From Candidatus Binataceae bacterium (GTDB lineage: Bacteria; Desulfobacterota; Binatia; Binatales; Binataceae): DNA of 50,315 nucleotides. The position numbers were made by a program, and so were the translations under genes. Positions 1 through 50,315 of the stretch are shown here, piece after piece (the first letter of the stretch is position 1; each line of letters begins with the position of its first letter). The stretch spans positions 1 to 50,315 of the forward strand of contig DASXMJ010000067.1 in assembly GCA_036495685.1 (NCBI GenBank), in the 5' to 3' direction. Below the pieces are notes generated by a model that worked only from the letters and a program-made list of their open reading frames with translations, was not told the DNA's origin and did not search any database.

Positions 1-428
1 AGTCGGACCGAGTTTCGGAGCAGAAGATATTTCTGCGCTTGGCGGAATGCGTCACAAGGTCTCTTCCTGGCCCATCGCGTCGATCCGGGGATCGATCAGG
101 CCGCGATCGAGGAGTAACCGTACCACCCGGCGAAATTCGGAAGACAGCTGCTGCCTTTGAGGCGTAGCGAAAGATCACAGAGGATCCCGGATTATGCGGC
201 GGGAGCGCGTGGTCGGCCATAGCATCATAGTGTCACGGCGAAGCACTAGTACCCACCTTCATCGGTCGTGTCGTGCGTTTTTGCGGCCCAGGTTTCAAGG
301 ACCGCCGGACCCGGTTAACCATGCGGGCTGGCGTACATGTCACCGCTCTTTCAACTCTCCACGATGACAGCTCTTCGGCCTGATTGGTGATGGTTGGCTG
401 GGTGGCCTGCCTAAAACTGGAAAGAACG
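1..428. other. No confident gene at window start
   Basis: I see no convincing gene here. On the minus strand a stretch from about 177 to 55 reads as a plausible protein tail (Arg/Leu-rich, GC-rich third positions) but has no start codon and is preceded by a TGA. In another minus frame an ATG at 220 stays open to the window edge, but its composition is poor. Either could be a remnant or the end of a gene lying outside the window. Confidence 0.3.
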
Positions 429-821
429 TCACCCTTCGGCGATTACATGCGCGATCGCCTCGCGCGCCGTATGCGTGATGCTCAAATGAAACACGCTGAT
501 GTTTTTCTTGCGCGCGAACGCCGCCGATTTCCCATGCAGCACGAGAGTGGGCGCTTTGCCGCGCTCGCGCACCACTTCGATTTCGCTCCAGCCGACGTTG
601 CGGTTCCAACCGGTCCCCATCGCCTTCATCGCGGCTTCCTTTGCGGCAAACCGCGCCGCATAGCTCTGATAGCGTGGCACGCCGCGCGATTCGCAATACT
701 TGATCTCGCCTTCGGTGAACACACGCGCACGAAAACGCTCACCGGTGGGCTCGCGTAAAAGCGCGCGCTCGATGCGATCGACTTCAATTGCGTCAATGCC
801 GGTGCCCAAGATTTTCGCCAT
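429..821 (-). CDS. acpS: Holo-[acyl-carrier-protein] synthase AcpS
   Basis: AcpS transfers 4'-phosphopantetheine from CoA to the serine of acyl carrier protein and so activates fatty-acid synthesis in the cytoplasm. The 130-residue protein has the usual family length. It begins with the GTGIDAIEVDRIE motif carrying the Mg-binding Asp10, has the second signature RFAAKEAAMKAMGTG with Glu62, and ends with the LSITHT segment. The open frame continues far upstream on this strand, but that part lies antisense to the neighbouring ferredoxin and acetyltransferase genes. I therefore start at the ATG at 821, where family similarity begins. The gene stands alone and is divergent from the ferredoxin gene. 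Function is clear from the motifs; the exact start is the only modest uncertainty. Confidence 0.93.
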   Translation of the reverse strand: MAKILGTGIDAIEVDRIERALLREPTGERFRARVFTEGEIKYCESRGVPRYQSYAARFAAKEAAMKAMGTGWNRNVGWSEIEVVRERGKAPTLVLHGKSAAFARKKNISVFHLSITHTAREAIAHVIAEG

Positions 822-953
822 CAGCACATCCCGCCGAAAAGTATCGACTCCCGCGCCGCGCGTTTCAATCGGGGTTCGTGGCCTCGGTTCGCTTGCCGGC
901 CGGCGACGCGCAATTCTAAGCTGCGGGTGAGTCGATCGCAGCATGGAGAACCT

Positions 954-1187
954 ATGGCAAGCCTCAAAGTGACTGTAAATAAAACGCGCTGCATCAGTAG
1001 CGGAGATTGCGTCGAAACCGCGCCCGCGGTGTTCCAGCTCGATGCCGACGAAAAGTCCGAGGTGGTGAACCCGGGCGGTGCACCCGAGGCAACCATCCTG
1101 GCCGCGGCCCGTTCCTGCCCCGTGAAAGCCATCACGGTCGTGAATGAAGAAACCGGGGAGCAGCTCTTTCCCCCACCCAAAAAGTAG
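954..1187 (+). CDS. Three-cysteine [3Fe-4S]-type ferredoxin
   Basis: A small acidic electron-transfer protein of 77 residues. It has the pattern Cys-x5-Cys followed near the C-terminus by Cys-Pro (CISSGDC and SCPVKAI). The middle cysteine of the usual CxxCxxC cluster is missing, which is typical of [3Fe-4S] or easily converted [4Fe-4S] ferredoxins that serve cytochrome P450s. The start at 954 follows a good GGAGA ribosome binding site, and similarity starts at MASLKVTV. No P450 or ferredoxin reductase lies nearby, so the redox partner is unknown. The fold is confidently recognised from the motif spacing; the P450 link is only an inference from the family. Confidence 0.88.
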   Translation: MASLKVTVNKTRCISSGDCVETAPAVFQLDADEKSEVVNPGGAPEATILAAARSCPVKAITVVNEETGEQLFPPPKK

Positions 1188-1229
1188 GCGGCGAGCGGAT
1201 TGGCATTGAGAAAGCATCGTGCGGGTGAA

Positions 1230-1691
1230 ATGACTATTGAGCAGACGCGCGACCTCAAGTGCGTCCGTAAACTGCTCGAGCAGGGCAAGATGCCCGCCGA
1301 CGGCGTCGAATGGCCACCCGCCTGCTATCTGCTCGCCTTCGACGGGGATGCCGCGGTTGGAGTGGTGGGGGTCGAACCGATTCTCGACTCCGCGCTGCTG
1401 CGATCGCTTTACGTGGTAGAGCACCATCGCCACCGCGAGATTGGCCGACGGCTGGTCATGGCGGCCCGCCAGGCCGCCCACACTCGCGGAGCGCGCCAAC
1501 TGTATCTGTTTGGCATCAGTGCGGAGAGTTTTTTTTCCCACTTGGGATTTAAGCGGGCGGCGCTAGAGGAGCTGACCGCGGCCCTGAAGGGCAGCCCTCA
1601 GACCGATTACTACCTGGCGCGACCGCAGGAGTTGGCCGGAGCGGTCGCATACTGGCTCGACATTTCGCGCGACGGCATCATCGAGCGATAG
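1230..1691 (+). CDS. GNAT N-acetyltransferase, ArsN2-like
   Basis: A GCN5-type acetyltransferase of 153 residues, expected to transfer an acetyl group from acetyl-CoA to a small substrate. The acetyl-CoA loop is seen in the block ending REIGRRLV, preceded by ALLRSLYV. The C-terminal part has ARQLYLFGISAESFFSHLGF, the arrangement seen in the ArsN2 group that often sits in arsenic loci. No ars genes are present here, so a role in arsenical detoxification cannot be claimed. I chose the ATG at 1230; an in-frame TTG at 1200, closer to the ferredoxin gene, is possible. It may be co-transcribed with the ferredoxin gene, which ends about 40 bases upstream. Confidence 0.8.
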   Translation: MTIEQTRDLKCVRKLLEQGKMPADGVEWPPACYLLAFDGDAAVGVVGVEPILDSALLRSLYVVEHHRHREIGRRLVMAARQAAHTRGARQLYLFGISAESFFSHLGFKRAALEELTAALKGSPQTDYYLARPQELAGAVAYWLDISRDGIIER

Positions 1692-1702
1692 ACATTAAAG
1701 TA

Positions 1703-3100
1703 TTACTTTAGCTTTGCCGATTCCTGGCGCATTTCGGCCAAATTGGCGAGGGCCAGATGGACCAGCAGTTCGCCGCTGCCCTGGGCCACCCGGGAGGCTT
1801 CTACCTCGTATCCTCCGACCTCGTACGCCTCGCGAGTTGGAATGTAACCCACCAGATCATTGCAATAGCCCATCACAAAGGTGTGGCGGAAGTAGGGATT
1901 CGCTTTAATCGCGATTCCGAGCTCCGCGAACAATTCCCCCGGCACACCTACCAGGACAAGGTCGCCGATCGCGAGCAACGTCATATGGGTGTGTAGCTCT
2001 CCCCCGCCTTGATCAACGCGCCGGTCGCGACGATTCGCATCCGCGAGCGCTTCCACCGCGCCCAGCTCCTTGAGTGACAGCTGATGCTGATCGGTCAACC
2101 GCTTTTGCTGAATTCCGCCGACGCCCGCGTGGTTCTTAAGCGCGAGCTCGGTCTGTTGGGCATTGGCGCGCGCGATGGCGAGCCGCGCACTCAAGTCACG
2201 TAGTTTCATCGGAACTGGCAGGCGGCGCGTGACCACCCGGGCGGAACCGGTTCGCGGTGCGCGGGCGAGCGCCCCATTCGCAAGCGAGGCCGCGGCGTGC
2301 CCCCACTCGCAGCCGGTCGAGAAGTCGCCGCGGCGTACCGGATCGATGTTGCCGCCGGCTCCTTGCGTAAACAGCGCAATGGGAGATCTCGCGGAGTCCG
2401 ATCTACCGGTGTCCTGTTGCAGCGCATCTATCGCGAACCCCGGCCAGTCACGCGAATAGAGCAGGTTGTCTTCACACAGCACCACCCCGTGACACGGGTA
2501 GTTGAGCATGAAAGCAATCGCGCCCGCCCCACGCATCGTGGTGAACAAGCCGAGGACCTTAAGCTCGTGATCGACGGCACCCGCATAGTTAGGCGCGAGC
2601 TGAATCGTTCCGTCCGCGCGCATGAGTCGTCGGTTGGTGCCCAGCCCGAACTGCGCGCCCGCCGCTGCCACGGCGGCCGGGCGCAGGTGCGCGTTCGCCT
2701 CAACCACCGCGCGCGCGATCCTGTCGGGCAGACTGCGTTCCCAATTCAGATCGCGCCCGGAAGCATCCGGCGACGAATCGCCGCGCGGCGTCGCGAAGAT
2801 GTTGAAATGCGGACCTGAATGGGTATGGGTCGCGCAGACCATCACGGCTTCAGGCGGAATGTCGGTGTGCGCGGCGACCTGCTCCGCGATCGAATCGCAA
2901 ATCCGGATTCCTAGCGCGAGTACCTCCACGCTCACGATCGCGGCCTTGCGGGTTCCGTCGGAAACCACTAGTGCGGCCGCGGTGAGGTCATCATGGATAC
3001 CGGTCGAGCGCCCGGCGCGGCGGCCGTAACCTGCCATCGCGATGCCCACCGGCGGATCCAGCTTCACTCGCGCCGCGCCTGCGTGAAGGTGAGCCGACAC
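1703..3100 (-). CDS. Neutral/alkaline ceramidase-like hydrolase
   Basis: This 465-residue protein matches the N-terminal catalytic domain of neutral/alkaline non-lysosomal ceramidases, zinc amidases that cleave ceramide to sphingosine and fatty acid. Visible hallmarks are the zinc-binding CATHTHSGPH motif (about residues 90-97), a later NYPCHGVV segment with another histidine, and the closing GYIPTREAYEVGGYE motif. It is shorter than classic ceramidases (about 650 residues) and lacks a clear signal peptide, so the substrate may be another amide. The open frame extends upstream into the aminotransferase gene. I chose the GTG at 3100 because it lies one base after that gene's stop codon and just before the first conserved block (AARVKLDPPVG). 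Confidence 0.8.
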   Translation of the reverse strand: MSAHLHAGAARVKLDPPVGIAMAGYGRRAGRSTGIHDDLTAAALVVSDGTRKAAIVSVEVLALGIRICDSIAEQVAAHTDIPPEAVMVCATHTHSGPHFNIFATPRGDSSPDASGRDLNWERSLPDRIARAVVEANAHLRPAAVAAAGAQFGLGTNRRLMRADGTIQLAPNYAGAVDHELKVLGLFTTMRGAGAIAFMLNYPCHGVVLCEDNLLYSRDWPGFAIDALQQDTGRSDSARSPIALFTQGAGGNIDPVRRGDFSTGCEWGHAAASLANGALARAPRTGSARVVTRRLPVPMKLRDLSARLAIARANAQQTELALKNHAGVGGIQQKRLTDQHQLSLKELGAVEALADANRRDRRVDQGGGELHTHMTLLAIGDLVLVGVPGELFAELGIAIKANPYFRHTFVMGYCNDLVGYIPTREAYEVGGYEVEASRVAQGSGELLVHLALANLAEMRQESAKLK

Positions 3101-3101
3101 C

Positions 3102-4358
3102 TCAGGATTCTCGCTCCAGGGTTGCGGTCGAAAGCTGCGCCGCGCACGAAGCAACTTTGGCCGCCGCGGCGATAATATCGTCAACGTCGGTGTCGTTGCC
3201 GAGCAACAGCTGATGTGGGAGCGCAACCTGTTGCTGCTCGAATAACCGCTCGGCGTTTGGGCACTCGTGCAGCTGTGCTGCCTCGGTACCCGCCAGGCGG
3301 CAGGCCGTGCGGTAGGTCGATGAAGCGATCGGAAAAAGGGCCGAGCGATAAACCGGCTCGTTAGCAACCCCGCAAGGAATTCCCTCCGCGCGCAGCGCGC
3401 GCAAGAAGCGATTGCGCGAGATACCCAGCCTCGCCTCGTCGACCTGGAAAAGAAACAGGTAAATGACCTCGCGCGTCACTCTGCGCTCGCGCGCAAGTAC
3501 GATGATTCCCGGGATGGCGCGCAGCCCGGCGCGCAGGCGCTCGGCCTGACGGCTCTTGTGCTCGATCTGCTCAGGCAGCCGATCCAGCTGCGCCAGCAGA
3601 ACCCCGCACTGCCACTCCGTCATCCGGTAGTTAGCGCCCAGCAAAGGTGCGTCGAAGGTGTCGCCGGGGCGCCGTCGCCCGCAATTGATCAGCGACTGGC
3701 AGCGCTGCTCGAGCTCTGGATCGTTGGTCGTGATCATTCCGCCTTCGCCCGCCGTCATCGGTTTGCTCGTCTGAAAGCTGAAACATCCGAGGTTCCCCCA
3801 CGCGCCGGCTCCGCGTTCGCGCCATCGTGCTCCGGGAACGTGCGCGCAATCCTCGACAATTGCTATCGAGTGCTTGCGTCCTATCTCGGACAGGGCGTCG
3901 AGGTCCGCAAGCGTAGCGCCGTAATGCACCGGGATGATCGCCTTGGTGCGCGGGGTGATGAGCTGCTCGGCACGCTGTGGATCGATGCATGCGGTAGCAG
4001 GCTCGACATCGGCGAATACCGGACGTGCCAAAGCAGCAACCGCGGCATAGGCAGTCGCCGCAAAGGTGATGGCGGGGACGATAACTTCATCGCCAGGGCC
4101 GATCCCCAACGCTTTTATCGCCACTTCCAGAGCGCTGGTGCCCGACGAGGCCGGGATCGCGTAGCGGACCCCCTGGAAGGCTGCGAATCGACCCGCCAGT
4201 TCCGACGCTTTGCGATTGGGCGATGGGTGCCCGCCCCACGTGGTGGAGCACAGCACGTCTTCGAGTTGCGCCCGTTCGCGATCGTCGAATTGCGGCCAGC
4301 GCGTGAATGGCCGTTTGCGCAGCGGCTCACCGCCCAGCAATGCGAGAGAGGAGGCCAT
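3102..4358 (-). CDS. DegT/DnrJ/EryC1/StrS family aminotransferase
   Basis: A PLP-dependent aminotransferase of the sugar/AHBA type, 418 residues. It is expected to transaminate a keto-sugar or related carbonyl substrate. The fold-type-I landmarks are present: the SSGTSALEVAI phosphate-binding segment, the VEDCAH aspartate (Asp170) that contacts the pyridine nitrogen, and the PLP lysine Lys199 in SFQTSKPMTAGEGG. The downstream hydrolase starts one base after its stop, so the two are translationally coupled and probably act in the same pathway. No nucleotide-sugar genes are nearby, so the actual substrate is unknown. The start at 4358 fits the family N-terminus, which opens with LLGGEPLRKRP. 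Confidence 0.88.
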   Translation of the reverse strand: MASSLALLGGEPLRKRPFTRWPQFDDRERAQLEDVLCSTTWGGHPSPNRKASELAGRFAAFQGVRYAIPASSGTSALEVAIKALGIGPGDEVIVPAITFAATAYAAVAALARPVFADVEPATACIDPQRAEQLITPRTKAIIPVHYGATLADLDALSEIGRKHSIAIVEDCAHVPGARWRERGAGAWGNLGCFSFQTSKPMTAGEGGMITTNDPELEQRCQSLINCGRRRPGDTFDAPLLGANYRMTEWQCGVLLAQLDRLPEQIEHKSRQAERLRAGLRAIPGIIVLARERRVTREVIYLFLFQVDEARLGISRNRFLRALRAEGIPCGVANEPVYRSALFPIASSTYRTACRLAGTEAAQLHECPNAERLFEQQQVALPHQLLLGNDTDVDDIIAAAAKVASCAAQLSTATLERES

Positions 4359-4496
4359 GAATCAGCTTCAAATCTACGCCGCTCGATTTGCCTGCGAAAG
4401 CTCTTCGATGGCTAGGATCGCCGCACGCAGGCCGTGCCTTTGACGAATTCCTTGCCGCTGTGAAATTCTTTCATTTTCCGAGCGAGGAGAGACGCC

Positions 4497-5267
4497 ATGT
4501 ATACCGAACTCAAATATGAACTGAACGATCACGTCGCAACTATCACTCTGCAGCGCCCCGAGGCGCGCAACGCGCTGACCTTTACCACCTATCGGGAGTT
4601 GGAGGATGCCATCCGGACTTCCACTGCGCGCTGTTTGATCATCACCGGCGCCGATCCCGCCTTTTGCTCCGGCGACGATGTGAAGCAGATCATGGCCAAT
4701 GCCTCCGCCCGCCCCGCCGTCACAAATCTCGCGCCGCGCCTTACCCCCGCCGCGGATGCCTTATTGCATACCGACATTCCGATCATCGCCGCGGTCAACG
4801 GCGCGGCGATCGGATGGGGGATGGAACTCTCTTTGATGGCCGATCTTCGGGTCGCGTCGGAGAAAGCGCGCTTCGGTGAGCTGTTTATCAAGCGCGGCCT
4901 GTGCTGCGACGTGCCGGGCATCGGCCGGCTAGCGCAGGTGGTCGGGCGCGAGATGGCCGCCGAATTGCTCTTCACCGGCGATATCATCGACGCTCCTCGA
5001 GCGCATCAGATCGGCCTCGTGTCGCGCGTCGTTCCGCACGACCAGCTCCTGCCGGCGGCCGGCGAGCTCGCGCGCAAGATCGCATCAAATCCCCCCCTGG
5101 CGGTTCAGAAATTGAAAAACGGTTTGCGCCGTGCGCTCGATCCCGATTGGCGCGAACTCGGCGCATGGGTGAGCTCAAGCTTGGCAGAGCTATTTAAGAC
5201 CGAAGACCACAAAGAAGGGGTGGCCTCATTCCTGGAAAAACGGGAACCGCATTTCGTGGGCCGCTGA
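4497..5267 (+). CDS. Enoyl-CoA hydratase/isomerase family protein
   Basis: A crotonase-fold protein of 256 residues, likely to hydrate, isomerise or otherwise process an acyl-CoA thioester. The N-terminal PEARNALT segment, the first oxyanion-hole region (PAFCSGDDVKQI) and the second (AAVNGAAIGWGMELSL) are all present. In canonical hydratases a catalytic Glu follows the second oxyanion glycine region; here the matching stretch reads FGELFIKRGL, which keeps the FxE pattern. The gene starts at an ATG behind a GAGGAGAG ribosome binding site. It is divergent from the aminotransferase with 138 bases between them. The specific acyl-CoA cannot be assigned. Confidence 0.88.
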   Translation: MYTELKYELNDHVATITLQRPEARNALTFTTYRELEDAIRTSTARCLIITGADPAFCSGDDVKQIMANASARPAVTNLAPRLTPAADALLHTDIPIIAAVNGAAIGWGMELSLMADLRVASEKARFGELFIKRGLCCDVPGIGRLAQVVGREMAAELLFTGDIIDAPRAHQIGLVSRVVPHDQLLPAAGELARKIASNPPLAVQKLKNGLRRALDPDWRELGAWVSSSLAELFKTEDHKEGVASFLEKREPHFVGR

Positions 5268-5354
5268 TCGTAGCTCTGCTTTCGCAACAATGATCGGCCC
5301 GGGCCCGACTACCAGCCCGGGTCGAATTTCCGGGATGTCCGCAGCAATGGGAAA

Positions 5355-5888
5355 TTAAACCGGCAGCGCGTCGATCAACACCCCCGCCAGTAGCGCCGGC
5401 TCGTTACCGTTGTTTCTCCAGGCGTGATTCGTGCCTCGTTGCACGACCACTCGAACGGCTTCAGTCTCACCTCGTCCTGCTCGAGGACCTGGCTGGCATC
5501 GCCCTTAAGCAGGACAATGTAATCGACGGTCCGGGTCGTATGCATCGCAGGACCTCGTGTGGTATCCACCCGGCAATGCTCGCCGCCGATTGCTCTGAAT
5601 CCCTCGGTGGCCTGTTCTTCCAGCTGCTGGCGCGAAAGCTGTTTGTTGGTCGGCGCCAGGATAAAGAACCCGAAAGATACTCGCGTTGACGGGCGGCTCT
5701 AGACGAACCGGGCGCGCGCCCGCATCGGCGGGATTTCGGTTGTCCGCGGGGGTCCGGTCGGCAATCCATATTTCACCAAGTCCAGCGCGTTCGGTTCCGA
5801 CGATCGATCGCGGAGGTCCGTCGAGCGCGACGATGGACCTGCCTTCCGCGTTGTGTCCGGTGACGACCCTGCGGAATTTATCGATCAT
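5355..5888 (-). pseudogene. Cupin-domain gene with two compensating frameshifts
   Basis: The frame from ATG 5888 (MIDKFRRVVTGHNAEGRS) follows a cupin protein to about 5650. The similarity then continues one base out of frame (QLSRQQLEEQATEGF to EQDEVRLKP, containing the cupin stretch MHTTRTVDYIVLLKG). Near 5455 it returns to the original frame for the ending VVVQRGTNHAWRNNGNEPA and a TAA at 5355. First and last frames are the same, so a one-base insertion and a one-base deletion about 195 bases apart cancel out. Repaired, the protein would be about 177 residues, with the usual end of single-domain cupins of this type. It is either a recent pseudogene or two indel errors in the assembly; the excellent preservation of all three segments favours error or very recent damage. 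Confidence 0.8.
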
Positions 5889-6210
5889 TGATGGTTCTCC
5901 TGCCGCATTTAACCTCGACTTGCTTCACCCGAGAGTGTAGGTGGTTTGCTCGCGAAGACCGCAGGAGCCATCAAGCGCCGATCCTTGCAACGGCGCTGTT
6001 TGCTCCCAACCTTAACGAGAAGCGGCAATGATCGGCGAGATTTTCGAGAACCCCTCGAGGACCTCGAAAGAAGTCTGCGAAGGCCCATTTGGTCGGAGGG
6101 GCACACGGTCATTCTCCCCCCGTGAGCGCCCCTGAGGGACGGTTACCAAGGCGGCTTGGTTCATCCCGCGCTGCGCATCGGCAATGGCCCAAGAGGGGAG
6201 CAGCCAGCAG
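5889..6210. other. Intergenic region without a recognisable gene
   Basis: About 320 bases between the cupin gene and the downstream end of the aldo/keto reductase, both on the minus strand. A 67-codon minus-strand frame (5909-6112) is rich in Arg and Ser and has no recognisable domain, so I do not call it. The stretch should hold the cupin promoter and the reductase terminator, but no strong hairpin with a T-run is visible. Confidence 0.5.
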
Positions 6211-7449
6211 CTAGCTCAGCAATCGATGCGTCGGCGCGGTAAGCCTGTCGATTGCGAGGCCGTGAGGGCAGGCGCCCGCGCAGGGTTTTGCGGTGCACGT
6301 GAGGCACGCTTCGGCATTGCGCTCCAGCAATGAATACTCAGCGCGCGCAAACCGCAGGTCGCCATAGTCTTTCGCATACATCCGCGTGCGCATCACGTCG
6401 GCAATCGGAACCTGCTTGGGACACGAATCCTCGCACGCGCTGCATGCCTGGCGGCAATATGAAGTACCGTTGATCTGCGCATAGCGCCGCAGAAGCCGCA
6501 GGTCGCCCACCGCGGTGCCTTGCCATCCCGAGGCGCCCAGGTACTCGTCGATCATTTCCTTGCTGGTCATCGAAACGATCAGCGCATTGACGTTCTGGTT
6601 CGACAACACCCAGCGAAACGCCGCCTGTGAGAAGGTCGCGCCGCCTTGTTCGTAGGGCCGCATGTCGTTGAGCCGTGCCCCCATCAGGGTCTTCATCACT
6701 ACGACCCCGACATTTTTTTGCTTCGCCTTGGCCATGATGCGAGGCAGATCGGGCTGGCGCGCAACGAAATCGAAGCCACCGAGGAAGCGTTGGTAGAAAC
6801 GGGGGTCCTGCCCGAAATTGTGCGCCGCCAGGAAGACATCGATTCCATCGGAATCGAGCGCGTAGTCGAGGCATTCCGCGAGATGCCCCGCGTGACCGGA
6901 CATGCCGACGAAACGGAGCTTTCCCTGTTTACGCGCAGCGGCGGTGAATTCGAGCCACTCCGGATTCTTGAGTCGAGCCACATCGTTCACCGCGTGATTG
7001 AAGTAAACATCCACGTGGTCGGTCTGCAGTCGTCGCAGACTCCCCTCGAGCGCTTCCATCATCATCGCGCGACTATCGGTCGGGCTGGTGATTACCTTGG
7101 AAGTGACGAAGACCTTGTCGCGCTTGCCGCGTAGCGCATTGCCAATCGTCTGTTCAGACTCGTGGTCGGTATAGGTCTCCGCGGTATCGAAGTAATTGAT
7201 TCCGCGGTCGTAGGCGTGAAGGACGATATCTTCCTCGCCGCTATGGAGCCGGCTGCCACCGAACGAGATGTCCGAAATCTTGAGCCCGCTCCGCCCCAGG
7301 GTGGTGTAGCGCCGCACCTGCGGGGGACCGGCTGGCGGCGTCGATGCGCTCACCTCTGCGAGCGGGATCAGTCCGACCCCGATTCCGGCCAGCGCGCCAC
7401 GCTTGATAAATTCCCGCCGATTGAGAACCTCTCGTCGCGAATCAGCCAT
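6211..7449 (-). CDS. Tat-exported aldo/keto reductase with 2x[4Fe-4S] tail
   Basis: A 412-residue oxidoreductase with three parts. The N-terminus has a twin-arginine signal (NRREFIKRG followed by a hydrophobic stretch ending near Ala35). The middle is an aldo/keto reductase barrel with the YFDTAETY and KVFVTSKV active-site segments and a catalytic His in the VDVYFNHAV strand. The C-terminus carries two ferredoxin cysteine clusters: CRQACSACEDSCP and CLTCTAKPCAGACPHG. The Fe-S tail suggests electron exchange with a ferredoxin-like or quinone partner rather than simple NADPH use, and the Tat signal places the folded enzyme outside the cytoplasm or on the membrane. The substrate is unknown. The start at 7449 places the signal peptide correctly. 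Confidence 0.9.
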   Translation of the reverse strand: MADSRREVLNRREFIKRGALAGIGVGLIPLAEVSASTPPAGPPQVRRYTTLGRSGLKISDISFGGSRLHSGEEDIVLHAYDRGINYFDTAETYTDHESEQTIGNALRGKRDKVFVTSKVITSPTDSRAMMMEALEGSLRRLQTDHVDVYFNHAVNDVARLKNPEWLEFTAAARKQGKLRFVGMSGHAGHLAECLDYALDSDGIDVFLAAHNFGQDPRFYQRFLGGFDFVARQPDLPRIMAKAKQKNVGVVVMKTLMGARLNDMRPYEQGGATFSQAAFRWVLSNQNVNALIVSMTSKEMIDEYLGASGWQGTAVGDLRLLRRYAQINGTSYCRQACSACEDSCPKQVPIADVMRTRMYAKDYGDLRFARAEYSLLERNAEACLTCTAKPCAGACPHGLAIDRLTAPTHRLLS

Positions 7450-7612
7450 AGACCTTAGTCCTCCGGACTTGTGCGCGAGCTCGCAACAGGCGCTTTGAGT
7501 CTATCGAACTATCTGGTCGGGCGGAACCACGCTCGGTTTGTGCTTCCCGATTGAACCGACGAACCGCGCACAACCCCGCGGACGGGGGCTTGCCCCAACG
7601 CCGGACTGCTAA

Positions 7613-9091
7613 CTACTCGGTTACGGAAGACAGCGGCTTGGCGATAGCTTCCAGCCCTGCGCGCTCGGCCGCCACCCCGAACCGCAATTCCACCCCGGCG
7701 GCTGCCAGCATCAGGCCCGACGCAATCAAGTAACCCACGTTGAGAGCCCTTCGCGATCCAGTATCGATGAGTACGCCGAAAAACCACGGCGCCGCGACCC
7801 CGCCCACGGCGGTTCCAATCGAGAAGAAGATTGCGATTGCCAGCGCGCGAACCTCGAGCGGAAAAATCTCACTGACGGTCAGGTATGCAGAGCTTGCTGC
7901 CGAAGATGCAAAGAAAAACATCACCGTCCACAGCACCGTCTGCGAGGTCGCCGTCAACGCACCTTTTTCAAAAAGATATCCGGTCACGATCAGGATCAGC
8001 GCCGACGCGGTAAAGGTTCCGGCGATCATCGGACGACGTCCCACCGTGTCAAAGAAGTGCCCGAGGACCATCGGACCAATAAAATTCGACAGCGCGAACG
8101 GCATCAGGTAAAGCCCGGTACTTTCGTACGAGACTCCATAGTAACGGTTGAGAACCAACGCGTAGGTAAAGAATATCGCGTTGTACAAAAACGCCTGCGC
8201 GGTCATCAGCGAGAGCCCCAGCACGCTGCGCTCGCGATATTCCTTGAGCAGAGGACGTACAATCACCTCGAGTCCAAAATCATGGCGTACCTTGATTCTC
8301 AGCGGCTCCACGCCCTCGAGCCCAGCCAGCCGGGCTCTCTCCACACTCCCCAGCTCCGCCTCAAAGTCGCGCACCAGTTCCTCGGCTTCCTCGCGTCGAC
8401 CGTGCGTCATCAGCCATCGCGGACTCTCGGGTATGAATCGACGCAGGTACAGGATCACCAGGCCGATGATCGCACCGATGCCGAAGCCGAGGCGCCAGCC
8501 CAGGTCGATCGGGAAAATTCTGGTGTCGAGGATCAACCCGGTCGAGGCCGCCCCGGCCAGCGCGCCCAGCCAGAAGCTGCCGTTGATCATCAGACCGATT
8601 CGTCCGCGAAGGCGCGCTGGAATGAGCTCGTCGATCGCCGAATTCACCGCCGAATATTCGCCGCCAATTCCCGCCCCGGTCAGGAACCTAAACAGCGCAA
8701 AGCTAGTCAGGTTCCACGACAGCGCGGTCAGCGCCACGCCGATCAGGTAGGTCCCGAGGCTGACAAAAAAGAAGGTGCGACGCCCATAGCGATCGGTTAG
8801 ATGGCCGAATACCAGCGCGCCAAGCACCGCCCCGACCAGATATGCCGAGCTGATCGAGCCGATCTGCGCCGCCGTAAAATGCAGTACGTCGTGCCTTTGC
8901 AAAACCGCGCTGATCGCGCCCATCAGAGTTACTTCGAGCCCATCGAGCACCCACGTGATCCCGAGCCCCACTACCAACAGCAAGTGGAAGCGGCTCCACG
9001 GCAGCCGATCGAGCCGGGCGGGAATCAGGGTCTCGAAAACCTCAGTGGCTTCCTGATTCGTGGGCGATGAAGAAGCGGAAGGCTCGGCCAT
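7613..9091 (-). CDS. MFS transporter, sugar-porter/metabolite-symporter type
   Basis: A 492-residue inner-membrane secondary transporter with about 12 transmembrane helices. The loop 2-3 signature appears as GHLTDRYGRR, and the PESPRWL motif after helix 6 is typical of the sugar porter and related families. The N-terminus has about 35 cytoplasmic residues before the first helix. The family moves small organic molecules by proton coupling, but sequence alone does not show whether the substrate is a sugar, an aromatic acid or another metabolite. It lies upstream of the aldo/keto reductase on the same strand, separated by 163 bases, so co-transcription is possible but not obvious. Confidence 0.88.
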   Translation of the reverse strand: MAEPSASSSPTNQEATEVFETLIPARLDRLPWSRFHLLLVVGLGITWVLDGLEVTLMGAISAVLQRHDVLHFTAAQIGSISSAYLVGAVLGALVFGHLTDRYGRRTFFFVSLGTYLIGVALTALSWNLTSFALFRFLTGAGIGGEYSAVNSAIDELIPARLRGRIGLMINGSFWLGALAGAASTGLILDTRIFPIDLGWRLGFGIGAIIGLVILYLRRFIPESPRWLMTHGRREEAEELVRDFEAELGSVERARLAGLEGVEPLRIKVRHDFGLEVIVRPLLKEYRERSVLGLSLMTAQAFLYNAIFFTYALVLNRYYGVSYESTGLYLMPFALSNFIGPMVLGHFFDTVGRRPMIAGTFTASALILIVTGYLFEKGALTATSQTVLWTVMFFFASSAASSAYLTVSEIFPLEVRALAIAIFFSIGTAVGGVAAPWFFGVLIDTGSRRALNVGYLIASGLMLAAAGVELRFGVAAERAGLEAIAKPLSSVTE

Positions 9092-9358
9092 AACGTTTCT
9101 CCAGGAGATCGGTTATCGTTGGCGACTGTTGGAATTACAGCCTATCGGGGTCGCGATCTCTAGCAGAAGATGAGCGCTGCGCGCCTCACGCGTGGAAACC
9201 ACCGCGGTTGGCAGGGGGCATTTTCCACCCAAAAATGGGCGCTCGGTCGCGTTGTTGCGGTGCGCTGCGCGTCGCATGCGGGTATCGCCGGTTGGAAAGT
9301 GGGTGCGGGTCTTGGTCCGTGGGCCGCGTCACCGAGCAGTTACCGCCGAGTCGAAAAT

Positions 9359-10258
9359 TCAACGCGCGGGCGCCTTGCTCGTATGGAGCAACTCCTGCGC
9401 GAGCTCCGCCAGTAGCCGCCGCACCTCGCTCGGGCTCGCTACCCGATAGCGGGCCCAACTGGGTCGCGCCGAACCCACCAGCACCCCGATACCGTCATCG
9501 CGAATTTCCTGAAACGCATCTTCGTCGGTGGTGTCATCGCCGAAATAAACCGGCACGGATTTGGGGTAAGCGCACTCCTGAAGAAGCGTGCGAATTGCCC
9601 TTCCCTTGCCGCCGACTCCTCGCGGAAGCAGTTCGTCGATCATCTTGCCTCGCAGGATCCGCAACCCGGGTGTTTTGGCTTCCACGAAGTTTCGCAGTGC
9701 GGCACACCGCTCGTGCGCAAGCGCCGGGTCTACCATGCGATAGTGCACCGCGATGGCGACCCGCTTGTCTTCGATAACGAAACCCTCAGTGGTCGCCACG
9801 TTGCGAGCGAGCCATGCACGCGCCGCGACGAGATCGGCTTCGGCAGCTTCGACGCCGGGCGCCAGGCGGCTGACTCCGTCGGCGCTCATGATCTCCAGAC
9901 CGTGGGTCCCGGCGAAAAGGATTCCGCGCTCGACTCCGAGCATGCGGCGGACCTCTGCAATCTCGCGCCCGCTTATAATTGCGACTGTAATCCGCGCCGG
10001 GTCGCGCGCCAGGGCGCTCAATACTTCGCCGACTCCGCTTAGGGGACGTGCATCGGCCGGGTGGGGGACTATCTCGGAGAGCGTGCCATCAAAATCGAGA
10101 CACAGGAGCAGCGAACCCCGCGCCAACACCGCCGTCAGCAATCCACGCGGAATCGGCTCTGGCTGTTCAGTCGGCGGTAAGCTCGGCGGCGGGCTGCTCA
10201 AGCGCGCGTCTTCCGATGAGCGAGTCGAGGAAGGTGGTCGACCAGCTTTCCAGGTCAT
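9359..10258 (-). CDS. otsB: Trehalose-6-phosphate phosphatase
   Basis: OtsB removes phosphate from trehalose-6-phosphate to give trehalose. The protein (299 residues from the ATG at 10258) is a HAD-superfamily phosphatase. It has the nucleophile motif LDFDGTLSE, motif II IISGREIAEV, the substrate-cap region with GTHGLEI, and the metal-binding YFGDDTTDEDAF motif. The chosen start overlaps the end of otsA by 92 bases. About 35 N-terminal residues are Ser/Pro-rich and not conserved, so a later start near the otsA stop (for example the TTG just before LTAVLARG) is also possible. It forms an operon with otsA. Confidence 0.92.
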   Translation of the reverse strand: MTWKAGRPPSSTRSSEDARLSSPPPSLPPTEQPEPIPRGLLTAVLARGSLLLCLDFDGTLSEIVPHPADARPLSGVGEVLSALARDPARITVAIISGREIAEVRRMLGVERGILFAGTHGLEIMSADGVSRLAPGVEAAEADLVAARAWLARNVATTEGFVIEDKRVAIAVHYRMVDPALAHERCAALRNFVEAKTPGLRILRGKMIDELLPRGVGGKGRAIRTLLQECAYPKSVPVYFGDDTTDEDAFQEIRDDGIGVLVGSARPSWARYRVASPSEVRRLLAELAQELLHTSKAPAR

Positions 10259-11690
10259 TAGCTCGCAGCTTCGCGCGCAGCGAGCTCATCCGCGTGATCT
10301 GCTGTTTGGCCGGCATCTCCAGCGCTTCCTCGATCCGCGCTGCTATTTGATCGAGGTCGTATGGATTCACGAGCAGCGCTTCGGTCATTTCCTCGGCCGC
10401 TCCAGCGAATTCACTCAGGATCAGCACCCCATCGTTGCCGGGACGGGACGCGACGTATTCCTTGGCGACCAGGTTCATACCGTCGCGCAGGGGGGTCAGC
10501 AGAGCCACGTCGCTGGCCTGGTAGTAGGGCACCAGCTCCTCGGTTTCGAATTGCGTGTATAGATAGCGAATCGGCACCCAGCCTTCCGAAGAGAAGCGTC
10601 CGATGATGCGCCCAACCTGCTCGTCGACCTGGCGCTTTAGCTCGGAATAGTCCCGAATGCGGGTGCGCGAAGGTACCGCTATAAGGACCAGTGAGACGTT
10701 GCGGTGTGCGCTCGGATTGCGCTCCAGGAAGCGTTCAAAGCCCAGAATGCGCTGCAGCAAGCCCTTGGTGTAATCAAGCCGGTCCACGCCGAGGATGATT
10801 CGATGGTTCTCGCCGAAGCTACGACGCAGTCGCATCGCCCGATCGCGCACCCGCGGACTTTCTGCCAGTTCTTCGAAATAGCTGACCGCGATCCCGAGCG
10901 GAAATGCGCCGACTTTTACGGTCCTGCCGCCGAAATGGATTTCCTCGCGGTCGAAGTCGACCTTCGCTCCCAGGATGCGCTCGCACGAGCGCTCGAAGTG
11001 AGTCACATAGGCCGGCGTGTGAAACCCGATCAGATCGCTGCCCAGCATCCCCGCGAGCAACTCGCGACGCCAGGGAAACACGCGGAACAATTCCTGCGGC
11101 GGAAACGGCACGTGCCAGAACAGCCCGATCGGTAGCTCCGGGCGGCGCGCGCGAATCATCATCGGCGTGATCGCCAGGTGAAAATCCTGCACCCACACCA
11201 CGCTCGACGACGAGGCCTCGGTCGCAGCCAGGCTGGCGAAGTTCATGTTGACCCGCTGATAGTTGTTCCACTGCGCGCGATTAAAGTGACAGATCGGCGC
11301 CATGTAGTGCATCAGCGGCCACAACCCCTGGTTACACATGCCATAGTAGAAGTTGGAAACGTCGCGCTCGCTCAAATCCGCAAACACCAGGTCAAAACTC
11401 GGGCGGTGCGGCGGCATCGCCACGCGCTTCTGCATGGTGCGGCCCCCTGGCCACGCGATCCAAGTCCCGCCGTGCTCCTCGAGCAGGCGCTGAAAGGTGC
11501 TGCCCACTCCGCCGACCGTCGGCTCGATACGCTCACCCGCGAGGTCCCGAACGATACGAATCGGGGCCCGGTTGGACATGACCACGAGGTTGTAGCCCCG
11601 CTGTGGGGTGTGGTGCGCGCGGGCGCGCACCGCATCGTGGAAAATAGTCCGCGGATGACGTGACGGAACGATTTTGTTTCCGGCGGACAT
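10167..11690 (-). CDS. otsA: Trehalose-6-phosphate synthase
   Basis: OtsA is a GT20 glycosyltransferase that joins a nucleotide-activated glucose to glucose-6-phosphate, giving trehalose-6-phosphate. The 507-residue protein has the N-terminal VMSNRAP motif, a VGGVGS loop (family GGL region), the WVQDFHL strand and the C-terminal [11 protein letters not shown] segment. The long open frame continues upstream, but that part has no family similarity and runs into the divergent gene's 5' region. I therefore start at ATG 11690, about 45 residues before the first conserved motif; this N-terminal extension is somewhat long. The next gene on the strand, otsB, completes the pathway. Confidence 0.93.
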
Positions 11691-11809
11691 CAGCAAACCT
11701 GATCGCGGCGCGACCTCGGTTGAATCGTTGGAGGAAATGTAGGAGTTAGATACTTGATACACCCGATCATCTCGCCTGAGCAACCGAGCGGGCGCGCGGG
11801 CTTCACCAC

Positions 11810-12496
11810 ATGGCTTCGACTGCTCAGCATACCGCCGATCCCTTTGAGTTCCGTTCGTTGCTGAATTTGACCCTCCTGACGGGCCTGCGGGCACGCGATC
11901 TAGCCGAATTGGTGCAACACATGCGCACCGTTCCGGGTGCTGTGATTTACCATCATACTCACCATTTTCTGGTTCAGCACCAATTTCTTTCGCCGGAACC
12001 GCCAAATGATTTCGCATATTGGGTCTCAAACATCCTGCTCGAGGAGCGTTTAGGCGAGGAATTAGCCGCGGTCGACCTGCTTCGGTTTCCTACCCTGCGT
12101 GACCTGCGGAATGCTTTGATCAAGGTCATCCAAGGCTTCCTTGACCGGAGCAGCAATCTCCGTACCGCCCCGCCCGGCGAGGAGTTTCACTTCATGGAGT
12201 CCGTATCCTACGTGATGCCAACCAGCGTGCGCGCCACCAATCTGGCGGAGTTCCGCGAGGGCCTGGCGCGCGTCTCGCTTAGCTCCATTGCCTACCACAT
12301 GTTCGACGCACGACTGCGATTGGAGAGAGCTGACAACGACTTCTCAAGATGGCTCGAGCATTCGCTGGGTGAGGCGCAAATCGCGGAAGCGTTCCGCAAG
12401 GTCGATCCGTATACCTATACCTGGGATGGGTTGCGCCGCCGCTTGCTCGGGATGGTCGGTCAAAAGCTAGAAGAGAACAGCCGTGGCCGGGCTTGA
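11810..12496 (+). CDS. DUF5752-like protein next to trehalose synthase
   Basis: A 228-residue, probably cytoplasmic, mainly helical protein with no membrane segments. It resembles the DUF5752 family, whose members are commonly found beside trehalose or related glycosyltransferase genes and have no defined function. Visible landmarks are YHHTHHFLVQHQFL near residue 50, NDFAYWV, and SSIAYHMFDARLRL near residue 165. These repeated His-rich and aromatic segments might bind a ligand or metal, but that is a guess. The gene overlaps the following glycosyltransferase by 14 bases, so the two are almost certainly co-translated. It is divergent from otsA, with 119 bases between the starts. Confidence 0.75.
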   Translation: MASTAQHTADPFEFRSLLNLTLLTGLRARDLAELVQHMRTVPGAVIYHHTHHFLVQHQFLSPEPPNDFAYWVSNILLEERLGEELAAVDLLRFPTLRDLRNALIKVIQGFLDRSSNLRTAPPGEEFHFMESVSYVMPTSVRATNLAEFREGLARVSLSSIAYHMFDARLRLERADNDFSRWLEHSLGEAQIAEAFRKVDPYTYTWDGLRRRLLGMVGQKLEENSRGRA

Positions 12497-13706
12497 GGAG
12501 TACCGCCCCATCGTCGGCGAGGGCGTCGTCGCCGAGCTGAGACTCTTGGGCGAGCGCCTAAGCGGTCGGAGCATTCTGAACGTCAACTCGACCCGCGTCG
12601 GCGGTGGGGTCGCCGAGATTCTCAATCGGCTGGTACCGCTCCTCCAGGAAGTTGGGGTCGATGCGCGCTGGGACGTCATTCGTGGGACCCAGGAGTTCTT
12701 CGATCTCACCAAGCGCATGCACAATGCGCTCCACGGCAAGCACGACGTCTTCAGCGCGCAGGACCGCGAGATTTTCAATCACGCCACCGAGCAGAATCTT
12801 GCTTCGCTCGACCTGGGGGCGGACATCGTCTTCATTCACGACCCCCAGCCCGCGGGCCTGATTCGCGCCAAGCGTGACCTTTCCAACAAGTGGATCTGGC
12901 GATGCCATATCGACGTTTCGGCACCCGCCCCCGGGGCGTGGGAGTTTATCGCGCCCATGGTCGAAAAATACGACCTCAGTGTGTTTTCGGCGCCGCAGTT
13001 CAGCCGCGAGCTGCCGATCCCGGAGGTACTGATCGCACCCTCCATCGATCCGCTCTCGGACAAGAATCGGGAGCTGCGCGATTCGGAGATCGAACAGGTC
13101 CTCAAGCGAATTGGGATCCGCAGCGATAAGCCGATCGTCACCCAAGTTTCGCGCTTCGACCGCTTCAAGGACCCGATGGGGGTGATCGATGCATTCCGCC
13201 TGGCGCGTGAGCGCGTCGACTGTCAATTGATTCTGGCCGGGGGCGGCGCCACCGACGATCCCGAGGGCGCCCAGGTGCTCAGGGAGGCCCGAGAACGCGC
13301 GTCCGACGACAACGACATTCATATCGTCGATTTGCCGCCAACCTCCAATGTCGAGATCAATGCAATTCAGCGCGCGTCGACCGTAGTGATTCAAAAGTCG
13401 CTTAAAGAAGGCTTCGGCCTGACGGTTTCGGAAGCGCTCTGGAAGGGAAAGCCCGTGATTGCCGGGGCGGTGGGAGGTATTCCCCTCCAGATCACGCACA
13501 AATACTCAGGCATTCTGACCCACACGGTAGAAGGCACCGCGTTCTGGATCAAAATGCTGCTCTCGGCCCCGGAGTTCGCGGCCAAGCTCGGCGAGAACGG
13601 CCGCGAACACGTGCGTAACAACTTTCTGCTCACGCGTCACATGCGCGACTACCTGCTGGCGTTTCTCTATCTGGAAAGTCCGCATGAGAGCGTGGTCGAA
13701 CTCTAG
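12483..13706 (+). CDS. treT: TreT-like trehalose synthase (GT4 glycosyltransferase)
   Basis: A 407-residue GT-B glycosyltransferase resembling TreT, which makes trehalose in one step from a nucleotide-glucose and free glucose. Features include the N-terminal STRVGGGVAEIL glycine loop, the HDPQPAGL segment, CHIDVSAP, and the GT4 donor-site motif EGFGLTVSEALWKGKP with two acidic residues seven apart. It starts with GTG inside the end of the DUF5752-like gene. With the divergent otsAB pair, the cell has two separate trehalose routes side by side. The TreT assignment follows overall resemblance and context; a related GT4 specificity cannot be excluded. Confidence 0.82.
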   Translation: MAGLEEYRPIVGEGVVAELRLLGERLSGRSILNVNSTRVGGGVAEILNRLVPLLQEVGVDARWDVIRGTQEFFDLTKRMHNALHGKHDVFSAQDREIFNHATEQNLASLDLGADIVFIHDPQPAGLIRAKRDLSNKWIWRCHIDVSAPAPGAWEFIAPMVEKYDLSVFSAPQFSRELPIPEVLIAPSIDPLSDKNRELRDSEIEQVLKRIGIRSDKPIVTQVSRFDRFKDPMGVIDAFRLARERVDCQLILAGGGATDDPEGAQVLREARERASDDNDIHIVDLPPTSNVEINAIQRASTVVIQKSLKEGFGLTVSEALWKGKPVIAGAVGGIPLQITHKYSGILTHTVEGTAFWIKMLLSAPEFAAKLGENGREHVRNNFLLTRHMRDYLLAFLYLESPHESVVEL

Positions 13707-13792
13707 GGCGCACCGCCATCCGGCACGCCTTGACAATCAGCGCAGCAGAGAAGTTCACTCGTTCTCAGCCTGTTAGGGAGGTCATCCCGGTC

Positions 13793-14908
13793 ATGCCGCG
13801 AATAATCGATTCGGACGGTCACATCGTGGAGCCGCCCGCGCTCTGGAAGGATTACACCGAGTCTGCCTATCGGGAGCAGATGATCCAGATTCGCCGCAAC
13901 CGGGACGGGCAGGACGAATTGTTCATCATGGGTGAAAACCGCAGCCGTCCAAACCTGCCGGTTGCGGCCTCGGTGATCCCCGGCGGACTGTCCGATCTGA
14001 AGCAGGCGCGCCAACTCACCTGGGACGATGTACCGCCCGGCGGCTTCGATCCGCACGCCCGCATCAAGGTCATGGACGCCGAGGGCATCGATGTCGCGGT
14101 TCTCTATCCTTCGATGTGGCTGCTTTACGGTGATTTAACCGAACCAAAACTACAGGCTGCGGCGTGCCGCGCCTACAACAACTGGATGGCCGACTTCTGC
14201 AGAGCCTACCCGAACCGGCTTTACGGCGTCGCCCCGATGCCGCTGCTGGAGGTTGGTGAAGCAGTGCGCGAGCTGCGTCGCGTGGTCCACGAGCTCGGCT
14301 ACAAGGCGGTGTTCGTCAGACCCAATCCCTTCGGCGGACGTCGACTCAACGATCGCGCCTACGATCCCTTCTGGCGCGAGGCCGAGGAACTCGATGTTCC
14401 GGTCGCCGTCCACTCGAGCTTCGGTACCCGGATGCCGACCATGGGAGCCGACCGCTACCATGATCCGTTTTTTTTCCACATGGTCTGTCATCCCTTTGAA
14501 CAGCAGGCCGCCTGCATGGACGTGATTTGCGGCGGGGTACTGGCGCGATTCCCGCGTCTTCGGGTCGCATTCCTCGAATCCGGAATCGGATGGCTCGGAT
14601 ATTGGCTGGATCGCATGGACAGCCACTACGAGAAGATGCACGACTACGTGCCGTGGATGAAAAAGAAAGCGACCGAGTATTTCATCGAGCAATGCTACCT
14701 GACCCTGGATCCCGAAGAGCGCACCCTCGCCGCGATGGTCTCGCTGGGCGTGGAAGGTAATGTGCTATGGGGATCGGACTATCCGCACTTCGATTGCACC
14801 TTTCCGGGCGTGCTGAAGCAGGTGCGCGAGGCGCTGGGGGTGCTGCCGGAGACCTCGCGCACGAAAATACTGACCGAGAACGCGATCAACTTCTACCGAC
14901 TCGGCTGA
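13793..14908 (+). CDS. Amidohydrolase-2 family metal-dependent hydrolase
   Basis: A 371-residue TIM-barrel protein of the amidohydrolase-2 group, which includes ACMSD-like decarboxylases and related hydrolases. The metal-site pattern begins with IIDSDGHIVEP; further ligands are the His in VAVHSSFG and the Asp in LWGSDYPHFD. An upstream in-frame TTG at 13730 would add 21 residues. I prefer the ATG at 13793 because it has an AGGGAGG ribosome binding site about 11 bases upstream and the family usually begins with PRIIDSDGH. A second family member lies at 23111-24208. Substrate unknown; such genes are abundant in genomes rich in degradation of aromatic or acyl-CoA compounds. Confidence 0.86.
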   Translation: MPRIIDSDGHIVEPPALWKDYTESAYREQMIQIRRNRDGQDELFIMGENRSRPNLPVAASVIPGGLSDLKQARQLTWDDVPPGGFDPHARIKVMDAEGIDVAVLYPSMWLLYGDLTEPKLQAAACRAYNNWMADFCRAYPNRLYGVAPMPLLEVGEAVRELRRVVHELGYKAVFVRPNPFGGRRLNDRAYDPFWREAEELDVPVAVHSSFGTRMPTMGADRYHDPFFFHMVCHPFEQQAACMDVICGGVLARFPRLRVAFLESGIGWLGYWLDRMDSHYEKMHDYVPWMKKKATEYFIEQCYLTLDPEERTLAAMVSLGVEGNVLWGSDYPHFDCTFPGVLKQVREALGVLPETSRTKILTENAINFYRLG

Positions 14909-15017
14909 AGGTGGTCCCGTTGGCGCCGTAGGGCGGCGGCGCGAAGATTCGGCGGCGAAGTTTCCCAAAGACGCCGATGTCCCGGGTGCGCCGTTGGTCA
15001 CACCGGGCACCTCTCCA

Positions 15018-15036
15018 AGCCTCGTCCGGCGAGGCT
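15018..15036. terminator. Hairpin between convergent genes
   Basis: A perfect 7-bp stem (AGCCTCG / CGAGGCT) with a 5-base loop lies between the convergent amidohydrolase and alpha/beta hydrolase genes. It is followed by AAAA on the plus strand, so it reads as TTTT before the stem on the minus strand and lacks a proper downstream T-run in both directions. It may act as a weak bidirectional terminator or RNA end stabiliser. Confidence 0.35.
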
Positions 15037-15056
15037 AAAACATGACCAGGACGCCT

Positions 15057-15782
15057 TCAGCGTGGGGTGTGCGACTTCAAGAACTCGCATACCCGCTTCA
15101 CCGTCTGCGGAATCAGCTCCGGAGTCTTCCATTCACGAACCAGCGTCGCGTTGGGCGCCAGCAGGGCGATCTCTTCCGAGGTCGGCGTAGGATGATAATC
15201 GTCACTGCCCATCAGAATGAGCAAAGGCGTCTTCACCGACCGCACAAAGTCGCGCGAAACGTTGAAGACAAAGTCGGTTCCGTACATTCGATCGCGAAAC
15301 GCCCGCAGACCCGCTGCGTCAATCTCGGGATGGTTCGGTTTGAGCGCGTCCGCCCATCCGTCAAACATGGCGTAGAACATCTCTCGATTCTTCGGCGACA
15401 GCCCGATCGGGTTCTGCAGCACTGCCGCGCTGATTCGATTGGGCGCAGCCTGAATCGCCCCTAGGCTGTAAGAACCACCGATACACCCGCCCATCACGTG
15501 GCAACGATCAATCTTCAGATGGTCGAGCAGCGCAAGATGATCACCCGAGTAGCTATGCCACCCGTCCGAAGCGGAGAATGGGGCCCGCGACTGACCGGCG
15601 TTGCGTTGATCCATCGCGATGACCCGGAAATCCCCGGCCAGCTCTTTGGTCGGATCGAATGGACTCTTGCTCCAGAATTCGATGCTCGACCGCATCCCGC
15701 CTGGCGCGAACAGCAAGATCGGAAAGCCTGAGCCATACTCTTCGTAGTAAAGCGAAACTCCATTGCGTTCGAATGTTGGCAT
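15057..15782 (-). CDS. Alpha/beta hydrolase with Cys nucleophile
   Basis: A 241-residue alpha/beta-hydrolase-fold protein. The oxyanion region is FAPGGMRSS, and the nucleophile elbow reads MGGCIGGS, placing Cys100 where Ser is usual. The likely acid is Asp194 or Asp195 in MGSDDYHPTP. The His197 three residues on is conserved in look-alikes, but the usual late catalytic His is not obvious. Cysteine nucleophiles occur in dienelactone hydrolase and in a subgroup of this fold, so this is probably an active lactonase or esterase variant rather than a dead enzyme. It is convergent with the amidohydrolase gene upstream in the window. Confidence 0.83.
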   Translation of the reverse strand: MPTFERNGVSLYYEEYGSGFPILLFAPGGMRSSIEFWSKSPFDPTKELAGDFRVIAMDQRNAGQSRAPFSASDGWHSYSGDHLALLDHLKIDRCHVMGGCIGGSYSLGAIQAAPNRISAAVLQNPIGLSPKNREMFYAMFDGWADALKPNHPEIDAAGLRAFRDRMYGTDFVFNVSRDFVRSVKTPLLILMGSDDYHPTPTSEEIALLAPNATLVREWKTPELIPQTVKRVCEFLKSHTPR

Positions 15783-15972
15783 GCTTCAGCACCTCGATGC
15801 GGCCAGAATGCTGCGATGCGGGCCAATCTTCAAGGGCGTGCTCGACCCTGGCGCCGAGCGCAAGTTTCTGGGGCGCCGTTGGGCCAGACCCTCTGTGGGT
15901 AACCGTGACAAAGGTGATTCGGTGGTGCCGACCCGCGCTGCTTAGTCTCACCTCGAACTGAGCGGTGACGCA

Positions 15973-16000
15973 AACAAAAGGCCCGCCTACGAGGCGAGCC
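15973..16000 (-). terminator. Intrinsic terminator of the RND operon
   Basis: On the minus strand a 9-bp stem (GGCTCGCCT / AGGCGGGCC, one G-U pair) with a CGT loop is followed by TTTTGTTT. It overlaps the last codons and stop of the RND permease gene and looks like the end of that operon. Confidence 0.6.
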
Positions 16001-19000
16001 GTCGGCGGTCGGCCTCGCTCTCGCTGCCGTTGATCGCTGCGGGCTCTGCTCTCGGCACGTACTGCTCGCCGGTCCGCCACGCGTGGTACCGTTCGATGAA
16101 CACTTCCATGTAAGTGTAGAAGACTGGCGTGATGTAGAGGGTAAGGAACTGCGAGAAAAAGAGTCCGCCCACCACCGCTACGCCGAGCGGACGGCGCGAC
16201 TCTGCTCCCGCGCCGATTCCCAGCGCGATCGGCAGGGTACCCATCAATGCCGCCGCCGTGGTCATCATGATCGGCCGAAAGCGGATGATGGCGCCCTCGA
16301 AGATCGCTTCAGCCGGGCTCTTGCCTTCGTTACGTTGGGCGTCGAGAGCGAAATCGATCATCATGATCGCGTTCTTTTTCACCAGGCCCACCAGCATGAT
16401 GACGCCGACGAATGCGAACAGGTCCAGCTCCATTCCGAATAGCCAGAGGGTCAGCAGCGCCCCGAAGCCTGCCGAGGGGAGCCCGGACAGAATCGTGACC
16501 GGATGGATAAAGCTTTCGTAAAGGATGCCGAGCACCAGGTAGATGACCAGGATCGTCATCAGCAGCAGCATCCCGAGGTTGCCCATCGAACTTTCAAAGG
16601 CCTGTGCGGTCCCCTGGAAGCTCGAGGTGACCGTGTCTGGCAGGGTGTTCGCGGCAAGCCGCCGCACTTCGTTCAGCGCCTTGCCCAAAGAAGCGCCGGG
16701 CGCCACGTCAAACGAAATGGTCGCCGAAGGCAGCTGTCCGAAGTGATTGATTTGTAAGGGCCCCAGCGACCGCGTGAACTTGACCACGGTGTCGAGCGGT
16801 ACCAGGTCGCCACTGCTGGAGCGCACGTAGAGTAGCGAGAGCGTGGACGGATCGAGCTGATATTGCGGCTCCACCTCCATGATCACCCAGTACTCGTTGT
16901 TGGGCGCGTAGATCGTGGAAATCTGGCGCGCACCGTAAGCGGTGTAGAGCGCGTCCTCAATCGACTGTGCCGAGACTCCTAGCACGTGCGCCTTGTCACG
17001 ATCGATGTCGACCGTGACTTGCGGATTCTCGACTTGGAGGTCGCTGTTCACCCCGCGCAAGTCCTTGAGCTCATGCATTTTGCCTTCGAGTATCGGCGCG
17101 TACTTGTACAGACTGGCGGTGTCAGGGCTTTGCAGCGTCATCTGGTACATCGACCGGGTGAATTGAGCGCCCAGCTGAATTGGCGGCGGGTTCGACAAAA
17201 AGGCGCGCAGCCCCGGTACCGAGTTCACCAGTGGCCGCCACTTGGCGATCAGCTGGTCGACCGAGAGTTTGCGCTCCGCGCGCGGCTTCAAATGCAGAAA
17301 CAGAATTCCGGTATTGGTCGAACCGCCGGGGCCGCCAACTCCCACTCCGGCGAAGAAGCGCCGGATGTTGGGATTATTTTTGAGCAGGCTCACCTCCGCG
17401 AGTTGATGCTTGACCATTGAGTCGAAGGAAATGCCCTGCGCAGCCTGCGTGAAGATGATTAGTTCCTCGTTATCCTCGCTCGGCAGAAAGCCCTTCGGAA
17501 TCAGGTAAAAAAGCAGCAGAGTCACCAGCAAGATGATGCCCGAAACGACCATCGTTGCGGGCCGATGCCGCATGACCCAGGACAGGCTGCGCTGGTAAAC
17601 GTCGAGCGTCGCATCGAAGTACCTCTCGGTGACGGCGTAGAGGTGGCCGTGATGCTCACTCTTCGGCGGTTTGAGAAAGCGCGAGCACAGCATCGGGGTC
17701 AGCGTCAGCGACACGAATCCCGATACCAGGATCGCCGCGCCGATGGTGACCGCAAATTCGTGCAGCAACCGCCCCAAAATCCCGCCCATGAACAAAACCG
17801 GGATAAACACCGCCGCCAACGACACCGTCATCGACAGGATCGTGAAGCCGATCTCGCGCGCGCCATCGAGCGCCGCCGTGTAGGCGTCCTTACCCATCTC
17901 CATGTGACGCACGATGTTTTCCAGCATCACGATCGCGTCATCGACCACGAAGCCGACCGCCAGCGTGATCGCCATCAGGGAAAGATTGTCGAGCGAATAG
18001 TTCAGCGCCCACATCACCGCGAAAGTGCCGATAATCGACATGGGGAGCGCCAGGCTCGGGATAATGGTGGCCGACAGGTTGCGCAGGAACAGGAAGATGA
18101 CCATGACCACCAGCGCCACCGTCAGCAGCAGCGTGAATTGGACGTCATTTACCGATGCGCGAATCGTTTCCGAGCGGTCCCCCAGGATGTCGATGTGCAT
18201 AGCCGCCGGGACCTGGGCGTTGAACATCGGGAGCAGCTTCTTGACGTTGTCGACGACCTCAACCGTGTTGGTTCCAGGCTGGCGCTGGACCGCCAGCACC
18301 ACCGCCGGCTCTCCGCTCGACCAGTTGGCGCTTTTGTCGTTCTGGACGCTGTCGAGCACTTGTCCGAGGTCCTCGAGACGGACCGGTGCGCCGTTGCGAT
18401 ACGCTACCACCAGGGGTCGGTACGCCGCCGCGCTGGTCAGTTGACCATGGGTCTCAACCGTGAAGGCCTTCTGCTTGCCGTAGAGCGTGCCGGTGGGGAT
18501 GTTGACGTTGGCGCTCTGGACGGCTTGCGCGACTTCCTCGATACCGATTCCGCGCGCCGCCAGTTTTTTGGGGTCGAGCTGAATGCGCACCGCGTACTTC
18601 TGCGAACCGTATACCTGCACCTGCGCCACCCCGCTGACCATCGAGATGCGCTCGGCTAAAAACGTTTCCGCGTACTCGTCGACCTGTGAAATCGGCATGA
18701 TGGTCGAGCTGAGCGACAGGTAAAGAACCGGAGAGTCGGCTGGATTTACCTTGCGGAAGGTTGGCGGACTCGGCATGCCCGGAGGCAATTGGGAAAGCGT
18801 CGCGGTTATCGCCGATTGTACGTCCTGCGCGGCTGCATCGATGTTGCGTGAAAGATTGAATTGCAGGGTAATCGAGGTCGATCCCAGGATGCTGGTCGAG
18901 GTCATGGAATCGAGGCCGGCGATCGTCGTGAACTGCTTCTCCAGAGGCGTTGCTATGGAGGACGCCATGGTCTCTGGGCTGGCGCCCGGCAGCGATGCGT

Positions 19001-19142
19001 TCACCTGGATGGTCGGAAAGTCCACGTTCGGCAAATCGCTTACCGGCAGCAGCCGGTAGGCCATAAAGCCGAACATTACGATCGCCAGCGAACACAGCGT
19101 CGTCATCACCGGCCGGCGTATGAACAGCTCGGCAATACTCAC
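15987..19142 (-). CDS. RND multidrug efflux permease, MdtB/MdtC-like
   Basis: The inner-membrane pump subunit of a tripartite HAE1-type RND exporter, 1051 residues, the normal family length. It has the N-terminal helix (LFIRRPVMTTL), the VDFPTIQVNASLPGASPETM segment typical of the MdtB/MdtC branch, two large periplasmic loops, and the proton-relay pair Asp-Asp in GFVVDDAIVMLENI of helix 4. Its start overlaps the adaptor gene by four bases (ATGA), so the two are translated together. No TolC-type outer-membrane gene is in the window; the pump probably borrows one. Drug range cannot be predicted from sequence. Confidence 0.95.
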   Translation of the reverse strand: MSIAELFIRRPVMTTLCSLAIVMFGFMAYRLLPVSDLPNVDFPTIQVNASLPGASPETMASSIATPLEKQFTTIAGLDSMTSTSILGSTSITLQFNLSRNIDAAAQDVQSAITATLSQLPPGMPSPPTFRKVNPADSPVLYLSLSSTIMPISQVDEYAETFLAERISMVSGVAQVQVYGSQKYAVRIQLDPKKLAARGIGIEEVAQAVQSANVNIPTGTLYGKQKAFTVETHGQLTSAAAYRPLVVAYRNGAPVRLEDLGQVLDSVQNDKSANWSSGEPAVVLAVQRQPGTNTVEVVDNVKKLLPMFNAQVPAAMHIDILGDRSETIRASVNDVQFTLLLTVALVVMVIFLFLRNLSATIIPSLALPMSIIGTFAVMWALNYSLDNLSLMAITLAVGFVVDDAIVMLENIVRHMEMGKDAYTAALDGAREIGFTILSMTVSLAAVFIPVLFMGGILGRLLHEFAVTIGAAILVSGFVSLTLTPMLCSRFLKPPKSEHHGHLYAVTERYFDATLDVYQRSLSWVMRHRPATMVVSGIILLVTLLLFYLIPKGFLPSEDNEELIIFTQAAQGISFDSMVKHQLAEVSLLKNNPNIRRFFAGVGVGGPGGSTNTGILFLHLKPRAERKLSVDQLIAKWRPLVNSVPGLRAFLSNPPPIQLGAQFTRSMYQMTLQSPDTASLYKYAPILEGKMHELKDLRGVNSDLQVENPQVTVDIDRDKAHVLGVSAQSIEDALYTAYGARQISTIYAPNNEYWVIMEVEPQYQLDPSTLSLLYVRSSSGDLVPLDTVVKFTRSLGPLQINHFGQLPSATISFDVAPGASLGKALNEVRRLAANTLPDTVTSSFQGTAQAFESSMGNLGMLLLMTILVIYLVLGILYESFIHPVTILSGLPSAGFGALLTLWLFGMELDLFAFVGVIMLVGLVKKNAIMMIDFALDAQRNEGKSPAEAIFEGAIIRFRPIMMTTAAALMGTLPIALGIGAGAESRRPLGVAVVGGLFFSQFLTLYITPVFYTYMEVFIERYHAWRTGEQYVPRAEPAAINGSESEADRRRLAS

Positions 19143-20281
19143 GACGCCACTCCGGGGCCCTGCACCAAGCCGCGCTTGATGGTAACGCTGGCACCGGGAA
19201 TCAGGCGCAGCTGACCGTCGGTCACCACCGTCTCCCCGGACTTGAGTCCCCGTTCGACCACCGTCTCGCCATCGTAGGCCTCGCCGACCACGACTGGGCG
19301 GGGTTGCACCTTCATATTCTTGCCGACCACGAACACATACGACCCATCGAGACCGGTCTGAATCGCCTGCGAGGGAACCAGCACGGTGTTCGGCCGCTCA
19401 TCGAGGATGAGCGTGGCGTCGACGAATTGCCCGGGCCACAGCTTGTTGTCGAGGTTGGAAAAAATCCCCTTGAGTTCGATCGTGCCGGTCTTGGCGTCCA
19501 CGGTGTTGTCCACGAAGCTCAAGTTCCCGCGTTCGATGACGCCTTGTTGTCCGGGAATGGCGGTGTCGACGGTCAACGTCCGGTCCGCCATGTAGCGGCG
19601 GACTTCGGGCAGGCGCTGCTCTGGAATCGAAAAATCAACGTATACCGGTTTGATCTGATTAATCACGACCATCGCGGTGTCGGCGTTCGCTTTTACCAGA
19701 TTTCCCGGATGAACCAGCAGATTGCCGGTGCGCCCATCGATTGGCGCGCTGATCTTCGTGTATGCGAGGTTGAGTTGCGCCGTTTGTACCGCCGCATTGT
19801 CGGCGTCGATGGTCGCGCGATACGCCTCGGCCGCCGCGTGGGCCTGGTCGTACTGCTGCGGCGAGCCGACGCTTTCCTTCAGGAGAAGGCTGTAGCGCCG
19901 CTCATCGGCCGCGGCCTGCGCGAGTTGCGCCTGATCTTTTGCCAGGGCGGCTTTGGCTTGCAGCAGCGCTGCCTCGAACGGCCGCGGATCGATGGTAAAC
20001 AGCAACTCGCCCTTTTTTACGTCCTGCCCTTCCTTGAAGTGGACCTCGGTGACCTCGCCGTTGATTTGGGCTTTGATCTCGACGGTCGAGTAGGCTTCGA
20101 CCCGTCCGATCGCGTGAATGTGGCTCGCCACGGTTTTCTGTTCCGCGGTGGCGACCAGCACCGGAACGGCCTCACGCGTGCCAAATGGCTGGTCCCCGGA
20201 CCCACGCGAACACGCGGCTGCGGAAAAAGTCGCGAGCAACCACAATGCGATTACCGCGCCTGCTGACAATCGCCGCTTCAA
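19139..20281 (-). CDS. RND efflux periplasmic adaptor, MdtA-like
   Basis: The membrane-fusion protein that links the RND permease to an outer-membrane channel, 380 residues. The N-terminal hydrophobic segment ends in SAAAC, consistent with lipoprotein processing. Then come the lipoyl half-motifs (EIKAQINGEV and KISAPIDGRTG), a coiled-coil hairpin (about residues 105-170) and the beta-barrel and membrane-proximal domains. The start codon is TTG at 20281, preceded 11 bases upstream by GGAAGG. This ribosome binding site sits in one arm of an inverted repeat that could hide it (see the leader element at 20295-20376). Confidence 0.93.
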   Translation of the reverse strand: MKRRLSAGAVIALWLLATFSAAACSRGSGDQPFGTREAVPVLVATAEQKTVASHIHAIGRVEAYSTVEIKAQINGEVTEVHFKEGQDVKKGELLFTIDPRPFEAALLQAKAALAKDQAQLAQAAADERRYSLLLKESVGSPQQYDQAHAAAEAYRATIDADNAAVQTAQLNLAYTKISAPIDGRTGNLLVHPGNLVKANADTAMVVINQIKPVYVDFSIPEQRLPEVRRYMADRTLTVDTAIPGQQGVIERGNLSFVDNTVDAKTGTIELKGIFSNLDNKLWPGQFVDATLILDERPNTVLVPSQAIQTGLDGSYVFVVGKNMKVQPRPVVVGEAYDGETVVERGLKSGETVVTDGQLRLIPGASVTIKRGLVQGPGVAS

Positions 20282-20294
20282 TCGTGTCGCGCCC

Positions 20295-20376
20295 TTCCAG
20301 TGACCGACCCCACCCGAAACTTATCGCTCCGGAGTTGCCCAAGACATAACCTCGAGGTCACTGGAAAAGTTATGTC
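20295..20376 (-). promoter_or_regulatory. Putative structured leader of the RND operon
   Basis: An 11-bp perfect inverted repeat (TTCCAGTGACC at 20356-20366 and GGTCACTGGAA at 20295-20305 on the minus strand) encloses 50 bases. Its distal arm touches the GGAAGG ribosome binding site of the adaptor gene. A second 8-bp repeat (GACATAAC at 20369-20376, GTTATGTC at 20343-20350) has the first arm inside its loop, so the two hairpins may be alternatives. If transcribed, this could control translation of the pump. It could instead be DNA operator sites. No known riboswitch class is recognised. Confidence 0.4.
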
Positions 20377-20406
20377 CTCGTATAAGGGTTCTCCGAACAC
20401 CCGTTG

Positions 20407-20424
20407 CCTGACCGAACGTTCAGG
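20407..20424. promoter_or_regulatory. Imperfect 18-bp palindrome, possible operator
   Basis: The sequence CCTGACCGAACGTTCAGG matches its reverse complement at 14 of 18 positions. It lies about 130 bases upstream of the RND adaptor start. Its size and symmetry would suit a TetR-type repressor, but no regulator gene is adjacent, so this is only a candidate. Confidence 0.2.
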
Positions 20425-20490
20425 ACAGCTAATCTTATCAGGCCCGCAAGACCCGAGGAAAAGGCCCCTGCTTATCTCTGTGCTGGCCTC

Positions 20491-20509
20491 CGCTGCGAGA
20501 GCCGCAGCG
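20491..20509 (-). terminator. Hairpin downstream of the selenoprotein operon
   Basis: A 7-bp perfect stem (CGCTGCG / CGCAGCG) with a 5-base loop lies about 40 bases past the stop of the carboxymuconolactone-decarboxylase gene. A second, weaker GC stem lies between them. There is no T-run, so termination here is uncertain. Confidence 0.3.
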
Positions 20510-20547
20510 TAGCCCGCGCAGAGCGGGGAGGGGGCGGGCGCGTGCGA

Positions 20548-21138
20548 TTAGTTTGAGGCTGCGTGTTGTGCGGCGGCCGCTTTCAACGCCGGATGGTTCG
20601 CGGGCAACTGGCAGAGCCCATCGGAAGGTACTTGCAGCGCCCGATTGAAACGCGCACGAAAATTCTCGAGCGCGATAGTTGCGGTCAACTCGACGATCGC
20701 GGCTTCGCCGAAATAGCGGCGCAACTCTTCGAACACCTGATCGGGCACTTCAACCGGGCCGCGGCAGATCTCCTCCGTGTAACGTAACGCGGCTTTCTCC
20801 GCCGGAGAGAAGAGCTCGCTCGACTGGTAGTCAGCAACCGCCGCCAGTTTCTCGAAGCTCAATCCTGCCTCCCTGCCACCGGCAGAGTTGATATCCATTC
20901 AGAACGGACATCCGATGAGCTGGGCGGCGCGCAGGCACACGATTCGTTTGAGCGGGTTCGGAATGCCCTTGGAAAATTCGAGGCAGAGATTGGCGACCAG
21001 GAAGCCAAACGCCACCGGGGGCCGATGCGCCAGCACCGTATATGGCGTTAGCACCTTGCCGAATTGCCGCTTCATCGCGGCGTAGATCCATCGAATCGTC
21101 CAGTGCGCTTCGCGCTTTTCAAGGCCTCTGATCCTCAT
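20548..21138 (-). CDS. AhpD/CMD-like selenoprotein (in-frame TGA = Sec)
   Basis: Read as one 196-residue protein, this is an AhpD/carboxymuconolactone-decarboxylase-fold peroxidase-like protein. The first 79 codons end in LKRIVCLRAAQLIGCPF; then comes TGA (20899-20901), and the same frame continues MDINSAGGREAGLSFEK to a stop at 20548. Family members have a redox CxxC here, so the TGA replaces the second cysteine, giving Cys77-Pro-Phe-Sec80. A hairpin begins 11 bases after the TGA with a GGU apical loop, as expected for a bacterial SECIS. Family enzymes reduce peroxides or disulfides through this pair. It is the last gene of the ECF-sigma operon. A true nonsense mutation is the alternative, but the exact Cys position, the hairpin and the intact downstream half argue against it. 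Confidence 0.85.
20871..20887 (-). promoter_or_regulatory. Putative bacterial SECIS hairpin
   Basis: Counting from the base after the UGA, positions 12-18 (CUCUGCC) pair with 22-28 (GGCAGGG), leaving a GGU loop at 19-21: seven pairs including one G-U. The G and U at positions 20 and 21 match the loop bases known to be read by SelB in the E. coli fdhF element. The loop-to-UGA distance of 18 bases is within the known bacterial range. The element lies inside the coding sequence, as is usual in bacteria. Confidence 0.75.
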
Positions 21139-21150
21139 CGCGCAGACCTC

Positions 21151-21585
21151 CTACGCAGCGTGCACCGCGGCGCGCGCCGATTCCTGCGCCGGGCGCATCA
21201 GCACGAATACGAGGAGCCACAGCACGATCGTGGGAAGGTAGATTCCCACTATCTCGGTCGTAATGTGCTGAGATGACAGGAGACCTGCCGCGTGCGAGTA
21301 GATGTGCAGAATCGAGTGGATGGTGCTGGCCACGGCCGCGATCAGCACCGCGACTGCATGACGCTGCGGATGAAGCGCCGCCAGCACCAGCCCTGCCGCT
21401 ATTCCCAGGTTGAAGGTCCCGCTGTCGGCGACCAGGTGCGCGTTGAAGGGCCCCGTTTCCGGAACTCCCGGAACGAGTCGGAAGAACCAGGTCGAGGGCA
21501 AGAAAAACATCTCGATCCCGTTGGCCAGGTAGAATGCTGCGAATAGCCAAAGCAGGATGGATATCCAGCGTGGGGTCTTGTTCAT
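21151..21585 (-). CDS. Four-helix membrane protein in ECF operon
   Basis: A 144-residue integral membrane protein with about four hydrophobic helices (near residues 7-25, 50-66, 74-95 and 110-128). It has no domain I can name with confidence, though layout and size recall small DoxX-like or DUF4345-like membrane proteins. Polar residues inside helices, such as His in STIHSILHIYSHAAG, may bind a metal or a quinone; this is speculative. Start at ATG 21585 with a GGAGGG ribosome binding site; its ATG overlaps the stop of the preceding small gene by four bases (ATGA). It lies 12 bases before the selenoprotein gene, so they are co-transcribed. Confidence 0.8.
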   Translation of the reverse strand: MNKTPRWISILLWLFAAFYLANGIEMFFLPSTWFFRLVPGVPETGPFNAHLVADSGTFNLGIAAGLVLAALHPQRHAVAVLIAAVASTIHSILHIYSHAAGLLSSQHITTEIVGIYLPTIVLWLLVFVLMRPAQESARAAVHAA

Positions 21586-21827
21586 CGTGACCCTCCGTTG
21601 CGCGCCGCCGGCACGATGGTGGTGGGCCGTACGTGCGCGGGGACTATTATCGCCAAGGCCGTCGCCAAGCCGACCACCAGGCCGACCGCTGCTATCCGCA
21701 GCGCGCTGGCGACGCCCGCAATCCACAGGGCGAGCCCCAGCGGAATTGCGATTACCGCAACCTCGCTCAAGACCACGCCGATGCCGATAACGAAGCTGAG
21801 GGCGCGCATTTTGAAAGGCCAGGACAT
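21582..21827 (-). CDS. Small two-helix membrane protein
   Basis: An 81-residue protein with two strongly hydrophobic helices (about residues 7-35 and 40-62) and a short basic tail. No known family is recognised. It begins at ATG 21827, 13 bases after the ferredoxin stop, and its stop overlaps the next gene's ATG. The open frame extends upstream into the ferredoxin gene, but that part is Arg/Ser-rich and unlikely to be translated. Its position between a ferredoxin and a second membrane protein suggests a membrane redox module, perhaps anchoring or regulating the sigma factor; neither role is shown by sequence. Confidence 0.7.
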   Translation of the reverse strand: MSWPFKMRALSFVIGIGVVLSEVAVIAIPLGLALWIAGVASALRIAAVGLVVGLATALAIIVPAHVRPTTIVPAARNGGSR

Positions 21828-21840
21828 GGGCGTCTTCTTT

Positions 21841-22281
21841 TTACTCGCTGAGCTCCCCGCAGAGCGGGAACACCGATTCGACCGCAACCGGTCCTGCAAC
21901 CCGCGCCTGGCAGGCAAGCCGCGTCCGTGAACTGATGGAGAGATGATAGCGCAGCGACAGTCGCTCCAGGGGACTCATGGGAGCCAGATTTTCGGCGCCT
22001 GCGGTTACCCTGACACGACAGGTCGCGCACAACGTTCGTGCCCCGCACAGATGCATCAGCCGGGTGCGGCTTTTCAATGCCGCCCCTAGCAGCGTGCCTC
22101 CGCGTCGTGCGACGATCTTCTTGCCATCGAATTCGATCGGCACCAGGTCCGGGCGCGAAGCCACATCACGCAATCGCGCCGCGAAGCGCTCGCGCAATCC
22201 GGCACTGGGTGCTTGCGCCATTACGTCCGCGCTGCTGCGTAGCCGGACGGCGATTGCCATTTCATCTGCTGGCCGGTTCAT
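21841..22281 (-). CDS. Adrenodoxin-type [2Fe-2S] ferredoxin with N-terminal extension
   Basis: A 146-residue protein with a C-terminal [2Fe-2S] ferredoxin domain (about residues 46-146). The cysteine pattern is Cys79-x5-Cys85-x2-Cys88-x35-Cys124, the adrenodoxin/ISC-type spacing rather than the plant-type x4. Some 45 residues precede the domain and may mediate a partner contact. It probably passes single electrons to a partner encoded in the same operon, possibly a membrane protein or the downstream CMD selenoprotein. It overlaps the sigma-factor stop by four bases (ATGA), showing tight coupling. Confidence 0.88.
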   Translation of the reverse strand: MNRPADEMAIAVRLRSSADVMAQAPSAGLRERFAARLRDVASRPDLVPIEFDGKKIVARRGGTLLGAALKSRTRLMHLCGARTLCATCRVRVTAGAENLAPMSPLERLSLRYHLSISSRTRLACQARVAGPVAVESVFPLCGELSE

Positions 22282-22910
22282 GGTCGTTCTTGCAATTTCC
22301 TTCTAAGCGCGTCCCGTGCGCGCTTGAGTTTCGACTCGACCGCGTGTTCGGTTGCCGCCACGACAGTCGCGATTTCGGCGGTAGTCGCTTCTTCCACGTA
22401 TTTGAGGTGCAGTAACTCGCGATACTGCGGCTTCAGCGCGGCCAGCGCACGGTACAAAGTTGCGTCGCGCGAAAACGGATCGTCTGCGGCGGAACCCGCG
22501 GGCTCGAGCGTCGAAACAATTCGCGCGCGGCGCGCGCTGGTGCGCAGGAACGACATGGTCTTCCGATGCGCGATCGCGCAAGCGAAGGTGAACAGCGCCG
22601 CGTCGCCGCGAAAGAAAGGCAGAGCTTCGGCCAGGGCGAGAAAGGTTTCCTGCAGCAGATCGTCGGCATCCGGGGGCGAGGAAAACCCGCCCAGCGCTCG
22701 CGAGATGAAGCGATGGATTCGTGGCGCGTAGCGGTCGTAGAATTCGCCCGCCGCGTCGCGATCACCGCGGCGCAGACGCGCCAGTAAGAGCGTTTCGTCG
22801 ACCGGCGATGGCCGGGATTCATCCACAGCCAGCCACGCACATGCCGGCGCATTCGCCATTAGATCGACGTTGCTGCCCTCCCGTCGCGATTCTCGATCTT
22901 TAGTCGCCAT
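22278..22910 (-). CDS. ECF-type RNA polymerase sigma factor
   Basis: A 210-residue group 4 sigma factor. Region 2 spans about residues 40-120, with the core-binding DADDLLQETFLAL motif; region 4 is the C-terminal helix-turn-helix (LKPQYRELLHLKYVEEATTAEIA). There is no SnoaL-type C-terminal extension, so it is not an ECF41 protein, although ECF41 genes are also linked to CMD proteins. No recognisable anti-sigma factor is present; one of the small membrane proteins downstream could fill that role. The ATG at 22910 is used; ATG at 22859 with GGGAGGG upstream is a good alternative. It heads an operon of five overlapping or closely spaced genes and probably autoregulates it. Confidence 0.9.
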   Translation of the reverse strand: MATKDRESRREGSNVDLMANAPACAWLAVDESRPSPVDETLLLARLRRGDRDAAGEFYDRYAPRIHRFISRALGGFSSPPDADDLLQETFLALAEALPFFRGDAALFTFACAIAHRKTMSFLRTSARRARIVSTLEPAGSAADDPFSRDATLYRALAALKPQYRELLHLKYVEEATTAEIATVVAATEHAVESKLKRARDALRRKLQERP

Positions 22911-23058
22911 GAGGGTCCGAGATCCGTCGCCTGGCCGATAAAGAGCCGGATAAAACCCCAAAACACCCTAAAGACAGCCGATTCTAGCCTGGGGGTCCAT
23001 TTGGCGCCCGGGCCGGCTGGCTGATTCTGATGCAGGTCCCGCTCGCCAGAAAAGCGAA

Positions 23059-23086
23059 GGCCGAGTAAGCAATGGCTCACTCGGCC
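23059..23086 (-). terminator. Intrinsic terminator after amidohydrolase gene
   Basis: On the minus strand an 8-bp stem (GGCCGAGT / ACTCGGCC) with a 12-base loop is followed by TTCGCTTTTC, 25 bases past the stop of the amidohydrolase at 23111. It separates that gene from the ECF-sigma operon downstream. Confidence 0.6.
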
Positions 23087-23110
23087 CTATGGCTCAATAT
23101 CGGCAGCGTG

Positions 23111-24208
23111 TCAGATCGCCAGCCGGTACAGCTCCGAGACGTTGTCATGCAGGATATAATTCTTTTCCTGCTCGCTCAGGTTCGCGGTGTGCTTCCTCAG
23201 CAGGTCCTGCGACCACGGCCAGGTCGAGTCGCTATGCGGGAAGTCGTTCGCCCACATCAGGCGGCGGACATTGCACATATCTTTCATTTTGAATGCGACC
23301 CAGTCGTCCTGGAAGGTGGTGTACACGTTCTCGTAAAAGTACTCGCTCGGCATCTTGCTCAGGGTTCCCGCCGGCAGCCAGTAGCGATGCCGGTCGTAGG
23401 CATGATCCATTCGATACATGTAATGAGGTACCCATCCGGCGTCGGCTTCCACGCACACCACTTTGAGTTTCGGATGGCGCTCGAACACTCCGCCGAGTAC
23501 GAACGTACCAATAATGTCCTGGCAGCCACGGATAATCGCAAGGAAGTTGTTCAGGCGCGGTCCGCGCGAGCGGAAGTTGTCGTCGCGGCTGGTGAGAATA
23601 TGGAAGCTTAGCGGCAATTCGAGATCGATCGCGGCCTGGTAAAAATCATCGTAGATGGGGCTGTCGTAATCTTCGACCTGCGGATTGCCGGACATCATCA
23701 CGCCTTTGAGCCCCAACTCCTTGATCTTGCGCAGGTCTTCGATTCCCTCCTGCGGCGAGCGCATCGCGGTCTGGCCACACCCGATGAGCCGGGTCGGATT
23801 GTCCGCGCAATATTCAGCGATCCAGAGATTGTAAGCGTCAAAGCAGGCTTTCTTGTAGTCGTAGTCCTTGTGATTGCAGAGCAGCATCCCGACCGTGGGG
23901 TAGATAATCTCTGCGGCCACGCCATCGCGATCCTGGTCGGCGATGCGTGCCTTGGGGTCCCACCCACCCCGGTGCATGTCCTCGAATTTAACGCCGCCCA
24001 TCGCCAGTTCCTTGGCGCTTTTACCTGCGGCCGCTGTGAGCCCGAGCATCAATGGGCGCTCGAAATCCTTGATGATGAATACGTCACCCATTTTCTCGTC
24101 GCGAACCATGCGCGGCGCGGAGTCTTTGTACTTGTGGTCGATACGATCCACGTACGTGCCGGCCGGCTCGGTAATGTGCGAATCTGCGGAAATAATCGGC
24201 TTTTGCAT
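23111..24208 (-). CDS. Amidohydrolase-2 family metal-dependent hydrolase
   Basis: A 365-residue TIM-barrel hydrolase or decarboxylase of the amidohydrolase-2 family. The metal ligands are in IISADSHITEP at the N-terminus, SFHILTS mid-protein, and the Asp in WANDFPHSDSTWPWS near the C-terminus. The family includes enzymes that decarboxylate or hydrolyse cyclic and aromatic substrates; this one cannot be assigned further. It starts at an ATG with GAGGAG upstream. It is related to the protein encoded at 13793-14908 but clearly divergent from it. The gene is monocistronic, bounded by a terminator. Confidence 0.87.
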   Translation of the reverse strand: MQKPIISADSHITEPAGTYVDRIDHKYKDSAPRMVRDEKMGDVFIIKDFERPLMLGLTAAAGKSAKELAMGGVKFEDMHRGGWDPKARIADQDRDGVAAEIIYPTVGMLLCNHKDYDYKKACFDAYNLWIAEYCADNPTRLIGCGQTAMRSPQEGIEDLRKIKELGLKGVMMSGNPQVEDYDSPIYDDFYQAAIDLELPLSFHILTSRDDNFRSRGPRLNNFLAIIRGCQDIIGTFVLGGVFERHPKLKVVCVEADAGWVPHYMYRMDHAYDRHRYWLPAGTLSKMPSEYFYENVYTTFQDDWVAFKMKDMCNVRRLMWANDFPHSDSTWPWSQDLLRKHTANLSEQEKNYILHDNVSELYRLAI

Positions 24209-24634
24209 TGCTTGCTCCTCGTATGGTTCCGCGTGCGGAATCCTCGGGAATTTTCGCTCTATTTGCTTAATCTTTATAACGAAACGCGGCGGGGCTTTAC
24301 AACGTATGGTCTTGCAGCGAAGAGCCCCCGGTCCCAGAAAATGCGCGGGCTCGGCAGCTCCACCTGAGCTGTTGCGCCACTTCCTTAGGGACGAGCGGTT
24401 CTGCGGAGACTACTGAAGGTTCCGGTTGCGATGAGGGGCGGTCGCTAGCGGTGCCGCAGAGCGCCCAAGCGCGCACCTTCTCAGTTTGTATGTATAGCGC
24501 GACGTCCTCCTTTTTCGTGTTCTGCAAGCCACGAATAAAGCTCTGACCTCAAGGTTCCGCCCTGAACCCGATTTGGCATTCTTTGGCGGGCATGGCGCCA
24601 TTACTCGCGGCATGGCAAACTTGGGGGTCTTATC
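24209..24634. other. Intergenic region between divergent genes
   Basis: About 425 bases between the amidohydrolase and a methyltransferase that diverge. It contains a TTCCGC-GT-GCGGAA palindrome at 24227-24240, 19 bases upstream of the amidohydrolase ATG, which could be an operator. A hairpin CAGCTC/GAGCTG lies at 24355-24371, without a T-run. A 76-codon minus-strand frame at 24297-24527 has no recognisable domain or good ribosome binding site, and I do not call it. No tRNA structure is found. Confidence 0.45.
24227..24240. promoter_or_regulatory. 14-bp palindrome upstream of amidohydrolase
   Basis: Perfect inverted repeat TTCCGC-GT-GCGGAA located just upstream of the ribosome binding site of the amidohydrolase gene at 23111-24208. 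It could bind a repressor or form a short hairpin in the mRNA leader. Confidence 0.3.
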
Positions 24635-25315
24635 ATGACCGAGCCCGTTCATAGCCTGTTCGACCGCACCGCCGAAACCTACGATCGCGCGCGGCGACGG
24701 CTGATTCCGTGCTTCGACGAGCTCTATCGCGCGACCGTCGATGCGCTGCCGTTTGAACGTGATGATCTCATCGAGGTGCTTGATCTCGGTGCGGGCACCG
24801 GCCTGTTGTCGGCGTTCGTGGCGTTTTCCTTTTCCCGGGCGCGGATCACGATGGTGGATGCGGCGGAGCAAATGTTGGTACAGGCGCGCGAACGGTTCGC
24901 GCTCGGTGGCGATCGCTTCCGGTTTGAAGTCGCCGACTATAGCCAGGGCCGCATCACCAGCCGCTATGATGCAATCCTGTCGGCGCTTTCGCTGAATCAT
25001 CTACCCGACGAAAAAAAACGCATGCTCTTCGAGCAGTCCTACGCGGGCCTGCGTGACGGCGGAATTTTTGTCAACGCCGATCGCGTGCTCGGCGAGACGC
25101 CTGAGCTCGAAACGCGGCTCCATACATCATGGATGAGGCGCACGCGCGAACTCGGCGTTGGCGAGCGCGACCTGAGGCAGGCGCTGGAACGGATGGAATT
25201 CGACTCCGCCGCCACGGTTTCGGATCAGCTCGAATGGCTGCGCGCCTGCGGTTTCCGCGAAATCGGGCTCCAATATAGGAACCTGATCTTCGCGGTCTAC
25301 TCCGGAATGAAGTAG
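24635..25315 (+). CDS. Class I SAM-dependent methyltransferase
   Basis: A 226-residue methyltransferase with the SAM-binding motif I VLDLGAGTGLLSA, the acidic end of strand 2 (ITMVDAAEQML), the strand 4 segment YDAILSALSLNHL, and the glycine-rich loop after it (LRDGGIFVNAD). The N-terminus (LFDRTAETYDRARRRLIP) is shared by small-molecule methyltransferases of the Methyltransf_25 group. The acceptor is unknown and the neighbours do not point to a pathway. Start ATG 24635 is the first in-frame codon before the conserved region. Confidence 0.87.
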   Translation: MTEPVHSLFDRTAETYDRARRRLIPCFDELYRATVDALPFERDDLIEVLDLGAGTGLLSAFVAFSFSRARITMVDAAEQMLVQARERFALGGDRFRFEVADYSQGRITSRYDAILSALSLNHLPDEKKRMLFEQSYAGLRDGGIFVNADRVLGETPELETRLHTSWMRRTRELGVGERDLRQALERMEFDSAATVSDQLEWLRACGFREIGLQYRNLIFAVYSGMK

Positions 25316-25465
25316 CCGCGACTTATACAGTCCGGACTAGTTCGGGTGATCTCTTTCGACGTTTTCCGCCCAGCGTCGGAGGTCTGATTCCTAAACCCGC
25401 CACGCGGGCACCGCTCACGCCAGAGGTCCATCCCAGCCGCTGCTTGGCTGCCGGAGACACAATCG

Positions 25466-26524
25466 TCAGCGCCGCAACATGCCCGACGCGTGGTGCGCAG
25501 CAAGCAGATACTCCGGCTGCGGATTCAGCTCGTACTCGCGCAGGCAAACTTCCGTGAACTTGATAGCATGCTCATCGCCAGACTCGATCGCACGCGCTAC
25601 CAAATCCTCACGATCGTAACTCGGCGATGCGAAGCAATTTTTCGGCACGACCGTAAGCCCATAAACCGTGAACAGCGCGGCCGCAGCCTGCCACCCATAA
25701 CGTAGCGCAACCGCGGCGTCTTGGGCTGACAGGTAAGGAAGCATCGGCCGCAGCGCGGACGGGCCCGTGACCGAGTGGACGAAGACGATAGTGCTTAAGA
25801 CGCTCTTGGCGTTGGCCAGGTACGCGCGCGCAAAGGTGGCAGTCAGGTCCGACAGGAATGCGCTGCCATCGCCCGAGCTGTCGACCAGATCGAGGATGTT
25901 GGCGAAGGGCGTAAACGCGTCGAGCTGCGCAAGCGCCTGACTGATCAGCGCGAAATTCCCGCGCTGCTCCAGCGGCAGGACCTGGAGCGTGGAAATCATC
26001 TTCGACGGCAAGCCCCCGGTTCTGGACGATTGCACGGCGGCGCGCCCCGGAAGCACGTGAAAGGTGGCGGCCCAATAACCCAGCCCCTCCGCCAACTCGC
26101 GGCGTCGCTGCGCCGTATCTGCATGCGCCAGACCGCGCGCGGCGTGTCCAACCCGTATCGGCCCGTGGGTAGCCGCCGCAATGAGGCCGCCGGCCAGTCG
26201 CGGAACCCAGGTTGTCAGGACCTCCCGCCACGGCTGGTCTCGCATTTCGTTTTGGAAAAACGCCATCCAGTCCGCCACTAAAGACTCGCGCCCGAGCAGA
26301 TCGCGCCAGGCTTGCGCGCCAATTCGTCCGGTGGGAAGGGATCGCGGCTCGAGGCCCTTGCGATATTTATCAACCCACGGGATCACCGCATCCGCACGGC
26401 CGAGTGCGCACAACGCTTCCACCGCCATCGGGCCGTGATTGGTAAGCCCGCCGCGGTACTCGGGCCCGTAAGGTTCCAGGATTTCCAGCGCCTCATCGAG
26501 CGCCGAGTAGTCGACCGGAGCCAT
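25466..26524 (-). CDS. Questin oxidase-like protein (DUF4243)
   Basis: A 352-residue, largely helical protein resembling the questin oxidase / DUF4243 family, whose studied fungal members catalyse Baeyer-Villiger-type cleavage in anthraquinone-derived pathways. Visible family features include the N-terminal GGLTNHGPMAVEAL and the ATHGPIRVGHAARGL and GYWAATFHVLPG segments with conserved histidines. The start is ATG 26524, six bases after an AGGAGG ribosome binding site; the TTG one codon earlier is less likely. It sits next to a VOC protein and a Rieske protein, suggesting an oxidative pathway, but bacterial members have no proven substrate. Confidence 0.85.
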   Translation of the reverse strand: MAPVDYSALDEALEILEPYGPEYRGGLTNHGPMAVEALCALGRADAVIPWVDKYRKGLEPRSLPTGRIGAQAWRDLLGRESLVADWMAFFQNEMRDQPWREVLTTWVPRLAGGLIAAATHGPIRVGHAARGLAHADTAQRRRELAEGLGYWAATFHVLPGRAAVQSSRTGGLPSKMISTLQVLPLEQRGNFALISQALAQLDAFTPFANILDLVDSSGDGSAFLSDLTATFARAYLANAKSVLSTIVFVHSVTGPSALRPMLPYLSAQDAAVALRYGWQAAAALFTVYGLTVVPKNCFASPSYDREDLVARAIESGDEHAIKFTEVCLREYELNPQPEYLLAAHHASGMLRR

Positions 26525-26541
26525 CAACTTCCTCCTAGGCG

Positions 26542-26946
26542 CTAACCAGTGATGCTTCGCTGGTTGAGTTCTTCCGCAGAGGAAATGGTGCGGATCTCGA
26601 GCAGATGGTTGGCCAGGTCGCGGAAATACACCTTACGGCCGTGTCCCAGATCATCCACTTTCATGTCGGTCAGCGACCAGGGCTGGCTGCCGTAAACGAG
26701 TCCCGCCTCCTTGACCCGCCCAAAAATCGCGTCGAACTCTGCATCGCTGACGCGAAAGGCATAGTGATGGACCCCAAAACCCTTCCAGCGATCGTCGAAG
26801 TCCATGGTCAACGTTTCGTTGACCCGCACCGGAGCAAACGGTCCGATGGGTCCGTCGTAGTTCAGTCCGAAGAGGTTGGCGAAAAATTTTGCCGAAGCAA
26901 CTTTGTCGTGAGCGGGAACGATCGTGTGATCCAATACGATGCTCAT
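26542..26946 (-). CDS. VOC family (glyoxalase/dioxygenase fold) protein
   Basis: A 134-residue protein of the vicinal-oxygen-chelate superfamily, made of paired beta-alpha-beta-beta-beta units. Candidate metal ligands are His7 (VLDHTIVPAHD), His in the GVHHYAFRVSD strand and the Glu of HLLEIRT near the C-terminus. Such proteins can be dioxygenases, glyoxalases, epimerases or resistance proteins; the sequence does not decide. It lies 17 bases upstream of the questin oxidase-like gene on the same strand, so the two are probably co-transcribed from the Rieske gene region. Confidence 0.87.
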   Translation of the reverse strand: MSIVLDHTIVPAHDKVASAKFFANLFGLNYDGPIGPFAPVRVNETLTMDFDDRWKGFGVHHYAFRVSDAEFDAIFGRVKEAGLVYGSQPWSLTDMKVDDLGHGRKVYFRDLANHLLEIRTISSAEELNQRSITG

Positions 26947-26984
26947 AAATCACCTCGCAGCGAAAAGAATTTCTGCGTCTTTTT

Positions 26985-28739
26985 CTATTCCTCGAACAGG
27001 CGCTCGCCGCGGAACAGCCGCTGCGCGATTTTAAACGTCTGACCCTGTGCACGCGGAGTCGGGGAGTGCGCCGCCAGGTAGCGCGCGGTCGCGATTAGCA
27101 CGTTGGTGCCTGCTTCGCCCCTCCCCAGGTACGCATATTGCCGAATTGCCGCTTCGAAACTTTGAATGGAATGGAAGTCACGATCCTCGCGCAGCAGCGC
27201 GCGGCCGAGAGCGGCGATCAACGCGCGATCCTCATCCCCCGCGGCGAAATGTTCCGCCACCAGGGTGGCCACCTGGTTTACCTGCTGCTGATGGTCGAGC
27301 AGCCCGAGAAGCGCCGCGAGCGCTTCGGGTGCCGGACGCGACCCACCATTGGGATGAGGAATCTGCGCGGAGGGGATATTTAAGAATCGGTTGCGGTACA
27401 CGCTCATCGCCGCGTCGAAGGCGCCGCGCAGGAGTTCAACCGAGGGTGCGCGACGCAGCGCCTGGTGCACCGCGCTGGCAAAGGTGAAGCTGTGGTGCGC
27501 GACGTCCCAATCGCCAAATTCGTTGCTGGTATGGAAGCGCGCCACGCGCATGGCGGCGGCGTACGCTACCGCGCCGCCCAGTTCATCGGGCGTGCATCCC
27601 TCACCAAGCGCTGCCAGCATCGCCTCCACAATCGCTTCCGGGTCGTCGCCCAGGATTAGGCTTACCAGCGCGCCCGCTCCGATCCACGGACGTTTCCCGT
27701 TTCGTCCGGCTTCGAGCGCCGCGGAAATCTTCTCGAAGGTCTGCTCCAGGATCGCAATCAGGTCCACCGGATGACGCCACGAATTCGATTCCTCCATTCG
27801 CTCGCCACCCGCGTATCCGCGGGCGAGGGTGGCGAGCACGGCCTCGGCGCGCTCCCAGCCGGCGTGATCGAGCGCCTCGAAGGCCTTGTTGGTGAAGTCG
27901 AACAGATGCCCGATATCGACGTAGCGATGGTCGGTGACGGCCGCGAACATCATTTGTGCCAGTTCGCGTGGTGAAGCGCCTGCGTGCACCGCGCTGGTGA
28001 TACAACGCTCCGCGCCTTCTGCGTCGCGGACCTCCACGAACTGGCGAAACCATCTGTGCAGCTTGTCCAACTCGCCGCCCACCGGACCTGGCAGCGAACG
28101 GACCGTGAAATGCGGCGGTTCGCCCGCGCAATCCTCGGCGGCGCTCGCAAGACCGTGGTAGAGCGCGCGCGTGCGGTCCCCCGGGTCGAGCCACGGCAAA
28201 AGATTCATCATGCAGGTGAGGGTAGTAAGTCCCGAACCCCATCCCGCGCGTCGATAACGCACGCCGAAATCGAGTCCGGCGCGAAACGGCACGATCGGGT
28301 CTGCCTCGCCGCGCTCCAGAATTGCGATTACAGATTTGGCAATGACCAGCGGAATGTTGCGCTCCAGTCCGTCCCCAAGGCGCTGCTTGTGTTGCTCGAC
28401 GGGATCGCCGTGTTCCGCGAGGTCCACCAGGATGATCCCGGCGTCGATCCGCACCGGGAATGCGCGGAGATCGTCGGCCCACTGGTCAAAGGTTCCCCCG
28501 CTGGCCAGGTCGAAACGCGCGTGATGCCAGTGGCAGGTGAGGATGCAGTCCTTCACACTGCCGCGATCAAGCGGGAACCCCATGTGAGGGCATCGATTGT
28601 CTACTGCGAAGATTCGGCCACCGGTGTTAAAGAGCGCGATGACGTGGCCTTCCAGGGTGACCACGCGGCTCTTGCCTTCGGGAAGGTGCTCGATGTTAAG
28701 GGCGCGAACGAAGCGGGCTGAATCGCGATGCTCTTTCAT
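26985..28739 (-). CDS. Rieske [2Fe-2S] protein with long helical C-terminal region
   Basis: A 584-residue protein. The first about 105 residues form a Rieske domain binding a [2Fe-2S] cluster through Cys50, His52, Cys69 and His72 (RCPHMGFP and TCHWHHARFD). The remaining about 470 residues are rich in Ala, Leu and helix-forming segments, without the metal-binding domain of ring-hydroxylating oxygenases. The region has repeated histidine-bearing helices (for example RYVDIGHLFDFTNKAFE and MRVARFHTSNEFGDWDVAHHSF) and no family I can name. It may be a soluble redox or oxygen-activating enzyme. Start ATG 28739 has AGGAGG nine bases upstream. It is divergent from a SufR-like Fe-S regulator and upstream of the VOC and questin-oxidase genes. 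Confidence 0.87.
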   Translation of the reverse strand: MKEHRDSARFVRALNIEHLPEGKSRVVTLEGHVIALFNTGGRIFAVDNRCPHMGFPLDRGSVKDCILTCHWHHARFDLASGGTFDQWADDLRAFPVRIDAGIILVDLAEHGDPVEQHKQRLGDGLERNIPLVIAKSVIAILERGEADPIVPFRAGLDFGVRYRRAGWGSGLTTLTCMMNLLPWLDPGDRTRALYHGLASAAEDCAGEPPHFTVRSLPGPVGGELDKLHRWFRQFVEVRDAEGAERCITSAVHAGASPRELAQMMFAAVTDHRYVDIGHLFDFTNKAFEALDHAGWERAEAVLATLARGYAGGERMEESNSWRHPVDLIAILEQTFEKISAALEAGRNGKRPWIGAGALVSLILGDDPEAIVEAMLAALGEGCTPDELGGAVAYAAAMRVARFHTSNEFGDWDVAHHSFTFASAVHQALRRAPSVELLRGAFDAAMSVYRNRFLNIPSAQIPHPNGGSRPAPEALAALLGLLDHQQQVNQVATLVAEHFAAGDEDRALIAALGRALLREDRDFHSIQSFEAAIRQYAYLGRGEAGTNVLIATARYLAAHSPTPRAQGQTFKIAQRLFRGERLFEE

Positions 28740-28769
28740 GGCACCCAGCCTCCTGTCGGAGCGGATAGT

Positions 28770-28782
28770 TTGTAAAGTACAA
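28770..28782. promoter_or_regulatory. Palindromic operator candidate
   Basis: TTGTA-AAG-TACAA, a perfect 5-3-5 inverted repeat between the divergent Rieske and SufR-like genes. It covers the predicted -10 box of the Rieske promoter, which is where a repressor would bind. The SufR-like protein encoded next door is the natural candidate to recognise it. Confidence 0.55.
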
Positions 28783-28801
28783 TCTTTCATAATTAAGTCA
28801 A
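28774..28801 (-). promoter_or_regulatory. Predicted sigma70-type promoter of the Rieske operon
   Basis: On the minus strand, TTGACT (28796-28801) and TACTTT (28774-28779) are separated by 16 bases, about 35 bases before the ATG of the Rieske gene. The -35 box is near consensus; the -10 box is weak, which suits a regulated promoter. Confidence 0.45.
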
Positions 28802-28835
28802 GAGAGACCTTGATTAATATTTGGGCTCGGCTAGC

Positions 28836-29543
28836 ATGGTGCTTATGGCCTCGAATCCGACCGGCACCGATGTGCGCACCGGCGAGCGCATCCTCTACCT
28901 GTTGAAGACCAAGGGTCCCCAGGCAGCCAGCGCACTAGCGCAGCGCTTGCACCTCACGGCGATGGCGGTTCGGCAGCATCTGTATCGCTTCCGCGAGGAG
29001 GGCCTCGTGAAGTTCAGTAACGAGCGCCGCCCGGTGGGGCGCCCCGCGCAGATCTGGCGGCTCACCGAGCGGGCGGCAACGCGCTTTCCCGAGAGTCACG
29101 CGGAACTGACGCTGGAAATGATCAGCGCGATTCGCGTCGCGTTCGGCGAAGAAGGTTTGGACAAGCTGCTCAAAGAACGTACTCGCCGCCAGCTGCGCGA
29201 CTACAGCGAGAAAATCAGAAGCGCTGGAAGCGGACTGCTCGAGCGCGTGCGAGCGCTGTCCGAAATTCGGAGCGCGCAGGGCTACATGTCGGAATGCATG
29301 GCGCGCCCCGACGGAACTATTCTACTCGCCGAGAATCACTGCCCCATCTGCATAGCAGCCGAGTCGTGCCAGGGGCTGTGTCGAGAAGAGCTATCTCTGT
29401 TCCGCGAAGTGCTGGGCAAAAAAACCAGTGTCGAGCGCACCGACCACATCCTCGCCGGTGCACGCCGCTGCGCGTATGTCATTTGTCCCGCGCGGGGCAC
29501 CGCATTCAACCACTCAGGCATAAGGACTCCCGGTCAGGACTAA
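28836..29543 (+). CDS. SufR-like Fe-S cluster-binding transcriptional regulator
   Basis: A 235-residue regulator. The N-terminal winged HTH (ILYLLKTKGPQAASALAQRL, then LTAMAVRQHLYRFREEGLV) is followed by a long helical segment. The C-terminal cysteine set is Cys-Pro-Ile-Cys, SCQGLC and RRCAYVI. The order and spacing resemble SufR, the repressor of Fe-S cluster assembly genes, which senses [4Fe-4S] status. The cysteines here differ slightly from classic SufR, so the cluster type should be treated as predicted. No suf genes are present; the divergent Rieske gene, whose promoter contains a palindrome, is the likely target. Two starts nine bases apart (28836, 28845) are possible. Confidence 0.85.
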   Translation: MVLMASNPTGTDVRTGERILYLLKTKGPQAASALAQRLHLTAMAVRQHLYRFREEGLVKFSNERRPVGRPAQIWRLTERAATRFPESHAELTLEMISAIRVAFGEEGLDKLLKERTRRQLRDYSEKIRSAGSGLLERVRALSEIRSAQGYMSECMARPDGTILLAENHCPICIAAESCQGLCREELSLFREVLGKKTSVERTDHILAGARRCAYVICPARGTAFNHSGIRTPGQD

Positions 29544-29634
29544 AGCTGGGCACGACTTCGGGCACCGGCGGATCCCCGCGCGAGTCACAAGGCCTTTTTC
29601 TCGCTGGGCATGCAGGACTCCGCGGGATGGCTTT

Positions 29635-29666
29635 CCGCCCCGCTGCCAACTTGCCAACCGGGGCGG
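29635..29666. terminator. Bidirectional hairpin between convergent genes
   Basis: Stem CCGCCCCG / CGGGGCGG (8 bp) with a 16-base loop, followed by GTTTCC on the plus strand. It lies between the SufR-like gene and the convergent secreted-protein gene and probably ends both transcripts, though the T-run is short. Confidence 0.45.
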
Positions 29667-29671
29667 GTTTC

Positions 29672-30508
29672 CTAGGGCGCCTCGGTACTGAACGCTACCT
29701 TCAAATCATCGCTCTGAAACGGATACACGTGCACCATCCATCCGAAGATCTGCGGATGGAAATTGCCCCCCACCGCTTCGCAATCCGCCGCGCTCGAAAT
29801 CGTTCCGACAAACCCGAAACGTGGATCCGCCATGTAGCCGAAACGCATCCGCGCGCCTGAACTTGCACTGAATCCCATCGGATTGGTGGGAATCGAGGCT
29901 CTGACGTGGCCCCGGATGTCGCCATTCATGACGTCCTGCTCGGTCACGCCCGCCGGCAGACATATGTTGGTGTGCGCGTGCCAGTGAGTGAGACTTAGCG
30001 GAATGATCGCGTCGAGCTGGTCGAGGGTATAGTTGGCCGGCGCCGAGTACATCGCGCCTACCAACTTGTAGCCGCCGAGGGTCTTCCGCTCGAAGAGGAG
30101 CGCGCCCGGCCGCTCGATATTTACGTCACCGAGGTACTCGTCTGCGCTCAATGCGCGGTTGGCGAAGTGGTAGACGTCCTGCGGGACCGTCGGCATGTAT
30201 GGAATGTAACCTGCCGCCACTGCGGCCTCGGAGTCCTGGTACCTGGCCAGCACCCGCCGCATCGTGGCGATAATCTCTTCGCCCCGCTGCGCATCGGCTG
30301 GGGTTTGGGGGCGTGTCGGAGTCATGGTCATGTGGTCGCCGATCATCATGTGCTTGCCCATTGCGCCCATCGCACCGCTATTCGAGGATTGACCCGATTC
30401 CGCCGACATGTCCATTCCGTTCATGTCGTGGGCGCCGACCATGGTGGCAACTGTCAGTAGCACGGCGCAGGTAGTTACCAGCGATGCAGCTTTCAAATTC
30501 GGGTTCAT
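29672..30508 (-). CDS. Secreted Met/His-rich protein of unknown function
   Basis: A 278-residue protein with an N-terminal signal peptide (Lys near residue 6, hydrophobic core, cleavage near VGA-HD). The mature start is very rich in Met and His over about 35 residues (HDMNGMDM, GKHMMIGDHMTM), as in periplasmic copper-binding proteins. The larger C-terminal domain has conserved-looking motifs SLTHWHAHTNICLP and NFHPQIFGWMVHVYPF with many histidines. No named family is recognised. A role in metal binding or resistance is an inference from composition only. The start ATG 30508 has AGGAGA eight bases upstream; a longer start at 30541 is less likely. Confidence 0.8.
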   Translation of the reverse strand: MNPNLKAASLVTTCAVLLTVATMVGAHDMNGMDMSAESGQSSNSGAMGAMGKHMMIGDHMTMTPTRPQTPADAQRGEEIIATMRRVLARYQDSEAAVAAGYIPYMPTVPQDVYHFANRALSADEYLGDVNIERPGALLFERKTLGGYKLVGAMYSAPANYTLDQLDAIIPLSLTHWHAHTNICLPAGVTEQDVMNGDIRGHVRASIPTNPMGFSASSGARMRFGYMADPRFGFVGTISSAADCEAVGGNFHPQIFGWMVHVYPFQSDDLKVAFSTEAP

Positions 30509-30942
30509 TGCGCTTTCTCCTGCAATGGGTAACAAGCCCAATCATCCTACCAGACCGTGTACGTCAAAAGCATACAAATAGCGAGTGCTCTCCTCCTTGC
30601 GATCCGCCGGTTCTTCGCGGTGCTTTCAGAGCGCCCGCATGCACCAAGCCCGACTGGACGGCTGGGCTCTCTGCGCCGTACGCAACGCTTTTGTGTCCAT
30701 GGCGCTGAAATCTGCCTTGAACCCGAGCGACGTCGTCGCGCACCAGCATCCCGTGCCACGGCGCTGATTTGCGTCGGTGAGGACGTCGCCCGCCCTCTCC
30801 AACTGAGTGCAGCCGTTTGAGCGAAGCGGGCGCGGGAACGGTGCGCCTTGCAGGCGATGCTGAATGCTCGGTTTGTAGCATCGCGTGGTTCTCCGCTAGT
30901 TTGGGCCCCGTCAAGACACCGAAACGCGCACGGAGACACGCC
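30509..30942. other. Intergenic region upstream of the dehydrogenase operon
   Basis: About 430 bases between the secreted-protein gene and the divergent 2-oxoacid dehydrogenase operon. Several overlapping frames on both strands have no recognisable domain. A plus-strand GTG frame at 30557-30820 begins with a hydrophobic stretch but becomes Arg-rich and is probably not a gene. The region should contain both promoters; I could not pick out clear boxes. Confidence 0.4.
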
Positions 30943-31896
30943 ATGGATCGCAATCTGAAACTGCAAATCTACCGCAATATGATCCTGAGCCGGCGCCTGG
31001 AAGAACGGATCGCCGAGCTCATCAAGGCCGGACAGGTCGGTGGGTTCATGCATCCGGGCGTCGGCCAGGAGACCCTCCAGTGTGCCGCCATCGCGGCCCT
31101 GCGGCGCGACGACTATATGCTCTATGCGCACCGCGGCGTGGCCTACTGGGTCGCGCGTGGCATCCCGCTTGAAAAGGTCCTCTGCGATCTTGCCGGCCGT
31201 GAGGGCGGAACCAATCGCGGCAAGGGCGGCGTTATGCGCGTGGTCTATCCCGAACTTGGAGTGTTAGGCGAAAGCGGCACCCTCGGTGGATGCTTTCCCA
31301 TCGCTAGCGGGGCCGGTCTCTCGATCAAAGTGAAAGGTGGTGACCAGGCGGTCCTGTGCTTCTTCGGCGACGGCACCTCCAATCGCGGCACCTTCCACGA
31401 AAGCATGAACTTCTGCGCGGTGCGCAAGCTGCCCGTGGTATTTCTGTGCGAAAACAATGGCTGGGCGGTGTCGATGCCGACCGAACGCTCGACCGCCGTG
31501 AAGGACATTGCGGACCGCGCGAAGGGTTATGCGGTCCCGGGAAAGGTCGTGGATGGTAACGATCCGGAGCAGGTCTTCGCTACGGTCAGTGAGGCGCTGC
31601 AGCGCGCCCGCACCGGAGCGGGCCCGTCCTTGGTTGAGGCCAAGACTTACCGTCTCTGGGGCCACTGGATTGGGGACCCGGAGAGTTATCGCTCGCGCGA
31701 GGAAGTCGAAAAGCAATGGCGGCGCGATCCCATTCCGATCTACGAAGCCAAGCTGGCCCAGGAAGGCGTCCTCAACGACTCGCTACGCTCGGAGGCCGAT
31801 GCCGACGCCCGCACCAAAATCGATCGCGCGATCGAGTTCATGCAGAAGCAGCCGTTTCCGAAGCCCGAGTCGGCGCTCGAAGACGTGTTTGCCTGA
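30943..31896 (+). CDS. 2-oxoacid dehydrogenase E1 component, alpha subunit
   Basis: The thiamine-diphosphate-binding alpha subunit of an E1 heterotetramer (pyruvate, acetoin or branched-chain 2-oxoacid dehydrogenase type), 317 residues. It decarboxylates the 2-oxoacid and passes the acyl group to the E2 lipoyl group. The TPP motif runs from GDGTSNRG to ENNGWAVS, and the YRLWGHWIGDPESYR segment resembles the phosphorylation-loop region. The ATG at 30943 is preceded by GGAGA; the longer open frame upstream lacks family similarity. It is followed by E1 beta and E2 genes. Acetoin-type enzymes are a close alternative to pyruvate-type. Confidence 0.92.
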   Translation: MDRNLKLQIYRNMILSRRLEERIAELIKAGQVGGFMHPGVGQETLQCAAIAALRRDDYMLYAHRGVAYWVARGIPLEKVLCDLAGREGGTNRGKGGVMRVVYPELGVLGESGTLGGCFPIASGAGLSIKVKGGDQAVLCFFGDGTSNRGTFHESMNFCAVRKLPVVFLCENNGWAVSMPTERSTAVKDIADRAKGYAVPGKVVDGNDPEQVFATVSEALQRARTGAGPSLVEAKTYRLWGHWIGDPESYRSREEVEKQWRRDPIPIYEAKLAQEGVLNDSLRSEADADARTKIDRAIEFMQKQPFPKPESALEDVFA

Positions 31897-31902
31897 GCCG
31901 AC

Positions 31903-31921
31903 AACCCGGCGGGGTTTTTTT
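31903..31921 (+). terminator. Terminator-like hairpin between E1 alpha and beta
   Basis: A 5-bp stem (AACCC / GGGTT) with a GGCG loop followed immediately by a run of T's, in the 58-base gap between E1 alpha and E1 beta. It is weak and could lower the amount of downstream mRNA rather than stop it. Confidence 0.35.
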
Positions 31922-31954
31922 GGGCCTCGGCGTCACACCCTGGAGAGAAAGGCG

Positions 31955-32929
31955 ATGCGAACGATTACGTACGCGCAAGGAATCAAGGAAGCGTTGGTCG
32001 AGGAGATGCGCCGCGACCCCACCGTCATTCTGTACGGCGAGGATGTCGCCAACTTCGGCGGAATTTTCCGCATCACCTCGGGACTCAAGGAGGAGTTCGG
32101 CGAGGAACGCGTCTTCGATACGCCGATTTCCGAGAATGCGTTCGTCGGTGCCGGAGTCGGGGCTGCGCTCACCGGGCTCAGGCCGGTCGTCGAACTTCAA
32201 TTCGCCGATTTTTTGTTCACCGCCGGAGACGAGATCGTGCTGAAAGCGGGGATGTGGCGCTACGCTCACGGCGGAGCCTATCGAGTACCGCTGGTGGTGC
32301 GATGCCCCTCGGGCGCGGCGGGGGTCGGTCCGGAGCACGGTCAGTGTCCGGAGGCATTCTTCATGCACGCGCCGGGGTTGAAAATCGTCTCTCCTTCCAA
32401 CCCCGCCGATGCCAAGGGTCTGCTCAAAGCCGCCATCCGCGACGACAACCCGGTGCTCTACTTCGAACATAAGCTGTTGTACGCCGCGAAAGGCGAAGTG
32501 CCCGAAGATGCCGACTATCTCGTTCCCCTGGGGAAAGCCGCGGTGGTGCGGCCAGGCGATGCGCTCACGCTGGTCGCGATCTCCGCGATGGTTCCCAAGG
32601 CGCTCGCGGCCGCCGATCGGTTGGCCAAGGAGGGCCACCATATTGAAGTCATCGACCCGCGTTCCCTGTGTCCGTTCGATCGGCCTGCGATTGTCGAGTC
32701 GGTAAAGAAAACCGGCAAGATCGTAGTCGCCGAGGAAAGCTATCGAACGCTGGGCGTCGGAGCTGAGATCGGCGCGCTCCTGATGGAGGAAGCGCTTGAA
32801 TATCTCGACCGGCCGCTGCGCCGCGTGGCAATTCCGGACGTTCCGGTTCCGACTGCGGCGGTCCTCGAGAAATTTGTGATTCCGAGCGAAGAAAAGATTT
32901 ACCAGACGTGCCGGGAACTACTTTCGTGA
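31955..32929 (+). CDS. 2-oxoacid dehydrogenase E1 component, beta subunit
   Basis: The beta subunit that pairs with the E1 alpha chain to form the TPP active site, 324 residues. Characteristic segments are VILYGEDVANFGGIFRIT, DTPISENAFVGAGVGAALTG and the GPEHGQCPEAFFMHAPGL loop, followed by the C-terminal transketolase domain (IDPRSLCPFDRPAIVES). The start ATG 31955 follows a GGAGAG ribosome binding site; the upstream open frame is the out-of-phase shadow of the alpha gene. Co-transcribed with alpha and with the E2 gene about 125 bases downstream. Confidence 0.93.
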   Translation: MRTITYAQGIKEALVEEMRRDPTVILYGEDVANFGGIFRITSGLKEEFGEERVFDTPISENAFVGAGVGAALTGLRPVVELQFADFLFTAGDEIVLKAGMWRYAHGGAYRVPLVVRCPSGAAGVGPEHGQCPEAFFMHAPGLKIVSPSNPADAKGLLKAAIRDDNPVLYFEHKLLYAAKGEVPEDADYLVPLGKAAVVRPGDALTLVAISAMVPKALAAADRLAKEGHHIEVIDPRSLCPFDRPAIVESVKKTGKIVVAEESYRTLGVGAEIGALLMEEALEYLDRPLRRVAIPDVPVPTAAVLEKFVIPSEEKIYQTCRELLS

Positions 32930-33054
32930 TTCAGCTGAGCCTCACATCGGGCGCGCCAAAGTCTCACCCCTCGGCGGGCCCATCGGCGCAGCGGACTAAG
33001 GGCCCCCCCTGGCTAGAGATGTTGCGGGCTTTTTCGTAGAACTCGAAATTTACC

Positions 33055-34650
33055 ATGCCAGTCGTTATCCAGATGCCCAAGCTCGGTCACGCCATGACCG
33101 AGGGGACCGTCCTGCAATGGCACAAAGGCGCCGGAGAAACGGTCACCCGGGGCGACCTGGTCCTCACAGTCGAGACCGACAAAGCTGAAGTAGAGGTTGA
33201 AGCTCCGGCTTCGGGCGTGCTCGCGCGCCTAACCGCCGCGCAGGGCGAAGTGGTGCAGGTCGGCGGCGAGCTGGCGGTGATCGCGATTAATGGTGAGTCG
33301 ATCCCCGCGGCGACCGCCTCGACCCCCGCGGCGCCGGCTCCCACCGTCGCCGCGCCGCAGGTGACGGCCGCCCCCGCCCCGGCGCGCTCGAGCAGGGTAG
33401 CCGCGTCGCCCCGCGCAAAGCGAATTGCAGCGGAAGCCGGAGTTGACCTCGGCAGAATTTCCGGCAGCGGTCCCGATGGAATGATCACCGAGGACGACGT
33501 GCGTCGTGCGGCCGCCGCGTCCATCGCCGGGCCGCAAGCATCCGTCGCGCTCATGCCCGCGCGTCGCGAAAAGCTCACCCGCATCCAGGCGGTCGGCGCG
33601 AAGAATCTGACCCAGAGCTGGCAGCAGGTTCCCCACTTTGTGCAGATGGTGCGGGTCGACATGTCGCGGACCCTCGAAAAACGCCGCGCTATGAGCGCCG
33701 GCGGTGCAAAAACCACGATCACCGATCTCATTCTCGCCGCAGTCGTGCAGGCGCTGCGTGAAAATCCCCGCATCAACGCCAGCTACCGTGATGGCGAGAT
33801 GCTAATCTACGACCGCATCAACCTCGGTATCGCCGTCGATACGCCGAGCGGTCTCGTCGTTCCCGTCATCCGCGACGCGCAAACACTCGACCTCGGAGCC
33901 ATCAGCACCCGCGCCGCCGAGCTCGCCGCCAAGGCGCGCGAGAAGAAACTGTTGCCGCAAGACCTGGAAGAATGCACATTCACGGTTTCCAATCTGGGCG
34001 CCTACGGCGTCGAGAACGGGACGCCGGTCATCTTTGCGCCGCAGTCCGCGCTGATGTTTGTCGGTGCGATCCGCGACGAAGTCATCGCGATAGATGGAAA
34101 GCCCGAAGTCCGTCCCGCGATGCAGATCGCGATCGCGTACGACCATCGCGGAATCGATGGCGCGAGTGCGGCGCGCTTTACCACCCGGGTCAAACAGCTA
34201 CTCGAGGACGGCGCGCAAGCGGCCAGCGGCGAAGAAACAACCAAGCCTGCTCCCTTTCGCAAGCACGAGGTGACGTTGTCGGCGCGCGGCGACAACCTCA
34301 AGGTCGAGGTTAACTACGGCCCGATGCGTTGGTCACTCGATGGCGACGACGTTGCGGGGCCCGATCCAGTGTCCGCTTTTCTTGGCGCCCTCGGCGGATG
34401 CCTGCTCATGTCGCTGCGGGTCGCCGCCCGTGTACGCAAGGTTTCCTTGGGGCGCGCCTCGGTTCACGTGCAGGCCAACGAAAAGGGGCACGTAAAGGAA
34501 ATTCAAGTGCAACTTGAGGTTGAGAGCACCCTCGATGACAAGCAGCTGCATCACCTGGTCGAGGTCGCCGAGCGCGGCTGCCACGTCCGCGCGCTCATCA
34601 AGCCCGAGATCGATCTCCAGCTGACGGTCCGCCGGTACGGCGCCGTCTGA
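33055..34650 (+). CDS. E2 dihydrolipoyl acyltransferase fused to OsmC/Ohr-like domain
   Basis: A 531-residue two-part protein. Residues 1-395 form an E2: a lipoyl domain with Lys43 in ETDKAEVE, an Ala/Pro linker, a peripheral subunit-binding domain (about 117-152) and the catalytic domain with His364 and Asp368 in the HRGIDG motif. Residues about 403-529 form an OsmC/Ohr-like domain, with Cys449 in LGALGGCLL and Cys509 in AERGCHV, 60 apart as in peroxide-reducing members. Ohr enzymes are known to use lipoylated E2 proteins as reductants, so a covalent link would couple the peroxidase to its electron source. There is no stop or frame change between the parts, so the fusion looks real. Possible sequencing artefact is unlikely. 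Confidence 0.88.
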   Translation: MPVVIQMPKLGHAMTEGTVLQWHKGAGETVTRGDLVLTVETDKAEVEVEAPASGVLARLTAAQGEVVQVGGELAVIAINGESIPAATASTPAAPAPTVAAPQVTAAPAPARSSRVAASPRAKRIAAEAGVDLGRISGSGPDGMITEDDVRRAAAASIAGPQASVALMPARREKLTRIQAVGAKNLTQSWQQVPHFVQMVRVDMSRTLEKRRAMSAGGAKTTITDLILAAVVQALRENPRINASYRDGEMLIYDRINLGIAVDTPSGLVVPVIRDAQTLDLGAISTRAAELAAKAREKKLLPQDLEECTFTVSNLGAYGVENGTPVIFAPQSALMFVGAIRDEVIAIDGKPEVRPAMQIAIAYDHRGIDGASAARFTTRVKQLLEDGAQAASGEETTKPAPFRKHEVTLSARGDNLKVEVNYGPMRWSLDGDDVAGPDPVSAFLGALGGCLLMSLRVAARVRKVSLGRASVHVQANEKGHVKEIQVQLEVESTLDDKQLHHLVEVAERGCHVRALIKPEIDLQLTVRRYGAV

Positions 34651-34665
34651 AGCACGGAGCGCGCG

Positions 34666-35304
34666 ATGGGAGATATCAATCTGTACCAGTATTCGATCTC
34701 GCCGTTCTCCGAAAAACTGCGGCGGGTCCTGGTTCACAAGGGCCTCAAGTGGAACCCGATCGACTGCCACTACGAGGACAAGACCAACCTGCTGAAGCTA
34801 ACCAGCGGCAAATGGACGCGCGTACCAGTCCTTGAGTGGAACGGCGAGGTGGTGTGGAATTCCGCGGATATCATCAAGTGGATCGACCAGAAGGTTCCCG
34901 CCCGCCGGGTGATCCCCGAGGGCCTGCTCGGCCTGTGTGAGATTATCGATCAGTGGGCCGACAATACACTTTTCACTCCAATTCTGTTGCTGGTCATTCC
35001 TGATCTTCTCGATGCCGCCGGCGACGCCAAGCTGAGGGCGAATCGCGAAAAACTCATCGGGATGAGCAGCGCTCAGATGCGCTCCGGCGCCGTCGCGTAC
35101 CGCGAGCAGCTGCTTGTTTATGCCCGGATGATCGATACCCAGCTTCAGGGCAAGGAGTTCTTTCTCGGCGGCGGGTTCACGATGGCCGATGCGTCCTTGT
35201 ACCATCCGTTTTTCTTTCTCGCGCTTAACCCCGGCAATTTCGAAGAGGTGCGCGAATTCAAAAATCTGATGCGCTGGTACGAGCGCGTCCGCGATCTCAA
35301 ATAG
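34666..35304 (+). CDS. Glutathione S-transferase family protein
   Basis: A 212-residue GST-fold protein. The N-terminal thioredoxin-like domain (about 1-80) has the start YQYSISPFSEKLRRVL, with Ser in place of the cysteine of glutaredoxin-like members, and the cis-proline segment RVPVLEWNG. The helical C-terminal domain includes GGGFTMADASLY, the usual N-capping box. It lies 15 bases after the E2-OsmC gene and is probably in the same transcript, which fits a thiol-redox theme. Substrate and thiol donor are unknown; this bacterium may not use glutathione. Confidence 0.87.
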   Translation: MGDINLYQYSISPFSEKLRRVLVHKGLKWNPIDCHYEDKTNLLKLTSGKWTRVPVLEWNGEVVWNSADIIKWIDQKVPARRVIPEGLLGLCEIIDQWADNTLFTPILLLVIPDLLDAAGDAKLRANREKLIGMSSAQMRSGAVAYREQLLVYARMIDTQLQGKEFFLGGGFTMADASLYHPFFFLALNPGNFEEVREFKNLMRWYERVRDLK

Positions 35305-35321
35305 TACGGAGGGACTCGAAC

Positions 35322-36317
35322 ATGGCTCGCAAACTCACGGTCGGTGTCAATTGGCAGGGAAAGCTCGACTTCAGCGGTCTCATCGAACGCGCAAAAATTG
35401 CCGATGCCGCCGGCATTCATTCGATCTGGGTCGCCGAAGCGTGGGGCCGCGATGCCTTCACCCTGCTGACTGTGCTGGCCGAGCACACCAAGAAGATTCA
35501 GCTCGCCACTTCAATCGTGAATATCTATTCGCGCACCCCCGCCGCGCTGGCGCAGCATTTCGGCACCCTCGATGAGCTTTCTGATGGCCGCATGATCATC
35601 GGGCTGGGGACCAGCGGCCCGCAAGTCATCGAGCATTTCCACGGCGTGAAGTTCAATCCGCCGCTGACGCGCATGAAAGAGTGCGTCGAGATCATCAACA
35701 CCCTCATCGCGGGGACGCCCCTCAATTACCAGGGCCGGCTGTTCAAACTCAGCCGCGGCTTCACGCTGCGCTTCGAAACGGTTCGCAAGCACATCCCGGT
35801 TTGGATCGCGTCGCTCAATCCCAAGAGCGTCGAATTCACCGCCCGCCAGGCCGACGGATGGCTCCCGGTCATGATCCCGCTAAGCGGCCTCAAGCGGGCG
35901 ATCGACGATTTCCGCGCGGTAGCACGGGCAGCGGGACGGGCGCCCACCGCGGTGGAAGTTAAAGCCCCCGGTAACGTGACCGTTACCAACAATCCCGACC
36001 GCGCCCGCGCCGGACACGCTGGCACCGTCGCCTTCTACGCGGCTCGGATGGGCACCTTCTATGCAGAGCAACTCACCCGTTACGGGTTTGGCGGCGACGT
36101 CGCGAAAGTCAAGGAAGCCTGGAATAAAGGGGGCCCCAAAGAAGGAACCGCGGCGCTCTCCGAAAAACTTTTGAGCGAGCTTGGCTACATCGGCGGAATC
36201 GAGGGAGCGGTCGAGCGCCTGAAGGCCCAGGACCAAGCCGGAGTCGATTTGCATCCGGTAGAAATCGACGCCTCAGGGCCCGCCGAGTTCGAAAAGATCG
36301 TGGCCAAGATGCTGTGA
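35322..36317 (+). CDS. LLM class F420-dependent oxidoreductase
   Basis: A 331-residue TIM-barrel protein of the luciferase-like monooxygenase superfamily, in the branch that often uses coenzyme F420. Recognisable are IHSIWVAEAWGRDAF, the QLATSIVNIYSRTPAALAQH strand and the GLGTSGPQVIEHFHG loop that holds the flavin or deazaflavin. It ends HPVEIDASGPAEFEKI. Whether it uses F420 or FMN cannot be settled from sequence. Start ATG 35322 follows GGAGGG. It is 18 bases from the GST gene and appears to be in the same operon. Confidence 0.88.
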   Translation: MARKLTVGVNWQGKLDFSGLIERAKIADAAGIHSIWVAEAWGRDAFTLLTVLAEHTKKIQLATSIVNIYSRTPAALAQHFGTLDELSDGRMIIGLGTSGPQVIEHFHGVKFNPPLTRMKECVEIINTLIAGTPLNYQGRLFKLSRGFTLRFETVRKHIPVWIASLNPKSVEFTARQADGWLPVMIPLSGLKRAIDDFRAVARAAGRAPTAVEVKAPGNVTVTNNPDRARAGHAGTVAFYAARMGTFYAEQLTRYGFGGDVAKVKEAWNKGGPKEGTAALSEKLLSELGYIGGIEGAVERLKAQDQAGVDLHPVEIDASGPAEFEKIVAKML

Positions 36318-36368
36318 GAAGTCCGACCGCTGGAGGGCTTTCTGGCGCGGGAGAAGGAGACGCGACGG

Positions 36369-36503
36369 ATGAAGGAGTTCACTCCGGCAAATTCCTTGAA
36401 GAGAGCAGTGCGTTTGCCGCCAGCGCCAATCAGGCGCTATATCGAAGACGTGACCGACCGAGAACCTTTGATCAAAAACCGCCGCGCTGCGGCTGCCGGA
36501 TGA
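36369..36503 (+). CDS. Small hypothetical protein (44 residues)
   Basis: An ATG at 36369 is preceded at normal distance by AGAAGGAG. It opens a 44-codon frame (MKEFTPANSLKRAVRLPPAP onward) that ends 22 bases before the alcohol dehydrogenase. The peptide is basic and soluble-looking, without a known domain. Its strong ribosome binding site and snug position between two operon genes are the evidence that it is translated. It could also be a leader that helps translation of the next gene. Confidence 0.45.
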   Translation: MKEFTPANSLKRAVRLPPAPIRRYIEDVTDREPLIKNRRAAAAG

Positions 36504-36525
36504 CGCATCAAGGAGGAATGACACC

Positions 36526-37578
36526 ATGAGAGCAGCGGTATTCGAAGCAACCAAGAAGCCGCTTGTCGTGAAAGATGTTCCCGACCCGCAATGTGCGCCC
36601 AACGGCGCGATCGTTCAGGTCGAAGCTAATGGCGTGTGCCGCTCCGATTGGCATGCCTGGTCGGGCGACTGGGGCTGGATGGGACTGGCGGCCCAGCCCG
36701 GTGCGATCCTCGGCCATGAGTTCTGCGGGGTGGTCCAGGAAGTCGGCAAGGAAGTGCGCAACTTCAAAAAGGGCGACCGCGTCGTAGTGCCGTTCAGCCA
36801 GGGCGATGGGACCTGCGAATTCTGCCGCAATGGGTCCTCCAACGTGTGCCTGACGCCGTTGCTCCCCGGCTTTTCCTATCCCGGCGGCTTCGGCCGTCTG
36901 GTGGGCGTGCCGTTTGCGGACCTCAACCTGGTGAACCTCCCCAACAGTATCGACTTCGTTGAGGCCGCCTCGATGGGCTGTCGCTTCATGACCTCGTTCC
37001 ACGGCATCGTCGACCGCGCGCAAGTGAAACCGGGTGAGTGGGTGGCCGTATTTGGATGCGGCGGAATCGGTCTGGCTGCGATCAACGTGGCAGCCGCTTG
37101 CGGTGCCAACGTAATCGGCGTCGATCTGGACTCCGCCAAACTGGAATTGGCCAAGGGCGTCGGGGCGGCGCACGTCATCAATGCAAAGAAGACCGATCCG
37201 GTGCAGGCCGTCGTGGATATCACCAAGGGCGGCGCGCACGTGGCCGTCGATGCACTTGGAATCGCGACCACCTGCCGCAACGCGATCATGAGCCTCCGCA
37301 AGCAGGGCCGTCATCTCCAGATCGGTCTCACCACCTCGGCCGAAAAAGGCGAAGTATCGCTGCCCATCGATCGAATGGTCACGATGGAGCTGCAGGTGAT
37401 TGCCTCGCTAGGCATGCAGGCATCGCACTACCCCTCGATGCTGCAGATGGTCGAAGCCAAAAAGGTGTCGCCCAAGGCCATGGTGACCGGAACCTGTGAC
37501 CTCAACGGCATCAACAAGGTGTTCGAGGAGATGAACACCTTTCAGAACGTCGGCGTTACGGTCTGCAATCAGTACTGA
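36526..37578 (+). CDS. Zinc-dependent alcohol dehydrogenase family protein
   Basis: A 350-residue medium-chain dehydrogenase/reductase that oxidises an alcohol or reduces a carbonyl with NAD(P). Catalytic zinc ligands are Cys38 (GVCRSD) and His64 (GHEFCG). The structural-zinc loop has Cys97, Cys100 and Cys108, while the first of the usual four is an Asp/Gly position, so that site may bind zinc weakly or not at all. The cofactor fold is seen at FGCGGIGLAAI, with the acidic VDLDSAKLE favouring NAD. Start ATG 36526 follows AAGGAGGAA. It ends the operon at a strong terminator. Confidence 0.9.
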   Translation: MRAAVFEATKKPLVVKDVPDPQCAPNGAIVQVEANGVCRSDWHAWSGDWGWMGLAAQPGAILGHEFCGVVQEVGKEVRNFKKGDRVVVPFSQGDGTCEFCRNGSSNVCLTPLLPGFSYPGGFGRLVGVPFADLNLVNLPNSIDFVEAASMGCRFMTSFHGIVDRAQVKPGEWVAVFGCGGIGLAAINVAAACGANVIGVDLDSAKLELAKGVGAAHVINAKKTDPVQAVVDITKGGAHVAVDALGIATTCRNAIMSLRKQGRHLQIGLTTSAEKGEVSLPIDRMVTMELQVIASLGMQASHYPSMLQMVEAKKVSPKAMVTGTCDLNGINKVFEEMNTFQNVGVTVCNQY

Positions 37579-37611
37579 CGTAGCCGCGCGGGAGTTTTCT
37601 GTCAGCTTGAG

Positions 37612-37640
37612 AGAGGGTCCTGCGGGACCCTCTTTTTTTT
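37612..37640 (+). terminator. Strong intrinsic terminator
   Basis: A 9-bp perfect stem (AGAGGGTCC / GGACCCTCT) with a four-base loop runs straight into eight T's, 34 bases after the alcohol dehydrogenase stop. It ends the operon that began with the E1 genes or the LLM/GST genes. Confidence 0.9.
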
Positions 37641-37643
37641 GGA

Positions 37644-38186
37644 ATGGGAAGAAGCATTCGGTCGGTGGTACAGGCTTCGGTCTGGTGCTGGTTGGTCCCG
37701 CGCGTTTCGCTGACGGTGCTAAGCGTGTGCCTTCTGTATTCGCCGGTCATTCGCGCGGGGCCGACCGCGAGTCCCAGCCAATCGCCAAATCCGACGACCG
37801 TACCAACCCCGATCGCGCTGCAGCGGCCGGCCTTGCAGGTTGCGGTGGTGGGACTCCGCAACGACCAGGGACAGGTCTCATGCAACTTGTTCACCGATCC
37901 CCGGCAGTATCCGCGCGGCGCCGCATTCAAGGAAGTTCGGACCTCAATACACAAAGGGAGCGCGCTCTGCGTCTTCACGGAGGTGCCAGCGGGCAAATAC
38001 GCGATCGTCGTCTACCACGATGAAAACAACAACGGGCATTTCGATCAGAATGCGTTCGGAATGCCGATGGAAGGGTACGGGTTTTCCAACAACGCGGCGC
38101 CCCTGTTCGATGCCCCGAACTTCACCGCCGCCGCTTTCGATTACGACGGCCGTCGCCTCTACACCGTGATCGACATCAGATACTAG
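37644..38186 (+). CDS. Secreted DUF2141-domain protein
   Basis: A 180-residue exported protein. A hydrophobic signal segment (about residues 18-36) is followed by a Ser/Pro/Thr linker and then a DUF2141 domain (about 62-178). The domain shows the usual features: VVGLRNDQGQVSCNLF, VPAGKYAIVVYHDENNNGHFDQN, and GMPMEGYGFSNNA. The DxNxNGxxD-like segment could bind calcium. The function of the family is unknown. It begins right after a strong terminator, so its own promoter must lie in or near it; the longest start at 37644 gives a rather long N-region and a later start is possible. Confidence 0.83.
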   Translation: MGRSIRSVVQASVWCWLVPRVSLTVLSVCLLYSPVIRAGPTASPSQSPNPTTVPTPIALQRPALQVAVVGLRNDQGQVSCNLFTDPRQYPRGAAFKEVRTSIHKGSALCVFTEVPAGKYAIVVYHDENNNGHFDQNAFGMPMEGYGFSNNAAPLFDAPNFTAAAFDYDGRRLYTVIDIRY

Positions 38187-38339
38187 GAAACCTGCGGAGT
38201 GCGGGCACTTTCAAAGGGTTGACAGCTGGTCCGACCGCCGTGCCTATCCGCTCGTTTTCGGGTTCAGGATCTTGGATTTCTGTAGATCGCGAATAGCACC
38301 TTCCTTGCGATGACCGAGCACCTCTGGTCAGCTCATGCT

Positions 38340-39176
38340 ATGAAGTTCGCAATCGATACACCGCAGTTCGGCTCTTACGCCGATCCCCGCGTCCTCGCTC
38401 AGCTTGCGCGCGAGGCAGAGGATTCAGGATGGGACGGGTTTTTTATCTGGGATCACATCAACGTCGGATGGCCGGATCCGGTGGCCGATCCATGGATCGC
38501 GCTGGCCGCGATGGCATGTGCAACCAAGCATATCCGCCTCGGTCCGCTGGTGACTCCGCTGCCGCGACGCAGCCCGTGGAAGCTCGCGCGCGAAGCTGTG
38601 ACACTCGACCATCTTTCCGACGGGCGAGTCATCCTCGGCCTGGGTCTTGGTGCCGACGTGTTCGGAGAGATTTCCAGCTTCGCGGGACCACAGGACGATC
38701 ACCTGCGTGCGGCCATGCTGGAAGAGGGGCTTGCGATTCTAGTCGGGCTCTGGAGCGGCGAGAAATTCTCTTTCGAGGGCCAGCACTACAAGGTTAGCCA
38801 GACCCAGTTCTTGCCCGTGCCCCAGCAAAAGCCGCGCATTCCGATATGGCTGGCGGGAACCTGGCCCAGAAAAAAACCGTTTCGCCGCGCGGCCGGCTAC
38901 GACGGCATCGTGCCAATGAGCGGCAACATCGAAAAGCTGCTGACCCCATCGGATATCCGCGACATTGCCAGGTTCATCGCCGACTGTCGCACCAGTACCG
39001 ACCTGTTCGACGTAGTCATATCGGGCGAAACCCCCACCGACGATCCCGCGCGCGCCCGCGACTTTGCGGCCGCATACGCGGAGGCCGGCGCAACCTGGTT
39101 CCTCGAATCGACCTTGCCATGGAAGCAACCGTACGAAGACTTCCGCCGCCGCGTCGCGGCGGGCCCTCCGCGCTGA
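38340..39176 (+). CDS. LLM class flavin/F420-dependent oxidoreductase
   Basis: A 278-residue luciferase-like monooxygenase family protein, shorter than the one at 35322. Typical strands are GWDGFFIWDHINVGWPDPV, IRLGPLVTPLPRRSPWKLA and LSDGRVILGLGLGADV. The C-terminal half has the usual TWFLES segment. An in-frame ATG at 38310 would add ten residues not seen in the family, so I use 38340. A TTGACA box at 38219 might be its -35 element, but the matching -10 is poor. Substrate unknown. Confidence 0.86.
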   Translation: MKFAIDTPQFGSYADPRVLAQLAREAEDSGWDGFFIWDHINVGWPDPVADPWIALAAMACATKHIRLGPLVTPLPRRSPWKLAREAVTLDHLSDGRVILGLGLGADVFGEISSFAGPQDDHLRAAMLEEGLAILVGLWSGEKFSFEGQHYKVSQTQFLPVPQQKPRIPIWLAGTWPRKKPFRRAAGYDGIVPMSGNIEKLLTPSDIRDIARFIADCRTSTDLFDVVISGETPTDDPARARDFAAAYAEAGATWFLESTLPWKQPYEDFRRRVAAGPPR

Positions 39177-39258
39177 CCTATTCGGGTTCCCAGGCCGACC
39201 CTTTAGTCGAGTCAGTCCTGGTGGATTTCCGCCCCCGAATTGTGCAGGCTCTTCGCCC

Positions 39259-40239
39259 ATGAAGGCAGTAGTTGTCGAGAAACCCGGGGACGAGTCGGTC
39301 CTCAAAATCAGTGAGGCTCCGGATCCGGTTTGTGGAGACGACGATCTTCTAATTCACGTGAAGTGCGCGGCCCTGAACCGTGCCGACATCATGCAGCGCC
39401 AGGGCTTCTATCCGCCTCCCCCGGGCGCCTCGGAAATTCTCGGGATGGAATGCGCCGGCGAAGTGATCGCGCGGGGGAAGAACGTTACTGGATGGGGTCT
39501 CGGCGATCGCGCGATGGCACTGCTCCCGGGCGGTGGTTACGCCGAAAAGGCGGTCGCAAACTACGGCTCTGCCATGAAGGTGCCACCCGGGCTGAGTGAC
39601 GAGGAGGCAGCCGCGCTGCCCGAGGTTTTTCTAACTGCTTTTCTGAATCTCTTCTCGCTGGCCCAGGTGCAGCGCGGAGAAAACGTACTCATCCATGGCG
39701 GCGGCAGCGGGGTCGGCACCGCGTCGCTGCAACTGCTGCGCGAAGCAGGCGCGCGCGCGATTGTTACTGCAGGATCCGACGAGAAGTGTCAGCAATGTCT
39801 CAAGTTCGGCGCTGACGTTGCGATCAACTACCGCAAAGGCCCATTCGCGCCCCTGGTCAAAGCCGCCACCAACGACCGCGGTGCCGACATCATTCTAGAC
39901 AGCATCGGCGGGGCGTACCTTGCTGAAAATCTCGACGCGCTCGCACCCGGTGGCCGCCTGGTCTTGATAGGCCTGATGAAAGGCGCCACCGCCGAGATTA
40001 ACCTCGCTACAGTTCTGCGACGTCATCTGAAAATCTTTGGCTCCACACTCCGCGGCCGCCCGGTCGCAGAGAAGGCCCAAATCGTGCGTGACTTCCTGGC
40101 CCGTTTCGGCGCGGTGCTCGAGGCTGGCAAGCTGCGGCCACCCGTCTACAAAACGTTTCCGCTAAGTCAGGTGAGAGACGCACATCGCATGATGCAGGCC
40201 TCCGAGCACTTCGGCAAAATCGTCTTGCGATTAGCCTAA
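39259..40239 (+). CDS. PIG3-type NAD(P)H:quinone oxidoreductase
   Basis: A 326-residue zinc-free medium-chain reductase of the quinone oxidoreductase / PIG3 family that reduces quinones or enones with NADPH. The family signature NRADIMQRQGFYPPPPGAS is intact, followed by ILGMECAGEV and the cofactor loop IHGGGSGVGTASLQLL. There is no catalytic-zinc cysteine, as expected. Start ATG 39259 is where family similarity begins; the open frame upstream is an antiphase shadow of the LLM gene. It lies 82 bases downstream of that gene and may be co-transcribed. Confidence 0.92.
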   Translation: MKAVVVEKPGDESVLKISEAPDPVCGDDDLLIHVKCAALNRADIMQRQGFYPPPPGASEILGMECAGEVIARGKNVTGWGLGDRAMALLPGGGYAEKAVANYGSAMKVPPGLSDEEAAALPEVFLTAFLNLFSLAQVQRGENVLIHGGGSGVGTASLQLLREAGARAIVTAGSDEKCQQCLKFGADVAINYRKGPFAPLVKAATNDRGADIILDSIGGAYLAENLDALAPGGRLVLIGLMKGATAEINLATVLRRHLKIFGSTLRGRPVAEKAQIVRDFLARFGAVLEAGKLRPPVYKTFPLSQVRDAHRMMQASEHFGKIVLRLA

Positions 40240-40372
40240 CGAGGAACCCGTCGGTTTCGCCGAGTGAAGCCGGGAACCCGTCGGCGCGCGCATGCGGGAG
40301 CGGTCGCCCCGGAGGAAGCGTATCGAGCTTGTGCTTGTTCTCCGCGACCGGTCGATTTGCGCCCGTTTTCTG

Positions 40373-40529
40373 TTGACTGTATAGAGGGGCAGCACTACCC
40401 TGAGCGCCAACTGGTTGCGAAGATCCGATGAAAGCCTACCCAATCACATCGACGAGCTCTCCTTAAGGAGAGAATCCCTTCGTAAACCGGCGGAAAAACG
40501 CCTCGGGCTGCGAAGCCCGAGGCGTTTTT
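40373..40529 (+). promoter_or_regulatory. Possible attenuator: promoter, leader peptide, hairpin, terminator
   Basis: Upstream of the MFS gene lie, in order: a TTGACT box (40373-40378) with a weak TACCCT 17 bases later; a 12-codon frame (MKAYPITSTSSP, 40428-40466); a 6-bp hairpin CTCTCC-TTAA-GGAGAG (40457-40472) that contains the leader stop codon; and a strong terminator (40494-40529). The order resembles translational-stall attenuation of drug-exporter genes. The weak points are the poor -10 box and the poor leader ribosome binding site. Confidence 0.35.
40494..40529. terminator. Long perfect terminator just before MFS gene
   Basis: A 16-bp perfect stem (AAAAACGCCTCGGGCT and its complement) with a GCGA loop, having T-runs in both directions, ends 23 bases before the MFS start codon. 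It could end the quinone oxidoreductase transcript, 255 bases upstream, or act as an attenuator of the MFS gene. Confidence 0.85.
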
Positions 40530-40552
40530 CTTTGTGCACGTTGAGAAGACAC

Positions 40553-41866
40553 ATGCGCAAGCAAGCCCAAATCGACAATTCTGGCGCTCTGGCCATCCAG
40601 CCGGCGAGTCGCTCCCTCTATCGCCACGCGGACTTCATGAAGCTATGGACCGGCGAGACCATTTCGCTCTTCGGCACCCGCGTCGGCAGCGTCGCGATGA
40701 GTTTTGCCGCGGTCATTACCCTGCGAGCGACTCCGTTCCAGATGGGCTTGCTGTCTGCCGCTGGGTATGTGCCCAGCGTGGTTTTCAGCTTTGTCACGGG
40801 AGCGTGGGTGGACCGGCTTCGCCGACGCCCGATCATGATACTCGCTGACCTGGGCCGCACCGCCGTACTGGCGACTGTGCCGCTCGCCGCCATCTACGGC
40901 GTGCTCACCATGCGCCACCTCTACTTTGTCGTGCTGCTGGCCGCTCTGCTCGACCTTTTGTTCGACGTTTCGTATCGGACCTATCTGCCAACGCTGGTCG
41001 ATCGGGAGCAGCTCCTCGATGCAAACGGCAAACTCAGCGCGAGCAGCTCGCTTGCCGAAGTTGCTGGCTTCAGCATCTGCGGATGGCTGGTGCAGTGGAT
41101 TACCGCACCGTTCGCCATCCTGATCGATGCGGTTTCCTTCCTCGCGTCTGCCATTGCAATCGCGAGTATCAGGACGCCGGAACCGGTTCCCAGCCGCCAT
41201 CGCGGCGCGCGGGCGCTGGTCGGCGAAATCGCCGCGGGCGGCAGAGCGATCTGGTCCGACGGCCGCCTGCGCGCGCTTGCTGTGGTCGCGTTGGTCGGAG
41301 GCTTTTTCCCTAGTCTCTGGAACACGCTCTACATGCTGTTGGTCGTCGACGCCCTTGGCCTCAAGCCGGCCGGGTTGGGGATGATCTTCGCGGTCGGCGG
41401 CGTAAGCGCGCTCCTCGGAGCGCTGGCCGCGCAGCGCGCGTCCGATTGGCTCGGCACTGGGCGTGCTATGGTCCTGGGCTTGGCCGTGGGAGGATTCGCG
41501 ATGGTGCTGCCCCCACTGGCGCGCGGCGCCGGCGCAAGTTCGGTGGCCTTGCTGGTTGCGCACCAACTGATCGGCGATGGCGCGCTAACCATCTATTTCA
41601 TCAACAGCGTGACTCTGGTGCAGACCGTCACGCCTCCCGTGATTCTCGGCCGCGTGAACGCGAGCTTGCGGTTCCTGAGCCATTCCTCAATTTTGATCGG
41701 TCTTCTGGTCGGGGGCGTAGCAGGCCAGCTCGTCGGCCTGCGGCCGACCATGCTGGTAGGTGCCGCGGGGGTGTGGCTGGCGGCAGGGCTGCTCGCCGCC
41801 TCGCCAATTCGGAACTGCCGCGCAGTCGGCGCGGGCCTGGAAAATCGGGAGGACGCGCAACGGTGA
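40553..41866 (+). CDS. MFS exporter
   Basis: A 437-residue drug/proton-antiporter-like MFS transporter of the MFS_3 group (macrolide-efflux style), with about 12 helices. The N-terminus has FMKLWTGETISLFGTRVGS, characteristic of this group, then the loop 2-3 motif TGAWVDRLRRRP. The longer open frame from 40415 would read through the terminator stem, so I start at ATG 40553, behind a modest GAGAAG. Natural substrate unknown; members commonly export antibiotics or siderophores. The last residues overlap no gene and queA begins 75 bases later. Confidence 0.87.
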   Translation: MRKQAQIDNSGALAIQPASRSLYRHADFMKLWTGETISLFGTRVGSVAMSFAAVITLRATPFQMGLLSAAGYVPSVVFSFVTGAWVDRLRRRPIMILADLGRTAVLATVPLAAIYGVLTMRHLYFVVLLAALLDLLFDVSYRTYLPTLVDREQLLDANGKLSASSSLAEVAGFSICGWLVQWITAPFAILIDAVSFLASAIAIASIRTPEPVPSRHRGARALVGEIAAGGRAIWSDGRLRALAVVALVGGFFPSLWNTLYMLLVVDALGLKPAGLGMIFAVGGVSALLGALAAQRASDWLGTGRAMVLGLAVGGFAMVLPPLARGAGASSVALLVAHQLIGDGALTIYFINSVTLVQTVTPPVILGRVNASLRFLSHSSILIGLLVGGVAGQLVGLRPTMLVGAAGVWLAAGLLAASPIRNCRAVGAGLENREDAQR

Positions 41867-41941
41867 CACACGCGACTGAACACCCCGACGTCGGACGTGA
41901 TTTTCTGATTCCTTTGCGGGTGCTAATTTTTCTTCTTCTCG

Positions 41942-42961
41942 ATGCGTCTTTCCGAACTCAACTACGATCTCCCCGCGGAGCTTATCGCGCAGCACCCGCT
42001 CAAGTCCCGCGAGCAGGCGCGCATGCTGGTCGTTAACCGCAAGCTTGGAACCTACGAGCATTCGCGTTTCTACAAGCTGTATCAGTACCTGCGCGAGGGT
42101 GATCTCATCGTTCTCAACGACACTCGCGTATTGCCCGCGCGCCTGCTGGCGCGAAAAGAAAGCGGCGGTCGCGTCGAACTGCTATTCGTGCGACCGGTCG
42201 ATGATCCGCCCGGAGCGTGGATGGCACTTGCGCGGGGACACCGGGCCCTCAAAGAAGGCGCGCGCCTGCGCCTTGAAAACGGCGGCGCGCTGCGGGTCGT
42301 AGGATACGTGCGCGAAGGGCGTCCGGTCTTCGCCAGCGAGGACGGCACACCGATAGCGGAAATACTCACCGGGTCGGGTCTGCTCGCGCTGCCTCACTAC
42401 ATCCGCCGTGAAGTCGGGTCCGAAGATCTCGATGACTATCAGACCGTGTACGCTCGCAGTCCCGGGGCGATTGCCGCTCCGACTGCGGGATTGCATTTCA
42501 CCGCTGCCCTGCTCGCCGAATTGTCGCACTACGGCATTCGCAGCACGAGAATTACCTTGCACATCGGACCCGGAACCTTTGCGCCCTTGCGCGCGCCCCA
42601 GGTCGAGGCCCACTCGATGGAGGCCGAGTGGTTCACGATCCCAGACGGCGCCCGTGCGGATCTCGATCACGCTCGGCGTACCGGCGGTCGTGTGGTCGCG
42701 GTCGGAACCTCAAGCGTACGCGCGCTCGAGTCGTGGGCAATTACCGGTGACCCTGAAGGGTTTACCGGGTTGTTCATCTTCCCTGGGTTTCGTTTCAAGA
42801 TGGTGAACGCGATGATCACTAACTTCCATATGCCACGGACCACGGTGTTGGCGTTGGTGATGGCGCTGGCGGGACCCGAGTTGGTCCTCGATGCGTACCG
42901 CGAGGCGGTCCGCCGCCGTTATCGCTTTCTAAGCTACGGCGACGCGATGCTGATTCTCTGA
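41942..42961 (+). CDS. queA: S-adenosylmethionine:tRNA ribosyltransferase-isomerase
   Basis: QueA moves the ribosyl part of SAM to preQ1-tRNA to form epoxyqueuosine in the anticodon wobble position. The 339-residue protein has the standard start LSELNYDLPAELIAQHP, the DLIVLNDTRVLPARL motif, and AAPTAGLHFT, with the C-terminal PGFRFKMVNAMITNFHMP. Length is typical. It overlaps the next gene by one base (TGATG), and the following tgt acts one step earlier in the same pathway, so this is a queuosine operon. Confidence 0.96.
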   Translation: MRLSELNYDLPAELIAQHPLKSREQARMLVVNRKLGTYEHSRFYKLYQYLREGDLIVLNDTRVLPARLLARKESGGRVELLFVRPVDDPPGAWMALARGHRALKEGARLRLENGGALRVVGYVREGRPVFASEDGTPIAEILTGSGLLALPHYIRREVGSEDLDDYQTVYARSPGAIAAPTAGLHFTAALLAELSHYGIRSTRITLHIGPGTFAPLRAPQVEAHSMEAEWFTIPDGARADLDHARRTGGRVVAVGTSSVRALESWAITGDPEGFTGLFIFPGFRFKMVNAMITNFHMPRTTVLALVMALAGPELVLDAYREAVRRRYRFLSYGDAMLIL

Positions 42962-44097
42962 TGACGCTGCCAATCGAATTTTCCATCACCGCCAACGACG
43001 ATCTGGCCCGCGTCGGATGCCTTCGCACACCTCACGGCACGGTTGCAACTCCGGTTTTCATGCCGGTGGGCACGCGCGCGGCGGTAAAAGCCATGTCTCC
43101 GGATGAACTCTGGAACATCGGCTATCGGCTAGTTCTGGCGAACGCCTACCATCTGCTGGTGCGGCCGGGTCACGACCTGGTGAGGGCGCTGGGAGGGGTC
43201 GGGCGATTCATGGCATTTCCCGGCGCCATCCTCACCGATTCGGGCGGCTTCCAGGCCATGAGCCTCGCAAAGATCAGTTCCGTTTCGGAGGACGGCCTTC
43301 GCTTTCGCTCACACCTCGACGGGGCTCCCGTGATGCTTACGCCGGAAAGCGCAATCGAGGTGCAGGAGGCACTGGGTGCCGATATCATGATGGCGCTCGA
43401 CGAATGCACTCCCTATCCGGCCTCGCACGAGCAGGCACGCAAATCGCTGGAGCTGACGGCGCGCTGGGCCGAGCGCGGGCTGCGCGCACGTCAGAGCAGT
43501 ACGCAGGCCCTGTTCGGAATCGCGCAGGGCGGCACCCACGCCGACCTGCGTCGCGCCAGTGCACGGCAGATAACCTCGCTGGGTTTCGATGGCTATGCTG
43601 CCGGGGGACTATCCGTCGGCGAGCCTAAGGACGAGATGCTGGAAATGGCGGCCTTGTCCGCCTCGCTCCTTCCGGCGGACCGCCCCCGTTACCTGATGGG
43701 AGTCGGGATGCCTGCTGACCTTCTCGCCGCGGTGGGAATGGGCTACGACATGTTCGATTGTGTTATTCCCACCCGCAATGCCCGCAACGGCTCGGCCTTC
43801 ACCAGCGCGGGACGGATCTCGATCAAGCGGGCCGAGTATGCCCGCGATGCGGGTCCGCTCGACCCGCATTGCGAATGCCGCCCCTGCCGGACTTTCTCCC
43901 GCGCCTACCTGCGTCACTTGTTTTTGTCGCGCGAGATACTCGCAGCGCGCGCACTGACGGAGCATAATCTGTTTTTCTACGCGCGCTTGATGCGTGAAGC
44001 GCAAGCTGCTATCGCATCTCGAACTTTTCGCGCGTATGCAAATTCGATGACCGCGGCCCTAAAAGGAGGCGACGCGGGCGACAAGGACACTGACTGA
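42961..44097 (+). CDS. tgt: tRNA-guanine transglycosylase
   Basis: Tgt swaps the wobble guanine of GUN-anticodon tRNAs for preQ1. The 378-residue protein shows the substrate loop LTDSGGFQAMSL, the GIAQGG motif, the GGLSVGE loop, the catalytic-Asp region FDCVIPTRNARNG, and the zinc site CECRPC with a later His. It shares one base with queA upstream and one with yajC downstream, so the three genes are tightly coupled. Length and motifs are entirely normal. Confidence 0.97.
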   Translation: MTLPIEFSITANDDLARVGCLRTPHGTVATPVFMPVGTRAAVKAMSPDELWNIGYRLVLANAYHLLVRPGHDLVRALGGVGRFMAFPGAILTDSGGFQAMSLAKISSVSEDGLRFRSHLDGAPVMLTPESAIEVQEALGADIMMALDECTPYPASHEQARKSLELTARWAERGLRARQSSTQALFGIAQGGTHADLRRASARQITSLGFDGYAAGGLSVGEPKDEMLEMAALSASLLPADRPRYLMGVGMPADLLAAVGMGYDMFDCVIPTRNARNGSAFTSAGRISIKRAEYARDAGPLDPHCECRPCRTFSRAYLRHLFLSREILAARALTEHNLFFYARLMREAQAAIASRTFRAYANSMTAALKGGDAGDKDTD

Positions 44098-44444
44098 TGC
44101 TGTTTGAGGGAATTGCGTGGGCGCAAGCTGCCGCCGCCCAACAAGGTTCGGAAGCTTCGACCTTGCTGCAGATGGCGCCCATAGTGGGGGTTATCGCAAT
44201 CTTCTATTTCCTCCTGATTCGCCCCCAGACACAGAAAGCCAGGGAGCATTCTAAAATGCTCAAAGAGCTCAAGCGCAACGATGAAGTCGTTACTACCGGT
44301 GGCATCGTTGGCAGGATTACCGACCTTGGCGAGAAGCTGGTGACGGTCGAAATTGCCCCCAACGTCCGCGTGAGAGTGGAACGTCCCCAGATCGCTTCGA
44401 TATCCTCTTATGGCAAAGCGCCCGGGAAAAAAGACAAGGAATAA
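44097..44444 (+). CDS. yajC: Preprotein translocase accessory subunit YajC
   Basis: A 115-residue single-pass inner-membrane protein of the SecDF-YajC complex, which assists protein export. The hydrophobic helix (about residues 26-42, VGVIAIFYFLLIRPQ) is followed by the conserved RPQTQKAREHSKMLKEL and the GDEV-like NDEVVTTGGIVGRI segment. The ATG overlaps the tgt stop by one base. The gene order queA-tgt-yajC-secD is widespread in bacteria. Confidence 0.95.
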   Translation: MLFEGIAWAQAAAAQQGSEASTLLQMAPIVGVIAIFYFLLIRPQTQKAREHSKMLKELKRNDEVVTTGGIVGRITDLGEKLVTVEIAPNVRVRVERPQIASISSYGKAPGKKDKE

Positions 44445-44476
44445 GGTCGCGCCGGGTCGCTGCGGGATCAATTAAG

Positions 44477-46135
44477 TTGGACACCCAAGCCTTTGCGCCC
44501 CTCCTCATTCTGATCGCGCTGGCGGTTGCTTTCCTGTACCTGCATTTCAGCGGGGGCGACGGTCGCACGCGGCTCTACCTGGCCGCAATCTTGACGGTCG
44601 TCGCGATAATCATTCTGCTTCCGAGCCTTAACCTGAACCTTCCCGATTGGATGTCCGCAATTATCGGCGGCACCAAGATTCAAATGGGCCTCGACCTCCA
44701 GGGTGGAACCCATCTGCTGATGAGTGTGAAACTCGACGAGGCGGTGAAAACGCAGCTCGGACATCGCGCCGACGACATCAAGCGGCAGCTCAAGGAGAAC
44801 AAGATCGATTTCGACAACGTTGCGCAGGATGAGTCCGGGAACATCATCGTCAAGCTCAAGGGCAGCGACGAGCGCAGTGCGTTCCTGGATTTGGCCAGCA
44901 AGTCATTTCCCGACCTGGTGGTTAACACCGCTCCTTCCACCGGGGGAGGACCAGCCTTCAGCCTGGGCTTCCGGCCGCGCGACCTGTCGCAGATGAAGGC
45001 CGACGTAATGGACAAGGCGCTCGAGACGATTCGCAATCGAATAGACCAGCTCGGCGTGCGCGAAACCACGGTGGTGCGCGAGGGCGACAATGAAATCCTG
45101 GTCCAGCTGCCCGGAATCCAGGACCCCGAGCGCGCCAAAGAGCTGATTGGCAAAACCGCCGTCCTCGAATTCAAGCTCATTGACGACTCGCACAATCTGC
45201 AGGATGCAATTCAGAACGGGCCGCCGCCCGGCTATGAAATCCTCTATGGCGCGCCCGCCCGCGGCGGGCGCACGCCGTATCTGGTGGAATCTCCCGTGCT
45301 GATGAAGGGCGACGTGGTCACCGATGCTCGTGTCCGCCCCGGCGGCCGGCTTGAAGGCCCCTACGTCTCCGTTGATCTCGACTCACGCGGAGCCGAGATT
45401 TTCGACGCGCTCACCGCCGCGAATGTAGGCCGTCGGCTCGCGATCGTGCTCGACGGCACGGTCTATTCGGATCCCGTCATCAAGGAGCGCATTCCGGGTG
45501 GCCATGTGCAGATTACCGGGCGATTCTCGCTCGACGAGGCGCACGACCTCGCCATCGTGCTGCGATCCGGTTCACTACCGGCTGCGGTCGAATTCGAAGA
45601 GGAACGCACGGTCGGCCCGTCGTTGGGTCGCGATTCTATTCGTCAAGGTGCACTTTCCTTCATCATTGGCGCCGCCGCCGTGCTGATCTTCATGCCCTTC
45701 TACTACAACGGCGCGGGCATCGTTGCGGACTTCGGCTTGACCCTGAATATCCTGCTCTTGATCTGCGTGATGGCGGCGATGCAGGCCACCCTGACCCTCC
45801 CCGGCATCGCCGGAATCGTGTTGACCCTCGGAATGTCGGTCGATGCCAACGTGCTGGTGAATGAGCGGATGCGCGAGGAATTGCGCGCCGGCAAGTCTCC
45901 GCGGGAGGCGGTCAGGTTGGGCTACGAGCGTGCATGGTCCGCGATTCGAGACTCCAACATCTCGACCTTTGTAGCGGGGTTGATCCTGTTTCAGTTCGGC
46001 ACCGGACCGGTCAAAGGGTTCGCCGTCACGCTCTGCGTCGGTGTTCTCACTGGTCTATTCTCGTGCATCGTCGTGACCCGCGCTTGGTACGACTATCTGA
46101 TCGGCGCAAGAAAGCTAAGCACTATCAGCGTGTAG
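44477..46135 (+). CDS. secD: Protein translocase subunit SecD
   Basis: SecD is an RND-like inner-membrane protein that uses the proton gradient to help pull exported proteins out of SecYEG. The 552-residue protein has the MGLDLQGGTHLLM signature after its canonical first helix, a large periplasmic domain, and five C-terminal helices with TLGMSVDANVLVNER. An additional hydrophobic helix (about residues 7-24) precedes the usual first helix, which would change the topology unless translation starts later; no in-frame ATG is available, and the start used is TTG with a weak ribosome binding site. SecF, normally next, is absent here. Confidence 0.94.
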   Translation: MDTQAFAPLLILIALAVAFLYLHFSGGDGRTRLYLAAILTVVAIIILLPSLNLNLPDWMSAIIGGTKIQMGLDLQGGTHLLMSVKLDEAVKTQLGHRADDIKRQLKENKIDFDNVAQDESGNIIVKLKGSDERSAFLDLASKSFPDLVVNTAPSTGGGPAFSLGFRPRDLSQMKADVMDKALETIRNRIDQLGVRETTVVREGDNEILVQLPGIQDPERAKELIGKTAVLEFKLIDDSHNLQDAIQNGPPPGYEILYGAPARGGRTPYLVESPVLMKGDVVTDARVRPGGRLEGPYVSVDLDSRGAEIFDALTAANVGRRLAIVLDGTVYSDPVIKERIPGGHVQITGRFSLDEAHDLAIVLRSGSLPAAVEFEEERTVGPSLGRDSIRQGALSFIIGAAAVLIFMPFYYNGAGIVADFGLTLNILLLICVMAAMQATLTLPGIAGIVLTLGMSVDANVLVNERMREELRAGKSPREAVRLGYERAWSAIRDSNISTFVAGLILFQFGTGPVKGFAVTLCVGVLTGLFSCIVVTRAWYDYLIGARKLSTISV

Positions 46136-46363
46136 CCTCTTAGCCTGGAGAAAGGTTGGTTCCGGGGGTGTGCTTGGGGCTTGGCACCGTGCGCCAGGTC
46201 GCGTGGATCCGCTTTCCCATTTTCTGGCGCGGGCCCCGCGTTCGCCCCTTAAAATTGGTCTGTCCGCCGACGCCACGGAGATAAACTTGACTTGCATGAG
46301 GTGAGCAGGTTACAAGAGTCCGTTCTAACTATCAGACCAGAAAGGCGTCTTTTGGACGGAAAG

Positions 46364-46558
46364 ATGGCCGAAAAAGACGACGTTTTGCTGAATTCACGTG
46401 AGGTTGCTTTCTTGCTCGACCTCAGCCCCGACACAGTCAACGAGTTCGCGCGCCGTAACATAATTCCGGCCTTCAAGAAGGGGCGGCAATGGCGCTTTCG
46501 CAAACGCGATATCGCTTCCGTGAAGCGCCAGCTTCGGGGGGTTAACGCCGCCGCGTAA
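46364..46558 (+). CDS. Small excisionase-like HTH DNA-binding protein
   Basis: A 64-residue protein with the winged-helix HTH_17/MerR-like fold found in excisionases and small regulators (LLNSREVAFLLDLSPDTVNE followed by FKKGRQWRFRKRDI). A TTG start at 46292 would add 24 residues without family similarity. The ATG at 46364 has GGACGGAAAG upstream. It is a stand-alone gene occupying the position of secF. No phage or integrase is nearby, so it is probably a regulator rather than an excisionase. Confidence 0.8.
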   Translation: MAEKDDVLLNSREVAFLLDLSPDTVNEFARRNIIPAFKKGRQWRFRKRDIASVKRQLRGVNAAA

Positions 46559-46651
46559 CGGCGGTCAGTCAGCTCTTGGCGGTTTGGGGCAGGGCGGGTG
46601 ACATCGTCTCCCGCCCTCGGACCCAGCACAATCCAGAGGATTCTTAACGAA

Positions 46652-47269
46652 ATGGCCGAACCGCACGAGAGCCGCATCTATTCCGATTTGTCCCACTTTT
46701 ACGATGCGGTCTTCAGCCGCGCATTTGAAGACCACGAGCACGAAGTTATCGAGTCGCTAAACCTCCGGCCCGGGCAGCAGGTGCTTGAAGTAGGGGTCGG
46801 CACCGGCATGGCACTCGATGCCTTCCCGCCCTACGTTCACGTGGTCGGTATTGATCCGTCCGAGGCGATGCTCGCGCACGCGCGCGACAAGATTCGCGAC
46901 AACGAGTGGGGCCACGTCGAGGTGCGAAAGGGCGATGCGCTCAATCTCGACTTCCCCGACAATAGCTTTGACGACGTGGTCACGTTTCACGTGATTACGG
47001 TCGTACCCGATCCGCTGCAGATGATGAGTGAGATGGTCCGGGTGTGCAAACCGGGCGGCAGGATCGTGGTCGTCAACCACTTCGCGAGTCCCAATCCGGT
47101 GCTGTATTTTCTGAACACCGTGGTCAATCCAATCACCAAGCTGCTCGGATGGACCACCCGCTTGCGGGCCCGCGACGTCCTCAGCGGCTACGACATCACC
47201 GTCGAGCAACTCCGCCCGGTAGCCCGCTTCTCGATTCATTCGTTGATAGTCGCGCGCAAGAACCAGTAG
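46652..47269 (+). CDS. PmtA-like phospholipid N-methyltransferase
   Basis: A 205-residue SAM-dependent methyltransferase similar to the Rhodobacter-type phosphatidylethanolamine N-methyltransferase. Key features are the N-terminal SDLSHFYDAVFSRAFEDH, motif I VLEVGVGTGMALDAFP, VVGIDPSEAML, and the post-motif segment ASPNPVLYFLNTVVNP, shared with PmtA. Start ATG 46652 is used because similarity begins there; the upstream in-frame GTG/ATG region is not conserved. It may make mono-, di- or trimethylated PE (phosphatidylcholine); the closely similar UbiE-type methyltransferases are an alternative. Confidence 0.8.
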   Translation: MAEPHESRIYSDLSHFYDAVFSRAFEDHEHEVIESLNLRPGQQVLEVGVGTGMALDAFPPYVHVVGIDPSEAMLAHARDKIRDNEWGHVEVRKGDALNLDFPDNSFDDVVTFHVITVVPDPLQMMSEMVRVCKPGGRIVVVNHFASPNPVLYFLNTVVNPITKLLGWTTRLRARDVLSGYDITVEQLRPVARFSIHSLIVARKNQ

Positions 47270-47518
47270 CGGGAAGGCTGTCGTAGTCGGGCTCCTCGGC
47301 ACGGCGGGATTTCTCGCAAGCCGAACCTCGACCTCACCGGATTCCGACCAAAGCCCTCTTAGTGACGATGGACGACCCATCGCCCGGGCTGGCAATTGCA
47401 ATTCTGCACGCACCGGGTCGACACCCAGGACCGATCTGGTCAGAGCGGTCCCTGAGCTTCCCGATTTGATCGGAGCGCCTGACTCGGCTATTGCTCCCTC
47501 GGGAGTGCTTGAATCGCC

Positions 47519-47926
47519 GTGTCAGATTCGGATCGCGACGAGAAAGAGTCGCCGACACCATCCGACGACCAGACTATCGAAGAAATCGCGCGCACCCTCG
47601 CCGATCGGCTCCGGGCGATGCCCAACCGCCAGGAAATGACCGACTACGCCGTGTCGTTGCTGCGCGAAAGCAACGAGGAGGCGGATCAGGCGGAGCTGGC
47701 GCGTGATACCAAGGCCAAGATCGCGCGGGGCGATCCGTTTAATCCGATCGCGTTCGGCATCCCACTGTTCGTGATTGGAGCCGTACTGCTGGCGACCGGA
47801 ATCCTCGCCGGGCCGGGTATCGGCGTCATGGCCATCGCCGTGCTCATGGTATTGTACGGTATTGTGGTCTCCTTCTTCTCACGCGGCCGGAAAAGCGCTG
47901 GAGAGAGGGGCGGAGAAGAGCGATAG
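47519..47926 (+). CDS. Two-helix membrane protein of unknown function
   Basis: A 135-residue protein beginning with GTG. The N-terminal 75 residues are acidic and helical (IEEIARTLADRLRAMP), followed by two adjacent transmembrane helices (about residues 78-98 and 101-121) and a short basic tail. I do not recognise the family. It lies upstream of the cytochrome bc operon, separated by 161 bases, in the position where a Rieske subunit is often found, but it has no Rieske motif. It might be an accessory membrane protein of the complex, which the sequence does not prove. Confidence 0.65.
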   Translation: MSDSDRDEKESPTPSDDQTIEEIARTLADRLRAMPNRQEMTDYAVSLLRESNEEADQAELARDTKAKIARGDPFNPIAFGIPLFVIGAVLLATGILAGPGIGVMAIAVLMVLYGIVVSFFSRGRKSAGERGGEER

Positions 47927-48087
47927 CGAGCGCACATGGAATCAGCCCTTCTTCTTGCGAAGTCGTAGTACAATTAGGTAGCCTTACATGGTTCGGGTTT
48001 TGCCCACTACGTACCCGCGCGGCTGCGGAGCAGAGGTAGTAATTTAGTCGGGGGTGGCGGTCTGAGCCGCCCGGGAGTCTCGGTCAG

Positions 48088-48861
48088 ATGGCGAAGTTGG
48101 ACTGGAACGAAGTCAAACGCCAAATTACGGAATCGCAAGCCTGGCAATCGATTTTCCGCCACGGCTATGAAGATACGCCGCGCAACCGCATCTTGATGGT
48201 TTCCGGCAACGTATGGCTCCATCTGCATCCTTCCAAGGTCCAGAAGCACGCGGTCCGGATGCGTTTCACATGGTGCATGGGTGGTATCACTTTCCTGCTG
48301 TTTCTGGTGACCGTGGTCACGGGCATCTACCTGATGTTCTATTACCGACCCACTGCGGAATACGCATACGCGGACATGAAGTATCTCGAATTCGACATGC
48401 CGTTCGGCATGCTGATGCGAAACATGCATCGTTGGGCCGCGCACGGCATGGTGATCGCGGTCTGGCTGCACATGTTCCGGGTCTTCATGACCGGTTCGTA
48501 CAAGCCGCCGCGCGAGTTCAACTGGGTAGTCGGCGTAATCCTGCTCGTCCTCACGCTGTTGCTCTCGTTCACCGGCTATCTGCTGCCCTGGGATCAGCTG
48601 TCGATTTGGGCGGTTACGGTCGGTTCCAACATGGCGCGCGCCACGCCGCTGCTGGGTCACGGCGGACCGTTCCACGAGATGTTGGGGGTCAACCCGATTT
48701 ACGATGCCCGCGCGTTTCTGTTCGGCGGTGCCGAAATCGGTCCGCACACGCTGCTGCGTTTCTATATCCTGCACTGCATCTTCTTCCCCCTGGTCGCAAG
48801 TATCTTCATGGCAGTGCATTTCTGGCGAATCCGTCGCGACGGAATGTCGGGACCCCTTTAG
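48088..48861 (+). CDS. Cytochrome b6-like subunit of a quinol:cytochrome c reductase
   Basis: The N-terminal half of a split cytochrome b, 257 residues, four helices. It binds two b hemes: His114-His128 (13 apart) and His229-His244 (14 apart), the b6f/Bacillus spacing rather than that of mitochondrial bc1. Cys63 in FTWCMGGITFLL aligns with the cysteine of b6 that covalently anchors heme ci, so a third heme is likely near the Qi site. It ends ISGPL-like (DGMSGPL) as b6 proteins do. It forms an operon with the subunit IV-like gene and two tiny membrane proteins. The quinol is likely menaquinol, judging by relatives. Confidence 0.93.
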   Translation: MAKLDWNEVKRQITESQAWQSIFRHGYEDTPRNRILMVSGNVWLHLHPSKVQKHAVRMRFTWCMGGITFLLFLVTVVTGIYLMFYYRPTAEYAYADMKYLEFDMPFGMLMRNMHRWAAHGMVIAVWLHMFRVFMTGSYKPPREFNWVVGVILLVLTLLLSFTGYLLPWDQLSIWAVTVGSNMARATPLLGHGGPFHEMLGVNPIYDARAFLFGGAEIGPHTLLRFYILHCIFFPLVASIFMAVHFWRIRRDGMSGPL

Positions 48862-48867
48862 AACATC

Positions 48868-49008
48868 ATGGGTGACCTGATCTCCTGGCTGGCGCACAAT
48901 CCGATCGTGCGAGTGACGTTCGTCCCGACGCTGATGGGGTTGGCTATCTATTGGATGTGGCGTCTGGCCGCACCTCCGCCGTGGGAGGATGATGCGAATC
49001 ACACATAG
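48868..49008 (+). CDS. 46-residue single-helix protein in the bc operon
   Basis: An ATG six bases after the cytochrome b6-like stop opens a 46-codon frame (MGDLISWLAHNPIVRVTFVP, then a helix TLMGLAIYWMWRLA, then acidic DDANHT). It has one transmembrane helix near residues 13-34. Too short for usual gene callers. Its position between the two cytochrome b halves suggests a small structural subunit of the complex, comparable in idea to PetG/PetL/PetM of b6f, although I see no detailed similarity. Confidence 0.7.
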   Translation: MGDLISWLAHNPIVRVTFVPTLMGLAIYWMWRLAAPPPWEDDANHT

Positions 49009-49063
49009 TGCAAGCGGCCTGCCGCGATACTTTTCGCCCCAAGTCCGGGCGAGGAACTAAATC

Positions 49064-49978
49064 ATGGCGAGCGAAGAAGGAAGCGGATCGAGAAGCGGCT
49101 CAATGATGATGGCCGCTGCGGCCGGTGGCGCCGTTGGCGCTGCGCGCGCTCCCAAGGGTGCCCCCGCCGGCAAGCGTATCGAGGTGCCCATCAAGAAGGC
49201 CGGGAGCGGCATCGAAGACAAGCTGCACACCTGGCCGTTCCTGGTGCGCAATGAGTTTCTGGTCGCGATCGTGGTGACGGTGCTGCTGACGGTATGGTCG
49301 CTAACCATCAACGCGCCGCTGGAAGAGCCGTCCAATCCCACCCGGACCCCGAATCCGTCCAAGGCTCCCTGGTACTTCCTCGGCCTTCAGGAAATGCTCG
49401 TGTTCTTCGACCCGTGGTACGCCGGTGTGGTGTTGCCCAGTTTCATTATCGTCGGCCTCATGCTGGTGCCGTATCTGGATATCAATCCGAAGGGGAATGG
49501 TTACTACACCTTCCGCGAGCGGATGTTCGAGATTCTGACCTTCTTCATCGGATTTCACGTACTGTGGGTTTCCTTCATCATCATAGGCACGTTCTTTCGC
49601 GGCCCCGGGTGGAACTGGTTCTGGCCTGGCCAGTACTGGGATCCACACATGGTGGAGGCACTGACCAACGTCGACCTTCCATACATGTTCGGGTTCCGCG
49701 ACTATACGCTGTCCGCCCTGTTCGGACTTTCCCTGATTGGCGGCTACTTCGTGGTCGGAATGGCGGTGTTCTACTGGTGGGTGCGCCGGCGCCCAGCCAA
49801 TGATCCGTGGTCCGCGTTCCCGGGCGGAGGTCCTGAGTTGTTGGAGAGGTGGGGCCCGGTGCGCTTTGGCATAATCGGGTTTCTGCTGCTCGCGATGGCC
49901 GGGGTCTTCATCAAGATGGTCATGCGGCACGCGCTCAACATCAAGTACATACTGGTAACCCCCTGGATTAACATCTGA
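49064..49978 (+). CDS. Cytochrome b C-terminal (subunit IV-like) protein
   Basis: The second half of cytochrome b, 304 residues with a long Ser/Gly/Lys-rich N-terminus (about 55 residues) and about five helices. The Qo-site motif reads KAPWYFLGLQEML: the conserved PEWY glutamate is replaced, so the proton-accepting residue there differs from mitochondrial enzymes. The central segment (PYLDINPKGNGYYTFRER) is typical of the lineage with this APWY variant. It has more helices than a b6f subunit IV (three) and may make extra contacts. It is preceded by the 46-residue gene and followed by a 58-residue gene. Confidence 0.9.
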   Translation: MASEEGSGSRSGSMMMAAAAGGAVGAARAPKGAPAGKRIEVPIKKAGSGIEDKLHTWPFLVRNEFLVAIVVTVLLTVWSLTINAPLEEPSNPTRTPNPSKAPWYFLGLQEMLVFFDPWYAGVVLPSFIIVGLMLVPYLDINPKGNGYYTFRERMFEILTFFIGFHVLWVSFIIIGTFFRGPGWNWFWPGQYWDPHMVEALTNVDLPYMFGFRDYTLSALFGLSLIGGYFVVGMAVFYWWVRRRPANDPWSAFPGGGPELLERWGPVRFGIIGFLLLAMAGVFIKMVMRHALNIKYILVTPWINI

Positions 49979-49999
49979 CGGCGTGACAGCAGCGCAAGT

Positions 50000-50176
50000 G
50001 TGTACATCCTGGGCAAAGTGCTGGAGGCGTTGGGATGCGCCGACGTAGGATTCGCGCTCTACGTCGGCATCACCCAGCCGCGCGGGATGGGTAACGAGTT
50101 CAAGCTGACGGGCATCGGAATCTTGGTGTTCCTGGTCGGCTACATTGTTGAGAATTTATCCGGCGAGCGCTCCTGA
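50000..50176 (+). CDS. 58-residue membrane protein in the bc operon
   Basis: A GTG 22 bases after the subunit IV-like stop opens a 58-codon frame (MYILGKVLEALGCADVGFAL onward) with one clear helix near the C-terminus (GIGILVFLVGYIV) and possibly an N-terminal amphipathic helix. No family is recognised. It is too short for usual gene callers. Position and composition make it a likely small subunit or assembly factor of the cytochrome bc complex. Confidence 0.6.
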   Translation: MYILGKVLEALGCADVGFALYVGITQPRGMGNEFKLTGIGILVFLVGYIVENLSGERS

Positions 50177-50232
50177 CCGCGCGAGGGGGGAGGGCGCATT
50201 GACCACGGTTATCAAGGGCAGGGTAAGAATAG

Positions 50233-50315
50233 ATGGCTGGCAGACCGGGGCTTGATCCCAGCGAAGAAGCAAAATCCTACAGCGCGATGTTCGTGCTGAT
50301 GGTCGCACTGTTGCT
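50233..50315 (+). CDS. Partial gene at window end
   Basis: An ATG at 50233 opens a frame (MAGRPGLDPSEEAKSYSAMF, then FVLMVALLL) that runs off the window edge. The start has a soluble segment followed by the beginning of a hydrophobic helix, as in a membrane-anchored cytochrome c or another bc-complex component. Too little is visible to assign it. Confidence 0.45.
   Translation, partial: MAGRPGLDPSEEAKSYSAMFVLMVALL

Follow-up and report, generated by a model that had tools for sequence, protein, structure and literature searches.

The window, a stretch of 50,315 nucleotides in contig C67 of genome G000, carries on its minus strand two adjacent open reading frames, one of 79 codons that ends in TGA (20899-21138) and one of 116 codons (20548-20898). 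Both lie in one frame, and the TGA is the sole stop inside 20548-21138 (Table 1). When it is read as selenocysteine (Sec, U), the two frames join into a 196-residue product in which residues 77-80 are Cys-Pro-Phe-Sec. The original prediction had described this arrangement: an AhpD-like protein assembled from frames of these lengths through a single TGA at the second cysteine of a CxxC motif. The ORFs are as it gave them, frame and alignment both place U at residue 80, and the joined frame scores 39.5 bits against the Pfam CMD family (cut-off 23) with a match that spans the TGA. This score and the modeled fold described below place the protein in the CMD/AhpD-like superfamily. Two long frames joined over a TGA are by themselves weak evidence at 61% GC, and the window holds 15 such split frames of at least 80 and at least 110 codons around one TGA. 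Homology is what lifts this one beyond chance, namely the CMD match across the TGA, the conservation of the TGA, and a dN that is well under dS both before and after it.

Table 1. Features of the locus and further TGA-containing AhpD-like genes of the same genome. Positions are those of the window unless a contig is given.
Feature	Position	Strand	Basis
Predicted selenoprotein CDS, 196 aa plus stop, AhpD/CMD fold, CPFU active site	20548..21138	-	ORFs, profile matches, alignment, structural model
In-frame TGA, codon 80, predicted to be read as selenocysteine	20899..20901	-	same codon is TGA in ~40 related loci; TGC/TGT in Cys forms
Bacterial SECIS-like hairpin, 7 bp, GGU tri-loop (20878-20880)	20871..20887	-	fold, covariation, codon bias
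Shine-Dalgarno-like GGAGGT, 7 nt 5' of the start ATG	21146..21151	-	seen directly in the sequence
DUF4345-like small membrane protein, directly upstream, possible partner	21151..21585	-	sub-threshold Pfam match and kept adjacency
Small protein without family match, same syntenic block, start uncertain	21582..21917	-	ORF, profile scan, synteny
2Fe-2S ferredoxin-like protein, same block	21841..22281	-	profile scan, synteny
ECF-type sigma factor, head of the block	22278..22961	-	profile scan, synteny
RND efflux membrane-fusion protein (MFP), downstream, syntenic in nearest relatives	19139..20281	-	profile scan, synteny
RND (AcrB-type) pump, downstream of the MFP gene, synteny kept in nearest relatives	15987..19142	-	profile scan, synteny
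TGA-containing AhpD-like gene (L054), without the window's neighbor genes	G000:C94:44820-45383		
TGA-containing AhpD-like gene (L055), without the window's neighbor genes	G000:C124:1686-2177		

Across the class, the window protein found matches in 62 of 148 genomes, and the Sec form was individually confirmed in 32 of these 62. TGA occupies exactly the codon-80 position in about 40 related loci of these 32 genomes, where it falls within CPFU, CVFU, CPYU or similar motifs, and in others outside the class. Relatives without TGA there encode Cys by TGC or TGT, never Trp. The nearest named relative, from Centralia_MAG_89, is a syntenic orthologue from another species that is 72% identical; compared with it, the window gene has a dN of 0.197 and a dS of 0.60 upstream of the TGA and a dN of 0.159 and a dS of 1.44 downstream. 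The downstream half is thus under the same protein-level selection, which bears out the earlier impression that it retains coding character.

Read naively, the TGA could be a true lesion: the gene would be an AhpD-like Cys gene that has decayed into a pseudogene, or one that was sequenced or assembled wrongly. A gene caller would indeed see two separate ORFs here, and errors are to be expected in a draft assembly of 245 contigs. However, 32 genomes of the class share the TGA at this very codon, nearly all without any other lesion in the gene, dN remains well below dS on either side, and the hairpin 3' of the TGA has undergone compensatory changes. Because the TGA is conserved and the hairpin covaries, this explanation is refuted, and we regard it as extremely improbable.

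Some relatives depart from the common motif. L030 (G035:C189:5388-5879) reads SPYU, with Ser in place of the first Cys, so that Sec would stand alone (SxxU); its genome has selA, and the hairpin is partly retained. Two more distant AhpD-like genes of the phylum, L052 (G199) and L053 (G309), carry CRHU and CEYULDAH, respectively, and the latter keeps the histidine of the AhpD proton relay (see below), which the window protein is missing. An apparent UAG-decoded variant, L029 (G092), was set aside after its TAG was found at the C-terminal end and its active site proved to be Cys.

Decoding of UGA as selenocysteine needs selA, selB, selC (tRNA-Sec) and selD, and the original prediction had named their presence elsewhere in the genome, together with Cys at position 80 of homologues, as the means of checking it; a genome without the machinery, or homologues in decay, would have spoken against it. 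All four genes are present in G000. The tRNA-Sec scores 70 bits and is called tRNA-SeC(tca) by ARAGORN, SelA matches at 584.6 bits, and selB adjoins selD. The SelD match (385.6 bits) has one in-frame TGA of its own, which falls in the active-site stretch CKAAGUAGK (L111 3488-4414, G000:C29:8622-9548), so that selD would be a second, independent selenoprotein gene of this genome. The Cys homologues, too, were found by alignment, and nearly all TGA-bearing relatives are free of lesions. Two further AhpD-like genes of G000, L054 and L055, have an in-frame TGA at the same motif, reading CPFU and CEFU.

The frame would open equally if UGA were read genome-wide as another amino acid, for example Trp. 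UGA, however, serves as the stop codon of at least five further genes in the window (those for the sigma factor, the small protein, the MFP, an amidohydrolase and a hydrolase), and since UGA stops thus end neighboring genes, a changed code is refuted. Homologues that have Cys and never Trp at the position, together with SelA, SelB, SelD and tRNA-Sec, also speak against it, and we consider it vanishingly improbable.

The distribution of the two forms provides a natural control. Of the 32 genomes of the class with the Sec form, 29 have selA, and the other 3 have a tRNA-Sec that scores 74 bits or more. The latter three, G427, G450 and G520, have tRNA-Sec matches of 74-81 bits and no selA match in the assembly, which probably reflects assembly gaps. 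Conversely, in all seven genomes lacking both selA and a tRNA-Sec match above 52 bits (G092, G471, G454, G523, G524, G525 and G527), the position is Cys (TGC/TGT), and in these seven Cys relatives the SECIS hairpin is absent. The threshold follows from matches of 46-52 bits being taken as background, as they are also seen in genomes with a true tRNA-Sec of 69-74 bits; we infer that they are tRNA-Ser. Three genomes in which selA matches in full or in part (G475, G467 and G446) carry the Cys form as well. The association of form with pathway has a Fisher p of 4e-6, and its Cys side comprises about four independent lineages. G523, G524 and G527, which have no selA, were considered as Sec counterexamples and rejected; their single TGA is the natural end of the gene, and their active site is Cys.

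Bacterial SECIS elements are hairpins placed right after the UGA, with a small apical loop that contains G (PMC1088965). The window gene has such a hairpin, CUCUGCC-GGU-GGCAGGG, whose 7-bp stem (-10.2 kcal/mol) starts 11 nt 3' of the TGA and is closed by a G-containing GGU loop. Among 34 distinct sequences, 84.5% of stem cells hold standard pairs, versus a shuffled mean of 73.3, and 24 cells have changed on both sides, versus 8.2. The covariation score of 0.297 (0.105 when shuffled) was reached in 0 of 500 shuffles, and every hairpin measure drops when the pairing partner is slid. The stems of relatives differ in sequence (GCUGCC/GGCAGC, GCCGCC/GGCGGC, GCAUCC/GGGAUGC, GCUAGC/GCUAGC) and leave the loop position unchanged. 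Codon choice is constrained as well: AGA or AGG encodes Arg at +9 in 20 of 21 genes, whereas they make up 99 of 930 in the rest of these genes (p 4e-18), and for Ser at +5, TCT is used in 17 of 17, compared with 37 of 498 (p 2e-18); these p values make the evidence look stronger than it is, as the genes are related and not independent, but the effect is near total. The outermost pair of the stem is present in 22 of the 34 sequences. When the 54 nt 3' of the TGA are folded, a different structure has the lowest energy for the window sequence, and for that reason we rely on covariation and codon bias over energy alone. Compared with shuffled sequences, this stretch does not stand out in energy (z -1.1 to -2.1), and an Rfam scan of the gene region gave only matches far under the family cut-offs.

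In the window, an ATG (20896-20898) directly follows the TGA, which raises the possibility that UGA terminates translation and that a restart yields a split protein of 79 and 116 residues. Direct inspection found no Shine-Dalgarno-like sequence before this internal ATG. In many relatives, moreover, the codon after the TGA is ATC, CTC, ATT, CAG, ACG or AAG, and those with CAG, ACG or AAG have no start codon there. A restart would also leave the SECIS hairpin and the correlation of Sec or Cys with the pathway without explanation, and we judge it very improbable. The gene instead most likely encodes one full-length selenoprotein, to which we give a probability of roughly 94%: SelB and tRNA-Sec would insert selenocysteine at UGA codon 80 under the direction of the downstream hairpin. 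The evidence for this reading is comparative; the pathway, the covarying hairpin, the conserved TGA, the Cys homologues and the selection on both halves all favor the Sec at CxxU that had originally been proposed.

An AlphaFold2 model built from the family alignment (pLDDT 93.3) matches AhpD-like structures over the whole chain, with Z scores of 22.4 for 6k40 and 21.9 for both 2oyo and 2prr, and sequence-profile matches agree with this assignment. The debrominase Bmp8 (6ohi) scores 20.9 over 182 residues at 23% identity. The AhpD-like protein PA0269 (2o4d, 2ijc; Z 19) and Mycobacterium tuberculosis AhpD (1gu9, 1knc; Z about 11) share the fold and the position of the CxxC/CxxU motif. Model and alignment show a predicted redox pair, Cys77/Sec80, where the active-site helix begins, with Sec80 in the place of AhpD's second catalytic Cys.

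The peroxidase activity of AhpD involves a proton relay of five residues, Glu, Cys, His/Tyr, Cys and His, which in PA0269 are Glu36, Cys48, Tyr50, Cys51 and His55 (PMC3141380). An ungapped alignment to PA0269 gives Arg65, Cys77, Phe79, Sec80 and Asn84 as their equivalents here, so that Glu, Tyr/His and His are replaced. Because these three relay residues are replaced, an AhpD-type peroxidase role is doubtful, and of the originally proposed peroxidase or disulfide reductase activity, the peroxidase half is in doubt in the AhpD sense, while thiol-disulfide type chemistry is plausible. Across the family, most proteins have Asn, Gly or His at position 84, and none of the 35 aligned proteins departs from Asp at position 82. 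The idea that Sec compensates for the lost relay was unsupported, with Cys relatives lacking the relay too; since they also lack the His, selenium does not account for its loss.

Bmp8 is among the closest solved full-length relatives (E 4.6e-16, residues 17-169), its fold matches over the full length (6ohi, 6ohj), and its CxxC aligns with CPFU, its second Cys corresponding to Sec80. In work on Bmp8, this CMD-fold debrominase was reportedly proposed to abstract halogen, and a parallel was drawn with the Sec-containing deiodinases. The same selenoprotein might then be a reductive dehalogenase in which Sec80 abstracts halogen from an organohalide, in the manner proposed for Bmp8 and the thyroid deiodinases; if so, it would be a bacterial counterpart, by mechanism though not by fold, of these selenium-dependent deiodinases. 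The residues after the motif, however, are not shared, being CKSHFSH in Bmp8 and UMDINSA in the window protein. No organohalide gene was recognized among the ten neighboring genes scanned, and AhpD-like entries without any link to dehalogenation score equally well. We consider a dehalogenase a very unlikely alternative.

A thiol/selenol oxidoreductase is the role that we somewhat favor. In this scheme, Sec80 would act as the nucleophile that attacks an oxidized substrate, with a disulfide or peroxide-type bond; the resulting selenenyl adduct would be resolved by Cys77, and a thiol or dithiol donor of the cell would then reduce the Cys-Sec bond again. The enzyme may serve, or work alongside, the DUF4345-like membrane protein whose gene lies directly upstream. 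While the Pfam match of that protein falls below the cut-off (19.9 vs 26.5 bits), its adjacency is retained in other genera and in two other families of the class (L107, L108; ~30% identity), and this retention points, tentatively, to a membrane partner of the selenoprotein.

The remaining neighbors have a narrower distribution, the sigma factor, ferredoxin and RND pump being conserved at the locus only in the nearest relatives. Centralia_MAG_89 has the same gene order: amidohydrolase, ECF sigma factor, ferredoxin, small protein, DUF4345-like protein, selenoprotein and RND pump. The minus-strand block 15987-22961 keeps its order in G409, G425 and G397, with the RND pump best conserved (~80-93% identity), and this suggests a co-regulated operon.

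AhpD-like and CMD-like selenoproteins with CxxU have been on record since a 2005 study of the Sargasso Sea (PMC1088965), and later reviews include them (PMC9312934, PMC13188914). Compared by description only, these marine metagenomic proteins, the AhpD-like (COG2128/YciW) and the CMD-like (PF02627), share with the window protein the domain family, the CxxU motif and a SECIS after the UGA (PMC1088965). TIGR01926 (peroxidase-related enzyme), the model that a 2026 review gives for the 2005 AhpD-like selenoprotein, matches the window protein at 29 bits, below its cut-off of 81.8. The best family match is NCBIfam NF053654 (GroundWater_YciW, "YciW-related (seleno)protein"), over residues 2-176 with an E value of 2e-38. 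Its name shows that Sec members are known, and all 35 aligned relatives match it. The window protein scores 131.9 bits against a cut-off of 310, and the best match of the 35 relatives (E 2.4e-68) also falls, by estimate, under the cut-off. On these sequence scores, the window protein looks like a member of a sister subfamily to NF053654. The kind of protein is thus known, and the class-wide subfamily appears uncurated.

Standard annotation would split or drop this gene and its relatives across the whole class. Within the class, natural replacements occur in two states: Sec forms accompanied by hairpin and pathway, and Cys forms that have neither. They make a clean set in which to ask when Sec is kept or lost, and what it contributes to an AhpD-type site that has no relay.
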